This document shows positions 1 through 48,614 of a DNA stretch of 48,614 bases, in pieces. The notes beneath the pieces are model-generated. The model was not told the origin of the DNA. It saw only the letters and a program-made list of their open reading frames with translations, and did not search any database. Each line of letters opens with the position of its first letter. Positions within the stretch are counted from its first letter, which is position 1. Source of the stretch: Deltaproteobacteria bacterium (GTDB lineage Bacteria; Myxococcota_A; Polyangia; HGW-17; SLPX01); assembly GCA_021162935.1 (NCBI GenBank), contig JAGGXR010000104.1, positions 1-48,614 of the forward strand, written 5' to 3'. Made by a program: the position numbers and the translations under genes.

Positions 1-216
1 GGCACCAGCCCCAGCGCCCATGGCGGCACCAGCCCCAGCGCCCATGACAGCACCAGCTCCCGCGCCAGCGCCCATGGCGGCACCAGCCCCAGCGCCCGTG
101 GCGGCCCCAGCGCCAGCCCCAGCACCCGTGGCAGCACCAGCTCCCGCGCCAGCGCCCATGGCGGCACCAGCCCCAGCGCCCATGGCGGCCCCAGCCCCAG
201 CTCCAGCGCCCATGGC
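1..216. repeat. Pro/Ala-coding tandem repeat
   Basis: Degenerate tandem repeat with a basic unit of about 24 bp (roughly PMAAPAPA when translated) that fills the beginning of the window and encodes the low-complexity part of the DUF4389 protein. The repeat runs off the left edge, so the true copy number is unknown. It is likely prone to slippage and copy-number variation. Confidence 0.85.
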
Positions 217-928
217 GGGCGGCGGTATGGGCGCTCCCCCAGCAGCCCCACCTGCTTCGGGCGGCCCGATGGGGGTTCCCCCGGCAGGAGGTCCTGTTTA
301 TGGGGACGTGAATGGATCGGATTGGGACGATGCTTCTGGAAGGCAGCATCCGGTGTACTTGAGGATGCCCTATGGCGCAGACTCGTCTCGTGGTCAGGCG
401 CTTCTGTTCACCCTGCTCGGGTTTGTCGGCATGCTCATGATGATTCCCCATTTTCTATGGCTCTTCTTGGTGGCCATCGGGGTGGCAGTCGTCAACGGGC
501 TTTCGTTTTGGATCATCCTTTTCACGGGGCATTATCCAAGGGGATGGTTCGAGTTCATGCGGAAGTTTCTGCGCTACACCGAGCGGCTCAATGCGTATAT
601 GCAGGTGCGTATCAACGGGTATCCGTCCTTTTCCTTGAGTTCCGAGGATGAGCAACTCGATCTGATCATTCCCTATCCGGAAAAGCATTCTCGGCTCTGG
701 CTGTTCTTTTCCGGAATTGCGGCGTTTCCAGTCATGTTGCTCAATGGCATCTACGGTATTTGGGCTGGTATCCTGACCATGCTCGGCCCTTGGGCCGTCC
801 TGTTTTCCGGGGCCTATCCGCAGAGCTGGTTCGAGTTCGTGCGCAAGCAGCGGCAGCAGAATCTGCGGATTCGGGCCTTTACGATGTGGTTGCGCAACGA
901 GTATCCGCCATTTGGATTGGACGACTGA
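2..928 (+). CDS. DUF4389 membrane protein with Pro/Ala repeat (5' partial)
   Basis: The frame is open to the left edge, so the start is outside the window and 308 residues are visible. About the first 75 are Pro/Ala/Met repeats and the next 30 are Gly/Pro-rich. The C-terminal 200 residues hold two copies of a module: hydrophobic membrane segments, then FTGHYPRGWFEF...YPSFSL in the first copy and FSGAYPQSWFEF...YPPFGL in the second. This matches the DUF4389 family, membrane proteins of unknown function usually carrying the FTG.YPRG.F.F signature. The family assignment comes from that motif; no biochemical role is known. The repeat probably forms a flexible cytoplasmic or periplasmic linker (inference). 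coaX starts 128 bp downstream on the same strand. Confidence 0.85.
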   Translation, partial: APAPAPMAAPAPAPMTAPAPAPAPMAAPAPAPVAAPAPAPAPVAAPAPAPAPMAAPAPAPMAAPAPAPAPMAGGGMGAPPAAPPASGGPMGVPPAGGPVYGDVNGSDWDDASGRQHPVYLRMPYGADSSRGQALLFTLLGFVGMLMMIPHFLWLFLVAIGVAVVNGLSFWIILFTGHYPRGWFEFMRKFLRYTERLNAYMQVRINGYPSFSLSSEDEQLDLIIPYPEKHSRLWLFFSGIAAFPVMLLNGIYGIWAGILTMLGPWAVLFSGAYPQSWFEFVRKQRQQNLRIRAFTMWLRNEYPPFGLDD

Positions 929-1056
929 GCGATTCAGTTGGACGGTTTGATGCGGTGGTTCGTATTCGACCCGATTCGAGTGCAGCATCGGGGTCGGTGA
1001 TGTGGGCGCTTTGCCGTGTTTGGTGGGCAGAAACGACCTAGGAGTGGAGGCGGGCC

Positions 1057-1827
1057 ATGTTATTGGCGATTGACGTAGGAAATACGAACACGACCCTGGG
1101 GGTCTTCGATGGGCAGCGGCTGCTTGCCCATTGGAGGATTCAGACCCGGCCGGAACGGACCTCGGACGAGTACACCGTCTTGTTGGCCGAGTTGTTTTCC
1201 TTCAGGCACGTGGAGCGCGAGGCGATTCATCACGCCTGTCTGTCCTGTGTGGTGCCGCCGGTGCAAAATCCAGTGGTCGAAGCTTTGGTGGAGTATCTGA
1301 ATCTGAATCCGTTGGTGATCAGTCCCGGGGTGCGCACTGGGATGCCGCTGTTGCTCGATAATCCGAAAGAGGCCGGGGCGGACCGGATCGCGAACGCGGT
1401 CGCTGCCTATGAAACGGCCAAGAAGTCTTGCATCGTCGTGGACTTCGGCACCGCCACCACCTTCGACATGGTTTCGGACCAGGGTGAGTACCTCGGTGGC
1501 GCCATCGCTCCTGGTATCCAGCTCAGTGCGGATGCCCTGTTCACCGCTGCGGCCAAGCTGCCCAGGGTGTCGCTGCTGCGGCCCAGGCACGCCATTGGCC
1601 GCAACACCGAAGAGAGCATGCAGGCCGGTCTTGTTTTCGGCTACGTCGGCTTAGTGGACGGGATCGTGGAGCGGATGATGCGCGAGCGCGAGGCGCCCGA
1701 CTGTCGTGTGTTCGCAACGGGTGGTCAGGCCAGGCTCTTGGTTGGCGCCTCTCGATTCGTACGGGACGTGGATGAGTTTTTGACCCTGCAGGGCCTCCGC
1801 ATTCTCTATCGGCGCAACAGGGCGTAG
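1057..1827 (+). CDS. coaX: Type III pantothenate kinase
   Basis: Phosphorylates pantothenate in the first step of coenzyme A synthesis, in the cytoplasm. The 256 residues match the usual CoaX length. The N-terminal ATP-binding signature DVGNTNTTLG is present, followed by the substrate-region GADRIANAVAAYE and the second phosphate-binding motif DFGTATTFD, then GGAIAPG; all are typical of the ASKHA-fold CoaX family and absent from CoaA (type I) kinases. The ATG is preceded by a purine-rich GGAGTGGAGG stretch. No BirA-type domain is fused, although CoaX often neighbours birA. About 260 bp separate it from the kinase gene, so co-transcription is uncertain. Confidence 0.96.
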   Translation: MLLAIDVGNTNTTLGVFDGQRLLAHWRIQTRPERTSDEYTVLLAELFSFRHVEREAIHHACLSCVVPPVQNPVVEALVEYLNLNPLVISPGVRTGMPLLLDNPKEAGADRIANAVAAYETAKKSCIVVDFGTATTFDMVSDQGEYLGGAIAPGIQLSADALFTAAAKLPRVSLLRPRHAIGRNTEESMQAGLVFGYVGLVDGIVERMMREREAPDCRVFATGGQARLLVGASRFVRDVDEFLTLQGLRILYRRNRA

Positions 1828-2086
1828 CTGTTTCCATCCATCGGTGGACGCAGAATCATGGTCAGGGCTGGGGTGGGCCATCGATCTATTTCGATGGTCC
1901 GTGATCGCGACATTTTTGTCATGGGTTGTTCAGGGGGGGCGGTGGTCGACGATCAGCCGGAGGGACCACATGGGAACCACAGTAGGATCCTGTTTTTACT
2001 CCCTCGCCTCTTCGGTGGAATGGTACTGGACAGAAACCCGGTCAATCGCATAAGCATAAGGTAGATACTTCGGGAGGCGCACAGGG
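1828..2086. other. Intergenic region, coaX to kinase gene
   Basis: 259 bp with no convincing gene; short overlapping frames here have no ribosome site and no recognisable product. A TGGACA / TAAGCA pair near 2026-2055 could be a weak promoter for the kinase gene, but the match is poor. A GGGAGG-like ribosome site lies just before 2087. Confidence 0.5.
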
Positions 2087-5000
2087 ATGTTTGCAGAGGT
2101 TGGTCGTCGCTACACGCTCCAGCGAAAGATTGGTGTTGGCGGGATGGGGGTGGTCTACGAGGCGATGGACCGTGAGTCTGGAGCAACGGTGGCGCTCAAG
2201 ACGCTCATCAACGTTGCCGGATCGTCCCTGCTTCGGTTCAAACAGGAGTTTCGTGGGCTGGCGGAGCTCCAGCATCCCAACCTGGTGCGACTGCACGAGC
2301 TGGAAGAAGTAGATGGGCTCTGGTTCTTCACGATGGATCTCATCGATGGTGTGGACCTGGTGAGCCACGTCTGTAGCGGCCAGGACATCGTGGTCCCGAT
2401 CACCTCGCAGACTGGCATGGACGTGCCGCCGGCCTCCTCCAAGTCGTTTCCACCAGAAGGGTCGTTGACGGACCAGACCGGGTCGGATTCGGCCGATGTT
2501 CTCAGCGATAATTTGGGCGCTCTCTATGACCGGGATCGGTTGATCTCGGCATTCAGACAACTCGGTCGCGTGCTGACGTTTCTTCATGACAGGGGAAAGG
2601 TGCATCGCGACATCAAGCCGTCGAACATCCTGGTCACCAGGTCGGGAAAACTCGTGTTGCTGGATTTTGGCCTGATGGTGGCGCAAGACCGCGACGAGGC
2701 GGACAAGCTCACCGATGCCGGTTTGGCGGGAACGGCCGCCTACATGGCGCCCGAGGTGGCGGCGGAGGCGCGGGCCACGGCAGCCTCCGATTGGTACTCG
2801 GTTGGCGTCATCCTGTATCAGGTTTTGACCGGTCGCCTCCCCTTCGAAGGAAGTGTCCTGCAGGTCCTGTTGAACAAGCAGGGGCAGATTCCCGAATCGC
2901 CTCGACTCGTGCATCTGCAATGCGACGGCGATTTGGCGGATCTGGCCATGGCCCTGCTCGACCCGGATCCCGCCCTGCGCCCCAGTGGGTTGGCTGTCCT
3001 GTCCAGGCTCGGTGACAAGAATGCAGCTCGGTTGGCCGCCCATAGCGGATCGAGCGGGTCCTCTGGTGCGGACGAGTTGTTTGTGGGTCGCGAGCGTGAG
3101 ATGGGCCAGTTGCAACGGTTTTGGGAAGACGCCGTGGGTGGCCGGTCGTCGATCGCGCTGGTGACAGGATCTTCGGGGATCGGGAAGTCGGCTTTGATCG
3201 CGCGATTCAAGAGACACGTCCGGGAGACGACCAACGGGGCACTGTTCATTTTTTCAGGCAAGTGCCATGAGCGGGAGTCGGTGCCGTTCAAAGGTTTCGA
3301 CGCGGTGGTGGACAAGATGGCTGTGGCACTCCTCCACGAGGAACGCCGTGGTCATCTGGTCGAATTCCCTCCGGACATGAATTTGCTCGTGGGCATGTTT
3401 CCGGTTTTGGGCAGGATTCGAGCGCTGTCGTCTGCACTGAATCGCCGTGACGCGGTCGAACGTTCTCCTCGTGAGAGTCGTCGCCGTGCCCTTGCAGCCT
3501 TCGGGTCGGTGCTCGAGAGCATGGCGGCCATGCAGCCCATCCTGGTTTTCATCGACGACATCCAGTGGAGCGATGCGGACAGCATGGATCTGCTCGAAAA
3601 CCTCGTGTCCAGGTTTGCCGAGGGAACCGGCCCCACGCGTCGCGTGCTGTTTCTGTTGGCTCGGAGAAACGAAGAGCAGCAGGTTCGGTCGGATTCGGAT
3701 CTGACGCCATGGGCGCGGATGGAGCAGAGCGGAGCCTTCAAGGATGTCCTTCTCGGGCCTTTGGGCGATCAGGAGGCGCGGGCCATGGCTGTTGCCTTCT
3801 TGGATCGGGCCGGCCTGCATGGTGCAGACCTGGCAGAGCGCATCGCGGCCGAGTCGGAGGGTAATCCGTTCTTCGTCGGGGAGATGGTGCGGTATCTGCA
3901 GTATCGATCGCCAACCTCTGGAGAGCAGGACCTCAGCACGGCTTTGAGCCTCGATGATGTGATTGTGGACCGCGTGTCTGACCTGACGGGCAAGGGCAGA
4001 CGCCTGCTCGAAACACTCGCTGTTGCCGGAGAAGCCTTGCCCCACGTGATCCTGGCGACGGCTGCTGACGTGCCCATGTCGGACCCGGATTGGTGGAAAG
4101 AGGTGTCCGTGCTGCGGGGGCGTCGGCTCTTTCGCTGCCATGGATTCAGGACCAGGGATCTCGTCGAGACCTATCACGATCGGATTCGGGAAACCGTGGT
4201 GGGGCGGATGGACGAGGACCAACGGCGCGGGATCCACATGAATCTGGCGCGCGCCATGGAGGGGGCACGCCACGTCTCAGTGGACGTCCTGGCGCGACAT
4301 TGGCTTGCGGCTGGCAGGACGGACCATGCCAAGAGATACGTGATCCAGGCAGCCAAGCGTGCCATGGAGAAGTTGGCCTTCGATCGGGCTGCTGTGTTGT
4401 ACGAGCAGGCGATCGAGTTGGCCGAGGATCCAGATGTTCGGGTGGATCTGTTCCTTGGGCTCGGAGATGCACTGGCGAGCATCGGCCAGGTGCGTCGGTC
4501 GGCGGACGCCTACGCAAGGGCGGCCGGGCTGAGTACGGACGTGGCGGTGCGGCTCGATGCCCGGTACAAAGCAGCCAATCAGATGCTGCGGGGCGGCTAC
4601 CTGGATCGTGGTTTCGCGGAGATCAGCGCGGTCCTGTCGGAGATCGGGTATTCCATGCCGAAGCTCGGCAAGAGGGCGTTGGTGGCGACGGGACTCGCCA
4701 GGGCGCGGCTCAAGATACGCGGTCTGTCGTACAAGCCGCGCGACCGTTCGGAGATTTCGAAAAAGGATCGCAGGGAGTTGGACGTGCTGTGGTCCGTCTC
4801 GATTGGGCTCAGCATCGTCGAGCCTGTTCTGAGCGCCTTGTTTGGCGCCCATCTGATGCGGCGTGCCCTCGATATCGGAGACGAGACGATGATCATCGGT
4901 GGTTTCGCCATCGAGGCTGGGTTGCTGGCCACCTACGGAGAGAAGAAGCGTCGGGAGGTGGACGGGCTGATCGAGCGAGTCGAGGCGTTGGCCCAGAAGA

Positions 5001-5917
5001 GCGACGACGTGTCCATGCAGGGACGCGCGTATCTCGCACGCTGCATCGCCGAGTTTTTTTCTGGCAACTGGCTCGTCTCTGCGGATATGGGCAACAAGGC
5101 GGCGGAGCATTTCCGCGATCGGTGTCATGGCGTGGGTTGGGAGCTGGCTGCAAGCTATTCCTTCGTTGGATTCGCCTTCCGCATGTACGGTGACTTGAAG
5201 GCGCTCGGTGAACACGTCCAGGCTCACCACGGCGAGGCTCGTCGGTCCGGGGATCGTTTTCTGGCCGCAAACATCGAAACGACCATGGGGTTGGCTTGGC
5301 TGGCCGAGGATCGGGCCGAGCTGGTCGAGGAGTACCTTGAACACGCCTTGGATTCGTGGCCTCAGGATCGGTACCAGTTGCAGCACTTCTATCGACTCCT
5401 TGGCTGGATCGATCTGCTTCTCTACGAGCGCCGGGTCGAGGAAGCCTGTCGTCGCGTGGATCGGGAAATGGATCAGATTCAAAGAGCGCTCCTGGTGCGC
5501 GTCGAGTACGTCGAGTCCGAGACGTTGCGGTTACGCGCCCGAGCGTCTCTCGCATTTGCGCCCCAATGCAAAGGTTCTGAGCGGGCCCGCCAACTTCGGA
5601 TCGCTGCCAAGGCCATTGCGAAGTTGAAACGCCAACATGCGGCCATGGCGAGAGGGTGGGCCGATATTTTGGATGCCGCCTTGATCTGGAACAAGACCGG
5701 CGATCGTCAGGTGACCGAACAGGCCCTACTCCGAGCCGTCGAAATCCTGGAGGCGGCCGACCGGGTTTTGGAGGCGCTCGCCGCCAGGAGAAGGCTCGCC
5801 GAGTTGAAGGGTGACGATGCGGCCCTTCGTTCCGTGGACGAGGAGATGGGAAAGCTCGGAGTCGTTCGACCTGATCGCATGACCGAGGTTATGTCGCCAG
5901 GATTCGTCTTTTCTTGA
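2087..5917 (+). CDS. Ser/Thr protein kinase fused to STAND-type ATPase and TPR-like region
   Basis: A 1276-residue signalling protein. The N-terminal Hanks-type kinase has the glycine loop GVGGMGVVYEA, the VALK lysine, catalytic HRDIKPSN (Asp175), DFG (Asp193) and GTAAYMAPE, so it should be active. It carries an insertion rich in Ser/Pro/Asp between the N- and C-lobes (about residues 105-145). A linker leads to an AAA/STAND ATPase beginning FVGRERE, with Walker A GSSGIGKS (361-368) and Walker B ILVFIDD (485-491). The C-terminal 600 residues are helical and TPR-like. This architecture is known from PknK/MalT-like regulators and is abundant in myxobacteria; input and substrates are unknown. No transmembrane segment is seen, so it is probably cytoplasmic. 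A GGGAGG ribosome site precedes the ATG. Confidence 0.93.
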   Translation: MFAEVGRRYTLQRKIGVGGMGVVYEAMDRESGATVALKTLINVAGSSLLRFKQEFRGLAELQHPNLVRLHELEEVDGLWFFTMDLIDGVDLVSHVCSGQDIVVPITSQTGMDVPPASSKSFPPEGSLTDQTGSDSADVLSDNLGALYDRDRLISAFRQLGRVLTFLHDRGKVHRDIKPSNILVTRSGKLVLLDFGLMVAQDRDEADKLTDAGLAGTAAYMAPEVAAEARATAASDWYSVGVILYQVLTGRLPFEGSVLQVLLNKQGQIPESPRLVHLQCDGDLADLAMALLDPDPALRPSGLAVLSRLGDKNAARLAAHSGSSGSSGADELFVGREREMGQLQRFWEDAVGGRSSIALVTGSSGIGKSALIARFKRHVRETTNGALFIFSGKCHERESVPFKGFDAVVDKMAVALLHEERRGHLVEFPPDMNLLVGMFPVLGRIRALSSALNRRDAVERSPRESRRRALAAFGSVLESMAAMQPILVFIDDIQWSDADSMDLLENLVSRFAEGTGPTRRVLFLLARRNEEQQVRSDSDLTPWARMEQSGAFKDVLLGPLGDQEARAMAVAFLDRAGLHGADLAERIAAESEGNPFFVGEMVRYLQYRSPTSGEQDLSTALSLDDVIVDRVSDLTGKGRRLLETLAVAGEALPHVILATAADVPMSDPDWWKEVSVLRGRRLFRCHGFRTRDLVETYHDRIRETVVGRMDEDQRRGIHMNLARAMEGARHVSVDVLARHWLAAGRTDHAKRYVIQAAKRAMEKLAFDRAAVLYEQAIELAEDPDVRVDLFLGLGDALASIGQVRRSADAYARAAGLSTDVAVRLDARYKAANQMLRGGYLDRGFAEISAVLSEIGYSMPKLGKRALVATGLARARLKIRGLSYKPRDRSEISKKDRRELDVLWSVSIGLSIVEPVLSALFGAHLMRRALDIGDETMIIGGFAIEAGLLATYGEKKRREVDGLIERVEALAQKSDDVSMQGRAYLARCIAEFFSGNWLVSADMGNKAAEHFRDRCHGVGWELAASYSFVGFAFRMYGDLKALGEHVQAHHGEARRSGDRFLAANIETTMGLAWLAEDRAELVEEYLEHALDSWPQDRYQLQHFYRLLGWIDLLLYERRVEEACRRVDREMDQIQRALLVRVEYVESETLRLRARASLAFAPQCKGSERARQLRIAAKAIAKLKRQHAAMARGWADILDAALIWNKTGDRQVTEQALLRAVEILEAADRVLEALAARRRLAELKGDDAALRSVDEEMGKLGVVRPDRMTEVMSPGFVFS

Positions 5918-5966
5918 TGGCCCCCGATTCCTTCCTTAGGTGGAGCCTGGTCGTATTGGTTTGCCC

Positions 5967-5996
5967 TTGACCAGAAAGGTGTCTCTGCAATATATG
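5967..5996 (+). promoter_or_regulatory. Putative sigma70 promoter of EF-G-like gene
   Basis: TTGACC at 5967-5972, an 18-bp spacer, and TATATG at 5991-5996. It lies in the 224-bp gap before the EF-G-like gene and would give a leader of about 140 nt. Match judged by eye. Confidence 0.5.
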
Positions 5997-6141
5997 AACG
6001 GACTGAGTTTGTGCGGATCTGGCCTTCTCAGGGAAAAAGTGAGCAGTCAATGAGCGGTCACTGGCCGGGGGCCGGTGGCGAAAATCAGGGCCGGAGGCCT
6101 GCTGTGCCTGGCATGACGGTCGAGACGAGGATGGGAGCGCG

Positions 6142-8259
6142 ATGAAGGTATACAACACCAAAGATGTGCGGAACGTGGCGTTTGTTGGCCAAAGGGGATC
6201 GGGAAAGACCTCGATTTGCGAGGCCATGCTGTTCGACGGCGGGATGGTGACCCGACTTTGTTCAGTGGACGAAGGCAATTCGAATTTTGACTTCGAGCCC
6301 GAGGAGATCAAGCGGACGAGCACGATCCAAGTCGCTCTCGGTTATGTGGAATGGTCGAAGAAGAAGGTCAATGTGATCGACACTCCCGGAGCCAGCGATT
6401 TCATGTACGATACCAAGATGGCCATGAAGGTCGCCGACAGTGCCGTGGTCGTCATTTCGGCGACCGATGGAGTCATGGTGAACACGGAAAAGGTTTGGGG
6501 CTATGCCGACCAGTTTGGTCTGCCGCGAGCGGTTTTCGTGAGCAAGATGGATCAGGAGCGGTCCGACTTTGACAAAGTGCTGGCGGAGGTCCGAGAGCAA
6601 CTCAGTCGCAAGGCCGTTGCGTTCCAGGTGCCCATCGGCAAGGAACAGGACTTCAAGGGCGTGGTGGACCTGCTTTCCGGCAAGGCGTTCCTGTTCGATG
6701 ACGGCGGCAAGAAGGTGACGCAGGCGGATGTGCCCGCAGACCTCAAGGATACGGTGGATGCGGCGCGTCTTGTACTCGTGGAGATGGTGGCCGAAAGCGA
6801 CGATGAGTTGATGGAGAAGTACCTCGAAGGCGAGGAGTTGACCGTCGAAGAGTTGAACCGAGGACTTCGTACTGCCGTTGCGAACGGAGACGTGGTACCG
6901 GTGCTTTGTGGATCCGGTAAGAAGAACATGGGCATCCAGTCCATGCTGGACCTGGCGGTGGACGTGTTCCCCTGTCCCGACGCCCACAAGCCCTTCGAGG
7001 CCACGACGGGCGATGGTCAGGATGTGGAGCGCGCCACGGATTCGTCCCTGCCCTTTTCTGGGATCGTGTTCAAGACCATGGGTGTGGACATCGGCAGGAT
7101 GAGCGTCCTGCGGGTGGTGACGGGCACGCTCACTTCGGATTCGACCGTGATGAACCGCAACAAGGACGCCAAGGAGCGGTTTAGCCAGATCTACGTTGTC
7201 CAGGGAAAGAAGCGGGAGACGGTTTCCGAGGCACAGGCGGGCGACATCGTGGCCGTGGCCAAGCTCAAGGAAACCCGGACAGGACACACGTTGTGCGAAG
7301 ACAAGGAAACAGTGATCTACAAGGTGCCTGACGTTCCACAGCCGGTGACTTTCTATGCGTTTAAGCCCCGTTCCAAGGCGGACGAGGATCGGCTGGGCAC
7401 GAAGATTGGTGACATCCTCGCAGAGGATATTACCTTGCGGGTTGAGCGTGACGTGGAGACCGCTGAACTCGTCATGGGTGCCATGGGCCAGATTCACGTG
7501 GACACCACGGTGGAGCGGCTCCGTCGTCTGGGCGTCGAGGTGGATATGAGCCTTCCCAAAGTACCCTACCGGGAGGCCATCAAGAGCCGTGTGGGACGCA
7601 CCGAAGGAAAACACAAGAAACAGACCGGCGGTCGTGGTCAGTTTGGTATCTGCTACATTGAAGTGGAGCCGTTGCCCCGTGGCGGCAGTAAGGACGAGGA
7701 TGTGGTGGAGCTGCCCTGGGGCGGTGGATTTTCGTTCGTGGACAAGATTTTCGGCGGTTCGATCCCCCAGCAGTACCGACCCTCCATCGAGAAGGGGATT
7801 CGAGACCGTATGAGAAAGGGCGTCATCGCCGGATACCCCTTCGTGGATATTCGCGTCACCTTGGTGGATGGCAAGTATCACGACGTGGACTCGTCGGACT
7901 ATGCCTTCCAGCTCGCTGGGTCCAAGGCGTTCCAGGCTGCCACCAAGAAGGCGAATCCGGTGCTTCTGGAGCCCCTCTATACGATTGAGGTGGTCTGCCC
8001 AGATGACTCCATGGGCGATATCATGGGTGACATCAACTCGAAGCGTGGTCGAATCCTTGGTATGGAACCCATGGGCAAGTACCAGGTGATTCGCGCCCAG
8101 GTTCCGTTGGCCGAGGTGCAGCGATATGCCGCTGATCTGGACTCCTTGACCCAGGGGCGCGGAAGTTTCTCCTTGACCTTTGCGCAGTACGAAGAGGTTC
8201 CTGCTCAGCTCGCCGAGAAGATCATCGCCGAATCCAAGGTGGAAGAGGACGAGGAGTAG
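6142..8259 (+). CDS. Elongation factor G-like translational GTPase
   Basis: A 705-residue translational GTPase with the domain order of EF-G. G1 is GQRGSGKT (16-23), G3 is DTPGASDF (80-87) and G4 is SKMD (134-137). GSGKTS near the N-terminus and NFDFEPEEIKRTSTI in the switch I region resemble the EF-G-like group rather than canonical fusA, which reads AHIDAGKTT and DTPGHVDF. The C-terminal half holds EF-G domains III-V (GGRGQFG; DIMGDINSKRGRI). Position 84 is Ala where canonical EF-G has the catalytic His, so GTP hydrolysis may be slow or differently controlled (inference). It is not next to rpsL/rpsG/tuf, which again suggests an accessory paralogue. The ATG follows GGATGGGAG. Translocation or a stress role cannot be decided from sequence. 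Confidence 0.9.
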   Translation: MKVYNTKDVRNVAFVGQRGSGKTSICEAMLFDGGMVTRLCSVDEGNSNFDFEPEEIKRTSTIQVALGYVEWSKKKVNVIDTPGASDFMYDTKMAMKVADSAVVVISATDGVMVNTEKVWGYADQFGLPRAVFVSKMDQERSDFDKVLAEVREQLSRKAVAFQVPIGKEQDFKGVVDLLSGKAFLFDDGGKKVTQADVPADLKDTVDAARLVLVEMVAESDDELMEKYLEGEELTVEELNRGLRTAVANGDVVPVLCGSGKKNMGIQSMLDLAVDVFPCPDAHKPFEATTGDGQDVERATDSSLPFSGIVFKTMGVDIGRMSVLRVVTGTLTSDSTVMNRNKDAKERFSQIYVVQGKKRETVSEAQAGDIVAVAKLKETRTGHTLCEDKETVIYKVPDVPQPVTFYAFKPRSKADEDRLGTKIGDILAEDITLRVERDVETAELVMGAMGQIHVDTTVERLRRLGVEVDMSLPKVPYREAIKSRVGRTEGKHKKQTGGRGQFGICYIEVEPLPRGGSKDEDVVELPWGGGFSFVDKIFGGSIPQQYRPSIEKGIRDRMRKGVIAGYPFVDIRVTLVDGKYHDVDSSDYAFQLAGSKAFQAATKKANPVLLEPLYTIEVVCPDDSMGDIMGDINSKRGRILGMEPMGKYQVIRAQVPLAEVQRYAADLDSLTQGRGSFSLTFAQYEEVPAQLAEKIIAESKVEEDEE

Positions 8260-8276
8260 TCCTTTCGAGGCCTGTC

Positions 8277-9395
8277 ATGTCCCTTGAGCATCGGCCCCTT
8301 TCCTCCGATGAACTGCCTGCCGTCGCAGCGCGACTCGTGGCACCGTCGGTCCCCGTCAAATTGCGCCAGATGGCAGCCAAGGGCCTCGTGCCCGGGATGT
8401 CCGGGCCGGATTTGGTCTGTGTCCTCTACCAGCTCAGCCACGATTCGGATGCGTCGGTTTCCGATTTGGCCACCGGGACCCTATCCCATCTCGACGAGCC
8501 GATTCTCAAGGCCTGTCTGGACAAGGACCTGCCGCCGCAGGTGCTCGATACGTTGGCCCGTGCCGTCCATGGGCGATCCGCGCTCGTGGAATTGATGGTC
8601 CTCAACAACGCGGTGGCGGATGAGACCCTGGTGCGGCTCGTGTCGGATATGAACGAGCGCCTCACGGAGATGGTGGCCCGAAACGAGCAGCGTCTCCTGC
8701 GCTATCCAGCGCTCATTGAGGCCCTCTACGCGAATCCCAACACCAGGATGTCCACGGCGAGTCGCTGCGTGGAACTTGCCGTTCGCAACGGAGTCAAGTT
8801 GAGCATGGGCGCCTTCAGGGAGATGGCCCAGGCCATCGGTATGATGCCCCGGGACGAGGATCCGATGGATCGAGCCCTGGCGGAAGCCGAATTTGACCAA
8901 TCGTTTTCCTCTATTTATGAGGAGACGGCCTCCAAGGAGATTTCGGGCGAGGATTCGGAAGCTGAGGCCCATAAACATAAGGAACTTCTCCTTCGGATCG
9001 AGAAGCTTTCGATTCCGGAAAAGGTGCGTCTCGCCATTTTGGGCAATGCATTTCATCGCACCGTGCTTCTGCGCGATCCGAACCATATGGTGGCCATTGC
9101 GGCCATCAAGTCCCCGAAGCTGACCGAACTCGAGGTGGTGCGTGCGACCAAGAACCCGCAGATGTCCGAGGACGTGCTGCGCTACATCATGCACCGACGC
9201 GAGTGGCTCAAGATCTACCAGGTCAAGGCGAATCTGGCCGTGAATCCCAAGACACCGCTGTCCTTGGCCCTGCAGTTGTTGCCCCATTTGAGGCCCCGGG
9301 AGCTCAAGCTCCTGAGTCGCTCGAAGAACATCCCAACGGCTCTGCGGGGGGCGGCCAAGGCTCGTCTGGACAAGAAGCAGAAGCTGTCTGGGTGA
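8277..9395 (+). CDS. Uncharacterised helical-repeat protein
   Basis: 372 residues, predicted soluble and almost wholly alpha-helical, with Leu/Ala-rich segments of about 30-40 residues that read like degenerate HEAT-type repeats. I do not recognise a named family. There is no signal peptide or membrane segment. An acidic linker (about 205-235) separates two helical halves. The start lies 17 bp after the EF-G-like stop, so the two are probably co-transcribed; a role linked to that GTPase is possible but purely contextual. Confidence 0.8.
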   Translation: MSLEHRPLSSDELPAVAARLVAPSVPVKLRQMAAKGLVPGMSGPDLVCVLYQLSHDSDASVSDLATGTLSHLDEPILKACLDKDLPPQVLDTLARAVHGRSALVELMVLNNAVADETLVRLVSDMNERLTEMVARNEQRLLRYPALIEALYANPNTRMSTASRCVELAVRNGVKLSMGAFREMAQAIGMMPRDEDPMDRALAEAEFDQSFSSIYEETASKEISGEDSEAEAHKHKELLLRIEKLSIPEKVRLAILGNAFHRTVLLRDPNHMVAIAAIKSPKLTELEVVRATKNPQMSEDVLRYIMHRREWLKIYQVKANLAVNPKTPLSLALQLLPHLRPRELKLLSRSKNIPTALRGAAKARLDKKQKLSG

Positions 9396-9511
9396 CCGGC
9401 CTGTCGTGACCGGCGTTTCTTGTGCAACGGATGCGGTGCAGCGGGTGCGGTCTTTGTGAAGAAAGAAATCAGCGGGTGTGACGCATCAGCGTCCGTGAGT
9501 TGGAGACGATG

Positions 9512-10048
9512 ATGGAACTCTTTGTGCGATGGATGACCGTGCTCCTGTCACCGACCCAGGCGTTTCGTCCCTGCACCACGGGAAAGTGCAGCGGATTTTC
9601 GGATGCCCTGACCCTCGTGTTGATCGTTGCGGTCGTCCTCTATGCCCGATGGGTGGTCCAGGCGGTGCTCATCGGGTACGATATCGGCATCACCGCCGGT
9701 TTTTTCAACTTGGCCTTCTTGTTGCGGGCCGAGTTGTTGCCCCAGGCGTTGGCGTTGGGGGCCCTGTTCTTGGGTGGGCTCATCCTGTCATGGCTGGCTG
9801 GCGGAGGCGGCAGTGTGGGCACCTGGCTGGATCTTTCCGGGCTGGCCTTCACGCCGATTCCCGTGGCCCGCGTGGTGGGCGATGTGGTTCGGTTGATCGC
9901 TGGGATGCCGCGGCTGCGACCCGGCCAGATCGGCACGGAGTGGGCAGTGGGAGGCTTTTGGGCTGCTGGGCTCGTGCTCTGGGCCATTTACGTGGTACGC
10001 ATGAACAAAGGCGCCAAGCGGTCGCAGCGACGGACTGCCGCCCGTTGA
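9512..10048 (+). CDS. Multi-pass membrane protein, Yip1-like
   Basis: 178 residues with about four or five hydrophobic segments, beginning MELFVRWMTVLLSPTQAF. The opening SPTQAFR and the overall layout are reminiscent of Yip1-domain membrane proteins, but the match is weak and the function is unknown. Starts at TTG 9500 and ATG 9509 are also in frame; ATG 9512 is preferred because a GGAG lies six bases upstream. The tlpA-like gene follows after 36 bp, probably in one transcript. Confidence 0.7.
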   Translation: MELFVRWMTVLLSPTQAFRPCTTGKCSGFSDALTLVLIVAVVLYARWVVQAVLIGYDIGITAGFFNLAFLLRAELLPQALALGALFLGGLILSWLAGGGGSVGTWLDLSGLAFTPIPVARVVGDVVRLIAGMPRLRPGQIGTEWAVGGFWAAGLVLWAIYVVRMNKGAKRSQRRTAAR

Positions 10049-10084
10049 CACCGCGTTTGGGAAGGCACGAAGAGAGGTCCACGA

Positions 10085-10855
10085 ATGGGTGCGTCGAAAC
10101 GAAGAAAAGGAAAGCCTTCGGCAGAGGTGGCTTCGAAGTCCAGCAAGGGCGACGAGGGGCAGCGTGGATCGTCCAAGGACGAGACGCCACAGGCCAAGTC
10201 AGACAAAGACAGGGATTCCAAGTCGGGCAAAGACCAAGCCAAGGACGAGAGGGCAGAGACGAGGCCCGGCAAGGACAAAGCCAAGGACGAGGCGCAACGG
10301 CTCAAGGTTTCAGGGTCCGATCGCATCGGAATCGCTGCTTGGGCGCTCATCGTCTTGCTCGTCGGGTTGTTGGCGGTCAATACGGTTACGGCCATTCGAC
10401 ATGGGGACAGTCTGCGTCCCGTGCATGCCGGACAGGTGGCTCCCGACTTCGATCTTCCTGCGTTGGAGGGCAGTCGGGTGCGGCTTTCGTCTCTGCGCGG
10501 TCGGGCTGTGCTCATGATTTTTTGGTCCATCTACTGCGGGGTTTGCCACAAGGAGTTGCCTGTTCTAGAAAAGCTTCGTAAAACCTATGGAGCATCCGGT
10601 CTGACGGTCATGGGCATCCACATCAACCAGGGCAGCGCTCCGGCGTCCAAGGTGCGGGAGACGGTCAAGGAGATGGGGCTGACGATGCCGATGTTGTTAG
10701 ACCGTGGCTACGTGGCGAATCTGTACAAGGTACGGCAGTTCCCCCAGATGGTGCTGCTGGACCGTTCGGGGCGGGTGGTCGGCGTCTGGGTGGGCCGAAC
10801 TTCGGCTTCGACCATGGCAGGTCCCATCAAACGGGTGTTCGCCCAGCATCCCTGA
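10085..10855 (+). CDS. TlpA/ResA-like membrane-anchored thioredoxin
   Basis: 256 residues. The first 78 are a Lys/Asp/Ser-rich, low-complexity segment, followed by one membrane helix (about 82-101) and an AhpC/TSA-redoxin domain outside the cytoplasm. That domain starts APDFDLPALEG, has the redox motif CGVC (151-154) in the context WSIYCGVCHKELPVL, and a cis-Pro loop QFPQMVLLD. The family exchanges thiols and disulfides in exported proteins, often in cytochrome c maturation; the partner here is unknown. The long charged N-terminus on the cytoplasmic side is unusual. The ATG follows GAGAGG. Confidence 0.88.
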   Translation: MGASKRRKGKPSAEVASKSSKGDEGQRGSSKDETPQAKSDKDRDSKSGKDQAKDERAETRPGKDKAKDEAQRLKVSGSDRIGIAAWALIVLLVGLLAVNTVTAIRHGDSLRPVHAGQVAPDFDLPALEGSRVRLSSLRGRAVLMIFWSIYCGVCHKELPVLEKLRKTYGASGLTVMGIHINQGSAPASKVRETVKEMGLTMPMLLDRGYVANLYKVRQFPQMVLLDRSGRVVGVWVGRTSASTMAGPIKRVFAQHP

Positions 10856-11003
10856 GCCTGGATTTTTGGAAACTACGTCTGCGGCCCGAGCGGGAACTGA
10901 ATGAGTTGCTTTGTGGTCGACTGGTGGTACGCAACCGAGGAGCGACAAAGCCAGGCGGGATGGATCGGCGTTCCAGATGGCAGATTTATTCTGACCAGCT
11001 TCC

Positions 11004-11213
11004 TTACTGCTTGGACGGTTCGTCGGGAGCCTGCTCGATGACGAACGAAGCGTTCTTGTGGCGGGCAGTGGGCAGGTGAGCCTCCCAACACTTTTCACTG
11101 CAGAAATAGAGGCGGTCTTTTCCCATGTTGCAGGATCGGACCGTGCATCGGTAGTATTGTCCCCCGAATGGGATTTCTTTACGGCAGATGCTGCATTTCG
11201 CGAAGATCGCCAT
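11004..11213 (-). CDS. Small Cys-rich zinc-binding protein
   Basis: 69 residues starting MAIFAKCSICRKEIPF. Cysteines occur as CSIC, then C...C in YRCTVRSC and CSEKC followed by His residues, a treble-clef or zinc-ribbon pattern. The frame extends upstream through tRNA-His, but that part is only the translated tRNA; the ATG at 11213 is chosen because GAGGGG lies five or so bases upstream. It is downstream of three tRNA genes on the same strand with no obvious terminator between, so it may share their transcript. Function unknown; I know only that similar short zinc proteins are common in myxobacteria-like genomes (recollection). Confidence 0.75.
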   Translation of the reverse strand: MAIFAKCSICRKEIPFGGQYYRCTVRSCNMGKDRLYFCSEKCWEAHLPTARHKNASFVIEQAPDEPSKQ

Positions 11214-11323
11214 TGCCCCTCGTTGTTTGGATCGTCTTTCCTGGTTCCGTCCAGTCGTCCGGCCACGGTTTTCTGATTCGTGCGGCAGAATGTCTGCAAC
11301 AGGATCCGACGATCGTATAGCAG

Positions 11324-11396
11324 GGTGAGCGATGGGGTTCGAACCCACGGCCTCCGGGGCCACAACCCGGTGCTCTACCAACTGAGCTACGCCCAC
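11324..11396 (-). tRNA. tRNA-His (GTG)
   Basis: Cloverleaf read on the minus strand: acceptor GTGGGCG pairing with CGCTCAC, D-arm GCTCAGTTGGTAGAGC, anticodon stem CCGGG/CCCGG around TTGTGGC (anticodon GTG) and T-arm GGTTCGAACCC. A G lies just 5' of position 1 and faces C73, the G-1:C73 hallmark of tRNA-His. CCA is not encoded. Confidence 0.97.
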
Positions 11397-11400
11397 CATA

Positions 11401-11473
11401 CGCGCCTGGCAGGAATCGAACCTGCAACCCGCGGCTTAGAAGGCCGCTGCTCTATCCGTTGAGCCACAGGCGC
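11401..11473 (-). tRNA. tRNA-Arg (TCT)
   Basis: Minus-strand cloverleaf: acceptor GCGCCTG/CAGGCGC, D-arm GCTCAACGGATAGAGC, anticodon loop CTTCTAA (anticodon TCT) closed by GCGGC/GCCGC and T-loop GGTTCGATTCC. Discriminator G. CCA is not encoded. Only four bases separate it from tRNA-His. Confidence 0.97.
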
Positions 11474-11490
11474 CGATTTCCCGTCCAACC

Positions 11491-11569
<79 letters not shown>

Positions 11570-11603
11570 AAAACGGACGAGTACATCGTATTTTTCGGGC
11601 CCC

Positions 11604-11632
11604 TTCTTATTCCATCACTGGGCGCGATGCAA
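11604..11632 (-). promoter_or_regulatory. Putative promoter of tRNA Pro-Arg-His set
   Basis: On the minus strand TTGCAT (11632-11627), 17 bp, TAAGAA (11609-11604), followed by a G+C-rich discriminator GGGGCCC as in stringently controlled stable-RNA promoters. It would start transcription about 28 nt before tRNA-Pro. The -10 match is only moderate. Confidence 0.4.
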
Positions 11633-11746
11633 GGAAAAAGGCGTGTCCCACGCCGCAGGCCCTGTTTGTTTGCGCCCATTCGTTGCGGGTTGAGGCTTGC
11701 ATCGAGCAGCGCATTTTTCCTGTTTGGTTCGCTGGTGGCCACGGCA

Positions 11747-12373
11747 TTAGGAGGCATCGAAGAGGTGCTTCATGAATGTGATCATCAACCGGACCGCTTT
11801 GCCTCGATGGGAGAGACGATTTTTGGTTTCGCCCTCCAGTTCGGCAAAAGTTTTGCCGAGATGAGACACGAAGAACACCGGGTCGTATCCGAAGCCGTTC
11901 TGGCCACGGCGCTCGTCGATGATCAGGCCTTCGGCTCTCGCCGTGGTCTGATGGACGAGTGGGCCTTGTTCCGCGGTAGGGTCGAAGAGGGTCACCACGC
12001 ACCGGAAGGCGGCGGTGCGATGTTCCATGGGTACGTCGTGCAGCTCGGCCAACAGCTTGGCCACGTTGCTGGCGTCGGTTGCATCGGGTCCTGAGTAGCG
12101 GGCCGAATAGATGCCGGGTCTGCCGTTCAGCGCGTCCACTTCCAGTCCACTGTCGTCGGCGATCGTGGCGAGTCCAACCGCCTCGGCCACGGTTCTTGCT
12201 TTGATGAGCGAGTTTTCTTCGAACGTACTGCCCGTTTCTTCGATGGGAGGCAGATCGAATACATCGAGGGGCAGGATCTCCACGTCGAGTGTTTTGGTCA
12301 GACTCCTGAATTCTCGAATTTTGCCTGTATTCTTGGTCGCCAGCACGATGGTGCCTTTGGTCATGATCGTCAC
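11747..12373 (-). CDS. rdgB: XTP/dITP diphosphatase (RdgB/HAM1 family)
   Basis: Hydrolyses non-canonical purine nucleotides (dITP, XTP) to monophosphates and keeps them out of DNA and RNA. The family motifs are present: ATKNTGKIREF at the N-terminus, FEENSLIKA, DDSGLEVDALNGRPGIYSARYSG, and GQNGFGYDPVFF. The length of 208 residues is normal. Its GTG start overlaps the amidase stop in a GTGA junction, so translation is probably coupled; an ATG three codons in (12364) is the alternative start. Confidence 0.96.
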   Translation of the reverse strand: MTIMTKGTIVLATKNTGKIREFRSLTKTLDVEILPLDVFDLPPIEETGSTFEENSLIKARTVAEAVGLATIADDSGLEVDALNGRPGIYSARYSGPDATDASNVAKLLAELHDVPMEHRTAAFRCVVTLFDPTAEQGPLVHQTTARAEGLIIDERRGQNGFGYDPVFFVSHLGKTFAELEGETKNRLSHRGKAVRLMITFMKHLFDAS

Positions 12374-13293
12374 GTCCGCCAGGTGAGGAGCCCAGCCCTT
12401 TCTTTACGGGTCATGTGTGTGGGCAGTTCGGGCAGGTTCGGCAGTTCCTCTTGGGGTTCTGCCTCGGTGCGATGGGGTGCGGGCTTGGCCGGGTGGTTCG
12501 GCGTCTCGGATCGCAGGCATCCTGCCTGTCGACCCAGTTTGCTCCAGGTTTCGATGGCCCGAGCCAACACCTCGACGATGCGTCGCCGGTAAGCCGGGTC
12601 CATCAGGAGGCGTCCTTCGATGGGATGGTCGGCGAATCCCACCTCCACCAGGACACCAGGGACATCGAGGCCCGCCAGGACCGCCAATTCCTTTTCTTTC
12701 AATCCACGATCGAACCGGCGTCCCAGCGCATGACGGAAGCCCGACTCCACCAGGTCGCCGAATTGTACGGAGCAGCGTCTTTGTCCTCGCCTGCCCAGAT
12801 CGGCAGCCACCCGATCCACGTTCCATTGGGCGAACGCGCGACTGTCAGGATTTGGAGGGAGGCTGCCCATGGAATCGATGGTTCTGGGCATGTCGGGATA
12901 CAGGTACGTCTCGAAGCCGCGTTCTCGATGGCTTTGTGACGCGTTCACGTGGATGCTGACGAAGAGATCGGCCCGACGTTTTTGGGCCTGGGCCGATCGA
13001 TCGTACAGGGGAACGTGCTCATCTGTCGTGCGCGTCATCTCCACTCGAACGATTCGGCGGGCTTCCAGTCTCGACCGGAGCTGGAGGCCCAACTCCAAGG
13101 TGAGCTTTTTCTCGCATTCGTGGGTCACCTGGCTGCAGGCGCCTGTTTCCGACCCGCCGTGTCCTGGGTCGATGAGCACCACCATGCGGGTGTCTTGGCT
13201 GGCGTTCACGTGTTTCCCGTTTACAGGGGGGGACGCAGGACACGTCTGGTTCGCGATCCAGAGGAATATCGCTGTCATGGTTGTGACGTACAA
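12370..13293 (-). CDS. N-acetylmuramoyl-L-alanine amidase (Amidase_3)
   Basis: Zinc amidase that cuts the amide bond between MurNAc and the peptide stem. Motifs: DPGHGG (first Zn His), the Glu in CEKKLTLEL, SIHVNAS (second Zn His) and LVEVGF with the catalytic Glu. An insertion lies between SIHVNAS and the last motif, as in AmiC-type enzymes. The frame is open further upstream to 13428, but I choose the TTG at 13293 because GGAGG lies six bases before it and the product then begins with a signal-peptide-like MYVTTMTAIFLWIA; a promoter at 13400-13428 also rules out the longest frame. ATG 13278 is the other candidate. The C-terminus has a Pro/Glu-rich tail. Confidence 0.9.
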   Translation of the reverse strand: MYVTTMTAIFLWIANQTCPASPPVNGKHVNASQDTRMVVLIDPGHGGSETGACSQVTHECEKKLTLELGLQLRSRLEARRIVRVEMTRTTDEHVPLYDRSAQAQKRRADLFVSIHVNASQSHRERGFETYLYPDMPRTIDSMGSLPPNPDSRAFAQWNVDRVAADLGRRGQRRCSVQFGDLVESGFRHALGRRFDRGLKEKELAVLAGLDVPGVLVEVGFADHPIEGRLLMDPAYRRRIVEVLARAIETWSKLGRQAGCLRSETPNHPAKPAPHRTEAEPQEELPNLPELPTHMTRKERAGLLTWRT

Positions 13294-13399
13294 CGGCCAC
13301 CTCCCGACTCCTGTCGACCACGATATGCATCTTGCGATGCCTCGCTGATCGTCGAGAGTCCTTCTGTCCACGGCTTTTGGTGTCGTGGTATGTAAAGGT

Positions 13400-13428
13400 A
13401 GGATAACTCCTGACATGTAAGAAGTCAA
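13400..13428 (-). promoter_or_regulatory. Putative sigma70 promoter of amidase-rdgB
   Basis: Minus strand TTGACT (13428-13423), 17 bp, TATCCT (13405-13400). It gives a leader of about 100 nt to the TTG start at 13293 and lies inside what would be the longest amidase frame, so it argues for the shorter protein. Confidence 0.55.
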
Positions 13429-13603
13429 GTTGTGGCTCCTGATTTCCTTCTAAACAGGCATCATTTTTCGATGGGACGCTGGGGAGGCACGTTGCAGCGT
13501 CGGTCTGGGAAAATCAGTATCGTGTCGAGAAACGTTCTGTGGTAATGATGGGCGCGTCGGCACCCGATCTGCGCTGGTCGTCGCCTCCTTTCGGTGTCGG
13601 AGA

Positions 13604-14737
13604 ATGGATGGTTCCGTGAAAGTACCCTTTATCGACCTGGTCGAACTCCATGCGCCCCTCGAAGAGGATCTCATGGCCGCGGTCCGTGAGGTGATCCAAA
13701 GTGGACGCTTCATTCTCGGGCCCAAGGTCACAGAACTCGAAACATGGGTCGCAGACCTGACGGGCGCAAAGCACGCGGTGGGCGTTTCGTCCGGCACCGA
13801 CGCGCTGCTCGCTGCACTGATGGGCCTCGACGTGGGTCCGGGCGATACGGTGATCACCACGGACTTCTCGTTCGCAGCGACGGCTGAGGTGATTGCCAGG
13901 CTCGGTGCCAGGCCCCGATTTGTGGACATTGAGGCGGACGGCTTCAACCTGGACGTGGATCAGGTCGCCGTAGCCCTGGACGACACGGTGAAGGCCGTGG
14001 TGCCCGTCCATCTCTTTGGGCGCATGGCGGACATGCGGCGCCTCGTGGACCTGTGCGGTGATGTCCCGGTGATCGAGGATGCGGCGCAGGCCCTTGGTGC
14101 GAGCCGAGACGGCCTCAAGGCGGGCAGCGCCGGCACCATGGGTTGCATCAGTTTCTTCCCGACGAAGAATTTAGGTGGGCTCGGCGATGGCGGCATGGTG
14201 ACCACGAACGACCGTGCATTGGAAGAGACCCTACGCGTCGTGCGAGCCCACGGTGGCAGGACCAAGGATCGTCACGAGCGCCTCGGCGGCAATTTTCGAC
14301 TGGACGCCCTCCACGCCGCCCTGCTTCTGGTCAAGGCGCCGCACCTGGCGCAATGGACCGAGCAGCGGCGCAGGAATGCGCGGCTCTACCAGGAACTTTT
14401 CGAAGGGAAGACATTGCCCGTGACCCTGCCGACTCCGGATCGGGATGACGATTTGAGCGTTTGGAATCAATTCGTGATCTCGGTTCCGGGCCGGGACGAA
14501 CTGCGTCGGTACCTGGCCTCGCGTGGCGTGCCGAGCTTGGTCTACTACGCCACGCCCTTCCATCTCGAACCCTGCTTCGCATCGCTGGGCCACCGGGTTG
14601 GAGACTTCCCTCGGGCGGAGTTGGCGGCGGGGCGCGTTTTGGCGCTTCCCATCCATCCTGGTTTGCGTGGCGAACAGATCGAGTACGTGGTAAAGTGCGT
14701 AGCACAATTTTACGAACAGGAGTTTTCGGGATCGTGA
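13604..14737 (+). CDS. DegT/DnrJ/EryC1/StrS-family sugar aminotransferase
   Basis: PLP-dependent enzyme that normally aminates keto-sugar nucleotides for surface polysaccharides. 377 residues; fold-I features include SSGTDALLAAL (phosphate binding), IEDAAQALGA (PLP-stacking Asp) and FFPTKNLGGLGDGG with the Schiff-base lysine at 188. Resemblance is strongest to the UDP-N-acetyl-hexuronate 3-aminotransferases (WbpE-like), but the substrate cannot be fixed from sequence. No other sugar-nucleotide gene is adjacent. The ATG follows GGAGA; a GTG four codons in is possible. Confidence 0.93.
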   Translation: MDGSVKVPFIDLVELHAPLEEDLMAAVREVIQSGRFILGPKVTELETWVADLTGAKHAVGVSSGTDALLAALMGLDVGPGDTVITTDFSFAATAEVIARLGARPRFVDIEADGFNLDVDQVAVALDDTVKAVVPVHLFGRMADMRRLVDLCGDVPVIEDAAQALGASRDGLKAGSAGTMGCISFFPTKNLGGLGDGGMVTTNDRALEETLRVVRAHGGRTKDRHERLGGNFRLDALHAALLLVKAPHLAQWTEQRRRNARLYQELFEGKTLPVTLPTPDRDDDLSVWNQFVISVPGRDELRRYLASRGVPSLVYYATPFHLEPCFASLGHRVGDFPRAELAAGRVLALPIHPGLRGEQIEYVVKCVAQFYEQEFSGS

Positions 14738-16086
14738 TACGAGCAGGCAACGATATACAAAAGGTCGGCCGGTTCCACCTCATTTGTGGCTTTCGGTCGC
14801 AGCGGCTTGGGTTGGCTGCGGTCCGGTTGCTCGTCGTCTTTGCAGCTGCGACCTGGTTCGGCTGCGATCCGACGCCGCACATCGAGGGCAGCAAGCGGGC
14901 GTCCGTGGGGCAGCACGTGGCCATCGAAGTGGCTCAGGGCCCTGGCCTCATCAAGGACGATTTTGTGCTCACCGACGCCAAGGGCACCAAGTACGAGGCC
15001 TCCAACGGGGACGTCGCCTACCACTTCCAAGACGAAAACCACGTGACCTTTACCATTCCCAGGGGGATCACCACAGGCCCCGCAACCCTGCGTCTTGGGG
15101 TTCAGGGTCGGTCGTCCGGCTACGACGTGGACTTCGATATTCTTCGGATCGCCGTGTTGCTCGATCCAGACGGCTGGCTCTATTCGCTGGACGTGGACAC
15201 GGGCAAGGTCCTGGATATGGATGCACTCGGTCATGGTGACCTGTCCGCCCACATGGCGCCCTCGGGCATTCGCATCGCGGCCACTGCGTCCAAGGAAGCG
15301 GCCGTCCATTTTATCGAGGTGCTGGGCAGCGGCCTGCGGCCCTACTCTCCCAGCCTGGACGGCATCGCCAACAAGACCTTCGACGCGATCATGCTCTCGG
15401 CAGGCGCCCTCGTTGCCACCGAAAAGGGCATTGCCTGGCTGTCCCAGGGTGAATTCGGATCCACGGTGCTCAATGGGTTTGTGGGCAAGGGGCCGGTGGT
15501 GCGACTGGGAGGATCCCAGACCCAGGGCCAGGCTTTGGGTCTGCTCGGTTTCACGAGTGACGCCACGGACTACCGGGATCTGGTGGAGGTGGTGGACCTG
15601 TCGGGCGACGAGCCGCAGATCACATCCACGTTGGACCTAGGCGGCACGGTGGGCGGTGCGAGCTGGCTCGTGGTGAGCCCGGACGGGGCGTACGCCTGGG
15701 CGAACAATCGCCTGGACGATGCGATTACGGTGCTTTCCCTCGGCCAGAGTCCTGCGGTCACAGACCACGTGAATTTGCCCAGCCAGGACAAGCCCCAGAC
15801 AGACCCCTTTCGCATGGCAGTGAGCCCGGATGGAAAACAACTCGTGGTGCTTTGTGGCGGGTCGAAATCGGCGGTGATCTATCACGTGTCCGACGGAGCC
15901 TTGAGCGATCCGGTGATCGTGGATTTGGAAGATGTTCCTTGGGATGCAAGCTTTGCCGCCGGTCGTCTCTACGTTCTGCTCGGATGGAAGGTCGTGTGGA
16001 TGGATCCCACGTCCGGCTCACCGAAACCTGTGGACGCTGGCTGGGACGTCGGAGTCGGCATGACGAGGCTCATGATCCAGCCGTGA
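14734..16086 (+). CDS. Exported beta-propeller-like protein, probable lipoprotein
   Basis: 450 residues from a GTG that overlaps the aminotransferase stop (GTGA), with AGGAG about 12 bases upstream; a longer frame starting inside the aminotransferase gene is spurious. The N-terminus has a long hydrophobic stretch ending FAAATWFGC (Cys44), so a lipoprotein is likely although the lipobox is not canonical. The rest is rich in blade-like repeats such as DPDGWLYSLDVDTGK, VSPDGAYAW and VSPDGKQLVVL, as in surface YVTN/WD-like propellers. Function unknown; coupling to the aminotransferase suggests joint regulation rather than a shared pathway. Confidence 0.75.
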   Translation: MIRAGNDIQKVGRFHLICGFRSQRLGLAAVRLLVVFAAATWFGCDPTPHIEGSKRASVGQHVAIEVAQGPGLIKDDFVLTDAKGTKYEASNGDVAYHFQDENHVTFTIPRGITTGPATLRLGVQGRSSGYDVDFDILRIAVLLDPDGWLYSLDVDTGKVLDMDALGHGDLSAHMAPSGIRIAATASKEAAVHFIEVLGSGLRPYSPSLDGIANKTFDAIMLSAGALVATEKGIAWLSQGEFGSTVLNGFVGKGPVVRLGGSQTQGQALGLLGFTSDATDYRDLVEVVDLSGDEPQITSTLDLGGTVGGASWLVVSPDGAYAWANNRLDDAITVLSLGQSPAVTDHVNLPSQDKPQTDPFRMAVSPDGKQLVVLCGGSKSAVIYHVSDGALSDPVIVDLEDVPWDASFAAGRLYVLLGWKVVWMDPTSGSPKPVDAGWDVGVGMTRLMIQP

Positions 16087-16164
16087 TTCGCAGGTCACGA
16101 ACGATTTGTTTGCTGTGACTTTTCTCTGTGGGTGGCTTCGGTTTTCGCGTTGGATGCGTGACTG

Positions 16165-16199
16165 ATGCGTCACGGTTGGATGACGCCCCGATGACGCAT
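16165..16199. repeat. Inverted repeat before the hydrolase gene
   Basis: ATGCGTCA (16165-16172) and its exact complement TGACGCAT (16192-16199) flank a 19-bp centre, and a related GATGCGTGAC lies at 16153-16162. It sits directly before the hydrolase start. It could be a regulator site or a hairpin. Confidence 0.45.
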
Positions 16200-16222
16200 G
16201 TGTGATCCATGAGCCTTCGTTC

Positions 16223-17149
16223 ATGGGACTGGCGATCGAGGATGTGGCGGTGCAGTTTTTCGTGGTGCAAGGAGGAACAGCAGCGATGGGCGCCTCGGCG
16301 CTCGGGTCCTGCTCCCTGCTGAACCTGGATGGGCACCTGCTGCTCGTGGACGTGGGACCGGGCAGTCTGGATCGTCTCGTCGCCTCGTCCGTGCCGTTCG
16401 ATCGCATCGACGCGGTTTTTTTGACCCATTTCCATCCGGACCACGTCGCCGACCTCCCCGTGTTGATCCAGTTCTTTGTCTACGGCATGGAGCCGAAACG
16501 CACGCGTCCCCTTTACGTGGTGGGCGGTCCTGGGTTGACACGGATGTTCGTCGCCTGGGCTGAGCATTTTGGCTCGTTCGTTCATCCGGATCATGGACCG
16601 GTGCGCCTCGTCGAAGTAGCGGCTCCGGATCACCCCGTGCCCGTCAGGTGCGAGGGGCTGGACCTGGGGGCCGCAAGGGTGGAGGCGGTCCACGTGGATC
16701 ACAAAGAGGCGTCTCTGGCCTATCGATTCACAGAGTCTGATGTCGAAGGAGTCTCTGGTGGCGCGCTGTCCGACCGGGCACCCACGGCGAGTCTCGTGCT
16801 CTCGGGCGACACGGCGCCCTGTGAGACGCTTGTGGTCATTGCCAGAAGCGCCGACCTGTTTTTCTGTGAGTGTTCTTTTCCCGACGAACGGCCCAGACCG
16901 GGTCACATGACCCCGATGACCGTGGGTGAGACGGCGCAGCGGGCGGCCGTGGGGACCGTGATGCTCACGCACCTCTATCCGGAAATGAACCCCGATGAGG
17001 CTCGACATCGCGTCGAGGCCCTGTTTCATGGTGGGGTCGTCGTGGCGGAGCAGGGGCTCTGTGCCTCGATCGAGGTTGTGGGCCAAGGGGTGTCCCGGTC
17101 ACGATTCGGGTCACGCATCACGCTTGCCCACGACAGCCGATGCTGGTAG
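16223..17149 (+). CDS. Metallo-beta-lactamase-fold hydrolase, RNase Z-like
   Basis: 308 residues from ATG 16223 (a GTG seven codons upstream at 16202 is also possible; neither has a clear ribosome site). The metal signature HFHPDH (His69, His71, Asp73, His74) is preceded by LLLVDVGPGSLDRL, and later LSGDTAPCETL and HLYPEM supply further metal ligands. This pattern fits the metal-dependent hydrolase group close to RNase Z / arylsulfatase-like enzymes. Whether the substrate is tRNA or a small ester cannot be told: the exosite arm of true RNase Z is not obvious. Cytoplasmic, single gene. Confidence 0.88.
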   Translation: MGLAIEDVAVQFFVVQGGTAAMGASALGSCSLLNLDGHLLLVDVGPGSLDRLVASSVPFDRIDAVFLTHFHPDHVADLPVLIQFFVYGMEPKRTRPLYVVGGPGLTRMFVAWAEHFGSFVHPDHGPVRLVEVAAPDHPVPVRCEGLDLGAARVEAVHVDHKEASLAYRFTESDVEGVSGGALSDRAPTASLVLSGDTAPCETLVVIARSADLFFCECSFPDERPRPGHMTPMTVGETAQRAAVGTVMLTHLYPEMNPDEARHRVEALFHGGVVVAEQGLCASIEVVGQGVSRSRFGSRITLAHDSRCW

Positions 17150-17152
17150 CAT
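17124..17152 (+). promoter_or_regulatory. Possible promoter of OmpA-domain gene
   Basis: TTGCCC, 17-bp spacer, TAGCAT, overlapping the end of the hydrolase gene. It would give a leader of about 125 nt before the OmpA-domain gene. The -35 match is weak. Confidence 0.3.
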
Positions 17153-17284
17153 GCAGCCATTGTTTTGCGTGGAGAATGCGGTCAAAAGGCCGAGTGATTG
17201 GCGTCGGGGCCGCTGGCTCTGTGATGTCGCCACGGCGTCTGTGAGCCGGACGATCGGAACGCAACGAGGCATAAGGAGGTCGTG

Positions 17285-18142
17285 ATGAAACGAGTCGGAA
17301 TGGTGATCGGTCTGGTTCTTCTCATTGGCACGGCCAATGGGTGCTGTCGGGACGTGGAGCGGAAGCTCAACAAGTGTCAGGTGGATGCCAAGGACGCGGC
17401 GGCCATGGCTCGGTCCCAGCGTGCGAAGCTCCAGTCTCGGATGGACAAGCTGCTGGCCGGTGTGCGTGCCAAGCTCAACGACGCCGAGGCCCAAAACGAC
17501 GTGCTGACCAAGCGTTTGGAAGCACTCGGCCAGGATGTGGCTGCCCTGAATCAGAAGAAGAATCTGACCGAAACGCAGCGGCGTGAGTTAGCGGCTCAGC
17601 TTGCCAAGACCAGGGCCCAGATGGCCGAACTCAAGAAGCGCCAGGCTCAGGCCGAGGCTCGGGCGCGTCAGTTCCGGGAGTTGCTCGCTAAGTTTTCGGC
17701 CATGATCAAGGCTGGCAAGGTGAAAGTGACGATTCGTGACGGCCGCATGGTGGTACAGCTCGCAGAGAAGATCCTGTTCGACTCGGGGCGCGCCTACCTC
17801 AAGAAGGAGGGTAAGGCGGCACTCAAGGCGGTCACGGACGTGCTCAGAGAGCTGCCCAATCGGAAGTTCCAGGTGGCTGGTCACACGGATAACGTGCCCA
17901 TGCGCACCAGGCGCTACAAGAGCAACTGGGAACTGAGCACGGCGCGGGCTCTGATCGTGGTCCGGTTTATGATCCAAAACAGCATGCCGCCCGAGCGACT
18001 CAGCGCTGCCGGCTACAGCCAGTTTTCGCCGGTGTCCAGCAACGACACGCCCGAGGGGCGTGCCTCCAACCGTCGTATCGAGATCGTGCTCCAGCCCAAC
18101 CTGGCCGAGCTTCCCAGTCTGTCGGGCCTCATCCAGAAGTAG
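17285..18142 (+). CDS. OmpA-domain peptidoglycan-binding protein with coiled coil
   Basis: 285 residues. A signal sequence ends near NGCC, so it may be a lipoprotein with an atypical lipobox. Residues 30-135 are a long Lys/Glu/Ala/Gln coiled coil; residues about 155-280 are an OmpA/MotB-type domain with ILFDSG, AGHTDNVP, NWELSTARA, LSAAGYSQFSPV and the closing N-RRIEIVL. The domain binds the diaminopimelate of peptidoglycan, so the protein probably links the outer membrane to the wall through its coiled coil. The start is set by a perfect AAGGAGGT at 17273-17280; the GTG three bases upstream is less well spaced. Confidence 0.93.
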   Translation: MKRVGMVIGLVLLIGTANGCCRDVERKLNKCQVDAKDAAAMARSQRAKLQSRMDKLLAGVRAKLNDAEAQNDVLTKRLEALGQDVAALNQKKNLTETQRRELAAQLAKTRAQMAELKKRQAQAEARARQFRELLAKFSAMIKAGKVKVTIRDGRMVVQLAEKILFDSGRAYLKKEGKAALKAVTDVLRELPNRKFQVAGHTDNVPMRTRRYKSNWELSTARALIVVRFMIQNSMPPERLSAAGYSQFSPVSSNDTPEGRASNRRIEIVLQPNLAELPSLSGLIQK

Positions 18143-18209
18143 CAGCCGGGCCGCGTGGCGCTGCCGCTCGTTGCTACAGGTGGCAGCATTCTTCCGTTCT
18201 TTCATTGAG

Positions 18210-18935
18210 TCACAGGGGGGTGCGTGCCAAGGCGAGCACCTGCACCGAGGCGCCAGCCCGCACGAGAGCCTTGCTGGCGGCACGGGCGGTCGATGTCGTG
18301 GTGATCACATCATCGATGAGGAGGACCTTGCGGCCTTCCACCGCCCGCGGCCTGGAGACTGCAAACAGGGAATCAGGGATCTGGCGTCTTTGAGCCAGGG
18401 TCAACGAGGCCTGGGGAGGCATGGACCTGGTGCGATGCAGTAGGATCTTGGGCGCTGGCCGCCCCGCCTCGGCGCAGGCAAGCCGTGCAAGCTCCATGGA
18501 CTGGTTGAAGCCACGGGTTGCGAGCCGACGCCGATCGAGAGGCATGGGGGTCACTAGGTCTGGATTCAAGGCCGCAAGGTGTCCGGCCATGAGCCTGCCC
18601 ATCGGGCGGGCCGCTTCGAGGTTCGCTCCGTACTTGAGGCGCCGAATGGCCTGGGCCACTGCACCGCCGTATTCGAACAGGGCCACGGCTCGCTCGAAGG
18701 GCGGCGGCGTCTTGATGCACCATGCGCATGGGTGGCTTTCTCCAGATGGATAGGGTAGAAAGCAGGTGGGACAGAGGGGGGCGGTGATTGGGTGGATGCT
18801 GTCCATGCAGAGGTCGCAGAAGATCTGCTTCGGGTCCGCAGGCTCCCCGCATCCAGGGCAATGGTGCGGGTAGAGCCAGATGGCCAATGGTTCGACGAGG
18901 CGCCCCAGCGCTCGTGCAAGGAGATGTCGATTCAT
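18210..18935 (-). CDS. ComF-family amidophosphoribosyltransferase-like protein
   Basis: 241 residues. The N-terminal half has paired cysteines typical of ComF (CPGCGEPAD, FCDLCMDSI, LCPTC, CAWC), a zinc-binding double ribbon. The C-terminal half is a type-I phosphoribosyltransferase with FERAVALFEYGG, IRRLKYGANLE, RGFNQSMELA and the PRPP-binding loop VLLIDDVITTTSTA. ComF proteins are tied to DNA uptake in some bacteria, but no other competence gene is near. It is convergent with the OmpA gene (67 bp) and divergent from the repeat protein (37 bp). Confidence 0.94.
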   Translation of the reverse strand: MNRHLLARALGRLVEPLAIWLYPHHCPGCGEPADPKQIFCDLCMDSIHPITAPLCPTCFLPYPSGESHPCAWCIKTPPPFERAVALFEYGGAVAQAIRRLKYGANLEAARPMGRLMAGHLAALNPDLVTPMPLDRRRLATRGFNQSMELARLACAEAGRPAPKILLHRTRSMPPQASLTLAQRRQIPDSLFAVSRPRAVEGRKVLLIDDVITTTSTARAASKALVRAGASVQVLALARTPL

Positions 18936-18972
18936 GATTCACCATTCATGTTGCGGGGTCCATGGGGCCGCA

Positions 18973-20829
18973 ATGAAGCCTCGAATGGTTATCGGCCGCC
19001 TGGAAGGGTTGTTGCCCGGTTGGGCGTTGGTGCTGGCCCTGGTTGGCGCCAGCACCCTGTCTTCGTCGGGCTGTCAGCCCCTGTTCGTCAAACTGGCGGT
19101 GCGTGATTTTGCCCGGGCGGCCAAGAAGGGCGACGATCGAGCCGTGGCGCGCCATTCCACCAAGGCGTTGAATTCCCAGGTCTGGGAGCGACTCGCTGCT
19201 AGGGGGCTGACGATTTCCCGTCTTTCGAAGCTCGTCAAGAAGCTGCACCAATCGGGCAAGTCAGCTTCCGGATCCAAGTCGAAACACCGCCATGGTGGGA
19301 CCAAGGTCCTCGGCGTGTGGGTCCAGGGTCATCGCGCCATGATGCGGGTGCGCCTGTCATCGACCACGATCAAGTTTCTGCTCAGCCGGCTCGCCCGTAC
19401 CTGGAAGGTGGACGATCTGGTTGTTTTCTTCGGTGGCGGTCGATTCGACCTGCGTCGGGACGTGGACCTGGCGCTGGCGCTCTACGAGTTTTTCCATGCG
19501 GCCGACGAAGGCGATCGTGCAGGCCTGATCGCGCGCAGCACGAAACGGCTCACGAACCGGGCTTGGTCGGTTCTGTCCGATCACCTCGTGCGTCAGGCTG
19601 CCCGGCAGCTTCGCTCTGGATCATCGGGGTCCGGATCGTCGAGTCAGGCGACCAAGTTGGGCGGCATCTCCATCCACCTTGCAGGGTCGCAGGCCCTGCT
19701 CGCCGCTACGTTGGATGACTTCGATGTGCGGGTGCGCATGAAGAAGCGGGGGGGGCGGTGGCTCGTGGACGACCTGTTCGTGCAGCAGAAGAGCGATGCC
19801 GGGATTCGGTCGGGCTGGCTGTCCGACATGGTCGCAGTGGCGGTCACGCTCATGCGGTTCGCCCGGGGTTTCGCCAAGATGGACCTGCCCAGGTTGCATC
19901 GGGTCGCCTTCGGCAGGAAGCAGAAGCCGCTGCGGGCGGCACCAGGGACGGTCATCACACCACGGCCTGGTTCGACAACGAACGGGGGGCGGCCCGCCGG
20001 GATCCAGCGCAAGGGCGGATCCATGGACCTGTCCAGGTTCGAGCTGAAGGATTGGACCGTGCGCCATGATTCCGCTCGGGTGTCCGTCCTACGTGGCAAG
20101 ACGCGCATCGACGCCACGTTGGTGCGGCGTAACGGCGCCTGGAAGGTGTCGGACCTCAAGCTTTGCTGGGGCGATCACGAGATTCGGTTGGCCGATGCCC
20201 GGGCCTACAAGGCCCTAATCGTGTCCTTGGTGCGGGCGGCTCTGCATTCGAGCCTTTCCGCCATCGCGGGGATCAGCAGTGAGGAATTGGGCCGTCGGGT
20301 TTGGAAGCGGATCACGTCGGTGAGCCGGCTGCGTAAGAAACTGCTCGCCGGCGGGCTGAATCGATTCCTTGGGTTCGACGTTTTACCCAAGAGCATGTGG
20401 ACCCAGCTCAGCTTCGCCGCCAGGGTGTCGGCGCTGGCGCAGCGCCTTGCATCGGGACGCATCACCCTCATTGCGATGTGGACCGAAGGAGAGCGAGGTC
20501 GGATTCTGTTCAGGGTGGGCAGCAAGAGGGTCACGGCCTTCGTTCTGCGGCGTCACGGGCGCTGGGGGCTCGACGACGTGACCTGGAAGGCGGGCGGTTC
20601 GTTGCGCCACTTCAAGACAGTGGCCGAGGTGTTGCTCAAGGAGTGGTTCCCTGTGCCACCATCCGGGAACGCTCCGGCCGGTGCGGCAGCGAGGCCAACC
20701 ACGGCTTCGCCTGCCGTTGGGACCCATGGCCGGAGGAAGCGCGGCGCGCGCCGTTCCCGCCGTTTGCATCACGGCCGCCGTTTGCACCACGGTCGCCGTT
20801 TGCACCGCTCCTCCCGCTTCCACCGGTGA
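18973..20829 (+). CDS. Exported protein with four tandem repeats of an unknown domain
   Basis: 618 residues from ATG 18973; an upstream extension of the frame overlaps comF and is rejected. A signal sequence ends SSSGCQP, so it is probably a lipoprotein. Four modules of about 100-120 residues follow, each opening with a helical stretch (DFARAAKKGDDRAV..., YEFFHAADEGDRAG..., MRFARGFAKMDLPR..., VSLVRAALHSSLSA...) and closing with a W-[KLG]-[VL]-[DS]-D-[LV] strand: TWKVDDL near 143-149, RWLVDDL near 262, AWKVSDL near 389 and RWGLDDV near 530. The layout is like NTF2-type or SnoaL-like folds, but no named family is recognised. The last 35 residues are Arg/His-rich and lie in DNA shared with the convergent L,D-transpeptidase gene. 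Confidence 0.8.
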   Translation: MKPRMVIGRLEGLLPGWALVLALVGASTLSSSGCQPLFVKLAVRDFARAAKKGDDRAVARHSTKALNSQVWERLAARGLTISRLSKLVKKLHQSGKSASGSKSKHRHGGTKVLGVWVQGHRAMMRVRLSSTTIKFLLSRLARTWKVDDLVVFFGGGRFDLRRDVDLALALYEFFHAADEGDRAGLIARSTKRLTNRAWSVLSDHLVRQAARQLRSGSSGSGSSSQATKLGGISIHLAGSQALLAATLDDFDVRVRMKKRGGRWLVDDLFVQQKSDAGIRSGWLSDMVAVAVTLMRFARGFAKMDLPRLHRVAFGRKQKPLRAAPGTVITPRPGSTTNGGRPAGIQRKGGSMDLSRFELKDWTVRHDSARVSVLRGKTRIDATLVRRNGAWKVSDLKLCWGDHEIRLADARAYKALIVSLVRAALHSSLSAIAGISSEELGRRVWKRITSVSRLRKKLLAGGLNRFLGFDVLPKSMWTQLSFAARVSALAQRLASGRITLIAMWTEGERGRILFRVGSKRVTAFVLRRHGRWGLDDVTWKAGGSLRHFKTVAEVLLKEWFPVPPSGNAPAGAAARPTTASPAVGTHGRRKRGARRSRRLHHGRRLHHGRRLHRSSRFHR

Positions 20830-22225
20830 CCCCGTTTCTTTTCTTGGGCGGCGACATGCCAGGCGATTCCTGTGGTGGGGTCGCTGTGCCTGGTCTTCTG
20901 GGCTTGATGCGTCCGCGGGACGTGCGTGCGGCTCGTCTTGCGTTGCGTTGCGCCCTTCTGGCCTGGCCCGCCAGATGCTGCACCACGTCCGTCTTGATGT
21001 GGCGGGACAGGCCCCGGAGTCGGATTACGGACCCGGGATGGGTCTTGGTTTCGTACACGGCGGTGAAGCCCGGGGGCAACCTGGGTCGGATGAACGAAAA
21101 GACCCAGCGGGCATCGAGTGGGCTCAGGTTCAGACATCCGTGCGACTGCTGAATCCCGAACCCGTCGTGCCAGTAGGCGGCATGGAGCGCGAATCCCTGC
21201 CAGAAGAAGATCACGAAGGGCACCTTCTGCAGGTAATAGGGGTGATGCGCGTATCGGTTGTAGAGGGTCATGGCGACCCGCTTCTCACGGATTCGGAACA
21301 GGCCGCCCGGTGTCTGGTTGCCCAGGCTCACGAGCATGACCCGCAGGATCCTGGCGCCTTTTCTGGCGTAGAGGATTCGGGCCTTGCCGTCCAGGTCGAG
21401 CCAGGGCTCGTCCTTGGGCAGTCCAACCGGCGGGGCCGGCGGTCGGTCTGCCATGGTCGTATCGGAACAGGCCACGAGGAGGCGCCGCTGCTTGCTGCGG
21501 AGTTGGTAATAGCACTGACCTGCGATGGTGGTGCGACCGGTGGCCCGGCGCACGTCGTACTTGGCCATGCTCTGTTTGGTGGGGCGTAGGTCCGTGCCCC
21601 GGACCGTCCAGATGGGGACCTGCTCCTTGAGCGCGAAGACGATGGGCAGGCCCAGCCCCTTGACCAGGTCCACCCCCACGAGGTTGGTCTGGGGCGCTCG
21701 GGTCACCTCGGTTTCGGCCACCCATCCGTGATCGGCCACGCGCAACAGAGCCCTGTTTCCAAACAAGACCCGGCCGAAAACCTGGAATCCTGCCAGTTCC
21801 CGTAGGCGCCTTGCGTTGTCGTGCGCCAGGCGCCGCAGATTCGGGTAGTACAAGGTGCGCCTGTTTCGGTTCAGCACCCAGGGGCCCATGGGGCGCATCC
21901 AGGTCATGTCGTCGAGTCGCGTGGGCGGCTCGATCGAGGGGGCGATCCAGCCCGAACAGACCCAGGCTTCCTGTCCGATCTGGTACCATCGGCTCGAACA
22001 GCCCCCTCGGGGCGACTTGATCGACAGAACGGGAAACCGGCCGCCACCGGCAATGACGCCCTTTCGGTGTGAATGGTACGAAGGTCGGGACCAGACTCGC
22101 AGGTCGCCTTTGATGATCCGGACGGACCGGATGGCGGAGCGTTTGATCCTTCTGGCCTGGGCCGGGCGACCGACGCCGGAGAGGGCGATGCAAAATTCGA
22201 TAGTGACGAAGATGGCCTTGTTCAT
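20636..22225 (-). CDS. L,D-transpeptidase (YkuD domain) with low-complexity tail
   Basis: 529 residues. Start ATG 22225 overlaps the stop of the upstream cytochrome remnant (ATGA) and gives a signal-peptide-like MNKAIFVTIEFCIALSGVG; a frame extending 30 codons upstream is rejected. The catalytic motif is H348...QSHGCLNLS with Cys364, which makes 3-3 peptidoglycan cross-links or attaches proteins to the wall. The middle region (about 100-250) has beta-rich SH3-like segments. The tail (about 420-529) is Arg-rich and then Gly/Asn/Asp-rich with GANGG-type repeats. Its last 194 bp overlap the end of the convergent repeat protein. Confidence 0.9.
   Translation of the reverse strand: MNKAIFVTIEFCIALSGVGRPAQARRIKRSAIRSVRIIKGDLRVWSRPSYHSHRKGVIAGGGRFPVLSIKSPRGGCSSRWYQIGQEAWVCSGWIAPSIEPPTRLDDMTWMRPMGPWVLNRNRRTLYYPNLRRLAHDNARRLRELAGFQVFGRVLFGNRALLRVADHGWVAETEVTRAPQTNLVGVDLVKGLGLPIVFALKEQVPIWTVRGTDLRPTKQSMAKYDVRRATGRTTIAGQCYYQLRSKQRRLLVACSDTTMADRPPAPPVGLPKDEPWLDLDGKARILYARKGARILRVMLVSLGNQTPGGLFRIREKRVAMTLYNRYAHHPYYLQKVPFVIFFWQGFALHAAYWHDGFGIQQSHGCLNLSPLDARWVFSFIRPRLPPGFTAVYETKTHPGSVIRLRGLSRHIKTDVVQHLAGQARRAQRNARRAARTSRGRIKPRRPGTATPPQESPGMSPPKKRNGVTGGSGRSGANGDRGANGGRDANGGNGARRASSGHGSQRQAKPWLASLPHRPERSRMVAQGTTP
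20761..20806. repeat. 18-bp tandem repeat in the convergent overlap
   Basis: An 18-bp unit starting CGTTTGCAYCACGG recurs at 20761, 20779 and (diverged) 20797. It encodes RRLHHG-like residues on the plus strand and GANG-type residues on the minus strand, so it shapes both protein tails. Confidence 0.8.
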
Positions 22226-22839
22226 GGGGATGGTTCGACTCCTGCCATCAGTGCGAATCTCGTGCGGAACATGCTTCGTGGCCACCGTTCTTTGGAACGA
22301 GCGGCATTGGTGCAAATGATCGTCTCATGATTGTATTGGGTCGGAGGCACTCGATCAAGCACAACAAGGGGGGCGCGTCGGCCCTCGTGGGGCCACAGTT
22401 CGTACATGACCCATTCGATTTCCTCGTCGAATACCGCCCATTTGGTCAGGATGCCGTCTTTGTAGAGGCCTGTCATGATCGCCTTGGCCGGCCGGTAGAA
22501 TTCCTTGTCGTAATACTGCACCGCCCAGTCGTGTCGTGCCAGGTAGTTGCTTCCCCAGCGTCGTGAGTGGCACTGGGCACACACGGTCTGCATCTCGGAG
22601 CGGGCCTTGCTGGGATCGTGGTCCCAGTTGGGCACAGCGCCTTTGGCCTGGGCCTCCCACTTGAGGCGCTCGCCCACGTCGTGGGTCGTGCTCAGCCCGC
22701 GCTTGACCGCGATCATCTTATCCGGGGTTTCGCTCCTGCCCAGGGTATCCACGAGGATGACCGCACCGAGCACGAGCATCGAGATCCCCGCGGACGTGAG
22801 CCAGATGTGACGTTTCAGTTGTTCTCCAAGAGTACTTAT
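22222..22839 (-). pseudogene. Membrane-anchored single-haem cytochrome fragment (truncated)
   Basis: A frame of 205 codons if read from ATA 22839; the first ATG (22779) falls inside the membrane helix. It encodes a helix (HIWLTSAGISMLVLGAVILV), one haem site CAQCH and then the segment DWAVQYYDKEFYRPAKAIM...FDEEIEWVMYELWPHEGRRA. That segment resembles the C-terminal part of multihaem hydroxylamine-oxidoreductase-like cytochromes (recollection of family pattern, not a search). The usual continuation after EGRRA is replaced by about 48 unrelated residues. ATA has AGGAGG (22851-22846) six bases upstream and overlaps the TAA of the preceding cytochrome fragment. Probably a decayed gene, or a short protein with a non-standard start. 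Confidence 0.55.
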
Positions 22840-23102
22840 CGAGATCCTCCTGTTCTGTTCGTCGTCTGAACGAGCGCCTGGTCGGAGGCGTTGCGCACGT
22901 CATTGTTATGGCAGTCCTGGCACTGGGCCCGCACTCCGAGGTTTCCGTATCGGTGGGACGAGTGGATCCAGCCTCGGTGTTCGACGTACTGCATTTCATG
23001 GCAGGCCAGACAGAACGTATCCTGGGACGTTGCCTCCAGACGATTTGGTGATGGCGTCACGGCCATCTGAGTCGCGCGGTTCGAGCCACGACGGCAGTGC
23101 AT
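22836..23102 (-). pseudogene. NapC/NirT-like di-haem cytochrome fragment
   Basis: 88 residues with two haem-binding sites, CLACH followed by EMQ and CQDCH, in the order TFCLACHEMQYVEHRG...GVRAQCQDCH. The Met after the first CXXCH and the GVRA-C-DCH string resemble the NapC/NirT/NrfH family, which carry quinol electrons to periplasmic reductases. Those proteins need an N-terminal membrane anchor and four haems; here there is no anchor or signal peptide in any upstream frame and only two haems. I read it as a remnant. It ends four bases into the next fragment's candidate start. Confidence 0.55.
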
Positions 23103-23138
23103 TGTGCTTTCTTTTGGTGCGATTCGTTCGTCTGTGGT

Positions 23139-24626
23139 TCAGCGTGATTCTATTGGTGGGGTGGAAGCCGACTCGGGGCTGCTGTCTGAACATGGCGTTG
23201 GCCGGGCCCGGGGCGACGGACGTCGCCTAGCGGATCGGCGCGGCTTGGTGGCGCCTCTGGGTTGGATGGCTTCGTGCTGCTGGGCGTTTCTGGACGGTCT
23301 GGCCGCCTGTCTCGTCCGAGACGCCCTGCTGTTGTGCCTGGGTCTGTGGCGCCGTTTCCTGTGATGCGGGCGGTATCGGACCAACCCTCGCAGGTACCTT
23401 GGCATGTGGCGGGGGCGAAACGCATATGGATTTCCTTCAGCTACCCACGATGGCCGTCGGCGTCGGTAGCATGCCTTTCGAGAGCGCCACGAAACGTGTT
23501 TGTAGCACATGTACCAGTGCTCCCACGACCCGAAGAGCTTGGTTCCGGGGAGGGGTTGGTAGAGGTGGCGGCCCGCCCATCGGTCGCGGCGCCACTCTTC
23601 GTGCGCCTTTCCTGCGGACATGTGGAAATGGTTCCGGTGGCCGTGATCCGCGTCTGGGGTCAGGATGCGGCGGTACACGTTGGCCGCCTCCAGGTCACAG
23701 ATCAGGCTGCGCATCCTCCTCGCTTTGGTTCCGACGCTGCCCACGCAGCGACCGGGTCGGCCGTAGAACTTCTGCCAGTCTTTTTCCACGTTGAGCACCA
23801 CGCCGTCCCCGAAGACCAGGTCGTGTACGTCCATGGCCAGGCCCAGGCCATGGCGGCTCGGCCTCGGGTCGCCGCGGCTCGGGCGGCGGTACGTGTTCGA
23901 ATACACGACGACCTTGATGCCGTGGCGTCGGTAGATTGGCGCCGCCCGATAGAGGGTCAGGGCGAGCAGACAGTCCATGAGCGGTTTTTCGGACGGTTTC
24001 CATTTGTTGCGGTATCGAATACCGTGGACGCGACCCAAAATTCTGATGGGCGTCCGGATGCCGTAATGCGGTTTGGCTCGGCGAAAGGGCACGTGGTACC
24101 GTCGCAGGCGCCGGAGGCAGACCTGGTCGTCCACCTGATGCCGTAACCGCGATCTGCCGGGCTTCGTCGGTGGCATCGGGATCACGGGTTCGGGCAGCAC
24201 CGTGCTCGGGAGCACCGGGGACCAGGCAGGTGGCAGCGGCTCGTCGATCATGGCGAAGGTCCCGGCGGTGGCGTGATCACGGTGGCGTCTGGCGCCGCTC
24301 GGTCGTCTGGCGCCATGGCTCTGCGCTCGCCTCGTGGTCCGTCGGCGGGATCGCGGTGATCGGCTGGCATGGCTTCGGCTCGATCGGCGGCGGTGGCCGG
24401 CGAGAACCGGCTGCCCAGTCTGACGCCGTTTGAGGCGCCGGCCTGGTCGGGTTCCGCGTCGCTTGCGTCTGGTCTGCGTCGCTCGGCCCTGTCGGCGTTT
24501 CGACCTGGCGATCCAGGCCTGATGGAGCCGTTCACTCCTGTTGGCGGGCAGGGAGCCGTCTCGGGCTTCGGCCTTGGGCGCGAAGCACAGGCCGGACAGG
24601 AGCGCTATGGTGATCCATCGAAACAT
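23139..24626 (-). CDS. Extensin-like / M15-type peptidase with Arg-rich flanks
   Basis: 495 residues; ATG 24626 gives a signal peptide (MFRWITIALLSGLCFAPKAEA), whereas a long upstream extension of the frame is non-coding. Residues 38-120 are very Arg-rich. The core (about 165-340) carries the extensin-like C-terminal domain: YSNTYRRPS, SRHGLGLAMDVHDLVFGDG (His259, Asp266) and LTPDADHGHRNHFHM (His335), the zinc site shared with D-Ala-D-Ala peptidases of family M15. It probably trims peptidoglycan stems in the periplasm. The last 100 residues are again Arg/Ser/Pro-rich. The promoter suggests a leaderless message. Confidence 0.85.
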   Translation of the reverse strand: MFRWITIALLSGLCFAPKAEARDGSLPANRSERLHQAWIARSKRRQGRATQTRRKRRGTRPGRRLKRRQTGQPVLAGHRRRSSRSHASRSPRSRRRTTRRAQSHGARRPSGARRHRDHATAGTFAMIDEPLPPAWSPVLPSTVLPEPVIPMPPTKPGRSRLRHQVDDQVCLRRLRRYHVPFRRAKPHYGIRTPIRILGRVHGIRYRNKWKPSEKPLMDCLLALTLYRAAPIYRRHGIKVVVYSNTYRRPSRGDPRPSRHGLGLAMDVHDLVFGDGVVLNVEKDWQKFYGRPGRCVGSVGTKARRMRSLICDLEAANVYRRILTPDADHGHRNHFHMSAGKAHEEWRRDRWAGRHLYQPLPGTKLFGSWEHWYMCYKHVSWRSRKACYRRRRPSWVAEGNPYAFRPRHMPRYLRGLVRYRPHHRKRRHRPRHNSRASRTRQAARPSRNAQQHEAIQPRGATKPRRSARRRPSPRARPTPCSDSSPESASTPPIESR

Positions 24627-24632
24627 GACGCG

Positions 24633-24662
24633 AGTATAGCCGAACCTTGGCGGTTGCGCCAA
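24633..24662 (-). promoter_or_regulatory. Putative promoter of extensin-like gene (leaderless)
   Basis: Minus strand TTGGCG (24662-24657), 18 bp, TATACT (24638-24633). Only six bases separate the -10 from the ATG at 24626, so the first transcribed base should be at or next to the start codon. No ribosome site is present. Confidence 0.5.
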
Positions 24663-24812
24663 ATTCGGCCGATCCTGATTCGGGGGGGCCGCAAACCAGC
24701 AGAACCATGAGGCGTCAGGAGGATGCGACATGGGCGTCAGGGAAAGCACACCCATGCCGGGCCGTCGCTGGCCAGGGAAGCGGAAAGGCACGCAATTCGG
24801 TCGTCGCCTTCG

Positions 24813-24818
24813 TATAAT
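24813..24818 (+). promoter_or_regulatory. -10 element (TATAAT) for ClpP-NfeD gene
   Basis: A perfect TATAAT 46 bp before the ATG at 24864; no good -35 is visible at 16-18 bp. It lies in the 237-bp divergent region shared with the extensin-like gene. Confidence 0.4.
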
Positions 24819-24863
24819 CGGGGCTGGCGTTTCGTTCGGTTCGATGGCATAACCCTCAATGCC

Positions 24864-27206
24864 ATGACGAAACGACGCGTACAGAGGTGGTCGGTGGTTG
24901 CAGTGAGCTATCTGGCCTTCAGCATCGGCCTGTGGGGCAGTCTGGGCGCTGTAGGCCTGCCGCGGCAGGCCCGGCAAACGAGGGGTTCGTCCGCCGCCGC
25001 GGCGCGACCCGTTCGGCTGTCCAGGGCCGGAGCTGAGCAGGATGCGAAGGCGTCCAGCGAGGCGGTTGGATCGTCGTCCAAGGCTGGCGCTGGCAACGAG
25101 GTGGTCGTCGAATCGTCGTCCAAGGCCGGAGGCTTGGATCCGTCGGCCTCGGAGGCCCGGCTGATTGCATTGAAGGCTGCGGTTCCAGGTCGTATCGTGG
25201 GTCTGTCCATTCGCGGATCATTGGACCGTCAGGTCGCCGCCCTGCGTAAGGCGGCGGCCGGTCTGACGAGCCAGGATCTGTTGATTCTTGAGATTCGTTC
25301 CTCGGGGGGAGCGGTCCGGTCGGCCCGAACGATGACCGACCTGCTCCTGCGGGGTCCCTTCCATACGGTGGCCTTCGTGGATGGCCGCGCCTTGGGAAAT
25401 GCTGCGGTCGTGGCCATGGCTTGCGAGGTCGTGGCTGTAACGCCGCGATCCAGATTTGGGGCCGCTGAGGTGGACCAGTTCCAGGCCGGGGACCAGAAGG
25501 GACCAGTGGCCCTGTTCGAGTCCGTGGCCCGCAAGCGGCACAGGAACGTGGCCGTTGCCGCAGCTATGGCTGATCCGGAGCGCACCGTGGCCCTGGACGA
25601 GGCAGTGAAGAAGGGCCTTCAAGGAGACGAAGCCGAAGGGCTGATAGGCGCGGCCAAGGGACACTACCTGCGGCTGGGTTCCCAGGCGGCGCGTCGACTC
25701 CACATGGCCGATTTGACAACCGACGGTCTGTCCGCCCTGCGCCGTATGCTCGGGCTCGGCCGGCGGGATCTGCTGCTGGACGGCAAGGTGTTCGCGGCGC
25801 TCGATTCTGGATCGTCTGACCTTCGGCGCCTGCGACGTCCCAAGGCGGTGGACCCGAAGAAGCTCTTTGCCCACGTGACCAAGGTCTACGTGGTGCCCAT
25901 CCACGGCACTATTGATATGGGGCTCGCTCCCTTTGTGAAGCGAGTGCTCGACGGCCGGACCGAGCGGGACGTGGTCATCCTGGACGTGGACACCTTTGGT
26001 GGGCGCGTGGACGCAGCGGTCCAGATTCGAGATGCTTTGCTCGGGACCAAGGCCAAGACCATCGCGTTCGTGAATCGGCGCGCCATCAGTGCTGGCTCGC
26101 TCATTTCCATGGCCTGCGACCTCATCGTGATGACGCCGGGCGGCTCCATGGGAGCGGCCACGCCCATTCAGATCAGCGGCGGCAAGGCCAAGGCGGTGGG
26201 TGAGAAGGTCGTCTCGTACATGCGCAAGGAGATGAAGTCCACGGCCGAAGCCAAGGGCCGCCGTGGCGATCTGGCCGAGGCCATGGTGGATCGTGACGTG
26301 GAGATCCATGACATCGACCCGAAGCTGGCCGAGTCCATCTCAGGATTGAAGAAGGGCAAGCTGCTCACAATGACCACCAAAGAGGCGCTCATCCTTGGTA
26401 TGGCCGACATGGAGCAGCCCAGCGAGCAGGCCATGCTCCGCACCTTTGGGATCGACCAGTTGCCCTTGGTGCGGCCCAAGGTGAATTGGGCCGAGAAGGT
26501 GGCTCGATTCCTGACGGATCCCATCGTATCCGGCATTTTGATGACCCTTGGAATGCTTGGTCTGCTGCTCGAACTCTACACGCCCGGCTTCGGCCTGTCC
26601 GGTATCTTTGGGGCCATCTGTCTGGCGCTTTTCTTTTTTGGCCACATGATCGCCAACCTGGCCGGCTGGGGCCATGTGCTCCTGTTCGTCGGCGGCCTCG
26701 TTCTGCTCGGCATCGAGGTGTTCGTTACTCCTGGGTTCGGGGTGCTCGGCCTTTCGGGTATCCTGCTCATCGTGGCGAGTCTCGTCTTGGCCCTTGCCGG
26801 CGCCGGTGGCCTCGGATTCAAGGTGGCCTGGCATCTCGGCTACATCTCGCGCGCTTTGGCCATCGTCATGGCGTCGGTGGTGGTGACCGCACTGGCCGGC
26901 TATTTCATGACAAAGTATCTTCCCCGATCGAAGTTCTGGGGCCAGATGATCCTCCAGACGAATCCTGTGGTTCTTGGTGGGGCTGCGGTTTCGGTGGACC
27001 GGACCGAGGGTGCTGCCGAGGCGCTCGAGATTGGCGCCACGGGTCGGGCGGTGAGCCTGCTACGGCCCGCGGGCAAGGTTCGGTTTGCAACTGGGACCAG
27101 GTCCGTTATGGCCGAAGGGGACTACGTGTCCAAGGGCACCGAGGTCGAAGTCGTTCGATTCGAAGCAGGTCGGCCCGTTGTGCGGCCCATCAGGCGGGAG
27201 GTGTGA
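24864..27206 (+). CDS. Long NfeD-family membrane protease with tandem ClpP-like domains
   Basis: 780 residues. A signal/anchor segment and a low-complexity linker (about 40-95) lead to two ClpP-fold domains. The second (about 340-500) has VPIHGTIDMG, DTFGGRVDAA, and the nucleophile Ser412 in AISAGSLISMA, with a candidate general-base Lys in GEKVVSYMRK. The first (about 108-240) has the same frame of motifs (LSIRGSLD, SSGGAVRSA, GRALGNAAVVAMACEV) but Ala181 where Ser412 is, so it should be catalytically dead. Four or five membrane helices (about 550-690) and a C-terminal NfeD OB-fold follow. Family members act on membrane proteins beside stomatin/flotillin homologues, and a short NfeD and floA follow here. 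The upstream 47 codons of the open frame are excluded. Confidence 0.9.
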   Translation: MTKRRVQRWSVVAVSYLAFSIGLWGSLGAVGLPRQARQTRGSSAAAARPVRLSRAGAEQDAKASSEAVGSSSKAGAGNEVVVESSSKAGGLDPSASEARLIALKAAVPGRIVGLSIRGSLDRQVAALRKAAAGLTSQDLLILEIRSSGGAVRSARTMTDLLLRGPFHTVAFVDGRALGNAAVVAMACEVVAVTPRSRFGAAEVDQFQAGDQKGPVALFESVARKRHRNVAVAAAMADPERTVALDEAVKKGLQGDEAEGLIGAAKGHYLRLGSQAARRLHMADLTTDGLSALRRMLGLGRRDLLLDGKVFAALDSGSSDLRRLRRPKAVDPKKLFAHVTKVYVVPIHGTIDMGLAPFVKRVLDGRTERDVVILDVDTFGGRVDAAVQIRDALLGTKAKTIAFVNRRAISAGSLISMACDLIVMTPGGSMGAATPIQISGGKAKAVGEKVVSYMRKEMKSTAEAKGRRGDLAEAMVDRDVEIHDIDPKLAESISGLKKGKLLTMTTKEALILGMADMEQPSEQAMLRTFGIDQLPLVRPKVNWAEKVARFLTDPIVSGILMTLGMLGLLLELYTPGFGLSGIFGAICLALFFFGHMIANLAGWGHVLLFVGGLVLLGIEVFVTPGFGVLGLSGILLIVASLVLALAGAGGLGFKVAWHLGYISRALAIVMASVVVTALAGYFMTKYLPRSKFWGQMILQTNPVVLGGAAVSVDRTEGAAEALEIGATGRAVSLLRPAGKVRFATGTRSVMAEGDYVSKGTEVEVVRFEAGRPVVRPIRREV

Positions 27207-27207
27207 G

Positions 27208-27780
27208 ATGGCGGCCGTGATCCTGCTGCTCGTGCTGGTTGGGTTCGTGTTGCTCGCGGTTGAGGTTCTCGTCATTCCTGGCTTCGGGGTGTCGGGCATC
27301 CTGGGGATCGGTGCCATGGCGGCGGGTGGCGTTTTGAGCTGGACCACATATGGAGCGTTTTGGGGCATCGGGGTCGTCAGCGGCACCTTCTTGGGGGCCA
27401 TCGTTTTGTTGTGGATGGTGGCCAAGTCGAAGGTGGGCAAGTCCATGGAGTTGAACAATCCCATCGAGGGCAACGTGGTCACCGAAGACTTGGAGGCTCT
27501 GGTCGGAAGCGAGGGCGTTGCAGTCAGTATTTTGCGGCCAGCGGGCAGGGTTCTATTCGGAGACGAGAAGAGAACGGTCGTGGCCGAAGGGCAGTTTGTC
27601 AAGAAGGGAACCGCCGTGCGTGTTCTGCGCATCGACGCGGGCGCCATCGTGGTCGAGCCCGTTGAAACACAACAGTCTGACGCCCCGGATGTCGTGAAAC
27701 CAGTCGAGCGTCAATCGGCGAAAACAGAGCCTGCGCACGGCGAATCCGTGGAAACGAAACCTGTCGTAAAGGCACAGTGA
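27208..27780 (+). CDS. Short NfeD-family membrane protein
   Basis: 190 residues from ATG 27208, one base after the long NfeD stop (TGAGATG), so translation is probably coupled; a 41-codon upstream extension of the frame lies inside the preceding gene. Membrane helices occupy the first 75 residues ([26 protein letters not shown]), and an OB-like soluble domain follows ([38 protein letters not shown]). The closing motif matches the end of the long NfeD. A charged, low-complexity tail of 45 residues completes it. Expected to work with FloA in the membrane. Confidence 0.9.
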
Positions 27781-27784
27781 GAAT

Positions 27785-27804
27785 CGTGAGTCGTGCGACT
27801 CGCG
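27785..27804 (+). other. Hairpin between nfeD and floA
   Basis: CGTGAGTCG and CGACTCGCG flank TG and can form a nine-pair stem (one G-U). No run of T follows, so an intrinsic terminator is unlikely; it may slow or protect the transcript between the two genes. Confidence 0.4.
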
Positions 27805-27862
27805 TACGAATGAATGTGTCAGCAAGCACTTGGATTCCACCGTGCTGGTGGGAGGAGGAATG

Positions 27863-28951
27863 ATGTTTGACCAGTTGTTTTTGACCGCGAATCTGTTTCA
27901 GTTGGACGTTGGAGATACCACCACCATTGCTGTGATCGTGGTCGGGGGCCTTGTACTGATCCTGTTGTTTCTTCTGTTGTGGCTCGTGCCCATGCGTTTG
28001 TGGCTTGCTGCGCGTTTCGCCAATGCGGACGTGACGATTCGTGAACTCGTGGGCATGCGCTTTCGAGGCGTCGATCCCGTCGAGATTGTGGAGCCGAGGA
28101 TCAGTTCCGTGGCAGCCGAGTTGGACCTGCCGGTGCAGAAACTCGAATCACTTTACCTGGCACTCAAGGCCAAGGGTCTACCTGTCAAGGGCGCGGTGCC
28201 GCGGGTGGTCACGGCCGTGATTTCGGCACACAAGGCGAATATCGAGCTTGGCTTCGACCTGGCGGCTGGGATCGTCCTGGCAGGCCGCGACATTTTGGAA
28301 GCGGTCGAAATGTCCGTCAAGCCCAAAATCATCACCACACCTAAGGTGACGGCCGTTGCCAAGGACGGGATCGAGTTGACCGCCATTGCCAGGATCACCG
28401 TGCGGGCCAACATTGCGCAACTGGTCGGTGGGGCCGGCGAAGAAACCGTGGTTGCGCGGGTCGGTGAGAGTGTGGTGTCCACGATCGGTTCGGCAGAGTC
28501 CTATGCCGGTGTGTTGGAGAACCCGGATCGAATTTCGGCTATGGTCTTGGAAAAAGGCCTGGATGCTGAAACCATGTACAGGATTGTGTCCATTGACATC
28601 CAGGACGTGGACGTGGGCCGCAATATTGGCGCCAACCTCCAGACCGACCAGGCCGAAGCGGACAAAAAGGTCTACCAGGCGAGGGCCGAGGCGAAGCGAG
28701 CGATGGCCGTGGCCGAGGAGCAGGAGTGGCGGGCCAAGACGCAGCAGATGCGGGCCAGCGTGGTCGAGGCCGAGGCCCAGGTGCCGAAGGCCCTGGCCGA
28801 AGCGCTTCGGAGTGGGAACCTCGGCGTGATGGACTACTACTATCTCAAGAACGTCGTGGCCGACACGAATATGCGCAAGGGCATCGGCGATCTGGCGAAC
28901 CCGCCCGAATCGAATGACGGCAGTAATCCGAATACGCCTTCTCGATCGTGA
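27863..28951 (+). CDS. floA: Flotillin-like protein FloA (SPFH/UPF0365 family)
   Basis: 362 residues. An N-terminal hairpin helix (about 20-50) anchors it in the membrane; the rest is a cytoplasmic SPFH-type domain ([67 protein letters not shown]) and a coiled-coil region rich in Ala/Glu ([19 protein letters not shown], then [12 protein letters not shown]). These are hallmarks of bacterial FloA, which organises membrane microdomains and partners NfeD. A GGAGGAGG sequence precedes two ATGs (27860, 27863); the second is better spaced. The TTG at 27830 is rejected. Confidence 0.95.
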
Positions 28952-29201
28952 TGTGACCGTGGACACGTATGACGACAGAACCGATGATCGCTCCCGCCGG
29001 GCCCGGGCCCTGCTCGATCACCTGACCGGGCCGGGTCTGGTCCATCGGTTCATCCTGGCCGAAATCCTGGGGCCGCCGCCTGGGCTCATTCCTTCTTCGG
29101 GCGTCCTGGCGGTGCGTAGGCCCGCTCGGCCTAGGCCCACCGGCGGTGTGCCCCAAGATGACCAGACCGATCCTTCGAAGAAGGCGGAAGGCGATGGGTG
29201 A
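28914..29201 (+). CDS. Small uncharacterised protein linking floA and the next gene
   Basis: 95 residues if read from ATG 28914, which overlaps the end of floA; a GTG at 28953, just after the floA stop, is an alternative start (82 residues). Beyond the floA stop the codons are G/C-ending as in neighbouring genes, and the stop overlaps the next gene's ATG by eight bases, so I think it is real. The sequence ([24 protein letters not shown]) is soluble with no known domain. Presumably co-translated with floA and the 564-residue gene. Confidence 0.5.
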
Positions 29202-30888
29202 CAACGACGTCCTGAACATGCTGCTGCTGGCTGCGGCCGCCGTGATCTGGATCGTCCAGGCCGTGGTGCGTTTCCGCAAGGCGCGCAACGTCGAGGCTGG
29301 CCGTGAGGCCCGTCGTGATCGCCGGACGCGTTTTTGGGTACGACGCGATCGGGAACAGGTACGGTATGAGGCCGAAGAGGAGCGCGGCGCGGCCGAGCGT
29401 CAGCGTCGGCTGGTCACAGAACGTCGTACCTCTCTGTCCAGCGCGTTCAACGGTCTCATGCGTCGGGCGGCCGCTCTCGAAAACGGTCCTGCCTGGATGG
29501 CGGATCGGACGCGCGACCTGGCCGATCGCGCCAGGACGCTCGATCGCAGTCTGGGCGGATCGGACGATCTGTCCATCTCGGGACTCTCAGTACTCAGTCA
29601 GGAGGCCGGCCTGCTGGCCGAGCGTCTCGATTTGCTTGAAAGGATGGCTGCCGATCGGACCGGGGATCACGCCTGGGGGTTTTTGGTCAGTGATGCGGCG
29701 CTCGACGGTCTGGCCCCGGCGCTCGTTCCCGAAGGTGCGCGCCCCGTGGCCCTCGCCGGTTCGGTGGATCCGGATACGGTTGCGGCCTGTGCGGCCATGA
29801 ATCTCGTTCCCGTGGCCATCCCTGCGGGCTGGTGGCTCGACGTGGGCACCTGGCCCAAGGCCGTTTCCTCCATGCTGTCCGGTCTGTGGTTCGCCAATGG
29901 CGCGGCCCGCGGTGAACTGTTCGACCTGGTGGGCTTGCCCCCCAGGTGGGCCGTGGTTTTTTCCGAGCCGATGTATCTGTCTTCCGAGGACGTACTCGGT
30001 CCCTTTGGAGCCTGGTTGGACGGCATCGTGTTGGACGTGATCGGCATGGCCAGGTTCGGGCCCCAGTGGGCTTGGTCCGTGGCCGCGTCGGTCGCGCGAG
30101 AGCAGGACACCTGCCACGTGGATACGTTGCCTTCGGGGGTCCATCTGTCCCCCGCCATGCCTGCGTGCCTCAGGATGCCCCTGCTCGTGCGGATTCTGGA
30201 ACAACTGGGCTGGATCGACGAATCCAATCCTCCCGGACGGGACGACTCATTCGAAGACGTGACCCGCCGCGTGATGGACCGATCCGGACTGTTGGTGTTT
30301 CCTACCAGGCGCAACACCTTCTACCAGGTCCCCGTCGACTCGTTCTTGCAGGCAGGGATCGGTCTGGTGGATTACCTGTTCGGTCAGCGGCTCGATGTCC
30401 TGGGCGGCACCGTGGCCGAGTCCGTGAAGTCCGAGGACTGGCGGGCCGCCTGGAATTGGGCTCCTCGGGTGCGGGCCGGATCCGTCATGTCCGGATCCGT
30501 GGTGGCGCGACTGTCCACGGGCCTGTTTCTGACCGATGCGGCGTCCGGTCAGGCCAAACGCCTGGCTCGTTCCCTGTTAGCCGGCTTGGTGGCTCCTGCT
30601 GGCACTGCGGCGTTTGCGGTCTCTGGTCGAACGTTCCATGGGGCTCGTCCGTCCAGGTCGGCCTCGGCCGCCTCTTTGACCTCTCTGGCAGAGGCGACGG
30701 CCGCGGTTCCTGGTCGGGAAGTTTCCGTTGGATTCCAGGATCGTCGGGCTGCCGGCCGGGCCTCGGGCCTGCCCGATGGTCGCGCCTTTCTGGATCGAGA
30801 CGTGCTGCTCGATGCCATGTTTCTGCGCGTGGTGCTCGAACGCCGCTATCCGATACCCTGGAATCGCTGGAGCAACCGGAAGCTGTAA
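29194..30888 (+). CDS. Uncharacterised membrane-anchored protein downstream of floA
   Basis: 564 residues from ATG 29194. One N-terminal membrane helix (LLLAAAAVIWIVQAVV), a basic/acidic coiled-coil stretch (about 30-75: KARNVEAGREARRDRR...), then a large domain with Trp- and Leu-rich segments and no motif that I recognise. It overlaps the small gene before it and follows floA, so it probably belongs to the NfeD-FloA unit. A topology with the bulk in the cytoplasm next to the FloA coiled coil is an inference from the positive charges after the helix. Confidence 0.75.
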   Translation: MGDNDVLNMLLLAAAAVIWIVQAVVRFRKARNVEAGREARRDRRTRFWVRRDREQVRYEAEEERGAAERQRRLVTERRTSLSSAFNGLMRRAAALENGPAWMADRTRDLADRARTLDRSLGGSDDLSISGLSVLSQEAGLLAERLDLLERMAADRTGDHAWGFLVSDAALDGLAPALVPEGARPVALAGSVDPDTVAACAAMNLVPVAIPAGWWLDVGTWPKAVSSMLSGLWFANGAARGELFDLVGLPPRWAVVFSEPMYLSSEDVLGPFGAWLDGIVLDVIGMARFGPQWAWSVAASVAREQDTCHVDTLPSGVHLSPAMPACLRMPLLVRILEQLGWIDESNPPGRDDSFEDVTRRVMDRSGLLVFPTRRNTFYQVPVDSFLQAGIGLVDYLFGQRLDVLGGTVAESVKSEDWRAAWNWAPRVRAGSVMSGSVVARLSTGLFLTDAASGQAKRLARSLLAGLVAPAGTAAFAVSGRTFHGARPSRSASAASLTSLAEATAAVPGREVSVGFQDRRAAGRASGLPDGRAFLDRDVLLDAMFLRVVLERRYPIPWNRWSNRKL

Positions 30889-30900
30889 CCCATCCGTTCG

Positions 30901-32076
30901 ATGCGCATCATGACCCAGTCCGTTCCACCACCCACTGCACCTCCACCATCCGGTCCTCCACGGGACAAACGAGGATCCGCTCGGTTGCGTTCAGGCGCTC
31001 CGCAACCCGACGACCTGCGTCCACGTGATCCGAGACCCAATGGGCCGGGTCCAAGTGAACCGCGACCTGTCGGTTCGGGTCCAAGCGATCCTCGTTCAGG
31101 CGGCCCCAGACCTGCTCGTCTCACCGTTGGTTTGGTTTCCATCGAGCCACCAATACTACTGGCTCCCATGGCGTCGCTCACCACGCCTGCCATGCGGATC
31201 CTGTGCGAAGAGATGGGCTGTGGCCTGACCTTCACTGAAATGGTGAGCACTGCGGGCCTCGTCCATGGGGCGCGCAAGGTGGCCGCTTTGCTTGCGTCCT
31301 CCAGTCCGGGTCGGGCCTTTGGCGCTCAACTCATCGGGCATCGAGTCGAGGAGATGGAGCGGGCCGCCCTCATGGCCGAGGCGTCTGGTGCGGCGCTCGT
31401 GGACATCAACATGGGCTGCCCGGCTAGGAAAGTAGTAAAAAGCGGCGGTGGCGCTGCCCTCATGCGCGATTCGGACCTGGCGGTATCCCTCGTGGCTGCC
31501 GTACGCCGGGGTACGAGCCTGCCGGTCACGGTCAAAATTCGCGCCGGATGGGACCAAGACTCCGTCAACGCTCCCGAGTTCGCCCAGGCCATGGTCGAGG
31601 CGGGCGCAGCGGCGGTCACCGTGCACGGCCGCACCAAGAGGCAGGTTTTTTCCGGGCCCGTGGACTTCGACTGCATCGCCGCCGTGGTGGACGCGGTGGA
31701 CGTACCGGTCATCGGCAACGGCGGGATCGTGGATGTGTCGTCGGCCGAGCAGATGGTCCGGGCCACGGGCTGTGCCGGGATCATGGTGGCCCGAGGCGCC
31801 CTGGGTCGTCCCTGGATCTTTGGCGAACTGGCCGCCTGGTGGAGGGGCGATCCCATGCCTGAGCCACCGGACGCGGATCGGATCCGCGATCTCATGGTGC
31901 GGCACCTGGACCTGTATCTGGCCGAGGCGAGCGCGGATCGCGCCGTGCTCGAAATGCGCAAGCATCTGGCCTGGTATGCTCGGGGGGTGATCGGCGCCTC
32001 GACGTTTCGCAGGGCCCTGTTTCAGCTTACAGACCCAGAGGCGGTCCGCCGCCACATCGCCACGTTCGGTCGCTGA
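30901..32076 (+). CDS. dusB: tRNA-dihydrouridine synthase B with proline-rich N-terminal extension
   Basis: FMN enzyme reducing uridines in the tRNA D-loop. The core has APMASLTTPAMR, MVSTAGLVHG, INMGCPARKVVKSGGGAALMR (catalytic Cys), VKIRAGWD, VHGRTKRQVFSG, VIGNGGI and ARGALGRPWIFGE, the pattern of bacterial DusB. The first 74 residues are Pro/Arg/Gly/Ser repeats of the type GPSDPR and RPVGSGP, which other Dus enzymes lack; if they are not translated, the TTG at 31131 would be the nearest start to the core. It begins 12 bp after the 564-residue gene. Confidence 0.92.
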   Translation: MRIMTQSVPPPTAPPPSGPPRDKRGSARLRSGAPQPDDLRPRDPRPNGPGPSEPRPVGSGPSDPRSGGPRPARLTVGLVSIEPPILLAPMASLTTPAMRILCEEMGCGLTFTEMVSTAGLVHGARKVAALLASSSPGRAFGAQLIGHRVEEMERAALMAEASGAALVDINMGCPARKVVKSGGGAALMRDSDLAVSLVAAVRRGTSLPVTVKIRAGWDQDSVNAPEFAQAMVEAGAAAVTVHGRTKRQVFSGPVDFDCIAAVVDAVDVPVIGNGGIVDVSSAEQMVRATGCAGIMVARGALGRPWIFGELAAWWRGDPMPEPPDADRIRDLMVRHLDLYLAEASADRAVLEMRKHLAWYARGVIGASTFRRALFQLTDPEAVRRHIATFGR

Positions 32077-32143
32077 GGCCGGTTGGATCGCGGTCGGCCT
32101 CGTCGGTCGGAGTCCATCTTGGATCTCGGCCGTGGCGAGCGGC

Positions 32144-32947
32144 CTACCGTCTGCTGGCCAACCAGGTGAGACCGGAAATCGCCATCGAATAGAGCCAGGT
32201 GAGGATCAAGGTCCACAGGAGGGCAGCGAAGGCCATGACCACGATCCGGGCCGCCAAGGAGGCTGCCTTGGGCCACAGGACCGTTGCGAGCGCCAGAATG
32301 CCAACGAGGCCGATGCTGGTGATGAGCCCTCCTGCCACGGCGTTTTTCAGGTCTGCTCGGCTGGGCGCCATGTGGAGACCGACGGCTAGGGCCAGGTAGG
32401 AGTAGATCCAGAAAAGCGGATGAGCCGCTTTTGCGAAAACAGGGAGGCCTTTCAGGGCAGCCAGAGCGGACCGCAGCCCCGCCAGACTCATGTTTCCTGC
32501 CATGGATCCTCCGGTGACGGGAGGCGCTGGCAGCTTGGCGAGGGCACTTGGGAACACCATGAGCCAGCCCACGGTCAGCAGCGTCACACCGAGGGCCAGG
32601 GGCGCCACGCCCACCAGAAACCTTCGAACGGCCCGGCCCATGCCGCGGCCCTCCTGCACGAATTGCACGTAGCCCAGGGTGGAGGACCTCGGGTCGGGTG
32701 CGAAGAGACGAAAGTCCACGACCCGGAGTCCGAGCGCTTTGCAGGCCGCCAGGTGGCTCAGTTCGTGAGCCGGCACGCCGAGCCAGCCCGTCACCATGAC
32801 CGAACGCCACCCGAACCAATGGGACAGAGCCCTGGTCGTGGAGCGTTCCAGGCGATTGAAAGCCAGGGCCGCCGCCATGGCCACGGCCGTGGCCAAGACC
32901 ACGATCAGGGCCGCCGTTTGCAGGACCATGGTGGCGTGATGGGTCAT
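32144..32947 (-). CDS. Membrane zinc metalloprotease-like protein (M50-type HExxH)
   Basis: 267 residues. ATG 32947 overlaps the stop of the penicillin-binding protein (ATGA), and a much longer upstream frame is rejected. The first membrane helix (LIVVLATAVAMAAALAF) is followed by VPAHELSHLAACKALGLRV, an HExxH zinc site lying at the membrane edge, then several more membrane helices. This resembles site-2-type or M50-like families, but without the second Asp-containing motif clearly visible I cannot confirm activity. Coupled translation implies a job with the transpeptidase. Confidence 0.7.
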   Translation of the reverse strand: MTHHATMVLQTAALIVVLATAVAMAAALAFNRLERSTTRALSHWFGWRSVMVTGWLGVPAHELSHLAACKALGLRVVDFRLFAPDPRSSTLGYVQFVQEGRGMGRAVRRFLVGVAPLALGVTLLTVGWLMVFPSALAKLPAPPVTGGSMAGNMSLAGLRSALAALKGLPVFAKAAHPLFWIYSYLALAVGLHMAPSRADLKNAVAGGLITSIGLVGILALATVLWPKAASLAARIVVMAFAALLWTLILTWLYSMAISGLTWLASRR

Positions 32948-34677
32948 CGTCTCGCTCTCGATACCCGTTTTTGTCGGATCGGACGATGCATGCCTCGCCT
33001 GACCGGACGATGCATGCCTCGCCTGACCGGACGACGCACGCCTCGCCTGACCGGACGACGTGTGATCCGCACGGTCCCCCGTCTCCCCGGACGACGTATG
33101 GTCGGCCTCGTCGAGCGCCGGACGGATCGCCTGGTGAACCGATGAGTCCGGGAATGGGTCACGGGTCGTCTCGATCCGGGGCGTTTCATCCGAGACCATG
33201 TCTTCGTGTTCGCTGCAGATTGAGGCGTGATGCGCCCTCGTGCCGCGGATCGTTTGCCCTTCCGAGCGTGGTGCGGCACCGGCCGGTTGTACTGGATTGG
33301 TCGGCTCGACACGTCCTGATATCGGCGCCGCACCGGTTTGGTTGTTTTTGTCTGCCGTGGGTGCAGCCTGCCGTAGGACTGGAGCAGGATGCGCGCCATT
33401 GATGCCGCCTTGATGCGCCACCGTTTCGGATTGCCCAGCAGCACGGCAAAGGCGATCTCGGGCTTGTCCGCAGGGGCGAACCCCACGAACCAGCTGTAGT
33501 CCACGTAGGGCTCGGGCCGGGTCAGGGATCCGGTCTTGCCCGCCACGCGGCCCCAGGGCAGGTAGGACTGGCCACGTCTCGTATAGAAGGCCAGGCGCGC
33601 CGTGCCCACGGTCGTGGTCATGGTCATCATTTTGCCCATCAAGGCGGCCACGAATTCGGTGACCACCGGGCGCTTCCAAGGAGCAGACAGGGCCAGAGGC
33701 TTTCCGTCTTGGGTCACCTGCGCCACGAAGCGTGGCTGCAGCATGACGCCTCGATTTGCCAGGGTCTGGGCGATCATGGCGCCGTGGAGCACGGACAGGT
33801 TCACGTGCCAGAAGCCGGCCGCCACCTTGGCCCGTGCGATAGGATCTTCGGGAATCGCGGCAGGGGACAGGGCCAGGGGCAGGGTCACGTTCAGGTGCTG
33901 GTTGAACCCAAAGGCGTTCGCATAGCGCAGCAGCGTGGGTCGATCCAGGTGCTTGAGCGCCAGCTTCGCGATGATGGCGTTGATGGATTTGGCCAGGGCG
34001 CCTGCCAGTGTGTCGCATTCGTTGTCCGCTTTGGGCTGGTCTAGGATGTGGCGTTTGGACAGGCGATGCGCGCCCCCGTGGTAGCAGACGCGGGTGTATG
34101 GCCGCGTCCGATTTTCGGACAGGAGCGCCGCGGTCGTGATCAGCTTGAAGACCGACGCCGTGGGCGCCCAGGGTTTGAGGCAGAGATCCATGGTACCGAG
34201 GTGTTCGTCGGCCGAGCTGTAGCCAGCCATGGCCAAGACTTTGCCCGTGTGCGCTTTCATGACCACGATGCCGCCGTAGGGCACGTCGAATCGACGGAGT
34301 AGGTTTTTGGCGATCTGCTGGAGCCGCGGGTCGATGTTGTAGACGACCCGGTCGTGCGACAGGACCTGCACCAACTTTCCTTCAACGACTTGAGCCTTGT
34401 CCGGATCCAGGCCCATGGCCCAGGCGGGGCGGTCGGAGGTCTCTGCGGGCGTTATGGACCGTTCGTGCGACCATTGACCCCGGATGGCCGTAAACAGACT
34501 GCCATGTGTCGTCTGCGCCGTCAGGGTCATGGTGGGGCGTTTGTGATGGTGTCCCCGGTTCAGCATGACCAGGAGGAGGAGCGCCGTGGCCAGTAGGATC
34601 CATATGGGGAGACTCCGTGCGGACACGAGTTTTGGAATCGCCTTTGCTTGGCTGCTTGGAGCGGCTTTTCGTCTCAT
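32944..34677 (-). CDS. Penicillin-binding transpeptidase with repetitive Arg-rich tail
   Basis: 577 residues; ATG 34677 follows GGAGG by five bases. One N-terminal helix (about 22-39) anchors a periplasmic D,D-transpeptidase domain with SxxK (Ser175 in TASVFK), SxN (SIN 231-233) and KTG (381-383, in VAGKTGSL). It lacks the large N-terminal domain and PASTA repeats of typical class B PBPs, so it is closer to short FtsI/MrdA-like or PBP3-like forms. From about residue 425 the protein is Arg/Pro/His-rich, ending in RRPVRRGMHR-type repeats. It is followed by the coupled M50-like gene and preceded by a good promoter. Confidence 0.92.
   Translation of the reverse strand: MRRKAAPSSQAKAIPKLVSARSLPIWILLATALLLLVMLNRGHHHKRPTMTLTAQTTHGSLFTAIRGQWSHERSITPAETSDRPAWAMGLDPDKAQVVEGKLVQVLSHDRVVYNIDPRLQQIAKNLLRRFDVPYGGIVVMKAHTGKVLAMAGYSSADEHLGTMDLCLKPWAPTASVFKLITTAALLSENRTRPYTRVCYHGGAHRLSKRHILDQPKADNECDTLAGALAKSINAIIAKLALKHLDRPTLLRYANAFGFNQHLNVTLPLALSPAAIPEDPIARAKVAAGFWHVNLSVLHGAMIAQTLANRGVMLQPRFVAQVTQDGKPLALSAPWKRPVVTEFVAALMGKMMTMTTTVGTARLAFYTRRGQSYLPWGRVAGKTGSLTRPEPYVDYSWFVGFAPADKPEIAFAVLLGNPKRWRIKAASMARILLQSYGRLHPRQTKTTKPVRRRYQDVSSRPIQYNRPVPHHARKGKRSAARGRITPQSAANTKTWSRMKRPGSRRPVTHSRTHRFTRRSVRRSTRPTIRRPGRRGTVRITRRPVRRGVRRPVRRGMHRPVRRGMHRPIRQKRVSRARR
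32980..33075. repeat. 24-bp tandem repeat in the PBP tail
   Basis: Four copies of a 24-bp unit starting CGGACGATGCATGCCT at 32980, 33004, 33028 and 33052, the first two nearly identical and the others diverged. They encode the RRPVRRGMH-like repeats at the C-terminus of the transpeptidase, close to the stop codon. Confidence 0.9.
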
Positions 34678-35078
34678 GGATGCCTCCGGTTCCGGTCTCG
34701 TCTGTTTCGGCGTTGTCCCGGTGCCGAAGAGTCGGGGTCTTGCTGGCTGCACCGGGATCGTCTTTCTTCAATAGAATAAGAACCGTAGGGAGATGTGTCA
34801 AAAAAACCTACATCTTCGGGGTGCAGACTGATCAACAGGTTCGGTTCAGGGTCGGGCAAGCGGCAGGGCAGGGGGATCGAGCGACACTCGTGGGGAAGGT
34901 TGCGCGTGTCGCGGTAGATGCTCTTGGAGCCGTTCGTTCCCTACTCGCTGGTGGAGGTGTAGGAGAGGACGTCGTTCCGGTCGAAATTGGGAGTTCCGTC
35001 CTTGCCTGCCCGTGTTGAGTTGACAGACATCCCTTTCGTACTGGCACAGTGAGAGTCAATCAGGCTTGGACGTCCTAC
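34678..35078. other. Intergenic region between PBP and FHA genes
   Basis: 401 bp without a supported gene. It contains the promoter of the transpeptidase (34773-34801) and its roughly 90-nt leader. The remaining part (34810-35078) has only short unsupported frames and no clear terminator for the FHA gene. Confidence 0.6.
34773..34801 (-). promoter_or_regulatory. Sigma70 promoter of the transpeptidase operon
   Basis: Minus strand: perfect TTGACA (34801-34796), 17-bp spacer and TATTCT (34778-34773), with an A/T-rich stretch upstream. It should start transcription about 90 nt before the ATG at 34677 and drive the PBP and M50-like genes. Confidence 0.75.
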
Positions 35079-36920
35079 CTAAGGCAGGGTGATGCCGTGG
35101 TTGGCGCAGGTGGTCTTGACCATTCGCTTGTACGACCCGCCCAGGTGCGAAATCGCCCACTTGGCCAATGAGGTCCGATGCGTCTGGCAAGCGCTCATGC
35201 CCACGATGAAGGCCATGCGAGAGCTGGACCTGAGCCGATAGGACTGACGGGACAGGCTGATGGCCTGTGAAAATCGATTGTTTGCGTATGCATTTCTGGC
35301 CCGGGCACCGAGTTCTGCCGCCTTCTGGGCAGGATCCTCGGTGGGCGTCGGGGTCGTCGGAGGTGTCGTGTTCCTCGGCTGGACGTGCGTCGTGTGGGAC
35401 CCATGGTGGCGGGATGTGTTCCTGGCCGCCACGGAGATCGACCGGCCGCAGCTATTTTCAATGGGCTGGAAGCGCGTCTCTTCCGGGTTCAGAGCAATGG
35501 CTTTGCGCGCCACGATCTTCACCTCGGCGCAACGCTTTTGTTTTGCCAGGTCTTTGACCCGTTTGAGGAGCAGCTTGGTATAGTCCTCGACGACCTTGGG
35601 CCAGATGGTCTTCAGGTCTGCCTGGTACACGCTGTCCTTGGGGAAGTTCTTACCGAGCATGGCGGCACGGTTTAGGTGCCCTTTCCTCCATGCCGACACG
35701 AGATTCTGATAGACCGTGGCGTTATGTTGCTCAGCTTTGGCCCGGGTCTTCAGTTGCTGCGCGCGTTCGTCCGCTGGGTGTTGGGACAGGAACGCATCGG
35801 CTTCCGAAATTGCCGTAGTCCAGTTTTTGGCTGCCAGGGCCATGGTGATCTTCGAGTAGTCCAGGGTCTCCACCTTGGGAGAAACCTGACCCGTTCCCGC
35901 ATCGATGGTTCCGCTGCTCACCGAAGGCTGTGTCGTTTCGCTTGCATGCGATCTTTTCTTCGCGTTGGACGGTGGCCAGAACACGATCCCCAGGATGACT
36001 GCCAATACGACGATGCCGCCGATGACCACGTAGAGCCCCATCTTGGAGCTTTTCTTGTGGGCGGTGATGCTTTCGATATCGAATACCTCGCCTGGAGCCA
36101 CGAACCGAAATCGAATGTGTCCCAGGTCGATGATGTCGCCTTTGCGCAGTTCCACTCGATCGTACTTTTCGCCGTTGACCACGATGCCGTTTTGGCTGCC
36201 CAGATCGAAGATCGTGTAGTGGTTGCCGTCCCGCACGATTTTGGCGTGGTGTCGGGAGATGGAGCGATGGTCGATGACGATGTCGTTTTCAGGCATACGA
36301 CCGATGACCATGGTGGCCTTGTTGAGCGGGAATTCGGCGCCGAACATCACATCGCTGAGGACCACGGCCTGGGCGAACTGTTCCGGCTCGGGGCTTGCCA
36401 CAAGATCGGCGCCTTCGGTGGCTGGCACCGGGGCAGGGCCTGCCGGTTTGGCAGGGGCGGGCTCGGGCTGCTCCATGGGCTGGGTCTGCGCCTCCTGGAG
36501 ATCCGCCTCGGCTGGGGGCTGAACGTCGGGCGTCGTCCCTTCGGCCACTTCCTCTGGAACGGGAGCCCGTTCCATGGGAATCGTCTTCATTTCTTCAAAG
36601 GGATCGGGGGCCGATGCGGCCGCGGCGGCTCCGTCGAATTTGAAAGCGAGGGTGTAGTCTCCAATTTGGATGCGGTCGCCCTGGGTAACGGGTACGCGGC
36701 CTCTGATCTTGTTGCCGTTGACCTTGATACCGTTGTAGCTCCCCAGATCCTCGACGTAGATCTGACTCGTCTGTTTGAGGAGCTTCGCGTGGCGCCGGGA
36801 GACATTGCGTTCCGTCAGCCGGATCGTGTTCCCCTCTTTTCGGCCGATGGTGATCTCGTCGCGAATGAGAGGAACGATAGTGGTTTTACCCTCGTCGTCT
36901 TCGATGATGAGTTTGATCAT
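35079..36920 (-). CDS. Transmembrane protein with two FHA domains and a TPR-like region
   Basis: 613 residues from ATG 36920 (no clear ribosome site). FHA domain 1 (about 5-95) has IGRKEGN, NVSRRHAKLL and GSYNGIKVNG; FHA domain 2 (about 190-285) has IGRMPENDIVI, SISRHHAKIV and GSQNGIVVNG, so both keep the phosphothreonine-binding residues. A Pro/Glu-rich linker separates them. A membrane helix (about 295-318: GLYVVIGGIVVLAVILGIVFW) leads to an outside region with TPR-like helices (ALAAKNWTTAISEADAFL, then NRFSQAISLSRQSY). It could relay Ser/Thr phosphorylation in the cytoplasm to envelope assembly; the kinase at 2087 is a candidate partner (inference only). Confidence 0.88.
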   Translation of the reverse strand: MIKLIIEDDEGKTTIVPLIRDEITIGRKEGNTIRLTERNVSRRHAKLLKQTSQIYVEDLGSYNGIKVNGNKIRGRVPVTQGDRIQIGDYTLAFKFDGAAAAASAPDPFEEMKTIPMERAPVPEEVAEGTTPDVQPPAEADLQEAQTQPMEQPEPAPAKPAGPAPVPATEGADLVASPEPEQFAQAVVLSDVMFGAEFPLNKATMVIGRMPENDIVIDHRSISRHHAKIVRDGNHYTIFDLGSQNGIVVNGEKYDRVELRKGDIIDLGHIRFRFVAPGEVFDIESITAHKKSSKMGLYVVIGGIVVLAVILGIVFWPPSNAKKRSHASETTQPSVSSGTIDAGTGQVSPKVETLDYSKITMALAAKNWTTAISEADAFLSQHPADERAQQLKTRAKAEQHNATVYQNLVSAWRKGHLNRAAMLGKNFPKDSVYQADLKTIWPKVVEDYTKLLLKRVKDLAKQKRCAEVKIVARKAIALNPEETRFQPIENSCGRSISVAARNTSRHHGSHTTHVQPRNTTPPTTPTPTEDPAQKAAELGARARNAYANNRFSQAISLSRQSYRLRSSSRMAFIVGMSACQTHRTSLAKWAISHLGGSYKRMVKTTCANHGITLP

Positions 36921-36981
36921 GTTTGGGCACAACCGTGTTGCGGGTTATCTATTGGCACAAGGCTGCCAAATCTGAAGAGAA

Positions 36982-37010
36982 AGCATACGAGAGTGGGCGT
37001 TTTCGGTCAA
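36982..37010 (-). promoter_or_regulatory. Sigma70 promoter of FHA gene
   Basis: Minus strand TTGACC (37010-37005), 17 bp, TATGCT (36987-36982), about 55-60 nt before the ATG. Confidence 0.6.
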
Positions 37011-37054
37011 GACTTGTTTTTCCCAGAAAATTCATGCAATAGATCCTTTTTCAC

Positions 37055-37082
37055 TTGACGAGAAAATATCTACGTCTAAAAA
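37055..37082 (+). promoter_or_regulatory. Possible promoter of rplU-rpmA-obgE
   Basis: TTGACG (37055-37060), 16 bp, TAAAAA (37077-37082), in an A/T-rich region. It is the best plus-strand candidate before rplU; the -10 is imperfect. Confidence 0.4.
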
Positions 37083-37093
37083 CTCATAGGCCT

Positions 37094-37125
37094 AAATCCG
37101 GGTACGAATGAAATCCGGGTACGAA
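37094..37125 (+). repeat. Direct repeat in the rplU leader
   Basis: AAATCCGGGTACGAA occurs at 37094-37108 and again at 37111-37125, separated by two bases. It lies in the untranslated leader of rplU; it could be a control element or a simple duplication. Confidence 0.7.
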
Positions 37126-37196
37126 ATCATCAGTCGGAAGAACGCAGGCTCACCGACTGTGGACGCAGGGTATCGTAGGAAGCAAAGGAGGCCGCA

Positions 37197-37511
37197 ATGT
37201 ATGCTGTGGTAGAAAGCGGCGGCAAGCAGTACAAGATGGTTCCGGGCGAGACGGTCAAGGTCGACAGCCTGCCGGGCGACGCTGGTGATGCCGTGACGAT
37301 CGACAAGGTCCTGCTCGTTGCCGACGGCGAGACGGTCAAGGTCGGAACCCCGACCGTCGAGGGTGTGTCGATCAAAGCCGAGATCGTGACCCACGGTCGT
37401 GGAAAGAAGTTGGTCGTGTTCAAGAAGAAGCGCCGCAAGAAGATGCTCCGCAAAGCTGGACACCGACAGAACTTCACGGAATTGAAAGTGACGGAGATTG
37501 CGGCTGGCTGA
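37197..37511 (+). CDS. rplU: 50S ribosomal protein L21
   Basis: 104 residues, normal length. Opens MYAVVESGGKQYKM, contains VGTPTVEGVSIKAEIV and ends with the basic KKKRRKKMLRKAGHRQNFTELKVTEI signature of L21, which binds 23S rRNA domain VI. The ATG follows a strong AAAGGAGG. First gene of the classic rplU-rpmA-obgE order. Confidence 0.99.
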   Translation: MYAVVESGGKQYKMVPGETVKVDSLPGDAGDAVTIDKVLLVADGETVKVGTPTVEGVSIKAEIVTHGRGKKLVVFKKKRRKKMLRKAGHRQNFTELKVTEIAAG

Positions 37512-37583
37512 CGGACTGCGCGGTTTGGGGCCGTTGGGCCCGGACGCAGGAACAGCAGGCAGCAATCGAGGAGGTTAGGACCG

Positions 37584-37847
37584 ATGGCCCATAAAAAAGG
37601 ACAGGGTAGTTCAAGGAACGGGCGCGACACCAGGGGCCAGCGCCGCGGTATCAAAAAATTCGGAGGCCAGCGGGTGCGTGCCGGCAATATTTTGATCCGG
37701 CAACTCGGCACCAAGGTGCATCCGGGTGAGAACGTCGGAATGGGCAGGGACTATACGCTTTTCGCCCTCGTGGACGGCACGGTGCGCTACCATCGGGTCG
37801 CCAACAAGAATCTCCACGTTTCGATCGATCCCACCCCGGGTTCCTGA
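37584..37847 (+). CDS. rpmA: 50S ribosomal protein L27
   Basis: 87 residues: [22 protein letters not shown] followed by [25 protein letters not shown], the conserved L27 sequence near the peptidyl-transferase centre. Here the N-terminus is MAHKKG directly, without the cleaved extension found in Firmicutes. GAGGAGG-like ribosome site 72 bp after rplU. Confidence 0.99.
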
Positions 37848-37877
37848 TCCACCCGTCGGCCCTTTGGAGGGCTGGCT

Positions 37878-38888
37878 GTGTCTGTTCGATTCATCGACGA
37901 GGCTACGATCCATGCGCACGCCGGAAACGGCGGCAATGGATGCCTCGCTTTTCGTAGGGAAAAGCACGTCCCGAGAGGGGGGCCTTCCGGAGGCAACGGC
38001 GGGCGCGGCGGTCACGTGATCCTCGTGGCCGACGAGCGGCTCGATACCCTCATGGATCACGCCTATCGCAGGCATTACAAAGCCGAGCGGGGGGGGCACG
38101 GCGAAGGGGATCTGCGCACTGGTAAACAGGGTGAGGATCTCCTCGTGCCCGTGCCGGTAGGCACAATGGTTTTCGATGTCGAAACAGAGGATCTCGTCGC
38201 AGATCTCACCGAGGACGGCCAGGAGGTCATCGTGGCGAGCGGCGGCCATGGCGGCCGGGGCAACGCCTCCTTCGTCAGTTCCACGAACCGCACTCCACGC
38301 CGGGTCGAACCGGGTGGCCAGGGCGAAGAACGTCTCCTTCGCCTCGTGCTCAAGTCTATGGCCGACGTGGGGCTCATCGGGCTTCCCAACGTGGGCAAGT
38401 CCACCTTTCTGCGCGTCGTCTCCCGGGCCACACCGAAGGTCGCTGCCTATCCCTTCACCACCATGTCGCCCCACTTGGGGATCGCTCAACTCGACGACGA
38501 ACGCCGCTTTGCCCTCGCCGACCTGCCCGGTCTCGTCGAAGGCGCGAGTCAAGGCCGCGGCCTCGGTTTGCGGTTCCTGCGGCACGTCGAGCGCACCCGT
38601 GTTCTCGTCCACATGATCACCGTAGACGAAACAGGGAATATCGACGCCGCCTTCGCCGCCTGGCAGGCGGTCCGGGGCGAACTGGAATCTTATGGGAATG
38701 GCCTGGCCGAAAAGCCCGAAATCCCCATTTTGACCAAAATGGATCTCCCTTGGGTCCGCGATGCCTACGACGAACTCGCCCATCGATTCCGTGGCGAAGA
38801 CAGAACTCTGCTTGCCGTCTCCGCTGCCACCCGCCAGGGCGTGTCCGTCGCCCTCGACGCCATCTGGCACCTGCGTCTTTCCTCCTAA
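37878..38888 (+). CDS. obgE: GTPase Obg (ObgE/CgtA)
   Basis: Ribosome-assembly GTPase of 336 residues. The N-terminal Obg domain shows its Gly-rich loops (HAGNGGNGCLAFRREK, GGPSGGNGGRGGHV, SGGHGGRGNA). The G domain has GLPNVGKS, switch TTMSPHLG, DLPGLVEGA and G4 TKMD. There is no C-terminal OCT domain, as in many Gram-negative forms. The GTG start follows TTGGAGGG and lies 30 bp after rpmA. Binds 50S subunits and links growth to ppGpp. Confidence 0.97.
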   Translation: MSVRFIDEATIHAHAGNGGNGCLAFRREKHVPRGGPSGGNGGRGGHVILVADERLDTLMDHAYRRHYKAERGGHGEGDLRTGKQGEDLLVPVPVGTMVFDVETEDLVADLTEDGQEVIVASGGHGGRGNASFVSSTNRTPRRVEPGGQGEERLLRLVLKSMADVGLIGLPNVGKSTFLRVVSRATPKVAAYPFTTMSPHLGIAQLDDERRFALADLPGLVEGASQGRGLGLRFLRHVERTRVLVHMITVDETGNIDAAFAAWQAVRGELESYGNGLAEKPEIPILTKMDLPWVRDAYDELAHRFRGEDRTLLAVSAATRQGVSVALDAIWHLRLSS

Positions 38889-39199
38889 GTCTTGCATCGC
38901 CCTGCTCCGACTGATTCATCTTGGGATCTGCCGCTGGCGAAGCCGTCCCGCCCAAGGAGTGACAATTCCGAGCTCCATGGCCTCGGCCAAGGACGGTGAC
39001 AGGCACGGTAATGCGGTGACGGCCACGGCAACAGGAAGGCAGCGACGAGACCTCGCGTGACGGCAATACGGCTCGCCGCCACTCGGTTCATCGAAGCCGA
39101 GACGAGCAAGGATCCGGATGTTGGAACGAACGAGGCGTCTGAGCGCCGCTGCAGGGCCGCTTCGGCCTGCTGAAGGCGGTCTCAGTCGAGGCGCAGCCG

Positions 39200-39223
39200 A
39201 ACGCGGCCCTTTGGCCGCGTTCA
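39200..39223. other. Perfect ten-pair hairpin in the gap after obgE
   Basis: GAACGCGGCC and GGCCGCGTTC separated by CTTT. Strong hairpin; ACACAAG, not T, follows on the plus strand, so it does not look like a standard terminator. Confidence 0.6.
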
Positions 39224-39437
39224 CACAAGCCGCCCGACAGAGGCCAACGCTCGGATCCTCAGTCTGGGCAAAGAAGAACCTCGGACAGACAGAAGCCGTC
39301 GGCCGGAGTCCGAGGGCGAGGAGCCATTGGAGAACCCGGGTGTCGATGTGTCTTGACCCTGTTCTGCGGATGCTGTATTCATCTAGTGTTCTAGGCAAGG
39401 GGCCGTGCAACTCGAAGTGACGGAGGTTGTCTCTTTT

Positions 39438-39465
39438 TTGTGCGGCTTTTGAGTGGGAAAATAAT
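39438..39465 (+). promoter_or_regulatory. Putative promoter of the TPR cluster
   Basis: TTGTGC (39438-39443), 16 bp, AATAAT (39460-39465), placed about 90 nt before the first gene of the cluster. Confidence 0.4.
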
Positions 39466-39562
39466 AAGGAGAGGTTCAGACCGTGGGCCGACCCCCGTGA
39501 AGGGCGGTCTTCAGTTTGGGTCGAATTTGAAAGGACGTAACCGGACATAGGGGGCGTTTGAA

Positions 39563-40378
39563 ATGAAGACGTTGCAACTGTTTCTCGGATTGGCGTTGGT
39601 GCTGAGTTCTGTGACGGCGCAGGCGCAGCAGCCTGCGGCTCGGCCTGCGGCGACACCTGCAGCCACACCGGCGGCACAGCCCGCCACGACCGGTGCCGCC
39701 CAACCAGGTACTCCTGCGGTGGCTGGACAACCTGCGGCTGGCGGGCAGCCGGCAACCGCCGGCACCCCTGGTGGCGCGGCTGCATCGGGCGCTCCAGCAC
39801 CGGCTCCAGCAGCCGTGCCAGCACGTCGTCGCCCGGTGAACTACATCATCCGGCTGCGGCAGCTCGCCGAACGGATCGAGGAACTCCAAGAGCGGGTGTC
39901 GCAGACGAAGTACCGCCTCAGTCTCCTCAAGGAGGCCGTGCTCCACGGTACCATCGCGGGTGCCCAGCTCATTGTGGTCCTGGATCATAAAATGGGCAGT
40001 TCGTTCGTGCTTACGAGCGTCCGTTTTGCCATGGACGGAAAGCCCGTGTTCAGCCGTCCGGACATTACGAGCAGCCGGGAAGCCAACCGTCACCACTGGA
40101 CGATCTTCTCTGGTCCGGTGCCTCCCGGTCCCCACGTGATCACGGTGGAGTTGAAGTGGCACGGCAACGGCCACAGGGTATTTGGCTATCTGCGCGGCTA
40201 CAAGTTTCGGGTGCTGTCGAGCTTCTCGTTCAAAGCGGCTGAGGGCACGCAGACCCAGATTCGCGTCATTGCCTATGAGCGCGGTAACAGCATGACCACG
40301 CCGCTTAAAGATCGTCCGACCATCAAGTTCAAGGCGAAGGTCCAGGCCATGACAGCCAAGCCCAAGGGTCGAAAATGA
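39563..40378 (+). CDS. Exported protein with Pro/Ala linker, first gene of Glt-like cluster
   Basis: 271 residues. A clear signal peptide (MKTLQLFLGLALVLSSVTAQA) is followed by about 70 residues of Ala/Pro/Thr/Gly, a coiled coil (RLRQLAERIEELQERVSQTKYRL) and a beta-rich C-terminal domain ending KFKAKVQAMTAKPKGRK. Such proteins can be mis-named dihydrolipoamide acetyltransferase because of the Ala/Pro linker; no lipoyl or catalytic motif is present. Function unknown. Its stop overlaps the next start (ATGA), so the two are translationally coupled. Confidence 0.8.
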   Translation: MKTLQLFLGLALVLSSVTAQAQQPAARPAATPAATPAAQPATTGAAQPGTPAVAGQPAAGGQPATAGTPGGAAASGAPAPAPAAVPARRRPVNYIIRLRQLAERIEELQERVSQTKYRLSLLKEAVLHGTIAGAQLIVVLDHKMGSSFVLTSVRFAMDGKPVFSRPDITSSREANRHHWTIFSGPVPPGPHVITVELKWHGNGHRVFGYLRGYKFRVLSSFSFKAAEGTQTQIRVIAYERGNSMTTPLKDRPTIKFKAKVQAMTAKPKGRK

Positions 40379-42696
40379 AATCGCGCACAACAATAGTGGG
40401 TGTCCTCGCGATCGGGTCGTTCCTTGCGCTCCCAGGCATGGCCGGCAAGGCCCGCGCCAGGAGTCTCGAAGCGATCCAGTCGGAACTGACCGAACTCAAG
40501 GCGTCGTTGGATCAGTATCTGCAGGTCATGCAGGTGCCCCACGCGAAGACGAGTCGGGAGATCACCAAGCGACTGCTCGACGGCATCATCCTGTTTAGGA
40601 TGAAGGACTACGACAAAGCAGCGTCCGTGTTCACCGACCTGGTCACGAATTATCGCACGAGCCGCGAGTACCTCCAGGCCGAGTTCTACTTGGCCGAGAG
40701 CCTGTTCATGCGGCGTGAGTACCACTCTGCCGCCAGGCATTTTCAGGTCGTGGTGGATCGACAGGTGCCCCGCTTCTATCAGAAGGCGCTTCAGCGGCTG
40801 CTGGAGATCGCGTTCAAGACCGGGCGCAGCGATGGCGTGTACAAGCTCGTCGAGGCCGTGCAGCAGGTGCCGGCCAGCCAGCGGGATCCGGCCATGGCGT
40901 ACATCCTGGGCAAGTACTACTACTTTCGCGGCTTGTACGACCGAGCCTGGTCCGTCATGAACTCCATCCCCGCCACGGGGCAGTATGGTCTACGCGCTCA
41001 GTATTTCCTGGGGGTCATTGCCGTCCAAAAGAAGGAAACCAAGAAAGCCAGAGGCATCTTCGCCACTTTGCTCAAGCGGTTTGATTCCATGGGCCGCAAG
41101 GCCGACAGGCTCAAGGGACGGCAGCGCAAGCTCGCCGACCTGACGACCCTGGCGCTGGCGCGGCTTTACTACACGAACGATCGGCCCGACGACGCCATCA
41201 ATCTTTATCGCACCATCTCTCGGCGTTCGGCCTATTTCGAAGAGGCGCTCCATGAACTCGCCTGGGCCTATCTGAGAGCTTGGGAGTTCTATCGCGCCAT
41301 TCATACCCTGGAACTGCTCATGGTGCTGGACCCGAATTCACGGTACGTGTCCGAGTCCAAGTTGATGATCGCCAATCTTCGGGTCGTGGCGAGGCGCTAC
41401 GAGTCCGCACGGAAGCTCTTCCGTCAGACCACGCGTCGCTACCGCCCCATTTATCTCAAGCTTCGGGCGTTGCGCCGCCGTCACATGGTCGCCAGTCGGT
41501 ATCTCGCCTTGCTCGTCAAGCGGGATCAGGGGGCCTTGGACGTGGATTTTCAGCTTCCAAGCGAGGTGGTCAAGGACCTCAGGCGGCAGAGCCAGGTGCG
41601 CAAGGCGCTGCGCGTACTGGGTGACCTGCGCAGCGTGCGGGCCGGCATCAAAGAGTGCGAGCGGCTCTATCATCGGGTGGCCCGCCGCCTCAACTCGTCG
41701 TCTCGGATTTCGGCGTTCCCCGAACTGGCCAAGGGTCGGGCCCATGCCGTGGAGGTCGACATGCGCCTGACGCGCATTCGTCAGGACCTCATGGCCCAGT
41801 TCAAGGGCCAGGTCATGCCCAACGCGACCGGTGCCGAGCGTGCGCAGCTTACCGCGATCCACCAGAAGAAGGCGCGCCTCGAAAAGCTCATCGCCGGCAT
41901 GCCCACCTCGGGTGCTGCTTTCGCGCAGCGCGTGGCAGCCATCCGGAAGATGTATGACGCCAAGAACGCTCGTGCGCACAAGCTTCAGATCCATGTCGAT
42001 GCGCTCGAAGCGACGCTTGCCGCCGTGAAGAATTACTATGAATCCACCAGGGCGCAGCAGAAGCTGTCCGCCGCCTCGGTGGAGGCCAAGGTGAAAAAGT
42101 TGTCCGCCGAGATCGGCGGCCTGCGCGACAAGTTGCGCTCCATCCAGTCCGAGATCGACGACGGTCGCATGTCGGCCGGCGTGGACGATGCCACCATGGC
42201 CCAGGAGCGAAAGGTTCGGCGCGAGTACCAGGCTCTACTGGCTGCCGAGCGCGTCGTGCTGAACGCCATCCAGGCAAGGATGGGCAGCGGTGCGCGGGGG
42301 CAGGCAGCGGCCGTTGAGTCGATCCTCGCCCAGGCGACCGCCGTGCGTAGGGCACTTGATGAGTACAATCGCCGCATCGACGCCATGCTGGCGTTCAAAC
42401 TGGGGCACACCAGGCGTATCCTCGACGAAGAACGGGCCAACATCGCCACCTATAAGAGGCTGGCGGCTGAGTACGGTCCGGATGCGAAAGATGTGGCCGG
42501 CGGCGTGACCGAAGCGGGCTTCCAGAAGGCGGCCCGGGGACTGTATGGCTTGCTGTTGCGTGCCGACATTGGCATCCTGGATGTGGCCTGGGCCCTCAAG
42601 TCCGACGAGTCGGACGTGTGGGTCAAGAATGTTCGGCGGCAGAGCAAGCAGCTTCAGCGACTCGACGAACGATTCCAGGAGGTCAGGCGAAGATGA
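40375..42696 (+). CDS. Exported TPR/coiled-coil protein (GltC-like candidate)
   Basis: 773 residues with a Sec-type signal (MKSRTTIVGVLAIGSFLALPGMAGKARA). Residues about 60-370 contain TPR-like helical pairs (DGIILFRMKDYDKAASVFTDL, YRTISRRSAYFEEALHELAWAY), and about 480-700 form long coiled coils (VEAKVKKLSAEIGGLRDKL). The context of linked TPR proteins and a TPR lipoprotein resembles the Glt envelope cluster of myxobacteria, where GltC is a periplasmic TPR protein; I assign it by gene order and architecture, not by alignment. Coupled at both ends by ATGA overlaps. Confidence 0.75.
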   Translation: MKSRTTIVGVLAIGSFLALPGMAGKARARSLEAIQSELTELKASLDQYLQVMQVPHAKTSREITKRLLDGIILFRMKDYDKAASVFTDLVTNYRTSREYLQAEFYLAESLFMRREYHSAARHFQVVVDRQVPRFYQKALQRLLEIAFKTGRSDGVYKLVEAVQQVPASQRDPAMAYILGKYYYFRGLYDRAWSVMNSIPATGQYGLRAQYFLGVIAVQKKETKKARGIFATLLKRFDSMGRKADRLKGRQRKLADLTTLALARLYYTNDRPDDAINLYRTISRRSAYFEEALHELAWAYLRAWEFYRAIHTLELLMVLDPNSRYVSESKLMIANLRVVARRYESARKLFRQTTRRYRPIYLKLRALRRRHMVASRYLALLVKRDQGALDVDFQLPSEVVKDLRRQSQVRKALRVLGDLRSVRAGIKECERLYHRVARRLNSSSRISAFPELAKGRAHAVEVDMRLTRIRQDLMAQFKGQVMPNATGAERAQLTAIHQKKARLEKLIAGMPTSGAAFAQRVAAIRKMYDAKNARAHKLQIHVDALEATLAAVKNYYESTRAQQKLSAASVEAKVKKLSAEIGGLRDKLRSIQSEIDDGRMSAGVDDATMAQERKVRREYQALLAAERVVLNAIQARMGSGARGQAAAVESILAQATAVRRALDEYNRRIDAMLAFKLGHTRRILDEERANIATYKRLAAEYGPDAKDVAGGVTEAGFQKAARGLYGLLLRADIGILDVAWALKSDESDVWVKNVRRQSKQLQRLDERFQEVRRR

Positions 42697-45600
42697 ACGG
42701 GGCGGCATCGATGAAAGTCGGCCGGATCCTCGGTGGGCTGGTCTTGGCGACGGGGGTGTTTCTACTTGGTTCATCGCGAGCCACGGCGCAGACGAGACTC
42801 GTGCGGCCTACGCCGTATTCCCAAGCAGAGTTGAACGAGATCGCCAAGCTGCCGGGTATCGTGCAGGTCTATGGTTGGGGCGTGCAGGTCTTCCAGTCTT
42901 TGACCGAGCACATCATCGAGCGGACCTATCTGAACGAAAAGGCGAAGATCAAGAACGCCTATTTGGGCGACATCGAAAAGTCTCGCCGGAACACCGAAGC
43001 GAGGCGTCTGGAAGCCGTCAAGGAATTCGAGGCCTGGATCAAGCGGCATCCGAGCGATAAGAAGTGGACCCCGGACGTCCTCTTTAGGCTGGCCGAATTG
43101 TATTATGAAAAGGCCACCGTGGATTTCCAGTATGCCCAGGTCCAGTACCAGGAGACTGTGACCCGGATCCGGCGTCAGGCCCGCAAGCTCGGCCGCGAGT
43201 TGCCCGAGCCGCCCGAGCCCGAGATCGACTATACGGTCCCGATTTCCTACTACAAGCGGATCATCCGGGAATTTCCCCATTACGAAAACATTGACGTGGC
43301 CTATTACCTCCTCGGTTATTGCCTGCGTGAAATGGCCAAGCAGGCCGAAGAGATGGTCTCGGACGAAGAAATCGAAAACGAGACGCCCGGCGCGCCGTCC
43401 AAAGCTCGTGTGTTGGCGGCCAAGGCCCGTCAGGCTTTCTTGGCCTTGGTTTGTGCGAATCGTTACAAGCCTCTCGATTCGCCCACCGAGCCCTCCATGC
43501 CCCCAGAGCTCGAATCTGCCCTGAATGAGGATGAACAGACCGGCGAGCAGAAGTTGGATCTGGGGCGGTTTGATCCGTACAAGGGGTGTCGCCCTGTCGT
43601 GTCCCTGTCCAAGTTTACGGGCATGGCGCTCAAGAAGCGTCAGGCGCTGCTGTCGCAGGCTTGGTTCATCGTGGGCGAGCAGCACTTCGACGCCGAGCCC
43701 ATCGTGACCCTGAATCAACAGGAAAAGGACCAGCTCAAGGCCGAGTTTTACAAGCACCGCAGCAAGGAGCAGTACATCAACGACTACCAGAGGGTGCTGG
43801 CAGAAAAGAAGGAGCGGAATATCAAGGTCCACAACTACTACGCCATTTCCGCATACACGCGCGTCATCCAGAACTTCAAGAAGGCCGAGGAATACCCAGA
43901 CGCCCTCTACAAGCGGGCTTGGACCTATTTTCGCGTCAATATGTACGAAAAGGCCCTCGACGAGTTCGACCGGTTGCTCCTCGAATCCAAGGATGAGGCC
44001 CTCCGGGACAACGCCGTTCGTTACGTCGCCCTGTGCGCCTATTATCAGCGGGATCAGGACGACAAGTTTGCCTATCTGCTCAACCACTACAAGGCCAAGG
44101 GGGGGCTCCACGACCCCAAGGGCCCCAAGGGCAAGTACGCGTACATCAAGCGGGCCTTCCAGGAACTCGCCAAGATTTTTTATGAAGACGCGGCGCCGCC
44201 GCCCGACACGCCCGGCCCTCAGAATTACCGTGCCACGGATCTCCTTGCAGCGTTCAAGGTGTATCAGTGGATGATGGGGCAGGCCGGGTTCGGAGCGGAC
44301 CGACCGGGCGAGACGGATCTGGACTGGAAGTACTACAAGGGCAGGGCCGAGGTCCAAAAGGCGATCATCGACATCGTGTATCTGCTCACCATCAACAACG
44401 AGGTGCAAAAAGAATGGCCTCGTCGGAAATACTTCGAGGTGAAGCGGCAGGCCTTCAATCGGTTTTCGACCTATCGTTCCAGCCCCCACAAGGACTTTGC
44501 GCGCGAGTACGAAAAAATGTGGGGCGACGACGGCAAGGTCAAAGAGGCCCTGTCGAGTCTGCGGCAGTCCAGTCTGTCCGAGGTGGCGAACGAGTACTAC
44601 ATCCTCGGCCGTCGGGCCTGGGATGCCAAGCAGGTTCAGGTGAATGCCCTGCTCAAGGAGATCGTGGGTCTGGTGTCCCACCTGTCCGATCTCCAGGGTT
44701 CGGGCAACCAGGAGGAACTCGCCAAGACGCAGGAAACCCTCGCCCAGAAGCGGCAGGAACTCGTCACTGCGGCCAAGTCGTACCAGCGCTACTTTTCTCA
44801 GGCGGTTCGGTCCTACGACGTGGTGATCACCGATGCGCAGTTCAAGGACACGATGGAGGCCTACAAGGCGCTCTACTTCAAGGCGGACTGCCTGTTCTAC
44901 ATGCACGACTATCTCAAGGCGGCCGAGGCCTACAAGGCGGCTGCCGATTCCAAGATTAGCAATCGGTATCGCCCCCAGGCGCTCCAGGGCCGGGTGGACT
45001 CCTATCAGCTTTATAATGATCTGAATGTGGTCATGCCTCCTGCCCCGGACCCGGTGCGCGACAAGGACCTCGTTCCAAAAAAGATTCCCGGGTCGGTGCT
45101 CGCATGGCATAAGGCCATGGCGGATCTGCTCGCCACCGAGAAGAACAAGGTGCACGAGGCTGCCTACAGCTTCCTTGTTGCCTACACGTATTATCGCTAT
45201 GCCCATGCGGACGTGGCCTACAAGTTGCTGTGGGGCTTTTTGCAGAAGCACTGCAACACGCGCGACGCATTCTATGCCACCAAGGCCCTGATGGCCATGG
45301 CGCTCATCAAGAACGCCAAGGAGGGCAACAGCCTCACCTCCTTGAAGGGCCTCGACGTCGAGCGTCAGAAGCTGGCCAAGGCCCAATGCGGCATTCGGGT
45401 CACCTTCCCGCCCAAGACTCCCAAGAAAGCTATGGAGGACTATGCGGCCAAGGTGAAAGACTTCTACAAGAAGATGCTCGGCCTGGCGGCCGACATCCGC
45501 ATGAACCGCGCCGACGCCCTCTACAAAGAGGCCGTATCGGCCAAGGGCAGCGCCAAGGAGGCGAAGTACCTGGCCGCGGCGCGAGAACTGGAAAGCATCG

Positions 45601-47177
45601 CCAGGCGGTACCCGAATTCCCCCAAGGCCGCTCTTTCGCTCTACTACGCAGCAGACGGCTACGAGAGGACCAAGCGGTACCGCAAGGCCAAGGCGCTCTA
45701 TGAAGAAATTGTCAAGAAGCCGGCCTTCCGCAAGCAGATCGAGCATGTGAAAGAGGAGGTCTGCAGCGGCGGTGGTCACAAGCACTGCCGAACCGTGACC
45801 CGCAACAAGCTGGACAATGTGCTAAACTTCCTGGCTCGCGCCGCCTGGCGCGCCATGGAATTCGACCAGGCCATGCGGTACTATGGCCAGCTCGCCAAGG
45901 GAAAGATCAAGGTGGACGATGCGGTGATCCGCGTGAATTCCTACTACTGGTATGCCCGCCTGCTACGTATTTATGACAAGCCCAGGCCGGCGGTTGCCTA
46001 TTTCATGAAGTACTACGACGAGATCGGCAAGGTCATAGCCAGCCTGAGGCGCAAGTCGGCCAAGGCAACGGACCCGCTGGACAAGAAAGACTATGATGCG
46101 CAGTTGACCGAGGCGCTCCAGTTCCAGATGGAGGTGTTCTACGAGATCGGCACCATCTATCGCCGGCTCAACGACATTCGTGGTATGGAGCGCTACTATG
46201 GGCAGTATATCCAGCATGTTTCCAGCATGCTGGGATCCAAGCCTACGAGCACGCCCAAATACTATGCGTCCCATGCGAGCGATCGCGCCGCCGCCATGAA
46301 GATGATGGAGGCCCTTCATCAGCTCGATGTGGCCTATCGCGGGCGCAGACGGATGAGCAAGGCGCGGCAGTACGAGCGCAAGATCGTCGAGACCTTCGAT
46401 CGGTACCACATGCCCAAGGGCGAAAATGTGGCTGCCGACTATGCCGCCGAGGTCGCCTTCCAGGACGTGGAACGCGATTATCGACGGTTCATGGCGCAAA
46501 AGTTGAAGATTCGAGGTCTGTCTCTTCACGTCAAGCTGCGGAAGGGCATCAAGACCCGTGAGTTGCTCGACGGGATGTGTGAGCTGATGGGCTGGGGCGT
46601 GAATCGGCGCACCCACAAACCTTGCAAGGGCAAGGCCATGCCCATGCTCCGCTCGGTCGTCAACCCATACCTGGACCAGGTGAACAAGCTGTCGAAACGG
46701 TTCTACAGCGACATCGGCCTCAAGTACCTGAGCCCCAAGTGGGTGCTCGCCGTGCGGGCCAAGATGGGCCAGATGTTCGCCAAGGCGGCGGCCGACCTGG
46801 ATCGGCTTCCCGTGCCGCCCGAAGTAAAGAAGTTTTGGGTCGTGTTTTGGGCCTTCGTCCAGAAGTACAAGGTTTATCCCAAATACAAGGCCCTGTTTCA
46901 GAAGCTTCTGGGTGTCTATGAGATCGACGTGGACGACGAGGACACGGATCAGGATGCGCTGCTGGATGCTTACAAGGAAAAGGCGTTCGTGGCCATTCGT
47001 AAGAACGCGAAGACCCTGCGGGACGAGGCGATCCGAAACTATATCGAGGGCCTCAAACTCGCACGGACCATGGGGATCTCTTCCAAGTGGACCAGGGAGA
47101 TGCGCAAGGGTCTGAACACGATCGACCCGGACCGGTTCCCATTCGTCCACGACGCCAAGGTGGCCAGCACGCGATAG
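42693..47177 (+). CDS. Giant exported TPR protein (GltD/AgmU-like candidate)
   Basis: 1494 residues starting at ATG 42693, which overlaps the preceding stop (ATGA); a longer upstream frame is rejected. A signal peptide (LGGLVLATGVFLLGSSRATA) leads to an almost continuous array of TPR-type helices over the whole length: FRLAELYYEKATVDF, YKRAWTYFRVNMYEKALDEFDRLL, YKALYFKADCLFYMHDYLKAAEAY and others. Many have the (W)A..Y.....Y..A...F pattern. Such size and layout recall AgmU/GltD, a periplasmic TPR scaffold in Myxococcus gliding, but this species need not glide. The second and third genes of the cluster probably form a periplasmic scaffold with the lipoprotein after it. Confidence 0.8.
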   Translation: MNGAASMKVGRILGGLVLATGVFLLGSSRATAQTRLVRPTPYSQAELNEIAKLPGIVQVYGWGVQVFQSLTEHIIERTYLNEKAKIKNAYLGDIEKSRRNTEARRLEAVKEFEAWIKRHPSDKKWTPDVLFRLAELYYEKATVDFQYAQVQYQETVTRIRRQARKLGRELPEPPEPEIDYTVPISYYKRIIREFPHYENIDVAYYLLGYCLREMAKQAEEMVSDEEIENETPGAPSKARVLAAKARQAFLALVCANRYKPLDSPTEPSMPPELESALNEDEQTGEQKLDLGRFDPYKGCRPVVSLSKFTGMALKKRQALLSQAWFIVGEQHFDAEPIVTLNQQEKDQLKAEFYKHRSKEQYINDYQRVLAEKKERNIKVHNYYAISAYTRVIQNFKKAEEYPDALYKRAWTYFRVNMYEKALDEFDRLLLESKDEALRDNAVRYVALCAYYQRDQDDKFAYLLNHYKAKGGLHDPKGPKGKYAYIKRAFQELAKIFYEDAAPPPDTPGPQNYRATDLLAAFKVYQWMMGQAGFGADRPGETDLDWKYYKGRAEVQKAIIDIVYLLTINNEVQKEWPRRKYFEVKRQAFNRFSTYRSSPHKDFAREYEKMWGDDGKVKEALSSLRQSSLSEVANEYYILGRRAWDAKQVQVNALLKEIVGLVSHLSDLQGSGNQEELAKTQETLAQKRQELVTAAKSYQRYFSQAVRSYDVVITDAQFKDTMEAYKALYFKADCLFYMHDYLKAAEAYKAAADSKISNRYRPQALQGRVDSYQLYNDLNVVMPPAPDPVRDKDLVPKKIPGSVLAWHKAMADLLATEKNKVHEAAYSFLVAYTYYRYAHADVAYKLLWGFLQKHCNTRDAFYATKALMAMALIKNAKEGNSLTSLKGLDVERQKLAKAQCGIRVTFPPKTPKKAMEDYAAKVKDFYKKMLGLAADIRMNRADALYKEAVSAKGSAKEAKYLAAARELESIARRYPNSPKAALSLYYAADGYERTKRYRKAKALYEEIVKKPAFRKQIEHVKEEVCSGGGHKHCRTVTRNKLDNVLNFLARAAWRAMEFDQAMRYYGQLAKGKIKVDDAVIRVNSYYWYARLLRIYDKPRPAVAYFMKYYDEIGKVIASLRRKSAKATDPLDKKDYDAQLTEALQFQMEVFYEIGTIYRRLNDIRGMERYYGQYIQHVSSMLGSKPTSTPKYYASHASDRAAAMKMMEALHQLDVAYRGRRRMSKARQYERKIVETFDRYHMPKGENVAADYAAEVAFQDVERDYRRFMAQKLKIRGLSLHVKLRKGIKTRELLDGMCELMGWGVNRRTHKPCKGKAMPMLRSVVNPYLDQVNKLSKRFYSDIGLKYLSPKWVLAVRAKMGQMFAKAAADLDRLPVPPEVKKFWVVFWAFVQKYKVYPKYKALFQKLLGVYEIDVDDEDTDQDALLDAYKEKAFVAIRKNAKTLRDEAIRNYIEGLKLARTMGISSKWTREMRKGLNTIDPDRFPFVHDAKVASTR

Positions 47178-47333
47178 CCGCCTGGGGGCGGATGAGGGTG
47201 GTGCCCCAATCGAAACGGCGACTGCTGGCACGCACGAACGGGACAGACGCAACGAATCCGGCTATGAGCCGGTGGACGACGATACGATACGAACAGGATG
47301 TGCCGGCCCTGGGTCGGCGGACGGTGAGTCAAA
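47178..47333. other. Gap before the TPR lipoprotein gene
   Basis: 156 bp with no gene. No convincing promoter or terminator is seen; G+C-rich strings just after the stop (CCGCCTGGGGGCGG) could form a short hairpin but lack a T-run. Confidence 0.4.
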
Positions 47334-48614
47334 GTGGCACGAACAATACGACAATCGAGCCGATACCTGGGAGCCTGCCTGATTGCCGCAAGCCTTGTGC
47401 TGGCGGCCGGCTGTTCGAAGAAAAAGAAGAAGACCACGCCGAAGACGCCGGCGGCCCGGCCCGGGGCGAGGACCTCGGGGGCGTCGGGGGGCGCAACGGC
47501 GCCAAAGGTGGCGGGCGGCGATCAGGTCCAGCCTTCGGGAACTTCGGGAACGGGATCCGATGAGGCCGGCGGCGCTGCCGGCGGCGCGGCTTCGGGTTCG
47601 GTCGGCGGAGCTGCCGCGCGCCCTGGCGAAAATCCAGCGGTGGTCAAGCAGCGCAACATGGCCGCTGCCAGGCGCGCTCTGTCCCAGGGCAGCTATGAGC
47701 GGGCCATTGCGCTCGCCAAGTCGGTCTTGGCCGTGGACGAAAAGAACGTGCCCGCCATGGTCGTGGTGGCGCACGCCTACTTCAAAGAAGGCAAGATCGA
47801 ATTCTGCCGCGCGGTGCTCGGTTTCATTGCGGCCATCGACCCGAACAACGCCCACGGCTTCTATTTGGCCGGTTACTTGGCGTTGCACGACGGCGAAAAC
47901 CGCAAGGCGCGCGCCTTTTTCGAGAAGGCGGTGGAGAAGAACCCGAATTTTCCCGATGCCTGGAGCATGCTGTGTTCCTGGTACACCGAGGGAAAGAATT
48001 GGCGCGAAAAGAACCCGAAACGCGTCGGGAAGGACGCCTACACAGCCTGCAGTAAGGCCGTGCAGCTACGCCCTTCCGACCACCGGAGCATGCTGAATCT
48101 CGGCACCGTGTATCGTGGCCTGGCTGGCGACTGTCGGGCCGGGGGCATCAGAACCTGCGAGGCTCGGAAGGTGGCCTGTCGGGGCGGTTCCTGCGAGCAG
48201 AGTTACACGTCGTGCCGCAAGGGGGTGCTGAACCGCTGCCGCCGCGTGGAGATCCAGTACTATCGCAGCGCGCGACAGGCGTATCTGAGGGCGTCGGACC
48301 TGTACCAGAAGGCGATGCGTTCCGCTGGCAAGCAGCCTGGGCCGTACGCCCCGGCGCTCTTCGATCTCGGCGTCCTGTACATGGATGCGCCAGTCATGCC
48401 CGGCGAAACGACCATCTCGCGGTTGAACAAGGCCAAGGCCTATCTGAGGCATTATCTCCAGGCTGCAGATCCGCGGGCTGCCCGGCGGGATCAGACCACG
48501 GTGCGCAATTTGACCAAGCAGATCGACATGTTCATCCAGGCGGAGAAGGCAAAGGAAGAGGCCCGCAAGGCCCAGCAACAGGCGGCCAGGCAGGCGCGTC
48601 CACAGGGTGGTTGA
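47334..48614 (+). CDS. TPR lipoprotein (GltE/AglT-like)
   Basis: 426 residues ending exactly at the right edge of the window. GTG start with a weak ribosome site; signal peptide with a good lipobox LAAGC (Cys27) followed by KKKKK and a Gly/Ala/Ser/Thr linker to about 105. TPR pairs follow (NMAAARRALSQGSYERAIALAKSVL, PAMVVVAHAYFKEGKIEFCRAVLGFIAAIDPNN, FYLAGYLALHDGENRKARAFFEKAVEKNP). A Cys-rich insert (CRAGGIRTCEARKVACRGGSC, about residues 262-302) is unusual. The C-terminal 30 residues are Lys/Glu/Ala/Gln. The pattern fits the TPR lipoprotein of the Glt cluster; TolQ/TolR-like partners would be expected further right, outside the window. Confidence 0.85.
   Translation: MARTIRQSSRYLGACLIAASLVLAAGCSKKKKKTTPKTPAARPGARTSGASGGATAPKVAGGDQVQPSGTSGTGSDEAGGAAGGAASGSVGGAAARPGENPAVVKQRNMAAARRALSQGSYERAIALAKSVLAVDEKNVPAMVVVAHAYFKEGKIEFCRAVLGFIAAIDPNNAHGFYLAGYLALHDGENRKARAFFEKAVEKNPNFPDAWSMLCSWYTEGKNWREKNPKRVGKDAYTACSKAVQLRPSDHRSMLNLGTVYRGLAGDCRAGGIRTCEARKVACRGGSCEQSYTSCRKGVLNRCRRVEIQYYRSARQAYLRASDLYQKAMRSAGKQPGPYAPALFDLGVLYMDAPVMPGETTISRLNKAKAYLRHYLQAADPRAARRDQTTVRNLTKQIDMFIQAEKAKEEARKAQQQAARQARPQGG

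Follow-up and report, generated by a model that had tools for sequence, protein, structure and literature searches.

In Myxococcus xanthus, the Agl-Nfs machinery carries the Exo spore-coat polymer around the spore; it moves independently of Exo secretion, and the export sites do not colocalise with NfsD (PMC3858216). Another Glt-type set, the G4 cluster (MXAN_1924-1915; Luciano et al. 2011), includes the GltD homologue MXAN_1922, in which polar mutations left motility intact (PMC3169522). MXAN_1916 and MXAN_1915 are WzpB and WzaB of the BPS pathway (PMC9603273, PMC7310880), a pair that represents the translocons made of an OPX protein and an 18-stranded barrel (Schwabe 2022, Saidi 2022). MXAN_1915 has been called orphan-like (PMC7310880) and was placed outside any polysaccharide synthesis cluster (PMC7484181). 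Among the papers accessible without subscription, we found none that links MXAN_1922 or G4 with WzaB, and we found no description of a Glt-type complex as a partner in the literature on OPX/18-stranded barrel translocons.

Here we analysed a window of 48,614 bp that corresponds to an entire contig (C69, one of the 168 of its genome). A group of four genes, designated A to D, occupies its right end, the terminal three bases being the TGA stop codon of gene D. The relevant features are:

37878-38888, plus strand: Obg GTPase gene (PF01018, 201 bits)
39563-40378, plus strand: gene A, 271 aa, with a signal peptide and an Ala/Pro-rich linker of ~65 residues; marker gene of the cluster type
40375-42696, plus strand: gene B, 773 aa, GltC-like, with a signal peptide, TPRs at ~62-380 and a C-terminal coiled coil
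42693-47177, plus strand: gene C, 1494 aa, GltD-like periplasmic TPR protein (from profile alignment and tree)
47334-48614, plus strand: gene D, 426 aa, GltE-like TPR lipoprotein, with a GTG start, the lipobox LAAGC and Ser at +2

The original prediction described four exported proteins in a row, the first three coupled by ATGA overlaps, and all of these elements are present with the sizes and coordinates given above. The A/B and B/C overlaps were read in the sequence at 40375-40378 and 42693-42696, type I signal peptides were recognised by inspection in A, B and C, and a Pfam search detected TPRs in B, C and D. The start of gene C was taken as the ATG at 42693; the open reading frame tool instead begins at a GTG at 42618. 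The recurrence of the order A-B-C-D in about 100 loci of other genomes shows that these open reading frames do not lie together by chance. Obg is the conserved left neighbour in many relatives, in the order Obg-A-B-C, and the GTPase itself is probably not part of the complex. Left of Obg, the minus strand encodes a protein with two FHA domains (35079-36932), and a similar two-FHA protein is also found left of Obg in a genome of the same family (G001, locus L055).

Gene A, which is present in 137 of the 188 genomes sampled from the phylum, belongs to no named family, and profile searches returned no relevant Pfam or NCBIfam match. Its predicted structure (mean pLDDT 77.5) comprises a long helix (residues 91-127) followed by a beta-sandwich (134-262). 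When the model was compared with known structures, the best matches (Z 9.0) were the PepT2 extracellular domain and transthyretins, broad beta-sandwich matches that are too general to assign a function from the fold.

Compared with the Agl-Glt machinery of M. xanthus, the cluster type of the window shares the GltC, GltD, GltE, GltF (CglF) and GltG families as well as a TolQ/TolR-type motor. Gene B scores 79.8 bits against the GltC profile NF033756 (E 1.8e-22), for an equivalog cut-off of 450. The profile built from C-type proteins aligns collinearly across 965 columns (hhalign E 3e-128) with that of GltD proteins from Glt/Nfs-type loci, a term that we use for GltD-family loci lacking gene A. 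Gene D matches the GltE profile NF033758 weakly, with 22.5 bits for a cut-off of 225, and its Myxococcus orthologue reaches 103.6 bits. The Myxococcus orthologues of the genes further downstream match CglF, which we take to be the same protein as GltF, with 32.6 bits (E 5.9e-8), and GltG with 168.8 bits. All cluster proteins stay below the NCBIfam gliding equivalog cut-offs (GltC 450, GltE 225, GltG 650). The long collinear profile alignment and the conserved gene order rule out generic TPR similarity as the sole likeness. The resemblance to Glt that had been predicted is therefore upheld by the GltC match, the GltD alignment and the GltC and GltD trees presented below, and we conclude from these comparisons that the window cluster is a genuine Glt homologue. 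In one genome (G046, L067:10168-16041), a single open frame of 1957 aa matches B, C and D, which suggests that the scaffold genes have fused there.

A look to the right of the window for TolQ, TolR and GltJ-type genes had been proposed as a check. Another contig of the same genome, C163, opens with a gene for a 114-aa exported protein, followed by TolQ (PF01618, 86.3 bits), two TolR genes (PF02472, 42.1 and 32.1 bits) and a gene for a GltG-like protein (NF033760, 40.2 bits for a cut-off of 650). The TonB-like partner of the cluster is closest to GltG, and no GltJ-type gene was found as such. Further along C163 are a nucleotidyltransferase gene and, on the opposite strand, genes for a glycosyltransferase, a Wzx-type flippase and a hexapeptide transferase. 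A search for sequence overlap between the ends of C69 and C163 found none. The two contigs nevertheless likely adjoin in the genome, because the C163 TolQ shares 77-78% identity with its counterparts in the clusters of two relatives from the same taxonomic order, G002 and G005 (next best, 32%), and because G002 carries the whole run A-B-C-D-f-TolQ-TolR-TolR-E-F-barrel-Wza on a single contig, while G005 has C-D-f-TolQ-TolR on a contig that begins at gene C. Motor-type genes, whose absence next door would have spoken against the original prediction, are hence found on C163 and, contiguous with A-D, in G002. Together, these gene orders support the assignment of the TolQ/TolR/TolR motor and of the GltG-like protein to the window cluster. 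This GltG-like protein type aligns to GltG only from about residue 160-220 onward, and differs from it in lacking the N-terminal FHA part.

At the membrane Asp site, the two TolR/ExbD-like subunits are not alike. In the first, almost every cluster copy has Asn at this position (PIMNL or a similar motif), the exceptions with Asp being L168 and L146; in the second, Asp is kept in all copies where the stretch is shown. The two genes of the window genome lie at L011:1595-2904, on C163. A-type clusters with the motor genes within the run also occur in records labelled Bdellovibrio sp. and Candidatus Hydrogenedens (L168, L208).

The window genome encodes a second Glt-type set on contig C4 (L010:1-9448), which includes a GltC-like protein (239.5 bits with NF033756), a GltD-like protein, a GltE-like protein (66.5 bits) and an FHA-bearing GltG-like protein (207.9 bits), the gene of the last being cut by the contig end. 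In a tree of 39 GltD-family rows, the 21 from gene-A loci, including the window, separate from the 18 others, including C4, with an SH-aLRT support of 100; for one of the 21 (G005) the contig starts at gene C, gene A itself being unseen. A tree of 36 GltC-family rows gives the identical split, with a support of 100. Both trees are quick and unrooted, so that the ancestral character suggested in the original prediction stays conjectural, and in them the taxonomic order of the window sits on a long stem. The phylogeny proposed as a check thus separates the window copies from the Glt/Nfs copies in both families, and defines the window type as a clade distinct from Agl-Glt that is accompanied by gene A. 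Because the two copies fall on opposite sides of the trees, a simple duplication of the C4 cluster is ruled out, and a single-sequence search of the genome found no second copy of the 1494-aa gene C protein. A third, deep GltD branch is formed by L285:8759-14152 (G253) and L277 (G054); a weak gene-A match (36 bits) near the G253 copy suggests a distant relative of A in another cluster type.

In M. xanthus AM003, the gene order is MglB-MglA-A-B-C-D. Since MglA is MXAN_1925 (PMC4316618, PMC3441718), this order makes gene C MXAN_1922, and on sequence grounds gene C of the window is its orthologue, that is, the orthologue of the GltD homologue of G4. In Myxococcus sp. RHSTA-1-4 and in Archangium, the run reaches the barrel and Wza genes, and gene counting in these species puts them at MXAN_1916 and MXAN_1915; AM003 has a contig break between D and WzpB, and contiguity in M. 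xanthus rests on locus tags and on the sister species. The window and G4 have in common gene A, the order A-B-C-D and the GltC/GltD clade. They differ in their left neighbour, Obg in the window and MglA/MglB in M. xanthus; motor genes are part of the window cluster type, and the window genome has its barrel and OPX genes on another contig (C152). Gene A is immediately preceded by mglA, which encodes the polarity GTPase, in Myxococcus, Pyxidicoccus and Archangium (L202:7516-9420, L194, L198, L174, L180), and by Obg in many other lineages.

These data bear on whether the cluster is the gliding machine of its host, or part of it, with slime or another polymer serving as adhesive. The Glt core protein families, the AglRQS-like motor and the position of the Myxococcus cluster behind mglBA, the gliding polarity switch, are what such a machine would be expected to show. 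However, both trees place the window genes apart from the Glt/Nfs clade, the genome holds a separate copy of that clade on C4, and motility survived the polar MXAN_1922 mutations, so that we regard a role in gliding as quite improbable.

In relatives, the run continues with E (GltG-like), F (an exported protein of ~200 aa), G (a BBP2-type outer-membrane barrel) and H (a Poly_export/SLBB protein of the Wza type); F, G and H are additions of these relatives to the set known from Agl-Glt. A Wzp-like barrel and/or Wza was found downstream in 22 of the 25 A-type loci for which 12 kb or more of downstream sequence was available, a non-independent sample in which related species are counted separately, and at ~20 kb in one more. 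By contrast, none of the 17 Glt/Nfs-type loci, read over ~9 kb on either side where contigs allowed, contains F, G or H. The linkage with export genes thus holds across the phylum, and it places a short OPX protein and a barrel, as in the WzaB/WzpB translocons, at the end of the cluster. In the window genome, F, the barrel and Wza are on C152, with the barrel/OPX pair at 46-48 kb of 65.5 kb, beside a Wzy-like gene; they do not adjoin the GltG-like gene on C163, and the link is not local here.

This dispersed arrangement is also what one would expect if the export genes were neighbours without a functional tie and the cluster encoded an envelope maintenance complex resembling Tol-Pal. The TolQ/TolR-type motor, the weak YbgF/CpoB matches of the TPR proteins and the conserved adjacency of Obg in many lineages agree with such a complex, yet neither TolB nor Pal was matched among the cluster proteins, and the contrast between A-type and Glt/Nfs-type loci in export genes argues for a functional tie. 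We therefore hold a Tol-Pal-like function to be unlikely.

We consider it probable, from gene content and order, that A-D constitute the left half of a G4-type, Glt-like, motor-linked envelope complex that serves polysaccharide export. In the arrangement that we infer, the TolQ/TolR/TolR proton-driven motor and the GltG-like TonB_C protein encoded on C163 would reside in the inner membrane, the GltC-like and GltD-like TPR scaffolds and the linker protein A would assemble in the periplasm, and the GltE-like lipoprotein D would sit at the outer membrane. The work of the motor would be coupled to the export channel formed by the short OPX (Wza-type) protein and the beta-barrel, and the complex may either aid secretion or move and organise the polymer once exported, in the way that Agl-Nfs handles the spore coat polymer. 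The original prediction of a job other than motility gains indirect support from the orthology to G4 and from the linkage with export genes.

A narrower form of this reading, in which the complex would capture and distribute the polymer on the surface after secretion without energising export, is a possibility to which we give limited weight. Nfs/Exo provides a published case in which a Glt-type complex acts on a polysaccharide that has been secreted, and the independence of Agl-Nfs motion from Exo secretion, with export sites apart from NfsD, is in agreement with it. Unlike the Glt/Nfs-type loci examined, however, where exporter genes are absent within ~9 kb, most window-type relatives carry the barrel and OPX genes within the run itself, pointing to a closer association with the exporter.

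In its broader form, polysaccharide export by A-type complexes would mean that secretion through the OPX/barrel channel is powered or steered by a proton-driven motor of the Tol/Agl type together with a Glt-like scaffold spanning the periplasm, and that the gliding and spore-coat machines are offshoots of a polymer-handling complex, an idea that we advance only tentatively. As of the 2011 literature, no function was known for G4 or for the conserved Glt core that non-gliding bacteria possess. Through gene order, the puzzle of G4 and that of the orphan-like WzaB (MXAN_1915) merge into one testable idea, namely that G4 may be the motor-linked envelope complex belonging to that exporter.
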